Source: Desulfobacterales bacterium
GTDB lineage: Bacteria > Desulfobacterota > Desulfobacteria > Desulfobacterales > JAAELO01
NCBI GenBank assembly: GCA_024226555.1
Contig: JAAELO010000783.1
Location: 1 to 34,265 of the forward strand
Direction: 5' to 3'
DNA length: 34,265 bases
Below are positions 1 to 34,265 of the stretch, one piece after another; within the stretch, counting starts at the first letter, position 1, and each line of letters starts with the position of its first letter. The position numbers were made by a program, and so were the translations under genes. The notes below the pieces were generated by a model, which did not search any database, was not told the origin of the DNA, and saw only the letters and a program-made list of their open reading frames with translations.

Positions 1-19
1 ACCTCTATTTATTTCATAT

Positions 20-151
20 GGGAATCTCTAATAACTGCTCTTTTTGCGAAATACTTCGTTATTACCAAAAAAAACTGTTGTAAAATCGGTTCGTTATTTT
101 TGGTCATGTCTTGTATTTCATTAAAAATTCTAATTATTATTAGAGGTTCCC
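20..151 (-). repeat. Complete copy (R1) of the ~130-bp inverted-terminus repeat
   Basis: The left end reads GGGAATCTCTAATAACTG. The right end, read on the minus strand, is GGGAACCTCTAATAAT. On the minus strand the whole 132 bp aligns almost base for base with the copy at 18688-18817, including the internal TTTTTxATGAAAxACAAG and the stretch around TTTTACAACAG. It lies about 100 bp downstream of the stop of the dehydratase-like gene. Bases 1-7 (acctcta) may be the cut end of another terminus, but that is too short to claim. There is no coding capacity. It looks like a non-autonomous MITE-type element; no transposase is in the window. Confidence 0.85.
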
Positions 152-254
152 ATATATATCTGCATAGGCTCCAATATGCTTATTATATTACATTATAACA
201 ATATTGAAATTTTGAAAATATAAAACCTCTGCCGAGAGGCTAAACTTTTCAAAA

Positions 255-1700
255 TTATATAGGTTCAATTCCACACAGTTTTTGCGCAAGGCTTTTCTTC
301 TTTGCCATATCCACAAGGCGTGAAATCATAACTCTTTGTGCCTGGGGTGAACCTGCTCCATGCATGGATTCTGTGAGATAACCAACTGCTGCTGTACCAA
401 GAGTCAGATTTTCAATTAAGCGGAGTATTTTAAATCGATCTTCAGTTGACACAGCAGCGTTTCCTTTGAAATACTTCTCAATCCATGGTCCTGTTTCATC
501 TGATCTGTAATCCTCTGCTGAAGGTAGTGTAACAATCAACCCTCCTGCAATATCCTGTGAAAGACGGGCAATTTCATAAGGCATACGTGTAACATTCTGT
601 TTTGATACATTTGCAAGCAAAGGGTCCACACTAAAGGTTCCACTTGGTTCTTTTTTGCCCTCAGCTCCACATGAAATAGCTCCGGAAAAAAGAGTTTCAT
701 TAAGATGGTTCATCTCAACAATCTTGTCCTTTATATGTGATGCTTTTTGCACACCATTATATTCGGCTGCAGTCTGAGTTGCACCAATCAGAACATCTCC
801 AACACCAGATTTACATGCATAACTCTGTCTGTGGTATGATGCAAACTTTTCAACTAACTGGCCTGCAAATTCATATTCTCTGCACATGAAAACACGTTCC
901 CAAGGAACAAAAACATTGTCAAAAACACATAATGCTTCATGACCTCCGAAGTAACTATTTCCTCTATCAAGGAATGAGTCTTCAAGCTTTCTTGTATCGC
1001 AGGATTGACGACCCATTATATATTTAATTCCTTCAGCATCACTTGGAAGTGCAAAAGAAATCGCATAATCTCTGTCTTCTGACCGCATTGCTATTGTGGG
1101 CATAACAATAATTTCATGGGAGTTTACAGCACCGGTTTGATGTGCTTTTGCTCCACGGACAACAATTCCATCTTCGCGTTCTTCCACAATATGCATATAC
1201 ATATCAGGATCTGCCTGCTTATGCGGAGGTAAGGACCTGTCTCCTTTTGGATCGGTCATGGCTCCATCACAGGTAAAGTCATTTTCCTGAACAAATGTGA
1301 GGTACTTTATAAACCTGTCATAATAATTTGTCTTTTTATCCTGATCTATATTGTAAGTTACAATAGATAGTGCATTTAAGGCATCCACACCAACACATCT
1401 TTGAAAACAACACCCGGTGTTAGCTCCAAGTAAACGACCCATTTTAGCTTTTTTGATAAGATCTGATGTGTCCTGATGTATATGTGTAAAGCGGTTAATC
1501 TTATTTCCGGTAATATGTGAAGTTGCTGTCATCAGATCTTCGTATTCGGGAAGCTCTGCCATCTCATAGGTTTTTGCGACAGCATTCATGGATGGCCTGA
1601 TAATAGGATCATCAACAACATTTTTAACTCTTTTTCCGAACATGTAAACAACAAGATTTAGTTCTCTTAAACTCTCTTCGTACTGAGCAGCATTCATCAT
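255..1700 (-). CDS. 4-hydroxybutyryl-CoA dehydratase-like flavoprotein (AbfD/HpaB family)
   Basis: 481 aa, close to the roughly 490 aa of clostridial 4-hydroxybutyryl-CoA dehydratase, which uses FAD and a [4Fe-4S] cluster to convert 4-hydroxybutyryl-CoA to crotonyl-CoA. Visible residues match that enzyme rather than the HpaB monooxygenases: C98 and C102 in GCCFQRC (known ligands Cys99/Cys103), Q100, T189, E255 in GGHEAL, H290 and Y294 in YHRQSY, C296-K297, and E444 near MHGAGSPQ. Relative to the published numbering (His292, Tyr296, Cys299, Lys300) the Tyr-to-Cys spacing is one residue short, so substrate or activity may differ. The start has two ATGs in tandem after AGGAGA at about 10 nt. It follows ACAD1 on the same strand after 248 bp and may share its regulation. 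The family is secure; the exact substrate is inferred. Confidence 0.85.
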   Translation of the reverse strand: MMNAAQYEESLRELNLVVYMFGKRVKNVVDDPIIRPSMNAVAKTYEMAELPEYEDLMTATSHITGNKINRFTHIHQDTSDLIKKAKMGRLLGANTGCCFQRCVGVDALNALSIVTYNIDQDKKTNYYDRFIKYLTFVQENDFTCDGAMTDPKGDRSLPPHKQADPDMYMHIVEEREDGIVVRGAKAHQTGAVNSHEIIVMPTIAMRSEDRDYAISFALPSDAEGIKYIMGRQSCDTRKLEDSFLDRGNSYFGGHEALCVFDNVFVPWERVFMCREYEFAGQLVEKFASYHRQSYACKSGVGDVLIGATQTAAEYNGVQKASHIKDKIVEMNHLNETLFSGAISCGAEGKKEPSGTFSVDPLLANVSKQNVTRMPYEIARLSQDIAGGLIVTLPSAEDYRSDETGPWIEKYFKGNAAVSTEDRFKILRLIENLTLGTAAVGYLTESMHGAGSPQAQRVMISRLVDMAKKKSLAQKLCGIEPI

Positions 1701-1728
1701 TGTAGTGATCTCTCCTGATATTGTTTAG

Positions 1729-1750
1729 GGGAACCTCTTCGAAGTAACTT
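1729..1750. repeat. Repeat-end fragment upstream of the dehydratase-like gene
   Basis: GGGAACCTCTTCGAAGTAAC resembles the outer part of the 84-bp repeat at 34182, which reads GGGAATCTCTTC, then TTC, then TAAGTAAC. It also shares its first nine bases with the ~130-bp family. It sits about 30 bp upstream of the start codon at 1700, inside the untranslated leader. It is short and degenerate, so family membership is tentative. Confidence 0.4.
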
Positions 1751-1872
1751 AAATCATATTGTACATTAATAGGTATTGATACTTATGATTCCCACAATTT
1801 TTATGTCATTTTAGCTATCTCGTTTCAGTCCTAAGCGAATAAAATAGAAAAAAATTTTTATTTTATAGGCGA

Positions 1873-1895
1873 TAAACTTTTTGTAAAAAGTTTAG
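1873..1895. terminator. Hairpin downstream of ACAD1, weak terminator candidate
   Basis: TAAACTTTTT, a 2-nt GT loop, then AAAAAGTTTA is a near-perfect A/T hairpin 54 bp after the ACAD1 stop. No clean U tract follows directly in the minus direction, though T-rich sequence appears about 20 bp further on. Very similar hairpins recur near 14238 and 30056, each after a minus-strand gene. Confidence 0.35.
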
Positions 1896-1948
1896 CTTGC
1901 GACAGCAGGTTTGCTCCCTCAATCTGTTTCCTGTCCTGAGTAATATTC

Positions 1949-3760
1949 TTATCCTCCAAAACAGCTCTCTGGTATTTCAAGGGAAGCTGAATTTCCGTAA
2001 ATAATTGTATCCATCTTTCCTTTTGCTGGTGGTAAGACATTATAAATAAAGAATTCAGCTGTTTTAATTATGCCTTCATAATAATCGGTATCCTTTTTCT
2101 TTGAACTTTCAAGTTTTTCAATGCCTACAACAGCTCTGGATAGTAGCATCCAGGCCATAACTACATCTCCTGTTGATTCCAGAAAGGAAAATGCGTGGGC
2201 AAATGCTGTTTTTCTTTCGTCAGAACCCATAGTTTTGATAAGGCAATTTACAACGCTTTCAAGTTTCTCTAATGATTCCGATAATACTGCTGATAGTTTT
2301 GAGAGCCTGTCAACACAATTTGCCTGGGCAATTGTAACATTTACTTCTTCAACAAAATATGTGAACAGTTTTCCGCCATTTATTGTTAATTTGCGTGCCA
2401 TCAGGTCAATTGCCTGAATTCCGTCAGTTCCCTCATAGATTGATGTGATTTTGCAATCTCTTAGTAGCTGTTCAATAGGGTATTCCTTAGTATAGCCATA
2501 TCCACCAAACACCTGCATCGCCTCCACACAAACATCAAAACTTCTTTGACTTGCATAACCTTTGACAATGGGTATGAAAAAATCGATTAATCCTTGTTTC
2601 TTCTGCTTCTCTTCATCATTTTTGGACTCATCTTTAATGTCAAAAAGCAGCGACACGTAATAGATTAAACTTCTCATACCATCCACATGTGATTTCATCC
2701 AAAGGAGCATCCTTCTAACATCCGGATGATTTACTATTGTAACATCCGGTGCATTTTTATCTTTTCCGGCATTCAGGTCTTTACCCTGAATTCTCTCTTT
2801 TGCATAGTTTGCAGCGTAAAGATATGCAGATGAAGCATATGTGAATGCCTGAAAACCTACATTAAATCTTGCTTCATTCATCATATGGAACATGACCAGC
2901 ATTCCTTGATTTTCTTCACCAAGAAGTAATCCCCTGCATTCCCCTTTTCCACCTAATGCCATGCTACATGTCGCACTGCTGTGAATGCCGAGTTTCTCTT
3001 CAACTCCTGTACACACAACATCATTTGGCTTATTAAATGATCCATCATCTTCGACCCATATTTTGGGAACAATAAAAATTGAAATTCCTTTTGTTCCTGG
3101 AGGTGCTCCTTCAACACGTGCAAGAACAGGGTGGATAATATTTTCACTCAGATCATGTTCACCATTTGTGATGAAAATTTTGTTGCCTGTAATGGTATAA
3201 GTACCATCGGGGTTTTTTCTGGCTGTTGTCGTTAGTGCACCCACATCAGAGCCTGCATTAGCTTCTGTTAAAAGCATTGTGCCGCCCCACTCACCGGTAT
3301 ATAGCTTTTTAAGGAATAGTTCTTTCTGCTCAGATGTTCCGAACAGTTCAATCATTTTACCGGTTCCGTGTCCCATGGTACCGTAATTTGCAAGACAGTA
3401 ATTAGCTCCCCACAGATATTCAAAAGCTGCTGTATTTACAACATTTGGTAAACCTTGTCCTCCATATTCCGGGCTTTCAACCATGGAGGTCCATTCTCCG
3501 TTTAAAAAAATCTGGTAAGGCCTGTGAAAACATTCAGGTACACTGACCTGACCATTTTCAAAGGTTACACCATCTCTGTCTCCTTCGGCATTTGCGGGCA
3601 GAAACTCCTTAATAGCCAGTTGTCTTGCTTCTTTAATGATCATATTAAACACTTTTTTGTTATAATCACTAAATCTTTCATAGTTTGATAGCTTTTCAAC
3701 ATTAAGCTGTTCATAAAGTACAAAATCGATATCTCTTCTGTCTGCTACTATTTGAGCCAT
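1949..3760 (-). CDS. Acyl-CoA dehydrogenase, ~600-aa class (ACAD1)
   Basis: 603 aa, an FAD enzyme that introduces the alpha-beta double bond into an acyl-CoA. The length and the N-terminal AQIVADRRDIDFVLYEQL segment fit the long class with an extra N-terminal domain and a C-terminal extension, the class that includes DmdC-type dehydrogenases. Landmarks are the FAD/substrate stretch LLTEANAGSDVGALTT, GNKIFITNGEHD, the QVFGGYGYTKEYP motif and the probable catalytic base E443 in SIYEGTDGIQA. It is clearly a paralog of the gene at 9943. The SD is GGGGGTG before an ATG. A sigma-54-like promoter and a palindromic enhancer candidate lie upstream, next to the activator gene that precedes it. The acyl chain it acts on cannot be read from the sequence. 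Butyryl or 4-carbon chemistry is suggested only by the dehydratase-like neighbour. Confidence 0.92.
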   Translation of the reverse strand: MAQIVADRRDIDFVLYEQLNVEKLSNYERFSDYNKKVFNMIIKEARQLAIKEFLPANAEGDRDGVTFENGQVSVPECFHRPYQIFLNGEWTSMVESPEYGGQGLPNVVNTAAFEYLWGANYCLANYGTMGHGTGKMIELFGTSEQKELFLKKLYTGEWGGTMLLTEANAGSDVGALTTTARKNPDGTYTITGNKIFITNGEHDLSENIIHPVLARVEGAPPGTKGISIFIVPKIWVEDDGSFNKPNDVVCTGVEEKLGIHSSATCSMALGGKGECRGLLLGEENQGMLVMFHMMNEARFNVGFQAFTYASSAYLYAANYAKERIQGKDLNAGKDKNAPDVTIVNHPDVRRMLLWMKSHVDGMRSLIYYVSLLFDIKDESKNDEEKQKKQGLIDFFIPIVKGYASQRSFDVCVEAMQVFGGYGYTKEYPIEQLLRDCKITSIYEGTDGIQAIDLMARKLTINGGKLFTYFVEEVNVTIAQANCVDRLSKLSAVLSESLEKLESVVNCLIKTMGSDERKTAFAHAFSFLESTGDVVMAWMLLSRAVVGIEKLESSKKKDTDYYEGIIKTAEFFIYNVLPPAKGKMDTIIYGNSASLEIPESCFGG

Positions 3761-3814
3761 ATCTACACCCCCAATTAATATTTAAAGAAGTTGCTTTGTT
3801 GGATAATTATTATT

Positions 3815-3856
3815 ATGAATCTCTAATAATCGAAATTCTAATTATTAGAGATTCAT
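3815..3856. repeat. 42-bp minimal derivative (R2) of the repeat: paired termini only
   Basis: ATGAATCTCTAATAAT, 10 bp, then its exact reverse complement: a perfect 16-bp inverted repeat. The arms match the outer ends of the ~130-bp family and the middle keeps only CGAAATTCTA. It appears to be an internal deletion product. It adjoins the sigma-54-like promoter of ACAD1, so it would lie at the very 5' end of that transcript and could form a stem-loop there. Confidence 0.8.
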
Positions 3857-3872
3857 TACAAATAGTGTGCCA
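3857..3872 (-). promoter_or_regulatory. Candidate sigma-54 (-24/-12) promoter of ACAD1
   Basis: Read on the minus strand it is TGGCAC-ACTAT-TTGTA, against the consensus TGGCAC-N5-TTGCA. The -24 half is perfect. The -12 half has GT instead of GC, which weakens the call. It is about 97 bp upstream of the ACAD1 start. The palindromes at 3952-3981 are about 80 bp further upstream, the usual distance for an enhancer bound by a sigma-54 activator, and such an activator is the adjacent gene. Confidence 0.5.
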
Positions 3873-3951
3873 TAAATATAGATTTTTTAAAAAGTGGCAT
3901 ATGTATAACTAACAGGCGTTTATGGAGCTTTTTATAAGAATGAATTCAGAA

Positions 3952-3981
3952 AACCTGTATACAGGTTACACATGTGTAACC
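3952..3981. promoter_or_regulatory. Two overlapping perfect palindromes, probable activator-binding enhancer
   Basis: AACCTGTATACAGGTT (3952-3967) and GGTTACACATGTGTAACC (3964-3981) are both perfect and share four bases. A further half site GGTTACA is at 3999-4005, overlapping the stop codon of the activator gene. The position, about 80-110 bp upstream of a -24/-12-like promoter and immediately beside a Fis-type HTH activator gene, fits an upstream activating sequence for that activator. I did not find the same palindromes elsewhere in the window. Confidence 0.65.
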
Positions 3982-4000
3982 ATGCAGATGTGTTAAGGGG

Positions 4001-5752
4001 TTACATTTTATCAGGAAAGGATAATGGAATATTGAAGTTCTTAATTTTCTGATAGAGGGTTTTACGGCTTATCCCAAGAATTCTGGCTGCTTTTGCCTTA
4101 TTCCATCCAGTTCGTGTTAGTGCTTCAACGATAGACTCATTTTCATTATCATTATTGTATTTCTCTATTGCTTGATGTTTTAATTTATTTATTTCAAGGG
4201 CCAGATGCTTATTTTCAATTGATTCGCCTTTGCTTAAAATAACTGCTCTTTCCAGACAGTTCTCAAGTTCCCGGATATTACCAGGCCAGTTATAGTTAAT
4301 CATTGTATTCATTGCCTGGCCAGATATTTCACTGACTCCGGTGTTAAATTTATTTTCAAACTCTTTAATAAAGTGATCAATTAATAGTGGGAGATCGTCA
4401 CTTCTTTCTCGTAAAGGAGGCAGATTTATTTCGAGGACGTTTAGTCTGTAATATAGATCTTCTCTGAACTCTCCTTTTTGAACCTTCTCTTTAAGGTTCT
4501 GGTGCGTACATGCGATAACACGAACGTCAGAACTTACTGATCTTCCATCACCAACTCTCTCAAAGGTTTTTTCCTGCAATACCCGAAGTAGCTTTAACTG
4601 TATTAAAGGAGAGATATCTCCAATTTCATCAAGCAGTAGAGTTCCTCCGTCTGCCATCTGAAATCTTCCGATATGATCTCTTACAGCTCCTGTAAAAGAA
4701 CCCTTTACATGCCCAAAAAGTTCACTTTCAAGAAGATTTTCTGCAAGAGCTGAACAATTAACAATTATAAATGGTTTGAAACTCCTTGATCCACTATAAT
4801 GCAATGCCCTTGCAACCAGTTCTTTTCCGGTGCCACTCTCACCCGTTATCAGTACTGTTGTCTCAAAGTCTGAAATATCTTCAATCAGACGATATATATC
4901 CTGCATTCTGTGGTTTTTACCGATTATATTATGGAACTTGTGACGTTTTGAAAGCTCTATCTCAAGGTCAGAAAGACGTGTTACATCCCGTATTACAAGA
5001 ACAACTCCCAAAAAAAAATCGTTTTGATCTGTCAGTGGTGCGCAGGTCAAACTGACTTTTTGTAGGGGGGTTGTTGTGTTTCCACAATTGATCCTATGGT
5101 CTCTAATGGAAATTTTCTTTGTCAAACACTCTTTTAATACCTCTTTACAAGAAAGACTACAGGTGGAATTTTTACTCTTAAAGAAATTTTTATCTGTTTC
5201 ACATGAAATACAACATATTGAATGTGCAGCAGAATTGGCTTCAATAACATTAAATTTTTTATCAACAGTAATAATTGCATCCTCGACACTACTGAAAATT
5301 GCATCAAGATGATATTTTTGTCTTGTTAGTTCGGACTCTATTTTTTTACGGTCAGTCACATCACGCATAACACAGCGGAAACCAGTAACTTTATCAATAT
5401 CATTAATGATGGGAGTTATTGATATCTCAACATTTCTTTTAACCCTATTTTTACGGGTGATGACGTAATCAAAGGCTTTATTTGGTATTCTTGTTTTGAA
5501 AACTTTGTTAAATGTTCTGTATACATTTAAAACAGTATCTTTATCCATGTATTCCCGATAGGAAATATTTTCAGATTCCTTTTTTGAATATCCTATTAAT
5601 CTACAAAAAGCAGTGTTACACAGGGTTGTGTTTCCACTCAAGTCTGTTTCAATGAATCCATCTTCGATGGACTCAATGATTTTTTCGAGAGTTTCTTTTT
5701 GTTTGGTTAATATTTCAACCTGCTTATCAATATTTTGATTTTCATCGGCCAT
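4001..5752 (-). CDS. Sigma-54-dependent transcriptional activator with two PAS domains
   Basis: 583 aa. Order: a short coiled N-terminus, PAS (about 15-135), a second PAS (about 145-260), the AAA+ sigma-54 interaction domain (about 275-510) and a Fis-type HTH (about 540-578, NKAKAARILGISRKTLYQK). Walker A is GESGTGKE with K310. The sigma-54 contact loop is GSFTGA at 351-356, with Ser in place of the usual Ala. Walker B is GGTLLLDEIGD, and WPGNIRELEN is present. There is no receiver domain, so control is by a PAS-bound ligand or redox state, not phosphorylation. The second PAS is rich in cysteines (CC-x2-C, then C-x3-C, then C within about 35 residues), which could bind metal or sense redox. 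It likely drives ACAD1, and perhaps the dehydratase-like gene, through the palindromes just past its stop codon. Confidence 0.93.
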   Translation of the reverse strand: MADENQNIDKQVEILTKQKETLEKIIESIEDGFIETDLSGNTTLCNTAFCRLIGYSKKESENISYREYMDKDTVLNVYRTFNKVFKTRIPNKAFDYVITRKNRVKRNVEISITPIINDIDKVTGFRCVMRDVTDRKKIESELTRQKYHLDAIFSSVEDAIITVDKKFNVIEANSAAHSICCISCETDKNFFKSKNSTCSLSCKEVLKECLTKKISIRDHRINCGNTTTPLQKVSLTCAPLTDQNDFFLGVVLVIRDVTRLSDLEIELSKRHKFHNIIGKNHRMQDIYRLIEDISDFETTVLITGESGTGKELVARALHYSGSRSFKPFIIVNCSALAENLLESELFGHVKGSFTGAVRDHIGRFQMADGGTLLLDEIGDISPLIQLKLLRVLQEKTFERVGDGRSVSSDVRVIACTHQNLKEKVQKGEFREDLYYRLNVLEINLPPLRERSDDLPLLIDHFIKEFENKFNTGVSEISGQAMNTMINYNWPGNIRELENCLERAVILSKGESIENKHLALEINKLKHQAIEKYNNDNENESIVEALTRTGWNKAKAARILGISRKTLYQKIKNFNIPLSFPDKM

Positions 5753-5795
5753 GAATAAGCCCCAATTGGTTATAATTTTACCCCTAAATGTTGAT

Positions 5796-5825
5796 ATGCT
5801 ACGATAGGAAAAGATATCAAGTCAA
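5796..5825 (-). promoter_or_regulatory. Possible sigma-70 promoter of the activator gene
   Basis: On the minus strand TTGACT (5820-5825) is followed after 18 bp by TAGCAT (5796-5801), about 44 bp upstream of the ATG at 5752. The -35 is good and the -10 matches four of six positions. It is a weak call in AT-rich sequence. Confidence 0.35.
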
Positions 5826-5928
5826 TGTTAAATTACGATTTGGATAGGTACTTTTTTACCATTTTCATTTTTTGAACTTGCATTGTGAAAAGATGTACTT
5901 AGAGTTATTGGAGTTGAAACTAATTAAA

Positions 5929-5946
5929 GGGAACCTCTAATAATTA
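5929..5946 (+). repeat. Left terminus (R3a) of the repeat family in front of rarD
   Basis: GGGAACCTCTAATAATTA is identical to the terminus of the complete copy at 18688, but the rest of the element is missing. The SD-like AAGGATGG and the TTG start of rarD begin immediately inside it. With the opposing terminus at 6845-6860 it brackets the gene. Confidence 0.75.
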
Positions 5947-5960
5947 AGGATGGATAAAAA

Positions 5961-6848
5961 TTGAAAATTAATAAAAATGAGACATATGAAGGGGTATTAT
6001 ACGCATTTGCTGCATATTTGATATGGGGACTTAGCGTTATATTCTGGAAGAGCTTATCAGAAGTTGCAGCTTTTGAGGTTTTGATGCATCGAATGATATG
6101 GTCCTTCATATTTCTTATTCCGTTAGTTTTAATTTTCAAACAGAAAGATGATTTTTTAATCGCCCTGAAGGACAGAAAAACGTTTCTTATATTACTTCTA
6201 ACCACAGTAATTGTTGGTAGTAATTGGTTTGTTTTTATATGGGCAATAAATCATGACATGATCCTCCAAACCAGTCTCGGTTATTATATTAATCCAATTG
6301 TTAATGTATTTCTTGGGATGATATTTTTAAAAGAAAAATTAAGAAATATGCAGAAACTGGCTGTTCTTATTGCTGCTGGTAGCGTTCTCTTTCTGGCTTT
6401 AAAATACGGTGAGTTTCCATGGATATCTCTATACCTTGCTTTCTCCTTTGGATTCTACGGTTTAATAAGGAAAATGATTTCAGTAAAACCTCTTGCCGGA
6501 TTATCTATAGAAACTCTTCTACTATCAATACCAGCTGCTATATATCTTCTTTATATTGAACAAAATGGAACCGGATCTTTTCTTCACATAAATTCTACTA
6601 CTGATATACTTCTAATTTGTACCGCTTTAGTTACAGCAACGCCCCTTTTGTTTTTTACAAAAGGAGCAAAATTGTTAAATCTTTCAACAATAGGGTTTTT
6701 GCAGTACGTGGCACCAACATGTGGGTTTCTGATTGCTGTTTTTATCTATAATGAACCACTTGTTCGTTCACAAATGATTGCTTTTATTTTTATATGGGTC
6801 GCTCTGTTTGTCTATAGTATTGATGCCTACTTGTATTACAAGGATTAA
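5961..6848 (+). CDS. rarD: RarD-type EamA/DMT family permease
   Basis: 295 aa with about ten hydrophobic helices, an inner-membrane transporter of the drug/metabolite superfamily. The N-terminus YAFAAYLIWGLSVIFWK and the segments EVLMHRMIWSF, NWFVFIWAINHD and SLGYYINPIVNVFLG are typical of RarD proteins. The substrate of RarD is not established. The start is TTG: the nearby ATGs are out of frame, and AAGGATGG lies 5-12 nt upstream. It runs opposite to the genes on both sides. Its coding region lies almost exactly between two inward-facing termini of the local repeat (5929-5946 and 6845-6860), and the stop codon is within the right one. That suggests it moved, or was trimmed, as a unit. Confidence 0.9.
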   Translation: MKINKNETYEGVLYAFAAYLIWGLSVIFWKSLSEVAAFEVLMHRMIWSFIFLIPLVLIFKQKDDFLIALKDRKTFLILLLTTVIVGSNWFVFIWAINHDMILQTSLGYYINPIVNVFLGMIFLKEKLRNMQKLAVLIAAGSVLFLALKYGEFPWISLYLAFSFGFYGLIRKMISVKPLAGLSIETLLLSIPAAIYLLYIEQNGTGSFLHINSTTDILLICTALVTATPLLFFTKGAKLLNLSTIGFLQYVAPTCGFLIAVFIYNEPLVRSQMIAFIFIWVALFVYSIDAYLYYKD

Positions 6849-6860
6849 TTAGAGGTTCTC
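6845..6860 (-). repeat. Right terminus (R3b) of the repeat family after rarD
   Basis: TTAATTAGAGGTTCTC is the reverse complement of a slightly worn GGGAACCTCTAATTAA end. The rarD stop codon TAA occupies 6846-6848 inside it. Beyond it, ATTCCCTAAAGGGA (6867-6880) may be further debris. Confidence 0.65.
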
Positions 6861-6901
6861 TACATATTCCCTAAAGGGACGAATTTAAATAATTATTATA
6901 A

Positions 6902-7063
6902 GGGAATCTCTAATAACCTCTCTTTTGGCGAAATACATTGTTATTTCCAAAAAAAACTGTAATAAAATCGGCTCGTTATTTTTTGAAATGCAGAGATTTT
7001 ATAAAACTGAAAGCTTTTATAAACTTTATATTTCATCCAAAATTTTAATTATTATAGGTTCCC
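6902..7063 (-). repeat. Expanded copy (R4) of the repeat overlapping the lipase 3' end
   Basis: 162 bp with both termini (GGGAATCTCTAATAAC at the left; GGGAACCTATAATAATT on the minus strand at the right). It aligns with the 130-bp consensus apart from an extra segment of roughly 35 bp near 6990-7025 containing a TTTTATAAA-rich inverted repeat, also seen at 20129-20312. The lipase stop codon at 7052-7054 is inside the right terminus. Confidence 0.8.
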
Positions 7064-7816
7064 ATAAATTTTATATTTTTTACTTAAACTTCTGTTGAAA
7101 GAACCTGTTTGTAAAAATGCTATGGTTTGTATTGCAACATCACTATCATACTTCATCATGGCGTGACCGGTTTTAATAATAATCATATCTTTCATACCTG
7201 TAAGTTTAGTTGATTTGAGAGGCACAACGCCATCATCTTCACCTGGAAGTACAAATTCATTGTAAAGTTTATCAGTAAAACCAGCTATAATTCCAACAGG
7301 ATAATAAGGGGAGGGGAGGGAATTTGGAAAGCTACTTTTATCTGTACCTAGTGCCAGGGTCATTTTTCCTAATATTTTGAAAAACCATTTATCTTTATAC
7401 TTATCTACAACTGTTGTTCCGTGATTAGGTGTTCCAAGCATTACGACTCTGCCAAGATTGCTCACTTTTTTTTTACTGAGGTATTCTCTGATCATAAGAC
7501 CACCTAAAGAATGGCCAACAAAATGAACTTTCTTAAATTTATCTGATTCCTTCTCATCAATTTCCTGATCGATAATATCTATTATCTCTTTTGGAGTTCT
7601 GTTTATGGATGGATACCCCACTCGCTTAACTGTATAACCTGAATTTCTGAGTTTTAAAGCTAAATACCACATGGAACCACTACCACGACCTAATCCATGG
7701 AGAAGGTATACCAATTCCTTTTTTTCTGTAGATTTCGTGGCTGCTGTTTTTATGCTGCAGGAAGAGATACTTGTAGTTATAAAAACTACCAAAAATATTC
7801 TGATTATTAACCTCAT
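7052..7816 (-). CDS. Lipoprotein alpha/beta-hydrolase, lipase-like
   Basis: 254 aa from the chosen ATG at 7816. The open frame extends to 7951, but this start gives a clean lipoprotein signal (MRLIIRIFLVVFITT, lipobox SISSC, Cys20) and a weak AGGA upstream. The mature part has the oxyanion segment LLHGLGRG, the nucleophile elbow GHSLGG with S103, a probable acid in EDDGVVPL and a His in KTGHAMM, giving a complete triad. The pattern is that of triacylglycerol lipases/PGAP1-like esterases anchored to a membrane; whether it faces the periplasm or the outside is not visible. The last three codons and stop (GGG AAC CTA TAA) are the repeat terminus, so the native C-terminus was probably altered. 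The methyltransferase gene ends 159 bp upstream on the same strand. Confidence 0.85.
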   Translation of the reverse strand: MRLIIRIFLVVFITTSISSCSIKTAATKSTEKKELVYLLHGLGRGSGSMWYLALKLRNSGYTVKRVGYPSINRTPKEIIDIIDQEIDEKESDKFKKVHFVGHSLGGLMIREYLSKKKVSNLGRVVMLGTPNHGTTVVDKYKDKWFFKILGKMTLALGTDKSSFPNSLPSPYYPVGIIAGFTDKLYNEFVLPGEDDGVVPLKSTKLTGMKDMIIIKTGHAMMKYDSDVAIQTIAFLQTGSFNRSLSKKYKIYGNL

Positions 7817-7975
7817 TTTTAATTTGATCCTGTTTGTTGTTATTGGTTTCATATGTTGAATATATAGCAAGCGCCATGCCATAACGAAATGTGCAGGTAT
7901 TAAGGTGTTTACACAAAAATAAACAATATTATAAGTACAATGAGTGAACACAATGTCTACTTCAAATGCATTTGC

Positions 7976-8815
7976 TTAATATTTAACGTTCATCAAGCGT
8001 CCAAATCCACCAACCTTTAATCTATCAAATCTATTATTGAAATATTTTTTGTTTATATCATCAGGACCAATATCTTCAATTTCTGTAAAACCAATATTTT
8101 TAAGATTATTAATAAGTATTTCAGGTTCAAAAAAGCATTTCCATGGTTCACCCAAATTTCTTAATCTGTGATTTACCATCCGGAAGGCAAGCTGATGTAC
8201 GAAACTCTTTGATGAATATGGAATTACATAATCAAATATTATCTGATTTTCAGCAGTTGATTGGAAAATAAATTGCATCGTTTCCATTATTATTTCAGGT
8301 GTCAGATACATTGTTACTCCAAGCCAGGAAAAAAAAACCGGCTCATTTGGATTGAACCCTGATTTTTGTAGTTGTTCAGGCAAACCTTGATTTTCAAAAT
8401 CGATGGGTGTGTATGTTAATGAATCAGGAACAGTAATTTCTGCTTTTAAAAGTTTTTCTTTTTTCCATTTTTGGGTAGAGGGGTAATCAACTTCAAATAC
8501 TTTTAAATCAGGATATGGATTACGATATGCAAATGTATCCAAACCAGCACCTAAAATCACATATTGCCTGACTCCCTGTTTGAAAGATATAGCCAGTTTA
8601 TCCTCTACATATCTGCTACGCGCTGCTACAAATGCCCTGATATAACGGGAAAATCCTGCTCTGTTCATTCTTCTTTTTTTGTAAATATCTGATTTATCAG
8701 ATAATATATCTATGGCTAAAGAATCTTCAAAAACTATAGGATTATCAAAAATCTGATGTTCTGCACGACTTATCGCAACTTTTTTTGCTGTGTAACTTGG
8801 AGTATTTGTTTTCAT
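7976..8815 (-). CDS. Class I SAM-dependent methyltransferase, LCM/TIGR00027-type
   Basis: 279 aa. The SAM-binding signature VILGAGLDTFAYR, followed by VFEVDYPSTQKWKKE and the FFSWLGVTMYLT segment, identifies the leucine-carboxyl-methyltransferase-like family of small-molecule O-methyltransferases. The substrate is unknown. A strong SD, AGGAGG, lies 5 nt before the ATG. It is divergent from the TetR gene across a 293-bp region that holds a palindromic operator candidate, so TetR might also affect it. The lipase gene lies downstream on the same strand. Confidence 0.88.
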   Translation of the reverse strand: MKTNTPSYTAKKVAISRAEHQIFDNPIVFEDSLAIDILSDKSDIYKKRRMNRAGFSRYIRAFVAARSRYVEDKLAISFKQGVRQYVILGAGLDTFAYRNPYPDLKVFEVDYPSTQKWKKEKLLKAEITVPDSLTYTPIDFENQGLPEQLQKSGFNPNEPVFFSWLGVTMYLTPEIIMETMQFIFQSTAENQIIFDYVIPYSSKSFVHQLAFRMVNHRLRNLGEPWKCFFEPEILINNLKNIGFTEIEDIGPDDINKKYFNNRFDRLKVGGFGRLMNVKY

Positions 8816-8941
8816 ATATCCTCCTATTATGCTTGTGTAAGATTTAATAATATAAATTATAGAGATTCTGTCTTACTGATTTTTTTCCTTAGTATTAAGA
8901 ATTGTTAAGTAAGAGAATCTGAAAAATTCCCTGAATAAAGC

Positions 8942-8969
8942 CCGATACTTTTCTGATCGGTTTTTTTTT
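8942..8969 (+). terminator. Orphan Rho-independent terminator in a divergent intergenic region
   Basis: CCGAT, a 9-nt loop, ATCGG, then nine T. It points in the plus direction, yet no plus-strand gene lies upstream (the methyltransferase reads the other way). It could end a short untranslated RNA started near 8830-8870 or insulate the TetR promoter. The stem is only five base pairs. Confidence 0.45.
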
Positions 8970-9022
8970 ATTTTAAGGACCTCAAACCAAAGTTCCATAT
9001 TTGACAAACTTGAAAATTAAAG

Positions 9023-9037
9023 GTAAGTATCACTTAC
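9023..9037. promoter_or_regulatory. Palindromic operator candidate for the TetR regulator
   Basis: GTAAGTATCACTTAC is a perfect 6-bp inverted repeat with a 3-bp centre, upstream of the TetR promoter. A matching half site (GTACTTACT) is at 9095-9103, between the -10 element and the start codon. Two related sites around the promoter fit autoregulation. Confidence 0.5.
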
Positions 9038-9055
9038 TTAAGTATTTAATAATTG

Positions 9056-9084
9056 TTTACAATGCTTAATATAAAGACTATAAA
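9056..9084 (+). promoter_or_regulatory. Sigma-70-type promoter of the TetR gene
   Basis: TTTACA (9056-9061), a 17-bp spacer and TATAAA (9079-9084), each five of six to consensus. Transcription would start near 9091, giving a leader of about 18 nt with no clear SD before the ATG at 9109. Confidence 0.6.
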
Positions 9085-9108
9085 ATACTATATGGTACTT
9101 ACTATAAT

Positions 9109-9717
9109 ATGAAAGATGCACCAAAGGGAAAAATAAAAATAGTTAAAGCTTTCAGAGAGCTTTTAAATGATAAAAATTTTAATTCTATTACCACTGCAGA
9201 AACAGCCAAAACAGCAGGCGTTACTGAAGGATTAATCTATAAATATTTTAAGGACAAAAGAGCTCTTCTGTACGAGGTCTTAAGAGAGCACTATGAAAAA
9301 TTTCTAATACAGATCGAAAAAGATCTTTTAGGAATTGAGGGTGCGAGCAAAAAACTAAAAACCATTATTACTTCAAGTCTTCAAAGTTATGCAAATCACA
9401 GGGTATTTGCCAGAATAGTCATGCTCGAGGCAAGAAATTCTGAGGATTACTTCGATAGTTCTGCATATAAGCTTGTTCAGCGTTACAACCAGATAATTTT
9501 AGAAATAATTGAAGAGGGAAAAGCCAATGGTGAAATAAGAGAAGATATAGATTCATCATACATAAGACATGCAATATTCGGATCTATTGAACATGCTTGT
9601 CTTAAGGGCGCTATTTTTGAACAAACTCTCTCCTCTTTTGCAATTAGTGAAAATATATACAGGATACTGTTTGAAGGAATAACTCAAGGAACCTCTAATA
9701 ACTATAATTTTGATTGA
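9109..9717 (+). CDS. TetR/AcrR family transcriptional regulator
   Basis: 202 aa. The N-terminal HTH spans about residues 12-50, with the recognition part TAKTAGVTEGLIYKYFKDKRAL. The rest is an alpha-helical ligand domain. The position 225 bp before an acyl-CoA dehydrogenase gene on the same strand suggests a fatty-acid or acyl-CoA-responsive regulator, as is common for this family next to beta-oxidation genes. A palindromic operator candidate flanks its own promoter. The last ten codons (GTSNNYNFD and stop) come from the terminus of the repeat at 9688, so the C-terminus differs from the ancestral one. No strong SD is visible before the ATG. Confidence 0.88.
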   Translation: MKDAPKGKIKIVKAFRELLNDKNFNSITTAETAKTAGVTEGLIYKYFKDKRALLYEVLREHYEKFLIQIEKDLLGIEGASKKLKTIITSSLQSYANHRVFARIVMLEARNSEDYFDSSAYKLVQRYNQIILEIIEEGKANGEIREDIDSSYIRHAIFGSIEHACLKGAIFEQTLSSFAISENIYRILFEGITQGTSNNYNFD

Positions 9718-9892
9718 AATACAGCGTTTATAAAACGCTTTTGTTTATAAACTTTACAACAGTTTTTTTTCATAATAACTCAGTGTAATGCGAAGCATTC
9801 ACAGCAATTACAAGCTGGTTCTCGAAAACCACAATAGTTCGGTCAAAACAAAACCAAAGCCTTTTATTTTATAGGCAGTTATTAGAGATTCC
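9688..9892 (+). repeat. Expanded copy (R5) of the repeat overlapping the TetR stop
   Basis: The left terminus GGAACCTCTAATAACTA encodes the last TetR residues. The right terminus on the minus strand is GGAATCTCTAATAACTG. The first half follows the family (TTTTGATTGAAATACA, then ACAACAGTTTTTTTT). The rest carries an extra segment with small inverted repeats (AATGCGAAGCATT; TGGTTCTCGAAAACCA). A further terminus-like GGGAACTCTGATAA follows at 9898. The copy separates TetR from ACAD2. Confidence 0.8.
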
Positions 9893-9942
9893 TTCAAGGG
9901 AACTCTGATAAACTAAAAAAATTTTGAAGGGGTAAATCACCA

Positions 9943-11787
9943 ATGGCACAATTAATAGCAGACAAGAGAGATATTGATTTTGTACTTTATGAGCAAATGG
10001 ATTGTGAATCGTTACTTTCCTACCCGGAGTTTGAGGAATTTAATAAAAAAATGTTTGATATGGTTGTTAAGGAAGCAAGAAAATTTTCCTTGAAAGAGAT
10101 CCTGCCTACTTATGCAGAAGGTGATAGAGAAGGCGTGGTTTTTGAAAATGGTAATGTAAAAGTTCCCAAATGTTTTCATAAACTATACGAAATGTATACA
10201 GAGGGAGAGTGGCTTGCTCTAGTTGAAGATCCGGAATTTGGTGGACAGGGGTTGCCTCACCTTATAGCACAGGCCGCTTTTGAATATATAGTTGGATCAA
10301 ACTACACTTTTGCCATGTATGGAATACTTGCAAAAGGTGCTGGAAAAATGGTTGAACTTTTTGGTACAGATCAACAGAAAGAACTATTCCTTAAAAATAT
10401 TTATACAGGTGTCTGGGGAAGCACAATGCTTCTAACTGAGCCAGAGGCAGGATCTGACTTAGGCGCTCTTACAACAACTGCAATTAAAAATGATGATGGA
10501 ACATACTCTCTAAAAGGTAGTAAAATATTCATTTCAAACGGAGAGCAGGATATAACAGATAATATTGTCCACCCTGTTTTAGCAAGGATTGAAGGAGCTC
10601 CAGAGGGCACCAAAGGGATCTCTATCTTTATAGTCCCCAAAATTTGGGTTAATGAGGATGGAAGCTTCGGTGATCATAACAATATTGTTTGTACAGGTGT
10701 TGAAGAGAAAATGGGGCTACATGCAAGCCCAACCTGTAGTATGAGTCTTGGTGATAAAGGAATGTGTCGTGGTCTGTTGCTTGGTGAAGAGAACAAAGGT
10801 ATGGAGATTATGTTTCACATGATGAACGATGTGAGACTTGAAGTTGGCCTTCAGGCTATGACCCATGCATCTTCAGCATATTTATATGCTCTTGAGTACG
10901 CGAAAGAGAGAAAACAGGGTAGAGAACTTGGTTCAAGAGAACAAAGTCAGGTAACAATTTTAGGTCATCCCGATGTAAGGCGTATGATGATCGATATGAA
11001 AGCTTATGTTGATGGAATGAGAAGTTTCATTTACTACACAGCTTCCTGTATTGATAATGCACATTGTACAAAAAATGAGGATGAAAAAGTCAGATTCAGT
11101 GGAATGGTAGAGCTTCTTACACCTATTGTTAAAACCTATTGCAGTGAAAAAGGTTTTGACGTGTGTGTTAATGCAATGCAGGTTTTTGGTGGTTATGGAT
11201 ATACTAAAGAGTATCCGGTTGAGCAGATATTAAGGGATTGTAAGATCACTTCCATCTATGAAGGTAGTAATGGTATCCAGGCCATGGATTTTCTTGGTAG
11301 AAAACTTGGTTTGAATAAAGGAGTTGTTTTCACTGAGTTTATTAATGAGATAAACAGCACAATTAATAAAGCTATGGAAATAGATGATCTGAAAGATTTA
11401 GCTGTAAAACTTTCAGGAACTGTTACAAAACTATCAGAAACAATCGTTAATCTTGGAAAAACCGCAGGTTCAAAGGACTTCAAAACAGGCTTCTTCTTCG
11501 CCCATCCAATGCTTATGGCAACAGGAGATGTTATAATGGCGTGGATGCACCTCTGGAGAGCGGTTGTTGCAATTCCTGCTATTGAGAAAGTAACAAAATC
11601 AAAATATAGTGATATAGATCCAGCTAACTTTTTAAAAAATAAGAACTTTGCTTTTTATGATGGTCAGATAAAAACAGCGGAATATTTTATTACTACGATG
11701 CTTCCTGTAACTGAAGGGAAATTAAAATCTATAGATGCAAGTAACGATAGTGCTTTAAAAATTGGAGAAAATGCATTTGCATCATAA
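9943..11787 (+). CDS. Acyl-CoA dehydrogenase, ~600-aa class (ACAD2)
   Basis: 614 aa, a paralog of the gene at 1949-3760 with near-parallel sequence from AQLIADKRDIDFVLYEQ through LLTEPEAGSDLGALTT and QVFGGYGYTKEYP. The probable catalytic base is E440 in SIYEGSNGIQA. It differs in the 460-560 region, with a short insertion near the C-terminus (SKYSDIDPANFLKNKNF), so substrate preference may differ. The SD AAGGGG is about 12 nt before the ATG. It lies downstream of the TetR gene, with a repeat copy in between, and upstream of a decayed sigma-54 activator fragment, which suggests this locus once had the same gene partner as ACAD1. No sigma-54 promoter was found here. Confidence 0.92.
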   Translation: MAQLIADKRDIDFVLYEQMDCESLLSYPEFEEFNKKMFDMVVKEARKFSLKEILPTYAEGDREGVVFENGNVKVPKCFHKLYEMYTEGEWLALVEDPEFGGQGLPHLIAQAAFEYIVGSNYTFAMYGILAKGAGKMVELFGTDQQKELFLKNIYTGVWGSTMLLTEPEAGSDLGALTTTAIKNDDGTYSLKGSKIFISNGEQDITDNIVHPVLARIEGAPEGTKGISIFIVPKIWVNEDGSFGDHNNIVCTGVEEKMGLHASPTCSMSLGDKGMCRGLLLGEENKGMEIMFHMMNDVRLEVGLQAMTHASSAYLYALEYAKERKQGRELGSREQSQVTILGHPDVRRMMIDMKAYVDGMRSFIYYTASCIDNAHCTKNEDEKVRFSGMVELLTPIVKTYCSEKGFDVCVNAMQVFGGYGYTKEYPVEQILRDCKITSIYEGSNGIQAMDFLGRKLGLNKGVVFTEFINEINSTINKAMEIDDLKDLAVKLSGTVTKLSETIVNLGKTAGSKDFKTGFFFAHPMLMATGDVIMAWMHLWRAVVAIPAIEKVTKSKYSDIDPANFLKNKNFAFYDGQIKTAEYFITTMLPVTEGKLKSIDASNDSALKIGENAFAS

Positions 11788-11821
11788 GTAAATAAATATT
11801 TTAAAATTTATTCAACAGGCC

Positions 11822-11864
11822 GTTCATCATAAGCCTTCCAGTTTCTGGCAGTCTTATGATGAAC
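11822..11864. terminator. Long hairpin after ACAD2
   Basis: GTTCATCATAAG and CTTATGATGAAC form a perfect 12-bp stem around a 19-nt loop, 34 bp after the ACAD2 stop. There is no U tract, so it is either a Rho-aided or 3'-stabilising structure or a site for a protein. It is also positioned to lie after the small minus-strand ORF at 11881. Confidence 0.5.
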
Positions 11865-11880
11865 ATAACTTCAAAAGCGA

Positions 11881-12048
11881 TTACCGAATAAAATTCTCAA
11901 CATTCGTTCTCAACCATTCAATCCACAGATTAGTTCCTTTGCTTGTTCTGCAAGATAAATTTACAATTTCAAAATTTTTTTTAATTTTTAACTCTGTTTT
12001 CAAGAAGACCAATAATAATAAAACAAAAAAAATAATTTTCTTAACCAA
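11881..12048 (-). CDS. Possible 55-aa membrane-anchored or secreted peptide
   Basis: On the minus strand a TTG-initiated frame runs to TAA. It encodes a basic start and a leucine-rich hydrophobic run (VKKIIFFVLLLLVFL), then a polar tail ending WIEWLRTNVENFIR. The shape is that of a signal peptide or single membrane anchor. Against it: no SD is visible, the region is very AT-rich, and part of the hydrophobic run comes from homopolymers. It may be a relic rather than a gene. Confidence 0.25.
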   Translation of the reverse strand: MVKKIIFFVLLLLVFLKTELKIKKNFEIVNLSCRTSKGTNLWIEWLRTNVENFIR

Positions 12049-12049
12049 C

Positions 12050-12226
12050 AAAAGGTCTGCAACATATCAGTGGCCGGGTAATATTCGTAAACTTGAAAAC
12101 TGTATTGAAAGAAATTTAATTACTTTACATATGAAGGAGAATCTCTTTTATTTTTCCTACCTCTTTAAACTCACAGAGGGAAAATCTGAAAAAGTAGAGC
12201 TTTTGGATAACATTAATAAAATATGA
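12050..12226 (+). pseudogene. Relic of a sigma-54 activator (AAA+ C-terminal fragment)
   Basis: An open frame here contains YQWPGNIRKLENCIER, the diagnostic end of a sigma-54 interaction domain (compare YNWPGNIRELENCLER in the gene at 4001-5752). Upstream there is no Walker A, GAFTGA or Walker B, and downstream there is no Fis-type HTH; the residues after ITLHMK do not resemble the family. It is therefore a short remnant. Its place directly after ACAD2 parallels the intact activator beside ACAD1. Confidence 0.7.
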
Positions 12227-12810
12227 TGTTTTTATCGACTATAGTTTTAAAAAAAATTATTCAGTGTTTCTTAGGTTCTCTTAAGACCTCAGAACTAAGG
12301 GAATACGTTGTGATATCTAATTATCAAAAACTCTCTTAAATTAATCAAGCTTAAATACGGTTCAATGAAAAGATGTGCCAAGTTACTGAAATTGTGTTGA
12401 GTTATCCCACCTGTCACCGATATAGTATCTGGATTTTTATAGTACTAATGAAAAAATCAAATTACATTTTTACAATTAATGGATTCGTTATTAATTTTTT
12501 ATTTTAATATTTCAGATTTTATCATTTAAGAGATTAACATGTATTCTTAGATGTTTATAAAATTTAATATTATTTTTTTAACATTATTCAACTATTTTTA
12601 TTTTGCAATAAATATTAAAAAGTGAAATATTTCATTTTTGTGATTTAATATTTATGCAAAAAGAATATTATAATTTTTTTTATGGGAAACTCTAGTAATT
12701 GGATTTTAGTAAATAAAAAGCAGTTCTTTTTATTTGGACAAAAGGCAATTCTTAGATATTCCCGTTTATCTAAAGAAACTTGTAAACATTAAATTAAACG
12801 GGGCATTAGA
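12227..12810. other. Gene-free AT-rich spacer
   Basis: There is no credible coding frame on either strand. It holds a degenerate repeat copy at 12684-12763 and otherwise low-complexity A/T sequence. A promoter for the PilZ gene presumably lies in the last 150 bp, but AT content makes any -10/-35 call arbitrary. Confidence 0.6.
12684..12763. repeat. Degenerate, deleted copy (R6) of the repeat
   Basis: 80 bp beginning GGGAAACTCTAGTAATTGG and ending, on the minus strand, GGGAATATCTAAGAATTGCC. The termini are recognisable and still inverted. The core keeps little beyond AAGCAGTTCTTTTT. It lies 48 bp upstream of the PilZ gene. Confidence 0.55.
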
Positions 12811-13659
12811 ATGTTAATTGAAAAAGAAAGAAAAAGATTAAACGGATTCAGTAGCTTTATACAAAGCCATCTAAAAAACACAATACCTGAAAATTTTCCA
12901 AAACCAGGTTGTCACATGACACTGGAATTATCGAAAAAAGGTTGCGGAACAGTTGATAATATCCTCGTACTATTAGAAAAGATAGATAAAAGAACTCTCT
13001 TCGTAACAACAAATCAATTAATACCTTCTGAATATTCCAAAAATGGAAAGTTGTACTGTACATTTGATAATAACAACTTTGGAATTAATCCAGTAAGACA
13101 ATATACAAATATAAAAATTGTTGGGATAACAAAAAACGTTATTTGTTTCAAATTAGTTGATGCTCTTTTTGATAAAGCTAACGAGAGAGAATTTAAAAGG
13201 GTTACACACAAAAGCGATTATAATATATCCATCAAATCGATAGATATTCCTGAAAAAAACGAGAAGTGTAGAAAATATAATTTATATATTAAAAAATTTA
13301 TTGAAAATCTTATTATTAAAGATATTTCAGCTGGCGGGATTGGAATTTTGTGCCATGAAAAATATTCCGATTTGATCAAAGTAAATGGAAAAATAAATGT
13401 TAAGATTCTTTTTGGAAAACGGATGGAATATAGATTCTTTGAAAGAATGATCAAGAGCCAAACAGTTCCTAAAATTCTACAAACAAGTATGACTGTAAGA
13501 ATTAAAAGGGATGAAATAAAGGGTGTTAACTATATTGGTTTCGAATTTGAGCAAAAAGAACAGAACAGAACTTTTATTATTGATACTATAAATAGAATAT
13601 TACAATCTGAAGCCGCAATAGAAGCTTCGTTTACACAAACACAGGCTTTCCATAGATAA
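12811..13659 (+). CDS. PilZ-domain c-di-GMP-binding protein
   Basis: 282 aa. The C-terminal part carries the c-di-GMP motif pair: RxxxR (R126-EFK-R130) at the domain boundary and (D/N)xSxxG (D171-I-S-A-G-G176), closing with YIGFEFEQ near residue 245. The N-terminal 115 residues resemble the accompanying YcgR-type domain, with beta-rich segments such as TLFVTTNQLI and GKLYCTF. Such proteins convert c-di-GMP level into changes in motility or surface polysaccharide, and an HD-GYP phosphodiesterase is encoded at 20688. A GGGG stretch about 9 nt before the ATG is the likely SD. It is a single-gene unit. Confidence 0.85.
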   Translation: MLIEKERKRLNGFSSFIQSHLKNTIPENFPKPGCHMTLELSKKGCGTVDNILVLLEKIDKRTLFVTTNQLIPSEYSKNGKLYCTFDNNNFGINPVRQYTNIKIVGITKNVICFKLVDALFDKANEREFKRVTHKSDYNISIKSIDIPEKNEKCRKYNLYIKKFIENLIIKDISAGGIGILCHEKYSDLIKVNGKINVKILFGKRMEYRFFERMIKSQTVPKILQTSMTVRIKRDEIKGVNYIGFEFEQKEQNRTFIIDTINRILQSEAAIEASFTQTQAFHR

Positions 13660-13741
13660 TTTTAGAAAGCTTAAAACTACTCTTAGAAGAGAGTGTGTAT
13701 TCAAAAAAAGATGCATTTTGAAAGTTAAAAAGATATTTAGC

Positions 13742-13770
13742 TTTAGAGGCTACAATTGTAACCTCTTAAA
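13742..13770. terminator. Inverted repeat between convergent genes
   Basis: TTTAGAGG-C-TACAATTGTA-A-CCTCTTAAA is a near-perfect 29-bp palindrome with one mismatch, 83 bp after the PilZ stop and 41 bp before the end of the convergent small gene. Its position suits a bidirectional terminator, although it lacks a strong U tract. Confidence 0.45.
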
Positions 13771-13810
13771 GATCGATTGCTTCAGGACTAATTTGTTTTT
13801 TTTATCAATT

Positions 13811-14062
13811 CTAAAATACTTTATGAGTAAAATAAACAGCCATACTTAGTGAGGCTATAAAAACTCCTGCCAGCAAGTTTTTAGCTAATTTTCTTTTATC
13901 ATTTTTAATAACAGCAATATTCTTAATAGTAATTTCAGCTTCTTCAGATGTTGTACCACCAGCCATTAAATTACTATGGAGATTATTCATTTCTTCAGTT
14001 GTTAATTCCAGTTTTTCATTTTTTTCTATCATTCTAACATTCTTTCCATAAAGAGTAAGCAT
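13811..14062 (-). CDS. Small predicted membrane protein, 83 aa
   Basis: I do not recognise it. A charged, helical first 58 residues (EKNEKLELTTEEMNNL, TTSEEAEITIKNI) are followed by one membrane segment near the C-terminus (LLAGVFIASLSMAVYFTHKVF). A good SD, AAAGGAT, sits 6 nt before the ATG, which supports translation. The topology suggests a cytoplasmic domain tethered by a C-terminal anchor. It is alone between convergent PilZ and an orphan solute-binding protein. Three helically spaced TGTAAAAA repeats lie about 75-100 bp upstream of its start. Confidence 0.65.
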   Translation of the reverse strand: MLTLYGKNVRMIEKNEKLELTTEEMNNLHSNLMAGGTTSEEAEITIKNIAVIKNDKRKLAKNLLAGVFIASLSMAVYFTHKVF

Positions 14063-14134
14063 AGATATCCTTTTATTAAAATAAGAACAATAAATAATTA
14101 AATCACAGGAAAGCAGGGGATGTTGTTATAAAAG

Positions 14135-14163
14135 TGTAAAAAAGTTGTAAAAAAATGTAAAAA
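14135..14163. repeat. Three TGTAAAAA repeats at 10-11 bp spacing
   Basis: TGTAA begins at 14135, 14146 and 14156, each followed by an A run. The near-helical period would put the copies on one face of DNA. They are about 75-100 bp upstream of the 83-aa gene. They could be a protein-binding array or a simple A-tract bend. Confidence 0.5.
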
Positions 14164-14269
14164 CAGGAGTCAAGCTTACTGTTTTACTGTTGTTCTCAGG
14201 TTGAAATAAGCCGTCACATTACTAAAAAACCTGTTTGTTAAACTTTTTAAAAGTTTAGTTTTCCAATTT

Positions 14270-14409
14270 TTTTCTTTAGGTTTCTTCGTTGCTTTTTTCT
14301 CAGTCTTGTATTTCTTTCAAAATTCTAATTATTAAAGGTTCCCTAAAGTTTACGGTTTTTTTGAATAGAACGAAGTATTTCGGAAAAAGAGCAATTATTA
14401 GAGTTTCAC
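14270..14409. repeat. Composite copy (R7): one end of the repeat abutting the other
   Basis: Up to 14343 the sequence is one half of the family on the minus strand (GGGAACCTTTAATAATTAG, TTTTGAAAGAAATACAAGAC). From about 14350 to 14409 it is the opposite half (ACGAAGTATTTCGGAAAAAG, AATTATTAGAGTTTCAC). The halves are thus joined outer end to inner end instead of through the usual core, implying two partial elements side by side or a rearrangement. The stop codon of the solute-binding protein gene begins two bases past the right end. Confidence 0.65.
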
Positions 14410-14410
14410 T

Positions 14411-15190
14411 TTAATTTATACCATATTTAAGAAGAATTTTTGAATAAGTTCCATTTTTTTTCATCTCTCTTAAGCATTTATCAAAACTCTCCAGAAACTT
14501 CTTCTTATTTTTTACTCTTTTCGATTTTTTTGATATTGTAATAAAGTAATCTTTACTTCCAATATCATAATCCAGAATTTTGAATTTACCCTGAACATTC
14601 AGTTTTTTAGATTTCCATTGAAAAGTTGCTTTTGAGTCTGCTGTAATATCAAAACGTTGATACTTTCCAAGTAGACCTTTAAAAAGCTGTTTAAGAGAAT
14701 AAGCATAATAAATCTCTTTTTTCTTCTTTTTATCATTGATTATTTTAAGTAATTCCGGTGTAAAAGTAAGCCCATCAAGATAACCGAATTTAAGAGGTCC
14801 CAGATCTTTTAAAGATTTAATTTTTATATTACTATCTGATTTTACCATAAAACGATATTCAGTCCTGAACAGAGATTCCTTACTATATATTAAAAAATCC
14901 TCTCTTTTTTTTCTATAGGAATAAATACAAATATCTATCACACCCTTTCTGATATAAATATTAGCTCTTTTAATTGGATAACGATGAAATTCGAATTTAA
15001 TACCGTTTTTCCTTAAACAAGTCTCTATAATCTCTCTTCCGATACCCATAGGCATTTCTTTATCCCCACCAAAAAAATATGGGGGCCAGTCTGCATTATC
15101 AATAACAATTGATTCAGATGAGTTTGCTGATTCAGAGATTTGTAATATTAAAAATAGAATAAAACAAAAAAGACTAATTCTTTTTTTCAC
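14411..15190 (-). CDS. Orphan extracellular solute-binding protein, family 3
   Basis: 259 aa with a signal peptide (KKRISLFCFILFLILQISESANS) and an SBP family 3 fold: the first strand IVIDNADWPPYFF, then MGIGREIIETCLRKNG, a GVIDICIY segment, and the hinge/second lobe KSLKDLGPLKFGYLDG. Such proteins bind amino acids or related polar ligands in the periplasm for ABC uptake. No permease or ATPase gene is nearby, so it may serve a distant transporter or a sensor. The start is GTG with a strong SD, GGAGG, 5 nt upstream. The lysine-rich second half (KKKKKE, KKSKRVKNKKK) reflects AT bias. The gene ends at a repeat boundary. Confidence 0.82.
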   Translation of the reverse strand: MKKRISLFCFILFLILQISESANSSESIVIDNADWPPYFFGGDKEMPMGIGREIIETCLRKNGIKFEFHRYPIKRANIYIRKGVIDICIYSYRKKREDFLIYSKESLFRTEYRFMVKSDSNIKIKSLKDLGPLKFGYLDGLTFTPELLKIINDKKKKKEIYYAYSLKQLFKGLLGKYQRFDITADSKATFQWKSKKLNVQGKFKILDYDIGSKDYFITISKKSKRVKNKKKFLESFDKCLREMKKNGTYSKILLKYGIN

Positions 15191-15321
15191 TTTAACCTCC
15201 GGTCTTTTGAAAGTTATGAGATAAATATAGATTAGAAAACAGTTTATTATAAAAATAGAATATTAGACATAATAACAAGAGAGGTTTTTTTCATCAAGTA
15301 TTATAATGTAAACAGTTAATT

Positions 15322-16569
15322 TTATTTAATATTTTGAACAGCAGAATAAGCTGACGCTATCGCAACCCCGGATCCGCATTTCAATCTTTTCCAATCATTG
15401 CCTGAAAGAATAGATCCGGCAGCATAAAGGTTCTTATCTACTATTTTCCCATTTTCATCTATAGGATTAAAAGAAGTGTTGGTTTTAATGCCGGCAAGAT
15501 TGATCTCATGAGGATCGAAAAAATTTCCTGAATGCCAGTTTACTCTTTCTCCAGGTTGGTTTACATTAAGATCAAATACTGTTTCAACGATACCCTTTCT
15601 CTTGGCAGAAAGTCCTTTACCAATAAATCTGCCTGTTGCAAGAAGTACATTTGAAGGTTTTATAACAGCTTTATTATTCTCATGATTTGCATCAAACGAG
15701 TTATCTTTATTCCTGGTCAAAATATAATTGTTAAGAAATGTTATTCCATTTTCATGTAGTATTTTGTGAAAAACTTCTTTAAGTCTCAGGCCTGTTATTG
15801 ATGGTGGTATTACAGGAATTTCAAACAGTTTAACAGATAGTCTTTTCTCAAGATCCTTTAAAAGGTAAGATGAATTATGAATCCCTAAAACTGCTGGTAA
15901 TCCAACATACTCATAATCTTTAACAAGTGGCTCAAGTAGAGTTACAAAAGTATCTCTGTTTTTTTCAGTTTGCAAAAATCTGGCAACAGTTTCACTATAA
16001 ATACTACTCATATGATCAAAATATGGAATCCTTACAGTAGCACTTTCAAGACCTTTCCAGTTTTTTTGTAGTACCTGTTTGATCATCTCTGAACTAAATC
16101 CTCTTAATCGTTCCAGCCCGATGATGATACAGGATGATTTATTTTCAAATGCAATCCTGTTGTTCTCCATGGTTTCAGGATAACAATAAGTAGATTTGGT
16201 ATGCCCAAGGGGGGTTATAATTCTGCTGTTTTTTCCGTTACATCTATATTGTAGCCCAGCATCACCAAAATAAGTCATTATTTTTTTAAGGGATTTTTCA
16301 ATGTCCCCATTATCAATAAATGAATATGGATGCTCACTATCACTCTTTTTAATTTCGTTTATTAATGCCCATGGATCATCATGTATTTTTTTGTCATCAA
16401 CAGGGAACGAACTAATAAGGTCAATTAAACCGGAACTGTAGAGCGTTTCTCCAGTTTTTCCTGCGATTACTGTTTTTAAACCAAGTTCGTTGGCAAAAAG
16501 AGCTGCTGAAACACCTGTCATTCCAGCCCCTATAATTAAAAGATCACATTCACTATCATTTTTATTCAT
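15322..16569 (-). CDS. glpB: Anaerobic glycerol-3-phosphate dehydrogenase subunit B
   Basis: 415 aa, near the 419 aa of E. coli GlpB. The N-terminal Rossmann motif LLIIGAGMTGVSAALFANELG binds FAD/FMN. Other landmarks are SSGLIDLISSFPV, TPLGHTKSTYCYPE and LLATGRFIGKGL. The C-terminal NLYAAGSILSGNDW/KRLKCGSGVAIASAYSA is typical of the family. In E. coli GlpB mediates electron flow from GlpA to the GlpC iron-sulfur membrane subunit and menaquinone. It starts 12 bp after the glpA stop, so the two are co-transcribed. No glpC follows; the next gene is an unrelated solute-binding protein after 131 bp. Confidence 0.9.
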   Translation of the reverse strand: MNKNDSECDLLIIGAGMTGVSAALFANELGLKTVIAGKTGETLYSSGLIDLISSFPVDDKKIHDDPWALINEIKKSDSEHPYSFIDNGDIEKSLKKIMTYFGDAGLQYRCNGKNSRIITPLGHTKSTYCYPETMENNRIAFENKSSCIIIGLERLRGFSSEMIKQVLQKNWKGLESATVRIPYFDHMSSIYSETVARFLQTEKNRDTFVTLLEPLVKDYEYVGLPAVLGIHNSSYLLKDLEKRLSVKLFEIPVIPPSITGLRLKEVFHKILHENGITFLNNYILTRNKDNSFDANHENNKAVIKPSNVLLATGRFIGKGLSAKRKGIVETVFDLNVNQPGERVNWHSGNFFDPHEINLAGIKTNTSFNPIDENGKIVDKNLYAAGSILSGNDWKRLKCGSGVAIASAYSAVQNIK

Positions 16570-16581
16570 ATTATAAACTCT

Positions 16582-18123
16582 TTATTCCAATTCTGTTCCA
16601 AGAAAACCACAGTGCAATGCTTCCATTAGTTCTGCCTGTACCATTGCCTGATCCCATAGTAATGGATGGAGCCCTTTCCACCTCTCATTTAGAAGAAGCT
16701 TCAAATCGCTCAATCCCTCATCACCCTTAAAGACACCTTTATCATACATATAGGATAATATTCTAAGACTGCAAAACATACCCTGACAAGGGCCTTTGGT
16801 CGCTCTGCTTCTTAAACCCATTGCTACTAAATATGAATCCCCTGCATGGTCTTCAAGTGTTTCTATAAGAGAATCAACAACACTTTTAGATACCATTTCA
16901 CATTCACACAGAAGTGGATCATTAACATCATTGTTTAATAACCACTGCTTTGCAGAATATCCAGGTTTAATAAATTTTGCAGTAGGACTGTCAGGAAGAG
17001 GCATATCCATTGTTGTGCATTTTTTATTTATACCAAGTTTTTTACATGCAAGATCCACAGCTTTTTCAGCCATTAGTCTGAAAGTAGTAAGTTTTCCACC
17101 TGTTATAGTGATAAAATTTCCTACAGTTCCTTCATGATCCACCACTGAAAAACTTCTTCCAATCATTCTGTCACTGCCAGCGTTCTCAGTTTTTATTAAT
17201 GGTCTGACACCTGAATAAACACGTATAAGTCTCGATTTTTTTAAAACCGGGATGAGCTTTGCTGCTTCATCAACAATTTTATCTACCTCTTCAACTCTTG
17301 GATAAGCTTCATCGGGAGAATCTATTCTTTCAGATGTAGTTCCAATAATTGAGACTGTCCCACCGGGAACAATAATATCTGAATCATCAGGTATTCTTAG
17401 TCTGTTTAATACCATATTGGAAAGTCTCGTTTGAGTAACAATCAGACTTCCCTTTGAAAACACCATATCTATATCAATACCAGCCATTCTTGTAATCATA
17501 ACAGCCCATGAACCAGTAGCATTTATCACTATTTCAGGCTCTATATCTTCTGTTTTTCCGCCTTTAGTCTGCACAGTAGCTGATACTATTTTCTTATTTT
17601 CTATTTTGAATGATTTTAACTCATATCCGGTTAGAAATTTTGCACCATTGTTTTTAGCATCGGACATATTCTCAATTGAAAGCCTGAACGGGTCAATGGA
17701 TGCATCTTCAACTTTGTATGCAGCAATTGTATCTTTTGAAAGATTAGGTTCAAGAGCAAGTGCCTCTTCAACAGTTAATCTTTCAGCACTAATACCGCAT
17801 TTATCACACATTTCCTGAAAGTCTTCTATGAATGTAGGATCATCACCCTTTACAGCTGCATAAATACCACCAGTATCTTCAATGATATGGGGAGCAATTC
17901 TCTTTAGTATTGTTCCTTCTTCTTTGCATTCTGCTGCAGATACAGGATCTGAGTAAACATATCTTGCTCCACTATGTAAAAGACCATGGTTTCTACCAGA
18001 TGCTCCTGAATCAATATCACCCTTTTCAACAAGAACACATGGAATTCCTCTTAAAGCAAGGTCTCTGGCAACACCAGTCCCAGTTGCTCCGCCACCTATT
18101 ACAAGTACTTTAGTTTTAATCAA
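16582..18123 (-). CDS. glpA: Anaerobic glycerol-3-phosphate dehydrogenase subunit A
   Basis: 513 aa. The N-terminal FAD motif KVLVIGGGATGTGVARDLALRG and ASGRNHGLLHSGARYV are typical of GlpA/GlpD; NFITITGGKLTTFRLMAE closes the DAO domain. The C-terminal about 100 residues form a BFD-like [2Fe-2S] module with CxC (LCECEM) and, later, C-x4-C (GPCQGMFC). This module separates GlpA from the aerobic GlpD. It oxidises sn-glycerol-3-phosphate to dihydroxyacetone phosphate. The start is TTG with GGAG 6 nt upstream. It is the first gene of glpAB, with about 800 bp of gene-free sequence upstream. It is about 30 residues shorter than E. coli GlpA. Confidence 0.93.
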   Translation of the reverse strand: MIKTKVLVIGGGATGTGVARDLALRGIPCVLVEKGDIDSGASGRNHGLLHSGARYVYSDPVSAAECKEEGTILKRIAPHIIEDTGGIYAAVKGDDPTFIEDFQEMCDKCGISAERLTVEEALALEPNLSKDTIAAYKVEDASIDPFRLSIENMSDAKNNGAKFLTGYELKSFKIENKKIVSATVQTKGGKTEDIEPEIVINATGSWAVMITRMAGIDIDMVFSKGSLIVTQTRLSNMVLNRLRIPDDSDIIVPGGTVSIIGTTSERIDSPDEAYPRVEEVDKIVDEAAKLIPVLKKSRLIRVYSGVRPLIKTENAGSDRMIGRSFSVVDHEGTVGNFITITGGKLTTFRLMAEKAVDLACKKLGINKKCTTMDMPLPDSPTAKFIKPGYSAKQWLLNNDVNDPLLCECEMVSKSVVDSLIETLEDHAGDSYLVAMGLRSRATKGPCQGMFCSLRILSYMYDKGVFKGDEGLSDLKLLLNERWKGLHPLLWDQAMVQAELMEALHCGFLGTELE

Positions 18124-18687
18124 GGGATTCTCCAGTCATTCTTTTTGAAAGGTCACAAATTTCATACATTATTTAATTCTAACCCATTAAGCTATATATT
18201 ACAATATTAGAGGTACCTATTATCCATAGGCCACATTTCACTTATTCTACACTTATGCACAGTTAATTATCCAATGACTTATAATCCTAATTCAATAGGA
18301 GTTCAACCCTGTTTTTCAGGTTTAATATTAAATAATTCGTAAACACCCTCTAATAGTCAAAATTCAGGTAATAGAAAATTTGGTTATTTGGGGATAGAAA
18401 AACATTTATAAATTTATTCAGTTCAATAAATATTTATTATTTATTATGAAACGAGAAATTAAGAAGATCTTAAAAAATCATATTTCTCTTACAAAGTTCA
18501 AATAAAGATCAAAATTTGATTTTCTTTTAAAAACGAAATGGCAAAACATTTGAACAAACCCCATAAAAAAACTCTAAAAACGTTTGCTTTTTGTTCAAGG
18601 TTTAACTAACAGTTTTTTTTAATTTCAGAGAGATACAATTTAGTGAAGCCAATACACCTCTTTAATATTGCAATTATAATAGCTTTA
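18124..18687. other. Gene-free AT-rich region upstream of glpA
   Basis: I see no plausible gene on either strand; the longest ATG frame examined is 22 codons. A worn repeat end (TATTAGAGGTACC) is at about 18206. The glpA promoter should be in the first 100-150 bp but I cannot single it out. Together with the repeat copy that follows, this is the longest non-coding stretch between intact genes. Confidence 0.6.
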
Positions 18688-18817
18688 GGGAACCTCTAAT
18701 AATTAGAATTTTTGATGAAAAACAAGGCATAACAAAAAACAACGGGTTGATTTTATTACAGTTTTATTTTTGTTATAACGATGTGTTTCACAAAAAGATC
18801 AGTTATTAGGGATTCCC
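18688..18817 (+). repeat. Complete reference copy (R8) of the ~130-bp repeat
   Basis: 130 bp, GGGAACCTCTAATAATTAG at the left and GGGAATCCCTAATAACTG on the minus strand at the right, with mirrored inner motifs TTTTTGATGAAA and TTTTTGTGAAAC, so the imperfect terminal inverted repeat is about 33 bp. The flanks read TTTA before and TAAA after; a TA target duplication is possible but not proven. It lies 108 bp upstream of the racemase-like gene. Confidence 0.85.
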
Positions 18818-18856
18818 TAAAAGTATTTATCTTTTCGTTTAGATCTATTTTTCCTT

Positions 18857-18884
18857 TTGAAATTATATATTTTTACAGTATGGT
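18857..18884 (+). promoter_or_regulatory. Possible promoter of the racemase-like gene
   Basis: TTGAAA (18857-18862), a 16-bp spacer and TATGGT (18879-18884), about 40 bp before the ATG. The -10 is only four of six, so this is tentative. Confidence 0.35.
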
Positions 18885-18925
18885 GATTGGGTCAATACTG
18901 ATCTATCTCGAAAAAGGAGAAAGAA

Positions 18926-20071
18926 ATGTTTTCAAAAGGTGCTTTAGATGGAGTTAAGGTCCTTGATCTATCAAGATTATTACCAGGTCCCTTCTGTTCA
19001 ATGGTTTTAGCGGATCATGGAGCAGATGTAACATCAGTAGAAGATAAGAAGTTTCAATCTGATGGACTTTTTTTTAATGATGTTAACAGGAATAAAAGGC
19101 ACATGAGTCTGGATCTTAAGAAAGAAAAAGGTATGGAGATCTTCTATAAACTTGCTAAAGACACAGATGTCATCCTTGAAGGTTTCAGGCCAGGAGTTGT
19201 TAAAAGACTTGGTGTTGATTATGAAAGTATAAAAAAAATAAATCCAAATGTTATATATTGCTCCATCACAGGTTATGGTCAGGATGGCCCCATGAGGGAT
19301 ATTGTAGGGCATGATGTTAACTATATGAGTACTGCAGGTGTTTTGGATCTGGTTGGAAGTCGTGATCAACCACCAACTATACCCGGAGTTCAACTTGCTG
19401 ATATTGCAGGTGGTAGTATGAATGCTGTTATTGGTATTCTGATGGCTCTCTACTCAAGATCTGTAACCGGAAAGGGTCAGTATATTGATATCTCCATGAC
19501 AGATGGAATGATTCCATTTATGACTTTACCACTCTATTTTAGTAGTCTCGGTATGGAGCAGAAAAAATCAGATACAATCTTTTCACACAGGTATGCATTT
19601 TATAACACTTACGAAACTAAAGATGGGAAACATTTTTCAATTGGAGCAGTGGAATTTAGGTTTTGGAAGCAACTTTGTGACTACCTCGAAGTACCCGAAT
19701 ATGCGAATCTACAATATGACGAAAACAGGAAAGATGAGATAATTAGAGCTTTACAAAATATTTTCCTTACGAAAACTATTGATGAATGGGATGCAGAGTT
19801 GAAGGATAAGGAATTTTGCTATTCAAGGGTTTTAAATCTTGATGAGATGATGAACTCAAATATGGCCATTGAACGTGAGATGGTTGTTGAACAGAAACAG
19901 AAAGATGGAAGTACTAAAAAAGCTTTGGGAATTCCTGTAAAATTAAGCGAAACTCCTGGTTCAGTTAGAACACCACCTGATTCATTTGGAGAAAGTTCAA
20001 GGGATATTCTTAGAGAGCTTGGATACTCAAATGATGAAATTGACAAGTTTTCAGAAAAAGAAGTATTTTAA
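18926..20071 (+). CDS. CaiB/BaiF family protein, alpha-methylacyl-CoA racemase-like
   Basis: 381 aa, class III CoA-transferase fold. Within it the signature is that of alpha-methylacyl-CoA racemases: GHDVNY with H129 and LADIAGG with D159. These are 30 residues apart, as are the catalytic His126 and Asp156 of the mycobacterial racemase. Also visible are LLPGPFCSMVLADHGADV, EGFRPGVVKRLGVDY and GYGQDGP. The likely reaction is epimerisation of a 2-methylacyl-CoA, which would let branched acyl-CoAs enter the acyl-CoA dehydrogenases encoded in this window; that link is inference. A strong SD, AAAAAGGAG, lies 7 nt before the ATG. A CoA-transferase function cannot be excluded from sequence alone. 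Confidence 0.85.
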   Translation: MFSKGALDGVKVLDLSRLLPGPFCSMVLADHGADVTSVEDKKFQSDGLFFNDVNRNKRHMSLDLKKEKGMEIFYKLAKDTDVILEGFRPGVVKRLGVDYESIKKINPNVIYCSITGYGQDGPMRDIVGHDVNYMSTAGVLDLVGSRDQPPTIPGVQLADIAGGSMNAVIGILMALYSRSVTGKGQYIDISMTDGMIPFMTLPLYFSSLGMEQKKSDTIFSHRYAFYNTYETKDGKHFSIGAVEFRFWKQLCDYLEVPEYANLQYDENRKDEIIRALQNIFLTKTIDEWDAELKDKEFCYSRVLNLDEMMNSNMAIEREMVVEQKQKDGSTKKALGIPVKLSETPGSVRTPPDSFGESSRDILRELGYSNDEIDKFSEKEVF

Positions 20072-20128
20072 GTATCGGAATGTAAATGTAAGTTTTTTAT
20101 TTTAGTGACAATTTATATCAATATATAG

Positions 20129-20312
20129 TAACTTCTAAAAACTAAGATTTTGATTGAAGTACAAGGCATGACGTTTAAAAGCTTTAGTTTTATAAAATAT
20201 ACAGAAAAATAACGAACTGATCTTAACTACAGTTCTTTTTTCGATTAATTCTGTTGTTAGGTCTTTTGAACAACTTCAGTAATTCGATCAAAAGATAATT
20301 ATTAGAGGTTGC
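20129..20312 (+). repeat. Diverged, expanded copy (R9) of the repeat
   Basis: The left end AACTTCTAAAAACTAAG is worn. Inside, TTTTGATTGAAGTACAAGGCATGACG matches the family. A segment with AAAGCTTT and TTTTATAAAA follows, as at 6990-7025. The right half contains an inverted repeat (CTTTTGA ... TCAAAAG) and ends TAATTATTAGAGGTTGC. It fills the space between the racemase-like gene and the 52-aa gene. Confidence 0.65.
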
Positions 20313-20361
20313 TTGTAGGCTTTTTTGTTCTTTTAACCAAAACATAAAAGGAGTTTATCTA

Positions 20362-20520
20362 ATGAAAGTTGGAGATACTATTAAGTTTAGTTTCGGTAAG
20401 AAAAAAGAGATGAAAGATGGTAAAATTATTAAAATTTTGCCAAAGAATGTATTTTTAGAAGTAGACTTTCCAAATCACAAAGGAAAGATAATCAGACGTA
20501 AAGCACATGAACTAAAATAA
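20362..20520 (+). CDS. 52-aa basic beta-rich protein of unknown function
   Basis: The sequence starts MKVGDTIKFSFGKKKEMKDG and ends RRKAHELK. A strong SD (AAAAGGAG) lies 8 nt before the ATG, and a strong Rho-independent terminator begins 21 bp after the stop, so it looks like an independent, well-expressed gene. The alternating pattern (VGDTIKFSF, GKIIKILPKNVFLEV, GKIIRRKAHEL) suggests a small SH3-like or KOW-like beta barrel with a positive face, compatible with nucleic-acid binding. I do not recognise a named family and infer no specific role. Confidence 0.75.
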   Translation: MKVGDTIKFSFGKKKEMKDGKIIKILPKNVFLEVDFPNHKGKIIRRKAHELK

Positions 20521-20541
20521 AGATACCATTTTGATAATATA

Positions 20542-20584
20542 AAAGTCTGGCAGGGATAAACCCTGACAGACTTTATTTTTTTTG
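20542..20584 (+). terminator. Strong Rho-independent terminator
   Basis: A 14-bp stem (AAAGTCTGGCAGGG paired with CCCTGACAGACTTT, one mismatch), a 5-nt ATAAA loop and a T-rich tail. It ends the 52-aa gene. Confidence 0.9.
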
Positions 20585-20594
20585 TTTATTAGCG

Positions 20595-20675
20595 ACTCCT
20601 CCAGAATAGATATTCTGGAACCTAACTGCCTAATAACACATAATATATAAAAAGTGTTACTTAGAAGAGATTACC
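20595..20675 (-). repeat. 81-bp repeat X, copy 1 (inverted relative to 34182-34265)
   Basis: On the minus strand it reads GGTAATCTCTTCTAAGTAAC at one end and TTCTGGAGGAGT at the other. It matches the sequence at the window end with one substitution and a 3-base indel inside the shared 76-80 bp, plus a change at the outer end. It contains two potential hairpins: TAACAC ... GTGTTA, and TCCAGAATATCTATTCTGGA, which is a 9-bp inverted repeat. It begins 13 bp after the HD-GYP stop codon. Confidence 0.85.
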
Positions 20676-20687
20676 TTAATAGATTCC

Positions 20688-22253
20688 TTATATATCTAAC
20701 TGTCCTGGCTCCAATTCTCGCTTAGCATAATCCATCAAAATCTCATGTTTGATAAAAAAATTGTATATATTTTTGTCTATATGATTATCCTTCATCATGA
20801 ATTCTAATATCTGTTTTGCTCGTGAGAGTTTAATAGGTTCTCTGTAAGGTCTGTCTGCAGCTGTAAGTGCTTCAAATATATCTGCTATAACCATAATTTT
20901 TGATTGGAGTGGAAGCTCTTCGCATGTTAGTCCATTAGGATAACCGGATCCATCACATTTTTCGTGATGTCCACCTGCATAGGTTGGAACATTTGAAAGT
21001 TTTTCCGGAAACGGAAGTTGTTCCAATATTTTTGATGTCATGACAACATGGTTTTCTATAATATGTCTCTCACCTGGCAGAAGAGTGCCTTTTCTGATAC
21101 AAAGATTGCTCACTTCATCTTTTGTTAAATATGGTAGATCCTTACCATCTATGTGATAGGTTTTAGCTGCAATTGATTCTATCCTTTCAACAGCTTCATT
21201 ACTCATAAAATCACCAGTATTGTTACAGGATTTTATGAAGACCAGATCATCTTTATGCTGTTGTACAGATAAGTCGAATTCCTTCTTAAGTTTTTTAAGA
21301 CCTTTGTTATCTCCTTTTTCAATGAGATCTATCTTTGATTTTAAATAATGATTTTCAAGGTATTGTTCAATTGATTCAAATCTCTGTATCAACAACACAA
21401 TTCTATCAAATATAGTCTCAAGCTTAGTGGATTTATCAACTACATATTCAGGAGTTGTTATTTTTCCAACATCATGCATCCATGCAGCTAATCTTAACTC
21501 CTCTATTTCATCATGTGAAAATTTCTGACTTTTAAAAAAACCGGATTTTGCCTTGTCCATGGCTTTTGCTATTGAGACAGTGAGATCTGCAACCCTTCTT
21601 ATATGTCCACCAGTATATGCCGACTTTTTATCGATTGCAGTTGCAATGCTTTCTATAAAAGCATCCAATAAGTTCTGCAAACTGTTTATCAGTTGTTTAT
21701 TAGATAAAGCAACTGCTGCCATAGATGCAAGGGATGCAACAACTCGTAATTGACTCTCTGAAAAGGCTGTAACTTCCTTTGTTTCTGGTGAAACAGAGTT
21801 CAATAGTTGAAGAATTCCTATAGTATGGTTTTCGTGATCAACCATTGGTATCACGATCATTGATTTAGATCTGTAACCTGTCGCTGAATCATATTTTCTA
21901 GGACCTGTAAAATCAAACCCCTCAGCATCATATACATCAGGAATATTAACAATCTCACCAGTAAGGGCGACATGGGAAGAGACATTTGAATGGTTGGGTT
22001 CATTATCAACGTACAACTGTACATCTGGCAGATCTGGTTTTTTACCATCACCTCCAAGACTGACTTTCATAGTATCATTCTGAACAATAGCAAACTCAAG
22101 AGCTCTTTTCTTAATAATATATAGAGTACCCGCGTCAGCATTGGATACTTTTCTTGCTTGTGTAAGAATCATCTCAAGAAGTCTGTTAATATCTTTTTCG
22201 GATGAGAGTGCAATTCCTATTTTAACATAGTCTTCGATATAATTATTAAGCAT
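20688..22253 (-). CDS. GAF-HD-GYP cyclic-di-GMP phosphodiesterase
   Basis: 521 aa, cytoplasmic. A GAF domain covers about 15-195 (DAGTLYIIKKRALEFAIVQND, IPMVDHENHTIGILQLLN). The HD-GYP domain starts near 205 with TGGHIRRVADL, then the metal dyad H260-D261 in MHDVGKI. Its second half has HHEKCDGSGYP (H429, H430, with the GYP tripeptide) and ADIFEALTAADRPYR. All the expected metal ligands and the GYP motif are present, so hydrolysis of c-di-GMP is likely. About 160 residues separate HD from GYP, longer than in minimal HD-GYP proteins, with a charged helical insert (about 285-340). The GAF domain would sense a small ligand. It is a monocistronic gene convergent with the 52-aa gene and divergent from ispF. 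Confidence 0.93.
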   Translation of the reverse strand: MLNNYIEDYVKIGIALSSEKDINRLLEMILTQARKVSNADAGTLYIIKKRALEFAIVQNDTMKVSLGGDGKKPDLPDVQLYVDNEPNHSNVSSHVALTGEIVNIPDVYDAEGFDFTGPRKYDSATGYRSKSMIVIPMVDHENHTIGILQLLNSVSPETKEVTAFSESQLRVVASLASMAAVALSNKQLINSLQNLLDAFIESIATAIDKKSAYTGGHIRRVADLTVSIAKAMDKAKSGFFKSQKFSHDEIEELRLAAWMHDVGKITTPEYVVDKSTKLETIFDRIVLLIQRFESIEQYLENHYLKSKIDLIEKGDNKGLKKLKKEFDLSVQQHKDDLVFIKSCNNTGDFMSNEAVERIESIAAKTYHIDGKDLPYLTKDEVSNLCIRKGTLLPGERHIIENHVVMTSKILEQLPFPEKLSNVPTYAGGHHEKCDGSGYPNGLTCEELPLQSKIMVIADIFEALTAADRPYREPIKLSRAKQILEFMMKDNHIDKNIYNFFIKHEILMDYAKRELEPGQLDI

Positions 22254-22421
22254 AGTTCTTCTCTCGTTAGAGTTTTGGATGAAAAATGTCTGTATATAAC
22301 AAGTTAATTCATGAGCGAACCTACGTCAAGAATTGACTATTCATTACGATCATTTTCGTATATGGTATATGTAAATGTTTTTTTAGTCCATTATAATAAT
22401 TAAGGAATTTTATTTTTTAGA

Positions 22422-22898
22422 ATGAGAATTGGAAAGGGTTTCGATATTCACAAACTTGTAGATGGCCGAAAACTAATTCTGGGGGGAGTAGAAATTCCAT
22501 TTGAGAAAGGTTTATTAGGTCATTCCGATGCAGATGTTCTTGTGCATGCTATTTGCGATGCAATACTTGGAGCTGCGGGAGAGGGGGATATTGGTGTTCA
22601 TTTTCCTGATACAGACCCAAAATTCAAGAATGCAAATAGTCTTAATCTTTTGAAAATTTCATGTGATAAGGTAAGATCTAAAGGATATTCAATTGTTAAT
22701 ATAGACTCTACTGTTTTTGCAGAGAAACCTAAATTATTACAATATAAAGATGCTATGAGAAAAAATATAGCTGAGTCAGCAGGTATTGATACTTCAGACA
22801 TTAATGTTAAAGCAACTACTTTTGAAGGGCTTGGAGCAATAGGAAATGGTGAGGGAATTGGGGCTGAATCAGTTGTTTTATTAAAGCATAGTTTTTAA
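22422..22898 (+). CDS. ispF: 2-C-methyl-D-erythritol 2,4-cyclodiphosphate synthase
   Basis: 158 aa, the normal length. It forms the cyclic diphosphate in the MEP pathway to isoprenoids. Conserved features are GFDIHKL near the start (Asp and His metal ligands), LGHSDADVLVHAICDAILGA, GDIGVHFPDTDP and the C-terminal KATTFEGLGAIGNGEGIGAESVVLL. It is the first gene of an apparent operon, 49 bp ahead of cysS, and divergent from the HD-GYP gene. The AAGGA upstream is about 15 nt from the ATG, farther than usual. Confidence 0.96.
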   Translation: MRIGKGFDIHKLVDGRKLILGGVEIPFEKGLLGHSDADVLVHAICDAILGAAGEGDIGVHFPDTDPKFKNANSLNLLKISCDKVRSKGYSIVNIDSTVFAEKPKLLQYKDAMRKNIAESAGIDTSDINVKATTFEGLGAIGNGEGIGAESVVLLKHSF

Positions 22899-22946
22899 AC
22901 ACCTGGAATATATGAATTACAAATAACACAGTAACTGGAAAAGAAG

Positions 22947-24371
22947 ATGACATTAAGAATTTACAATACGTTAAAAGGAACTAAGGAAGAATTCAAACCG
23001 ATCGAAGAAGGGAAAGTCAAAATATATATATGTGGACCTACTGTTTATGATTCATGTCATATTGGTCATGGTAGAGCTGTTGTGGTATTTGATGTTATAG
23101 TTCGATATCTTGAAACTATAGGTTATGATGTTACTTACATAAGAAATTTTACAGATGTTGATGATAAAATCATTAACCGTGGAAATGAAACAGGTATGCA
23201 TTTTCTTGAGGTTAGTGAAAAATACATCAAAGAGTTCCATGAAGATATGGATGCTTTAAATGTTAGAAGAGCTACAAGAGAACCAAGAGCCACAGAACAT
23301 ATCGATGATATTATCGATATTGTACAGTTATTGATAGATAAAGATAAGGCTTATGCCGTGGATGGTGATGTATATTTTAGCGTTGATTCATTTAAAGATT
23401 ATGGAAAGCTATCCGGGCGCAATGTTGAAGATATGAAAGCAGGAGCAAGAATTGATATCGATGATAGAAAAAAAAATCCGGCTGACTTTGCTTTGTGGAA
23501 ATCGGCAAAACCGGAAGAGCCTTTCTGGGATAGCCCATGGGGTAAAGGAAGACCAGGATGGCATATTGAATGCTCTGCTATGAGTTACAGATTTCTTGGC
23601 GAAACCTTCGATATACATGGTGGTGGAAAGGATCTTATATTCCCACACCATGAGAATGAGATTGCACAATCAGAAGCAGCTTTTGATAAAGAATTTGCGA
23701 AATACTGGATCCATAATGGTTTTGTAAATATAAACAAAGAAAAAATGTCCAAATCTCTGGGAAATTTTTTAACTATCAAAAAAGTTTTAAAGGAGTATCA
23801 TCCGGAAGCAGTAAGAATGTTTCTTCTGTCAAACCATTATAGAAGTCCAGTCGATTTCTCTGAGTCATCTATGGCTGAAGCCAGTGCGGCTCTTGAAAGG
23901 GTTTACACTACTTTATTAAGGGGTGAAGAGATATTTGGACAACTATCTGTAACAGAGGAGACTGGTGAGCTTTGGAAAAATTTCAAAACATCAATGGATG
24001 ATGATTTTAATACTGCCCAGGCTATTGGAACTCTCTTCGAGGTTCTTAGAAAGATGAACCGTACTCTTGATAAAAACAGAGATGAAATTTCAGATGATGT
24101 TAAGAGTGATATACAAAAAACAGTATCAGACATATTAAAAATTGGAGATGTTCTTGGTTTATTTACAACTAAACCATCCGATTATTTTGAATCAAGAAAA
24201 TCAGCAAGTTCTGTTGATGAAGTAGAAGTTGAAGCTTTGATAAAGGAAAGAAGAGAGGCAAGAGCCTCTAAGGATTTTGCAAGAGCTGATGCAATTCGTG
24301 ATGAACTTGATGCAATGAATATTGTAATAGAAGATAAAGCTGATAAAACTGTATGGAAAGTAAAAAGTTAG
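22947..24371 (+). CDS. cysS: Cysteinyl-tRNA synthetase
   Basis: 474 aa, full length. Class I signatures: HIGH in SCHIGHGRAVVVFD and KMSKS in NKEKMSKSLGNF. The zinc site is visible as the first Cys in YICGPTVYD, the Cys in GWHIECSAMS, and the His pair in FPHHENEIAQSEA. The C-terminal anticodon-binding region ends VEDKADKTVWKVKS. The SD region GGAAAAG is close to the ATG. The next gene starts inside its last codons (19-nt overlap), so the four genes from ispF to the ATPase look co-transcribed. Confidence 0.97.
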   Translation: MTLRIYNTLKGTKEEFKPIEEGKVKIYICGPTVYDSCHIGHGRAVVVFDVIVRYLETIGYDVTYIRNFTDVDDKIINRGNETGMHFLEVSEKYIKEFHEDMDALNVRRATREPRATEHIDDIIDIVQLLIDKDKAYAVDGDVYFSVDSFKDYGKLSGRNVEDMKAGARIDIDDRKKNPADFALWKSAKPEEPFWDSPWGKGRPGWHIECSAMSYRFLGETFDIHGGGKDLIFPHHENEIAQSEAAFDKEFAKYWIHNGFVNINKEKMSKSLGNFLTIKKVLKEYHPEAVRMFLLSNHYRSPVDFSESSMAEASAALERVYTTLLRGEEIFGQLSVTEETGELWKNFKTSMDDDFNTAQAIGTLFEVLRKMNRTLDKNRDEISDDVKSDIQKTVSDILKIGDVLGLFTTKPSDYFESRKSASSVDEVEVEALIKERREARASKDFARADAIRDELDAMNIVIEDKADKTVWKVKS

Positions 24372-25048
24372 AAATTAAATCCATAAAAACTGATTTTGAA
24401 GTCTCTGTTTTAAACTTATTAAATGCAGAAGGCAGGGACTTCTTAACTGTTACTAAAATCAAAAACAAATTACCTCTTAATATTCTTAAAAGCCTTAGTC
24501 TAAAAAGAACATCCAATAACTCTGCTTTTATAAAAAAAACAAAAACATTTTTAAATGGAAAATTAAGTTATTACCGAAGCAGATATTCATATATTGGTCT
24601 TAATATCAATGATGAGGATCTGATTTGTAATTTTCTTGTAGAAAAAGAGTTATCAGTAAAAAAAACCGTTAGTCTGCTTCCCTTAACCAAAAGGAATTTT
24701 GTAAAAGCTCTCAATAAACTGATAAATGATAACAGCATTTATATCTATCTAAATAAAGATTTTCAAACTTTTATTGGATTAGTTAAATGTGATATCATTA
24801 AAGATGAAGATATATTTGAGAATATTTGTAAAGGAGAAGATAGAAGCTATATAAGAATACACAGCTTAAGAGAGAAATGTTCATGGGATAAAGAGCGTTT
24901 TGACAATGTTGTGAATAAATTTTCAAACGATGGTAAAGTTCAACTACTTGGAGGGGATCCTTCTGAGCTTTCAGAAACTGAGATACAAAACTCGTATGTT
25001 GATAGTAAAGGACGTCTAAGAATAATGTTAACATGGAGAAACCAATGA
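24353..25048 (+). CDS. Unknown protein, likely winged-helix partner of the ATPase
   Basis: 231 aa. I do not recognise a named family. The C-terminal 65 residues (IRIHSLREKCSWDKERFDNVV, then GKVQLLGGDPSELSETEIQ, then SKGRLRIMLTW) have the helix-helix-helix-wing layout of a winged HTH, of the sort often found in proteins encoded beside large P-loop ATPases. The first 150 residues are helical and lysine-rich, with a possible second wHTH (SVKKTVSLLPLTKRNFVKALNKL). There is no catalytic motif, membrane segment or signal. The ATG lies in the end of cysS, with no good SD, implying coupled translation. Its TGA stop overlaps the ATG of the next gene as ATGA, a strong sign that the two products work together. 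Confidence 0.7.
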   Translation: MESKKLEIKSIKTDFEVSVLNLLNAEGRDFLTVTKIKNKLPLNILKSLSLKRTSNNSAFIKKTKTFLNGKLSYYRSRYSYIGLNINDEDLICNFLVEKELSVKKTVSLLPLTKRNFVKALNKLINDNSIYIYLNKDFQTFIGLVKCDIIKDEDIFENICKGEDRSYIRIHSLREKCSWDKERFDNVVNKFSNDGKVQLLGGDPSELSETEIQNSYVDSKGRLRIMLTWRNQ

Positions 25049-26853
25049 GTACTTCTGATAAAAGATTAGATATTTTAAAGAAGAGAAATCCTTTCATATC
25101 TTCAAGCACTGGCGATCCCTGGGATAATTACCCTCATGTTGACTCAATAAACAAAAGACCATATCAGGGTCTTTGTTCTCTGATCGAACAGAAAAAAACC
25201 TGTAATTCTGGTGGATATGCAGGTCTCTTGCTTGGTGAAGTTGGAAGTGGAAAGACACATCTCATAAGTAGAATTCAAAAAAAAAGTCTTAATGGTACTT
25301 CTTTCTCATTTGCATATATAGAACCATTTGAAGATGCTGATATGATATATAGGTATCTGCTTCGCGAAATCATAGTTAACCTTGTAAGGCCACAAAAACA
25401 AAACTCCAGTAAAACCTATTTGCATAAGCTTGTTGCACGGATCTATATAGAGATGTTTCAAACCAAAACCACTGGTGATAAATACAAAGAATTATTAAGC
25501 AACCTAAAAAAAGATCCCACATCAATATTTGATCAGGATATTCCACAGGATGTTTTTGAAATGATTGAAAAACATGCTTATGAATATATAGCTGGTGAGT
25601 GCCCCGACATTTCATCTGAATTTCTTAAAGTACTTTTCCAGTTTAGAATTCCTGAAAAAAAGCCAGCGGTTCTTAACTGGTTAAAGGGTGATATTATTGA
25701 TGTGGAAGATGCCGAAAAGATAGGTGTCAGAGATAGAATGTTACATGATCCTGAAAAAGGTTATCTTGAACAGGAAGCCCGTTACATATTAAAATATATA
25801 GACATTCTGCTGGCACGATATCAGGAATCTCTTGTTGTTTGTTTTGACAGACTTGAAAATTTAGATTCCCAGAAGCAAATTGATGCTCTGGGTAAAATAA
25901 TTGAATATATCGTAGATACTTCTAAGTCTATGATTCCAATTGTATGCTTTCGAGGTCAACAATGGGAGGAAAAATTTAAATTAAAACTTAATCAGCACAT
26001 TACTACAAGACTTGAAAACAATAAATTTGAACTTGAAGGGTGTGATTGTGACCAGGCATTGAAAATTATAAAACTCAGGCTTGAGTCTGTTCTTGGTGAA
26101 GACTGTGACGGGTTTTTCCCATTTGAAGAGAAGGTTTTGAGAAAACTATTTGGAAGAACCATAGAAAGCCCAAGAGAGATTATAACACAAGCAAATCATT
26201 TGTTAAGGAATGTTCTGGAACTTGGTATTAAAAAGAAGAATATTACCCCACCTGACAAACTTTTAAGAGAGTTTACCATTCTTTTAAAGCATATTGAAAA
26301 AAATATTGATAGTTATAACCCAGACAGAGGAAGATTGTTAAGAGCTGTTGATATTGTTATTAATGCCGGATTGGGTGTTGATTATCCTGATATAAAAAAA
26401 GAGATAAATGAAAAAGACCAATTGGTAATATATACATTAGGCAATAAAACAACAGCTATTTTAGTAAACCTTGAACTTCATCACAATTCAGTTGGTAATT
26501 TATTAAGATCAGGAATAAATTTTTTGAAAAATTCAAAGGATTCAAAACTGTTCTATATCAGAGATTTAAGAAACCAATTTCCATCACCACCTAAATGGGT
26601 AGCTACAAATAAGAAATTGGATGATTTAAAAAGTTGTGGTGGGGAAGTGTTATTTTTAGATAATAAAGAAGTCTCAAAATGGTATGCTCTTGCTCTTCTG
26701 AGCTATGCTGTGAAAGAAGGTGATACAATTGTTGCAGATCCAATAAATGGGATTCGTTCAATTACGCATATCGAATTTAATAATTTTGTTAAGAGTTACC
26801 TTGAAAACTATGACAAATCTTTTTTTAATGATATCAAGGAAAGTCTGATTTAA
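25045..26853 (+). CDS. Large P-loop (AAA+/ORC-like) ATPase of unknown function
   Basis: 602 aa from the ATG at 25045, which has GGAG 6 nt upstream and an ATGA overlap with the previous gene. The ATG at 25033 is less likely. The N-terminus has NPFISSSTGDPWDNYPHVDSIN, then Walker A GEVGSGKT (64-71). Walker B is ESLVVCFDRLEN with D268, and IPIVCFRGQQWEEKF follows as a sensor-like strand. A helical C-terminal lid (GRTIESPREIITQANHLL) fits the ORC/Cdc6-STAND side of AAA+ proteins. The last 170 residues are an additional alpha/beta domain (QLVIYTLGNKTTAILVNLEL, LFYIRDLRNQFPSPPKW, GGEVLFLDNKEVSKW); a degenerate nuclease fold is possible but no catalytic set is clear. A role in DNA-related conflict or repair is a guess from architecture. 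Confidence 0.75.
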   Translation: MSTSDKRLDILKKRNPFISSSTGDPWDNYPHVDSINKRPYQGLCSLIEQKKTCNSGGYAGLLLGEVGSGKTHLISRIQKKSLNGTSFSFAYIEPFEDADMIYRYLLREIIVNLVRPQKQNSSKTYLHKLVARIYIEMFQTKTTGDKYKELLSNLKKDPTSIFDQDIPQDVFEMIEKHAYEYIAGECPDISSEFLKVLFQFRIPEKKPAVLNWLKGDIIDVEDAEKIGVRDRMLHDPEKGYLEQEARYILKYIDILLARYQESLVVCFDRLENLDSQKQIDALGKIIEYIVDTSKSMIPIVCFRGQQWEEKFKLKLNQHITTRLENNKFELEGCDCDQALKIIKLRLESVLGEDCDGFFPFEEKVLRKLFGRTIESPREIITQANHLLRNVLELGIKKKNITPPDKLLREFTILLKHIEKNIDSYNPDRGRLLRAVDIVINAGLGVDYPDIKKEINEKDQLVIYTLGNKTTAILVNLELHHNSVGNLLRSGINFLKNSKDSKLFYIRDLRNQFPSPPKWVATNKKLDDLKSCGGEVLFLDNKEVSKWYALALLSYAVKEGDTIVADPINGIRSITHIEFNNFVKSYLENYDKSFFNDIKESLI

Positions 26854-27136
26854 TTAAGATTTTCTGATTAATTTCATTCTATAATAGAATTTATTAATTA
26901 TTAGGTATTCGAACAACTTTTCAAATCTTTTGTTAACCTTTCAATCGGATTGAAAATTATTCTTGTATCGTTTGGTTAAATTTCATAAATATGATTATAA
27001 CTATGTATTTTTTAAAACGTTGAAATTTAACATTATCAAAAGGGTAAATAAAACTTCATTTTTATTTAAGAAGCACTCAATAAAGCTTCGCTTTATTTAA
27101 GACGATAAGAGGTAAAAGTTATCAAAGGAGGCACAT
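26854..27136. other. Intergenic region after the ATPase gene
   Basis: AT-rich and without a gene. Contents: a possible worn repeat end near 26893 (TTAATTATTAGGTATTC), a hairpin AATAAAGC-TTC-GCTTTATT at about 27079-27097, and a perfect SD-like AAAGGAGG at 27124-27131 just before the palindrome. Confidence 0.5.
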
Positions 27137-27160
27137 AAAAAACCAAATATTTGGTTTTTT
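27137..27160. terminator. Perfect 24-bp palindrome, bidirectional terminator candidate
   Basis: Six A, CC, AAATATTT, GG, six T: a perfect palindrome that folds to a 10-bp stem with a 4-nt loop, with a U run on the 3' arm in either direction. It can end the ispF-cysS-ATPase transcript. It also lies between an SD-like GGAGG and the ATG of a small ORF. Confidence 0.6.
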
Positions 27161-27167
27161 ATTCAGT

Positions 27168-27281
27168 ATGTCTAAAAAAAATAATAACACAAAAACAAAC
27201 ATAAAGTTTTTTATATTTTTTCTTATAACCGCTTTATTGATATACTTAAAACTTTCCGGTTACTTGCCATCTCTTTATTAA
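27168..27281 (+). CDS. Possible 37-aa single-pass membrane peptide before uvrB
   Basis: MSKKNNNTKTNIKFF followed by a hydrophobic run (IFFLITALLIYLKL) and SGYLPSLY, then TAA 17 bp before uvrB. The basic N-terminus plus one membrane segment is a credible small membrane protein. There is no SD at the normal distance. A perfect AAAGGAGG lies 36 nt upstream with a hairpin between, so folding could bring it close. AT bias alone could create such a frame. Confidence 0.4.
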   Translation: MSKKNNNTKTNIKFFIFFLITALLIYLKLSGYLPSLY

Positions 27282-27298
27282 AATATCAGGATTAAATT

Positions 27299-29293
27299 AT
27301 GGATTTCAAATTAGTTTCAAACTACAAGCCAACGGGTGATCAGCCCAAAGCTATAAAATATTTAAGTGAAGGTCTTCTAAAAGGTGAAGAAAACCAGATT
27401 CTTTTGGGAGTTACTGGTTCAGGAAAAACTTTCACAGTTGCAAATGTGATTGAAAAAATTAATAAGCCAGCTCTAATTATGGCACCCAATAAGACCCTGG
27501 CAGCTCAGCTATATCAAGAGTTCAAACAATTATTCCCCGAAAATGCTGTGGAGTATTTTGTTAGTTATTACGATTACTATCAACCTGAGGCATATATTCC
27601 AACAAGCGATACATATATTCAGAAAGATTCATCAATAAACGAAATGATTGAGAGAATGAGACATTCCGCAACACGATCTGTTTTAACAAGAGATGATGTA
27701 ATTGTTGTGGCAAGTGTTTCATGTATTTATGGTTTGGGGTCTCCTGAAGATTATCTTGCTTTAAGGGTTGAAATAAAAAATGGTATGGAGTTAAGCAGGG
27801 AGAAGCTTTTATCCGATCTTGTTGCTATTCAGTATGAAAGAAACGATATGGATTTTCACAGGGGTGCTTTCAGGGTAAGAGGAGATAGGGTTGAAATTTT
27901 CCCTGCCTACGAAGACAGCATGGGTATTAGAATTGAGTTTTTCGGAGATACTGTTGATAATATTGTTGAAATAGATCCATTACGAGGAACTGTAAGAAGA
28001 AAGTTAAAATCAACAGCCTTGTTTCCTGCAACCCATTATGTAACGGAAAAAGGAACACGAAAAAGAGCAATTGAAACGATAACAAAAGAGTTAAAAGAGA
28101 GAATTGAATTCCTGAGAAATGAGAACAGGTTACTTGAAGCCCAGAGAATTGAAGAGAGAACTGACTACGATCTTGAAATGATAAGGGAAATTGGCTATTG
28201 TAACGGTATCGAAAACTATAGTGCTCATCTCACCGGGAGAGCAAAAGGTGAAGCCCCTCCTACACTTCTCGAATATTTTCCCGATGACTTCTTAACATTT
28301 ATTGATGAAAGCCATATCGCAATCCCTCAAATAAGAGCTATGTACAAAGGGGATAGATCAAGAAAAACCACACTCGTTGAGTTTGGATTCAGACTACCTA
28401 CAGCACTTGATAACAGACCTCTACAGTTTAAGGAATTTACTGAAAAAACCTCAAGAGTTGTTTATGTTTCTGCAACCCCTGCAGATTATGAAATTGAAAA
28501 ATCTCATAATACAATAGTTGAACAGATTGTAAGGCCAACAGGACTTCTTGATCCTGTTATAACTGTGAGAAAAGCTGAAAATCAGGTAGATGACCTTTAT
28601 GATGAAATATCAAAAAGGTGTGCGATTAATGAACGTGTTCTAGTTACCACATTAACCAAACGAATGGCAGAGGATCTTACCGATTATTACACCGATCTTG
28701 GGGTTAAGGTAAAATATCTCCATTCAGATGTTAAAACTCTTGAGAGAATAGAGATAATTCAGGAACTAAGGCAGGGTGTTTTTGATGTTCTTGTGGGAAT
28801 TAATCTTCTGCGGGAGGGGCTTGATATTCCAGAAGTATCACTCGTTGCAATTTTGGATACAGACAAGGAAGGTTTTTTAAGGTCCCAAAGATCATTGGTG
28901 CAAATCTGTGGTAGAGCAGCAAGAAATTCAAAAGGAAAGGTTATAATGTACGCCGATAAAATAACAGCATCAATGGATTATGCTATCAGAGAAACCAAAA
29001 GAAGGCGTAAAATACAGGAAAATTATAATAGAAAACATAAAATCACACCTACTACTATTCAAAAAGAGATTATTTCATCGGTATTTGATATCAATACCAA
29101 GGATTTTGAGCTTGATAAAACTTCTACCGGAATTTCAGAAACCATTAAGGATTATGAAACTCCTGGTAACCTTCCAGAAATAATAAAGAATCTTGAAATA
29201 GAGATGGAAAAAGCAGCCCTTGACCTTGCTTTTGAAAAAGCTGCAGAATTGAGAGATAAGATTAAAGAATTAAAAAAGATAAGTGGCCTTTAA
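27299..29293 (+). CDS. uvrB: UvrABC excinuclease subunit B
   Basis: 664 aa, the full usual length. It loads onto damaged DNA from UvrA and positions UvrC for nucleotide excision repair. Walker A is [10 protein letters not shown]. The damage-wedging beta-hairpin region reads [12 protein letters not shown]. The helicase motifs [38 protein letters not shown]-like and QICGRAARN are present. A C-terminal UVR domain ([27 protein letters not shown]) contacts UvrC. AGGA lies 8 nt before the ATG. A hairpin terminator follows the stop after 11 bp. No LexA-type box was recognised upstream. Confidence 0.97.
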
Positions 29294-29302
29294 TATGTAA
29301 AT

Positions 29303-29330
29303 AAGGTTCTGAATTAAATTCAGAACCCTT
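29303..29330. terminator. Bidirectional terminator between uvrB and the lipoprotein gene
   Basis: GGTTCTGAAT, loop TAA, ATTCAGAACC: a perfect 10-bp stem followed by TTATATTTTTATT in the uvrB direction, between two convergent genes. Confidence 0.85.
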
Positions 29331-29336
29331 ATATTT

Positions 29337-30005
29337 TTATTCTTCAGTTTGCTTTTTGTTTTTTGGTGGAGTTTTTTTCTCGGGTCTAATTTTTTTCATT
29401 ATCTCTTCCATAAGGCTTCCAGCAATTTTATCGGCATATCTGTATACTTCATATTCACAACCATATAGAACATCGTCTGAAAAACCTGTTGATTTAGAAA
29501 TACTACCTTTCCAAAGTATTTCACCGGTTTCAACATGTATGGCTTTTACTGAGAAACTGATAGAGGAACATTTTGTTGCATCTTCATGATCCTCCGGATT
29601 TTTGAATTCCGGTCCCTGAAAAACCCTTACCAGTCCAACAATAATAGCATCTGAATTTGTCAGTTTCCCTATTTTTTTTAACTGTGTGTCATCAACATAT
29701 CCCTGGTGGGAGAACTTCATCTCTTTCAAAACCTTATTTACTTTACTTCTTTCGACAACTCTAAAACCAGTATCCAGAAATGCTGTTTCGAAAGAATCAG
29801 ACATAACATTTGCTGCATCAGGCGTTTTCTTTTTAACCCTGCCATTTCTTTGATCTTTAAAGGGAAGAATTGCATATGTTCCAATTTCGAGGTCTTTATA
29901 AGAGTTACTCATTGAAACAGTGTATGAGCTATGAAAAAAATTACATCCTGAAAATAGCGTAACAACAAAACAAGCAATAAGAATATTTAGAATAGTCCTT
30001 TTCAT
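29337..30005 (-). CDS. CsgG/LpoB-like outer-membrane lipoprotein
   Basis: 222 aa. The lipoprotein signal is clear: KRTILNILIACFVVTLFSGC with Cys21 or close to it. The mature region has the TolB-N/CsgG-type fold: YAILPFKDQRNG, then SDSFETAFLDTGFRVVERSKVNKVLKEM, then LTNSDAIIVGLVRVF, then FSVKAIHVETGEILWKGS. Relatives include LpoB-type penicillin-binding-protein activators, CsgG-type secretion lipoproteins and uncharacterised homologues; at this size a monomeric LpoB-like or uncharacterised role is likelier than a CsgG pore. The tail is basic (RPEKKTPPKNKKQ). The SD GGGAG precedes the ATG. The gene is monocistronic, with a terminator shared with uvrB. Confidence 0.82.
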   Translation of the reverse strand: MKRTILNILIACFVVTLFSGCNFFHSSYTVSMSNSYKDLEIGTYAILPFKDQRNGRVKKKTPDAANVMSDSFETAFLDTGFRVVERSKVNKVLKEMKFSHQGYVDDTQLKKIGKLTNSDAIIVGLVRVFQGPEFKNPEDHEDATKCSSISFSVKAIHVETGEILWKGSISKSTGFSDDVLYGCEYEVYRYADKIAGSLMEEIMKKIRPEKKTPPKNKKQTEE

Positions 30006-30055
30006 ATTTAACTCCCAAAGTAAATTATAAAGACATGAATTATTAAGATTTTTTA

Positions 30056-30074
30056 ATTAAACTTTTAAAGTTTA
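30056..30074. repeat. TTAAACTTT inverted repeat
   Basis: TTAAACTTT-T-AAAGTTTAA, a perfect 9-bp inverted repeat between the lipoprotein and glycerate kinase genes. The same motif occurs at 1873-1895 and 14238-14257. No U tract follows in the minus direction. It may be a weak terminator or a protein site. Confidence 0.4.
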
Positions 30075-30134
30075 ACCGATTGAAAAGAATGAGTCAAGTT
30101 AGCTTATGTGAGAAAAAACAGAAAATATGTACAA

Positions 30135-31439
30135 CTATCTTACAAGTATAATTTTAATATCCATAACATTGGTTTTTGTAGGGCCAGTCATTATTAGATT
30201 GTTCAATGGTTTGAAATAGTTATATGAATCATTTCTTTTAAGAAAATCATTATGATTTAATCCTTTTTCTATACCCTCTTTTAATGTCTTGCTATCAGCT
30301 ATTGCACCTGCTGCATGTGTAGGCCCATCAGTACCATCAGTTCCTGCAGAAAAAATCAGGATATTGTGAAATCCGCTGATTTTTTCAACACACTCTAATG
30401 CAAACTCCTGATTTCGACCACCCATCCCATTTCCTGTAACATTGACAGTGGTTTCTCCACCAGAGATAATACATGCTGGAGTTTTAACAGGGTCACCAGT
30501 TTTTATTATCTGCTTTGCTATTTCACAATGGATGTGGGCAACTGATTTTGTATTCCCCTCAATTGTTGAAGAAAGGATTAAAGTATTATAACCAAGTTTT
30601 TCAGCTTTAGATTTCGCTGCTTTTAGAGCATCATAATTTTTACCTATTAAAAAAATACTGGATCTATCAAATAAACTGGATCTGTTTATTTCATTTTTTT
30701 TAAACAGTTTAAGAATTTTAACAGGAATTTTTTTTTCCAAACCATATTTTTTTAAAATTCGGAGACAATCTTCATGTGTGGATTTGTCAGGAACAGTCAT
30801 TCCAGATGCAATAATATCAAGATCATCTCCAACTACATCGGATAGTATCAGTGATAAAACTGTTGCTGGATAGCTAATCTCAACAAATTTGCCGCCTTTA
30901 ATCTTTGACAATTTTTTTCTTATCGTATTAATTTCATGGATTGTGGCACCAGAATTTAGAAGCTCAATAGTGATTTGCTGTTTTTGATCCAGGGAGATAT
31001 TATCTAACGGTAGAGGTGTGAGGGCTGAACCTCCTCCTGAAACAAGAAATATAATCAATGTTCCATGGTCAGCTTTTTTTGCATAATCAAGGAGTTTTTG
31101 AGCCCCCTCTTCACCCTTCTTATCTGGAACAGGATGTCCAGCCTCAATTATTTCTGTTTTTGAAAGTAATTCCGTGTGATTATACTTTACAATAACCAGG
31201 CCTTTGCTAAGCTTATCACTTAAAATCTCTTCAACAGCAAGGGCCATCCTTCCAGAAGCTTTTCCTGCACCTAACAGTCGGATTTTTGAATATTCTGAAA
31301 TATTATAAGATCTGTTTCCAGCTTTTAGTATATCACCAGATAATGTAAGGCTCTTTTTTACAGAGCTATAAGGATCTACCTCCTTCAATGCCGATTTGAA
31401 TATTTTGTAAGCATCATCTCTGAATTTATTTAAGGTCAC
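30135..31439 (-). CDS. Glycerate 2-kinase (MOFRL family)
   Basis: 434 aa, the typical length. It phosphorylates D-glycerate to 2-phosphoglycerate. The N-terminal domain has LLGAGKASGRMALAVEE and the anion-binding loop FLVSGGGSALTPLP. LSLILSDVVGDDLDIIASG is diagnostic of the family, as are GGETTVNVTGNGMGGRNQEFAL and FSAGTDGTDGPTHAAGAI in the C-terminal MOFRL domain. The C-terminus has TGPTKTNVMDI. The start is GTG with AGG about 7 nt before it. It starts 21 bp after the DUF4105 gene on the same strand, so the two are probably co-transcribed, though no functional link is obvious. Confidence 0.93.
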   Translation of the reverse strand: MTLNKFRDDAYKIFKSALKEVDPYSSVKKSLTLSGDILKAGNRSYNISEYSKIRLLGAGKASGRMALAVEEILSDKLSKGLVIVKYNHTELLSKTEIIEAGHPVPDKKGEEGAQKLLDYAKKADHGTLIIFLVSGGGSALTPLPLDNISLDQKQQITIELLNSGATIHEINTIRKKLSKIKGGKFVEISYPATVLSLILSDVVGDDLDIIASGMTVPDKSTHEDCLRILKKYGLEKKIPVKILKLFKKNEINRSSLFDRSSIFLIGKNYDALKAAKSKAEKLGYNTLILSSTIEGNTKSVAHIHCEIAKQIIKTGDPVKTPACIISGGETTVNVTGNGMGGRNQEFALECVEKISGFHNILIFSAGTDGTDGPTHAAGAIADSKTLKEGIEKGLNHNDFLKRNDSYNYFKPLNNLIMTGPTKTNVMDIKIILVR

Positions 31440-31460
31440 TTTTTAACCTATAATTTTAAA

Positions 31461-33365
31461 CTAAAAGAAAAAATGATATTTAAGCATATATTGACCATAC
31501 TCAACATCATATGTTTTGAGATAACTGACCTCAAATCCAATACTGTTACTATTATTAATCTTATAATTTGTAAGAAGAGTAGCGTTTATTTCTGTATGTT
31601 CTTCACCAAGATCATATTCCAGAATTTTTCCTGAAAGATGAGAACTTATTGAATCAGAAAGGTTACTTATAATTCCTATTGAGCTACCATATCCTATAGC
31701 GTATCCTTTTTCTAAAGAGTCATCTGTATTTATCTCAATTTCCGGCATAATATAACAAAGCCCTGGAAACCAGTGATAAGAGACTCCACCCCCAAAATTC
31801 AAAAAAACCGTATTTTTTCTACCAGCTTTCATATATTTTTTATATATACCAGCATTTACTTTCCATGAAAGGGGTTGAAAAAAACTGTCTCTGGGAGCAA
31901 TAGACGCGATATCAAACAGATAGAAACTCTCAAGATCAAAATCCTCATCCTCTGTGTAATATCTGAACTTTGTATTAAAAAACTGAAGCTGGACACCAGC
32001 ATCTTTTGAATAATCACTATTTAACATGTCAGCAAATGATGGTCTTAAACCTATATCCACAAACCAATTATCATCCAAAGTTCCTGAATTTATCAGCAGT
32101 CTTTTTGCATCATGTCCATTAATTGGATCATCAGGTGTTTTTATTTGGTAATCAATTTTTTCAACTTTTCCAAGTTTACTTCTGGATCTTAAGGCAGGAA
32201 GAATAATCTTTTTATATTTACTTTGAGATATTTTCTTCTTAAAAAGAAGATATTTTGAATACTCAATAACAAGGTCAATAAGAATAATCTTCTTATCATC
32301 ACTTATATCGAGGTCTAATACGTATTTGGGTAAAATTTCACCCTTTGATACTTTTAAAGCAACTTCCTTCTCATAATCAGATAATAATGAAGCTTTATGC
32401 TTAATTTTAGAGCTATTTGATGGTCTAAAAGATGAGCTTGCAATCAGACCTTGCTTTTGCATCTCTTTAACAGTGTCTATTGGTATTATGGCAATTGAAA
32501 ATTTATCAGTTAAATCAAGTGTTGGTCTTGCAACTTCAAGTAAAAAGAGAATATTATAAGAACAGTTTTCATCAAAAAAATAGTAATCGCTATATATATT
32601 TTCGAGTTCATATATGTGATAAACCATTCTTCTAATCTCATTTTCATTTAAATTTAACTTATATTCCCATATATCCCTTTGATCCAGGTCTGAGTATTCT
32701 GAAATTTTCTTATAGTATGGAAGGATGGAGTAATACCCTTTAAAAAAACCAAAAACGCCACTTAATGCATATGAAAAAACATTCCTATTCCCAACGTTTG
32801 CTGCATAGTTTACAGCATTTGAAAGTAGTTTACTTTTATAAATTGTATCAAGATTTAAGAATGTGTGACCAAACATAGAAGCTGGATTATTCAGATAATA
32901 AGTTGGAAATATAATAGTTGAAGAGCCGACTTTAAAGTTACTAAGTTTATCACATTCTTTTAGAGGAACTTTTATAGGATCAGGTAATAGTTCCTCTTTA
33001 AGCCAAGTGAAACGGGCCATAAATTTACAAACAGGGACTTGTGTACCTTCGTAATCCTTATCAAAAAAAATTTGAATTGTTTTGATAAGTTCATCTTTAG
33101 GGTTGGATTTACCATTTTTTGCATTGAAAAACCTTGGATCATCAACAAGGCTTTCTATACCAAAAAGCGTCTCTTTATAATGTAGAAGAGTTTTCCAATA
33201 TTTCTTTTCATATAGTTTTTGATCTATAGCTTTTTTGATCAATTGATCAATATAAGCATTTCCATTAGCAAATGAAGGGGTTGCAAGTGAAATCATAATA
33301 ATTGTGTATAAAAAAATGGATACGGGAAAATTTATCCCATATCCATAAAATCGAAATTTTTTCAA
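31461..33365 (-). CDS. DUF4105 protein with C-terminal barrel-like region
   Basis: 634 aa with a signal peptide ending near SFA-NGNAYID. The N-terminal about 300 residues are DUF4105: FPTYYLNNPASMFGHTFLNLD with H167 and YYFFDENCSYNILFLLEVARP with C268. This His/Cys pair is reminiscent of NlpC/P60-like thiol enzymes. From memory, DUF4105 members include the Bacteroides lipoprotein N-acyltransferase Lnb; I am not certain, and the same activity here is only a possibility. The last about 200 residues alternate in beta-strand fashion (DNWFVDIGLRPSF, KYHFFF at the end), and the terminal Phe fits an outer-membrane barrel. The start is TTG with AAGG upstream, 10 bp after the DUF3015 stop. Confidence 0.85.
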   Translation of the reverse strand: MKKFRFYGYGINFPVSIFLYTIIMISLATPSFANGNAYIDQLIKKAIDQKLYEKKYWKTLLHYKETLFGIESLVDDPRFFNAKNGKSNPKDELIKTIQIFFDKDYEGTQVPVCKFMARFTWLKEELLPDPIKVPLKECDKLSNFKVGSSTIIFPTYYLNNPASMFGHTFLNLDTIYKSKLLSNAVNYAANVGNRNVFSYALSGVFGFFKGYYSILPYYKKISEYSDLDQRDIWEYKLNLNENEIRRMVYHIYELENIYSDYYFFDENCSYNILFLLEVARPTLDLTDKFSIAIIPIDTVKEMQKQGLIASSSFRPSNSSKIKHKASLLSDYEKEVALKVSKGEILPKYVLDLDISDDKKIILIDLVIEYSKYLLFKKKISQSKYKKIILPALRSRSKLGKVEKIDYQIKTPDDPINGHDAKRLLINSGTLDDNWFVDIGLRPSFADMLNSDYSKDAGVQLQFFNTKFRYYTEDEDFDLESFYLFDIASIAPRDSFFQPLSWKVNAGIYKKYMKAGRKNTVFLNFGGGVSYHWFPGLCYIMPEIEINTDDSLEKGYAIGYGSSIGIISNLSDSISSHLSGKILEYDLGEEHTEINATLLTNYKINNSNSIGFEVSYLKTYDVEYGQYMLKYHFFF

Positions 33366-33375
33366 TTATAAAACC

Positions 33376-33837
33376 TTAGATATTTTTAATAACATTATTA
33401 ATCTCTTTAACAACATGCTTGTGGTCTACATTCGCTGTAGGATAAATATTATCAAAGTTTGATTTAAGTTGAGAGAAAAAAACTGGTTGATTCTCAGCTG
33501 AAATTTCAGCCATTTCTGCTAGAGCTTTAAGTGATTCTCCATTACCTGATGCAATATCAATAGCAAGGTTATCAAGATTATCAGCTACAAAAGAATTTAC
33601 TTTGTCATTATTAACAAACTTACCACCATAATCACATTCAAATGTTCCAACAGACATTGCGATTGTTTGACTTCCTGTAGCATTTAAGCATGTTCCAAGA
33701 AGATTCCATACAAGACCTTCTTTTTCACCTATAAGGATTTTTCCAAGACCACAACCACAATCCTGAGCAACAGTGTTAGCAAGTGTTGGAGCACTCATCA
33801 TTGCTACGACTGTTAATGCGATAAAAAATTTTTTCAT
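33376..33837 (-). CDS. DUF3015 periplasmic protein
   Basis: 153 aa from the ATG at 33837, chosen over the longer frame because AAAGGAG lies 8 nt upstream and a clean signal peptide follows (KKFFIALTVVAMMSAPTLA). The mature part matches DUF3015: a Cys-Gly-Cys near the start (QDCGCGLGKILIG), then LLGTCLNATGSQTIAMSVGTFEC, and a helical C-terminal half. Its function is unknown; two cysteine pairs could form disulfides in the periplasm. It is directly upstream of the DUF4105 gene with a 10-bp gap, a pairing I believe recurs in other Proteobacteria, so the two may act together in the envelope. Confidence 0.85.
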   Translation of the reverse strand: MKKFFIALTVVAMMSAPTLANTVAQDCGCGLGKILIGEKEGLVWNLLGTCLNATGSQTIAMSVGTFECDYGGKFVNNDKVNSFVADNLDNLAIDIASGNGESLKALAEMAEISAENQPVFFSQLKSNFDNIYPTANVDHKHVVKEINNVIKNI

Positions 33838-34071
33838 CTTAAATACTCCTTTTTTTATTATTAGTTTACATAAAAATAATCCCACATATTAAAAGTAATT
33901 TTAATATATGAAAATTTTATTTTAAAAATAATACAAAGGGGAATTTCAATAAACCTTTACTCACTAAGCTAATTATTTATTCACTTATTGCTTTTTTTAA
34001 AGAACAGTAAATGTTTCATTATAGAAATTTATAAAATTATGTCAATATCTAAATTGCTCGTTTAATAATAA
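33838..34071. other. Upstream region of the DUF3015 operon
   Basis: 234 bp of AT-rich sequence with the promoter of the DUF3015-DUF4105-kinase genes presumably within it. I could not single out a convincing -10/-35 pair or operator. Confidence 0.5.
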
Positions 34072-34180
34072 GGGAACCTCTAATAACTGATCTTTTTGCG
34101 AAATACTGCTTTTTCAAAAAAACAACTGTAGTAAAATCAACCCATTGTTTTTTTCAGCCTTGTATTTCATCAAAAATTAT
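34072..34180 (-). repeat. Copy (R10) of the ~130-bp repeat lacking one terminus
   Basis: It starts GGGAACCTCTAATAACTG and contains TTTTTGCGAAATACTG and AACTGTAGTAAAATCAACCC, then, on the minus strand, TTTTTGATGAAATACAAGGC. The expected outer 18-20 bp on the right are missing; repeat X begins there instead, so X has replaced or interrupted that end. Confidence 0.8.
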
Positions 34181-34181
34181 A

Positions 34182-34265
34182 GGGAATCTCTTCTTCTAAG
34201 TAACACTTTTTATATATTATGTGTTATTAGGCAGTTAGGTTCCAGATTATCTATTCTGGAGGAGT
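34182..34265 (+). repeat. 84-bp repeat X, copy 2, running to the window edge
   Basis: Nearly identical to the reverse complement of 20595-20675: a TTC insertion, one A-to-T change in the second hairpin and one difference at the outer end. It joins directly to the broken end of the 130-bp repeat copy. Its other boundary may lie outside the window. Confidence 0.85.

What the first reader, a model, noticed from the sequence alone, without database searches (positions are those of the whole stretch)
24353..26853. Unrecognised two-gene module: wHTH-like protein plus large P-loop ATPase, coupled to cysS
A 231-aa protein with a C-terminal wHTH-like segment is joined by an ATGA overlap to a 602-aa ATPase with Walker A, Walker B and an extra C-terminal alpha/beta domain. 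Similar wHTH-ATPase pairs occur in defence and DNA-maintenance systems. Here, however, the pair is translationally tied to ispF-cysS and followed by uvrB, which could mean a conserved core function rather than a mobile island.
Basis: inference. Interest (0 to 1): 0.65.

Follow-up and report, generated by a model that had tools for sequence, protein, structure and literature searches.

The report
Cdc6-like defence core without its effector
Two overlapping bacterial genes encode a DNA-binding protein and a Cdc6-like ATPase that in related bacteria are often followed by a DNA-cutting motor or a caspase-like protease, probably to fight invading DNA; here the pair sits inside a housekeeping operon and has no such partner beside it.

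Summary
In detail: a 231-aa protein gene (24353-25048) overlaps a 602/606-aa ATPase gene (to 26853). The small protein is modelled as three tandem winged helices; the ATPase as a Cdc6/ORC-like AAA+ domain plus a restriction-endonuclease-like domain lacking the catalytic lysine. Pfam, NCBIfam and PADLOC do not name the pair. Of 42 homologous ATPase genes, 38 have the winged-helix gene directly upstream. Downstream lie a PD-(D/E)XK nuclease-FtsK translocase or the translocase alone (14 of 42), a caspase-like protease (9), or neither, some cut by contig ends (19, the window included). The nuclease form fits the published 'HerA/FtsK capture' anti-invader systems; I found no paper on the caspase form in the searches made. 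The cysS link is not conserved: 20 of 29 relatives examined have uvrB soon after cysS and none has the module there, so it looks inserted. Best reading: the DNA-recognition core of an anti-invader system, kept without its usual effector; one such two-gene pair in relatives is under purifying selection. Defence is inferred from gene context and untested.

The parts
24353..25048 (+). triple winged-helix protein gene (231 aa); partner of the ATPase
   Evidence: ORF; AF2 model pLDDT 92.9 with three helix/wing units; homologous to the gene upstream of 37 of 41 other ATPase genes
24356..24601 (+). winged helix 1 (residues 2-83)
   Evidence: secondary structure of AF2 model
24608..24790 (+). winged helix 2 (residues 86-146)
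   Evidence: VIA-align Z 10.5 to 3pqk_B, 60 residues, 1.2 A
24803..25045 (+). winged helix 3 (residues 151-231), the most conserved part; also found as short separate genes in relatives
25033..26853 (+). Cdc6/ORC-like AAA+ ATPase gene (606 aa; 602 aa from ATG 25045)
25234..25257 (+). Walker A, GEVGSGKT (residues 68-75)
25846..25857 (+). Walker B acidic pair D272...E275
   Evidence: D272 invariant, E275 nearly invariant over 36 aligned homologues
26320..26808 (+). restriction-endonuclease-like domain (residues 430-592), probably inactive
   Evidence: topology in AF2 model; no (D/E)xK, window reads N479-L-E481; weak Foldseek match to EcoT38I 7e8r, E 0.023, region not shown
22422..24371 (+). host operon genes ispF (22422-22898) and cysS (22947-24371) upstream; context, not part of the module
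26854..27298 (.). 445-bp gap before uvrB; no trace of an effector gene found; AT-rich hairpin with T-run at 27137-27160
27299..29293 (+). uvrB; follows cysS within 12-788 bases in 20 of 29 relatives examined; context

Best explanation
The pair is the DNA-recognition and switch core of an anti-invader system of the Orc/CDC6 'HerA/FtsK capture' kind. Proposed working: the triple winged-helix protein binds duplex DNA; the Cdc6-like ATPase assembles with it on DNA in an ATP-dependent way, with its dead endonuclease-like domain as a docking or DNA-holding surface; the assembled complex licenses an effector. In relatives the effector is a nuclease-translocase or a caspase-like protease. In the window the effector slot is empty and the pair appears to have been inserted between cysS and uvrB. 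It most likely acts alone, as a DNA-bound block or regulator, or with an unlinked effector. Shown: the two genes, their folds as models, the pairing, the alternative third genes, the absence of the module at cysS in the relatives examined. Inferred: DNA binding, assembly, effector licensing, defence, direction of the insertion.
For: Fold: the ATPase model (pLDDT 88.3, pTM 0.89) matches Cdc6/ORC best (1fnn Z 15.4 over 249 residues; also TnsC, RdrA and BrxC). The partner is modelled as a triple winged helix. Pairing: 38 of 42. Third genes: 14 of 42 carry the nuclease-FtsK family: 8 complete genes, 3 cut by a contig end (L084, L097, L101), 1 in pieces (L098), 2 with only the FtsK part, fused to the ATPase (L070, L089). 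9 of 42 carry a caspase on the same strand 3-248 bases on, with His81 and Cys138 invariant in 9 of 9. The nuclease keeps a D...(D/E)xK core and four invariant cysteines in the 9 complete proteins aligned (8 of the above plus L100). Defence genes lie beside some copies: an SfiI-type restriction-modification pair in Desulfonema magnum, an AriA/PD-T4-4-like gene in L069/L104, a ZorD/DpdE-like helicase in L097. Patchy spread: 23 of 389 genomes of the order. The two-gene pair of G010 and G183 shows dN/dS of 0.14 (ATPase) and 0.21 (wHTH); in those genomes the nuclease-FtsK search matched only FtsK parts and the caspase search only partial, distant hits.
Against: I know of no phage or defence experiment for this family. 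No defence gene was recognised among ten other window proteins scanned, and the own genome gave neither a nuclease-FtsK protein nor a close caspase. The endonuclease-like fold rests on topology and one weak Foldseek hit; profile searches of that domain found nothing. No member was found in phages with the window ATPase or in viral contigs with the first alignment; a relative's ATPase gave 3 weak, partial plasmid hits. Selection on the window's own copy could not be measured for lack of a close relative. Close caspases also stand alone in other genomes.
Confidence: 0.6

Rival explanations
1. Decaying remnant: a three-gene defence system lost its effector after insertion and the two remaining genes are on the way out.
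For: No effector nearby or recognised in the genome; window D-to-N change in the endonuclease-like domain; AT-rich gap of 445 bp before uvrB; the C-terminal extension present in 12 of 12 unfused nuclease-linked ATPases is missing.
Against: Both frames are intact with Walker motifs conserved; no effector remnant found in the gap; clean two-gene pairs recur (10 of 42, the window included), and one pair shared by two related genomes is under purifying selection.
Confidence: 0.25
2. Conserved housekeeping function linked to cysteinyl-tRNA synthetase or UvrB.
For: 19-base overlap with cysS and position before uvrB in this genome.
Against: Absent within 1.5 kb after cysS in 29 of 29 relatives examined, 20 of which have uvrB there; patchy distribution (23 of 389); different neighbours elsewhere.
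Confidence: 0.04
3. Mobile-element part: a TnsC/MuB-like or replication-initiator ATPase with its DNA-binding partner.
For: TnsC and MuB are among the structural matches; the family is patchy.
Against: No transposase, integrase or replication gene was recognised beside the window pair in the genes looked at; no phage or viral-contig hit and only weak plasmid hits; relatives carry nuclease or protease genes instead.
Confidence: 0.08

Closest known systems
Orc/CDC6-linked 'HerA/FtsK capture' anti-invader systems (Rakesh, Aravind, Krishnan 2024, PMC10853773; section 22 read in full, passages elsewhere)
   Same: Orc/CDC6-clade ATPase with an endonuclease-like domain after the AAA+ core, a separate protein of several winged helices, and in relatives an active-looking endonuclease plus an FtsK translocase with an FtsK-alpha domain
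   Different: The window lacks the FtsK/HerA protein, the active endonuclease and the C-terminal winged helix; some relatives carry a caspase instead, a word with 0 occurrences in that paper's main text (its supplements were not open to me)
DndFGH and SspH (HerA/FtsK-containing restriction components)
   Same: The third protein of a relative matches PADLOC SspH at 3.4e-60 through its FtsK part; the paper relates triple winged-helix proteins to DndG and SspB
   Different: No Dnd or Ssp match among the 12 window proteins scanned with PADLOC
BREX BrxC and BREX-related capture systems (PMC12839542, passages read)
   Same: Orc/Cdc6-like AAA+ fold; BrxC 9zdx at Z 11.7; BrxC_BrxD profile matches 3 of 36 members at E up to 0.01
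   Different: No PglZ or other Brx match among the 12 window proteins scanned; BrxC scores below Cdc6
DUF4297-HerA two-component defence (PMC11291478, abstract and outline seen)
   Same: Nuclease plus HerA-type motor as joint effectors, like the nuclease-translocase of the three-gene relatives
   Different: No Cdc6-like ATPase or triple winged-helix protein in the abstract
KAP NTPases (Pfam PF07693)
   Same: Window ATPase passes the Pfam cut-off (25.7 against 20 bits)
   Different: 14 of 36 members match at E up to 0.01 against 33 of 36 for AAA_16; structure favours Cdc6

Membership tests
Orc/CDC6 HerA/FtsK capture system | Orc/CDC6-clade AAA+ ATPase | tested here: met
   AF2 model best matched by Cdc6/ORC chains, Z 15.4, 249 residues, 3.6 A; Foldseek 1fnn E 7.7e-5
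Orc/CDC6 HerA/FtsK capture system | inactive restriction-endonuclease domain after the AAA+ core | tested here: inconclusive
   Topology fits; EcoT38I at E 0.023, region not shown; no catalytic lysine; profile searches blank
Orc/CDC6 HerA/FtsK capture system | C-terminal winged helix after that domain | tested here: not met
   Window ends 14 residues after residue 592; an extension of 85-124 residues is present in 12 of 12 unfused nuclease-linked relatives; its winged-helix nature is judged by eye
Orc/CDC6 HerA/FtsK capture system | companion protein of 2-4 winged helices (present in a subset, per the paper) | tested here: met
   Three winged helices in the model, upstream in 38 of 42
Orc/CDC6 HerA/FtsK capture system | HerA/FtsK translocase gene | tested here: not met
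   uvrB follows; the own genome gave two FtsK-like proteins on other contigs, one read by eye as a cellular-type FtsK and one as an integrative-element FtsK. A gene or fusion of this family accompanies 14 of 42 relatives
Orc/CDC6 HerA/FtsK capture system | active restriction endonuclease | tested here: not met
   None next to the window pair; nuclease part present in 12 of the 14 such relatives
KAP NTPase | Pfam KAP_NTPase score above cut-off | tested here: met
   25.7 bits against 20
KAP NTPase | membrane-spanning insert in the P-loop domain (recalled) | not tested
   No transmembrane prediction was run
BREX | BrxC-type ATPase with PglZ and partners | tested here: not met
   No PglZ or Brx match among the two module proteins and ten other window proteins scanned with PADLOC; remaining window proteins were not scanned with it

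The most novel reading that the evidence does not exclude
A Cdc6-like ATPase with a triple winged-helix sensor is a general DNA-sensing chassis, centred on Desulfobacterota, whose effector can be exchanged: nuclease-translocase, caspase-like protease or restriction-modification pair. The caspase form would be a prokaryotic, DNA-triggered analogue of the apoptosome built on an Orc/Cdc6 ATPase, and the effectorless window form would act alone as a DNA block or through an unlinked partner.
Probability: 0.35. Interest if true: 0.75.

Novelty: new variant of a known kind. Interest (0 to 1): 0.5.

Why it matters
If the reading holds, one Cdc6-like switch can be wired to cutting DNA or to caspase-like proteolysis. 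That would link the origin-recognition ATPase clade to programmed cell death in bacteria and give a system of three genes in which sensor, switch and effector can be tested separately. The effectorless form asks whether such a sensor-switch pair can protect a cell by itself.

Tried and rejected
Conserved cysS coupling: rejected by the 29 relatives. Phage or viral origin: no hit with the window ATPase in phages or with alignment A1 in viral contigs. Plasmids were searched only with a relative's ATPase (L029) and gave 3 weak hits over 37% of the query. Remnant of an effector in the gap before uvrB: best E 0.45, taken as chance. Flanking direct repeats of an insertion: only 8-base matches, not tested statistically. 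RNA or tRNA genes in the window: none at the thresholds used. A shared profile between the ATPase's C-terminal domain and the nuclease of the third gene: none (hhalign probability 0.3%). A profile match of that domain to solved structures: one chance-level hit, E 0.84. Pfam RE_EcoO109I matched 1 of 36 members at 0.006 but was not among the families listed when 30 members' domains were scanned alone, so I do not use it. No restriction endonuclease is among the 50 VIA rows shown; that list is filled by AAA+ matches. For the small protein Foldseek's best hits were UFL1/DDRGK1 chains (E 9.9e-6, TM 0.25), tandem winged-helix proteins by recall, not taken as kin. A single-protein scan of genome contigs found nothing; the alignment scan found 35 loci. 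A caspase in the own genome: one distant, secreted-looking frame on contig C819, set aside. The caspase is not exclusive to the module: of 14 full-length close copies 5 are not adjacent to it (G145, G075, G120, G059, G022). For G022 my gene caller missed the caspase, so only its search row was seen.

Limits of the counts. In the 42-gene count two rows of L104 identical to L069 were dropped, and L077 was missed by my gene caller; L077 has the wHTH gene upstream and is in the tree but not in the 42. Of the 19 with neither nuclease-FtsK nor caspase, 5 are cut by a contig end (L073, L081, L093, L102, L103), one has a restriction-modification pair (L086 first copy), one lies in a cluster without its own upstream wHTH (L069 first copy), one lacks the wHTH (L072), one is split with its nuclease-translocase about 2 kb on (L100), and 10 are clean two-gene pairs. 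The caspase profile A7 was built from the nine module-adjacent caspases, so the genome enrichment computed with it leans towards the association. The genome search scored only the best few candidates of each genome (5, 3).
Full report
What is there. The window is the whole of one contig (G000:C782) of a 7.7-Mb draft genome. Relatives named in another collection are mostly Desulfobacterales and related Deltaproteobacteria, so the host is probably one too (inference). At 24353-25048 an ATG inside the last 19 bases of cysS opens a 231-aa frame. Its TGA overlaps the ATG of the ATPase frame ending at 26853 (602 aa from 25045, 606 aa from 25033). ispF, cysS and uvrB pass their NCBIfam cut-offs. uvrB starts 445 bases after the ATPase gene. 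The gap holds an AT-rich hairpin with a T-run at 27137-27160 and no recognisable trace of another gene.

Profiles. Pfam gives only generic P-loop matches for the ATPase: KAP_NTPase 8.4e-6, above its cut-off, and AAA_22 2e-5, just below it. NCBIfam and PADLOC give nothing credible for either protein, and the small protein has no Pfam match above cut-off.

Structure. AlphaFold2 on alignments of window and the search for related loci proteins gave confident models. The 231-aa protein has three helix-and-wing units, pLDDT 92.9, pTM 0.64. The ATPase has pLDDT 88.3, pTM 0.89. The middle unit of the small protein matches MarR/ArsR-type winged helices (Z about 10 over about 60 residues). The ATPase matches Cdc6/ORC proteins best: Foldseek 1fnn E 7.7e-5, the only hit below 0.001; VIA Z 15.4, 249 aligned residues in the range 13-576, 3.6 A, with further ORC chains, TnsC, RdrA (13.4) and BrxC (11.7) below it. 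Residues 430-592 have the helix, three strands, helix, strand, helix, strand order of a restriction-endonuclease fold. EcoT38I is Foldseek rank 12 at E 0.023, without the aligned region shown, too weak to rest on alone. The usual lysine of motif II is missing in the 40 aligned members; most read D-x-E, the window N-x-E. I read this as an inactive endonuclease domain (inference).

Relatives. Close ATPase relatives (E below 1e-70) occur in 23 of 389 genomes of the order, the own included. 35 named loci were fetched, among them records named SAR324, Planctomycetota, Synergistaceae, Magnetococcales and methanogenic archaea, mostly metagenome bins. At E up to 1e-30, 6 of 395 genomes sampled over the phylum match, the own included. 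No match was found in phage records with the window ATPase or in viral contigs.

Pairing and third genes. Among 42 distinct ATPase genes, 38 have the winged-helix gene directly upstream on the same strand, 31 of them overlapping by 4-26 bases; two more have only a short winged-helix gene downstream and two have none. 14 of 42 carry the nuclease-FtsK family: 8 complete genes, 3 cut by a contig end, 1 in pieces, and 2 (L070, L089) with only the FtsK part, fused to the ATPase. The nuclease part is Cas4/RecB-like PD-(D/E)XK; the nine complete proteins aligned keep four invariant cysteines, as in iron-sulphur nucleases (that comparison is recalled). Nine of 42 carry a caspase-family protease 3-248 bases on (Pfam Peptidase_C14 3e-35 and PG_binding_1 3e-15 for the one scanned); the His and Cys taken as the catalytic pair are invariant in 9 of 9. 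Of the other 19, 5 are cut by contig ends, 10 are clean two-gene pairs with the window among them, and 4 are special cases. One of these is Desulfonema magnum's first copy, followed 39 bases on by an SfiI-type endonuclease and a DNA methylase.

Evolution. On the tree of 40 ATPases (quick method, midpoint root for drawing only, 16 of 37 inner branches open), nuclease-linked forms lie in most of the deep branches. A 13-row group with SH-aLRT 99 holds 8 of the 9 caspase-linked forms and 5 with no effector; the ninth caspase form groups with a nuclease form. The window row lies outside it, unresolved. A C-terminal extension of 85-137 residues, which looks like a further winged helix (by eye), is present in 12 of 12 unfused nuclease-linked ATPases, 1 of 9 caspase-linked, 3 of 14 with none and 0 of 3 cut ones; the window lacks it. 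I infer that this piece docks the nuclease-translocase. Full-length close caspases occur in 14 of 389 genomes; 11 of these also carry the close ATPase, against 23 of 389 overall (Fisher p 7e-13; not corrected for relatedness, and the profile was built from module-adjacent caspases). Nine of the 14 are adjacent to it. In G075 and G059 the caspase lies on another contig than the ATPase, so action at a distance is possible; three carriers have no close ATPase.

Selection. The two-gene pair of G010 and G183 lies beside the same sigma-32-like gene in both genomes. dN/dS is 0.14 for the ATPase and 0.21 for the winged-helix protein, with dS of 1.35-1.5, near saturation. In both genomes the nuclease-FtsK search matched only FtsK parts and the caspase search only distant, partial hits. 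So at least one two-gene form is kept by selection without the usual effectors. The same could not be tested for the window.

The cysS link. cysS was sought in the own genome and 57 relatives; the loci of the best 29 relatives were examined. uvrB follows cysS on the same strand within 12 to 788 bases in 20 of the 29, and the module is after cysS in none; about 1,500 bases after cysS were visible. The module is most simply an insertion into an older ispF-cysS-uvrB row. The overlap with cysS is local, not a conserved link.

Defence context. Among ten other window proteins scanned with PADLOC only sigma-54-type regulator matches came up, which I take as generic. Elsewhere some copies sit with defence-type genes: L069/L104 hold three ATPases with an AriA/PD-T4-4-like ATPase gene and a weakly HEC-02B-like gene between the nuclease and the caspase form; L097 has a ZorD/DpdE-like helicase; L086 the SfiI pair; L089 an FRG-domain and a PP2C gene. 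These loci were chosen for a look, not sampled; other neighbours scanned (L070, L071, L080) gave nothing of the kind, so no enrichment is claimed.

What is known. Section 22 of PMC10853773 (read in full) describes mobile neighbourhoods with an Orc/CDC6 ATPase, an inactive endonuclease domain between the AAA+ core and a C-terminal winged helix, an active endonuclease, a HerA/FtsK protein (one class with FtsK-alpha) and in a subset a protein of 2-4 winged helices. The three-gene relatives fit that description well. 'Caspase' has 0 occurrences in that paper's main text and, by the search listing, in PMC12839542. Searches for caspase with Cdc6, HerA, FtsK, antiphage and related terms listed 32 rows in all (1 of 2 papers, 15 of 63, 5 of 5, 11 of 12; some papers recur), and none of the titles or abstract starts shown describes a caspase with this ATPase. 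PMC7159879 and PMC8195603 (passages) join caspases to other AAA+ or STAND systems. Subscription journals and supplements were not searchable. The window itself lacks three features of the capture system, so I call it derived from, not a full member of, that kind.

Verdict. New variant of a known kind. The pair is most likely the sensing and switching core of an anti-invader system that has parted from its effector, now in a housekeeping operon. The caspase exchange in its relatives is the part most worth following.

Noticed in passing
L086:2205-12042: Desulfonema magnum carries two copies in a row: one followed by an SfiI-type restriction-modification pair, one followed by a caspase.
   Followed up: partly
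L104:2027-16465 (same contig as L069): Three ATPase copies in one cluster: one with only a short winged-helix gene downstream, a nuclease-translocase form and a caspase form, with an AriA/PD-T4-4-like ATPase gene and a partner between the last two.
   Followed up: partly
L070:8998-12018 and L089:5095-8136: ATPase fused directly to the FtsK translocase without the nuclease part.
   Followed up: partly
L021:189-572, L026:2141-2509, L030:2461-2760: Short separate genes matching only the third winged helix lie next to the module in several relatives.
   Followed up: no
L021:4406, L028:10985, L030:355, L157:5436: The module in three families lies near the same sigma-32-like gene, and in a fourth the stand-alone caspase lies near a gene that looks the same by eye, suggesting a shared chromosomal site.
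   Followed up: partly
L100:8297-14704: In a Methanomicrobiales bin the ATPase is split into two frames and an IS66 transposase gene separates it from the nuclease-translocase.
   Followed up: no
L033, L117-L122: More distant ATPase relatives exist in the order (E about 1e-28 and weaker); at least L033 has its own PD-(D/E)XK-FtsK gene next to it.
   Followed up: partly
window 27137-27160: AT-rich perfect hairpin with a T-run between the ATPase gene and uvrB, perhaps a terminator, in which case uvrB is transcribed separately.
   Followed up: no
L031:1703-2322 and window 15322-18123: Relatives of the same two genes (GlpB and an FAD oxidoreductase) lie some kilobases from the module both in the window and in genome G038.
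   Followed up: no
window 1949-3760 and 9943-11787: Two paralogous acyl-CoA-dehydrogenase-like genes lie about 6 kb apart on opposite strands.
   Followed up: no
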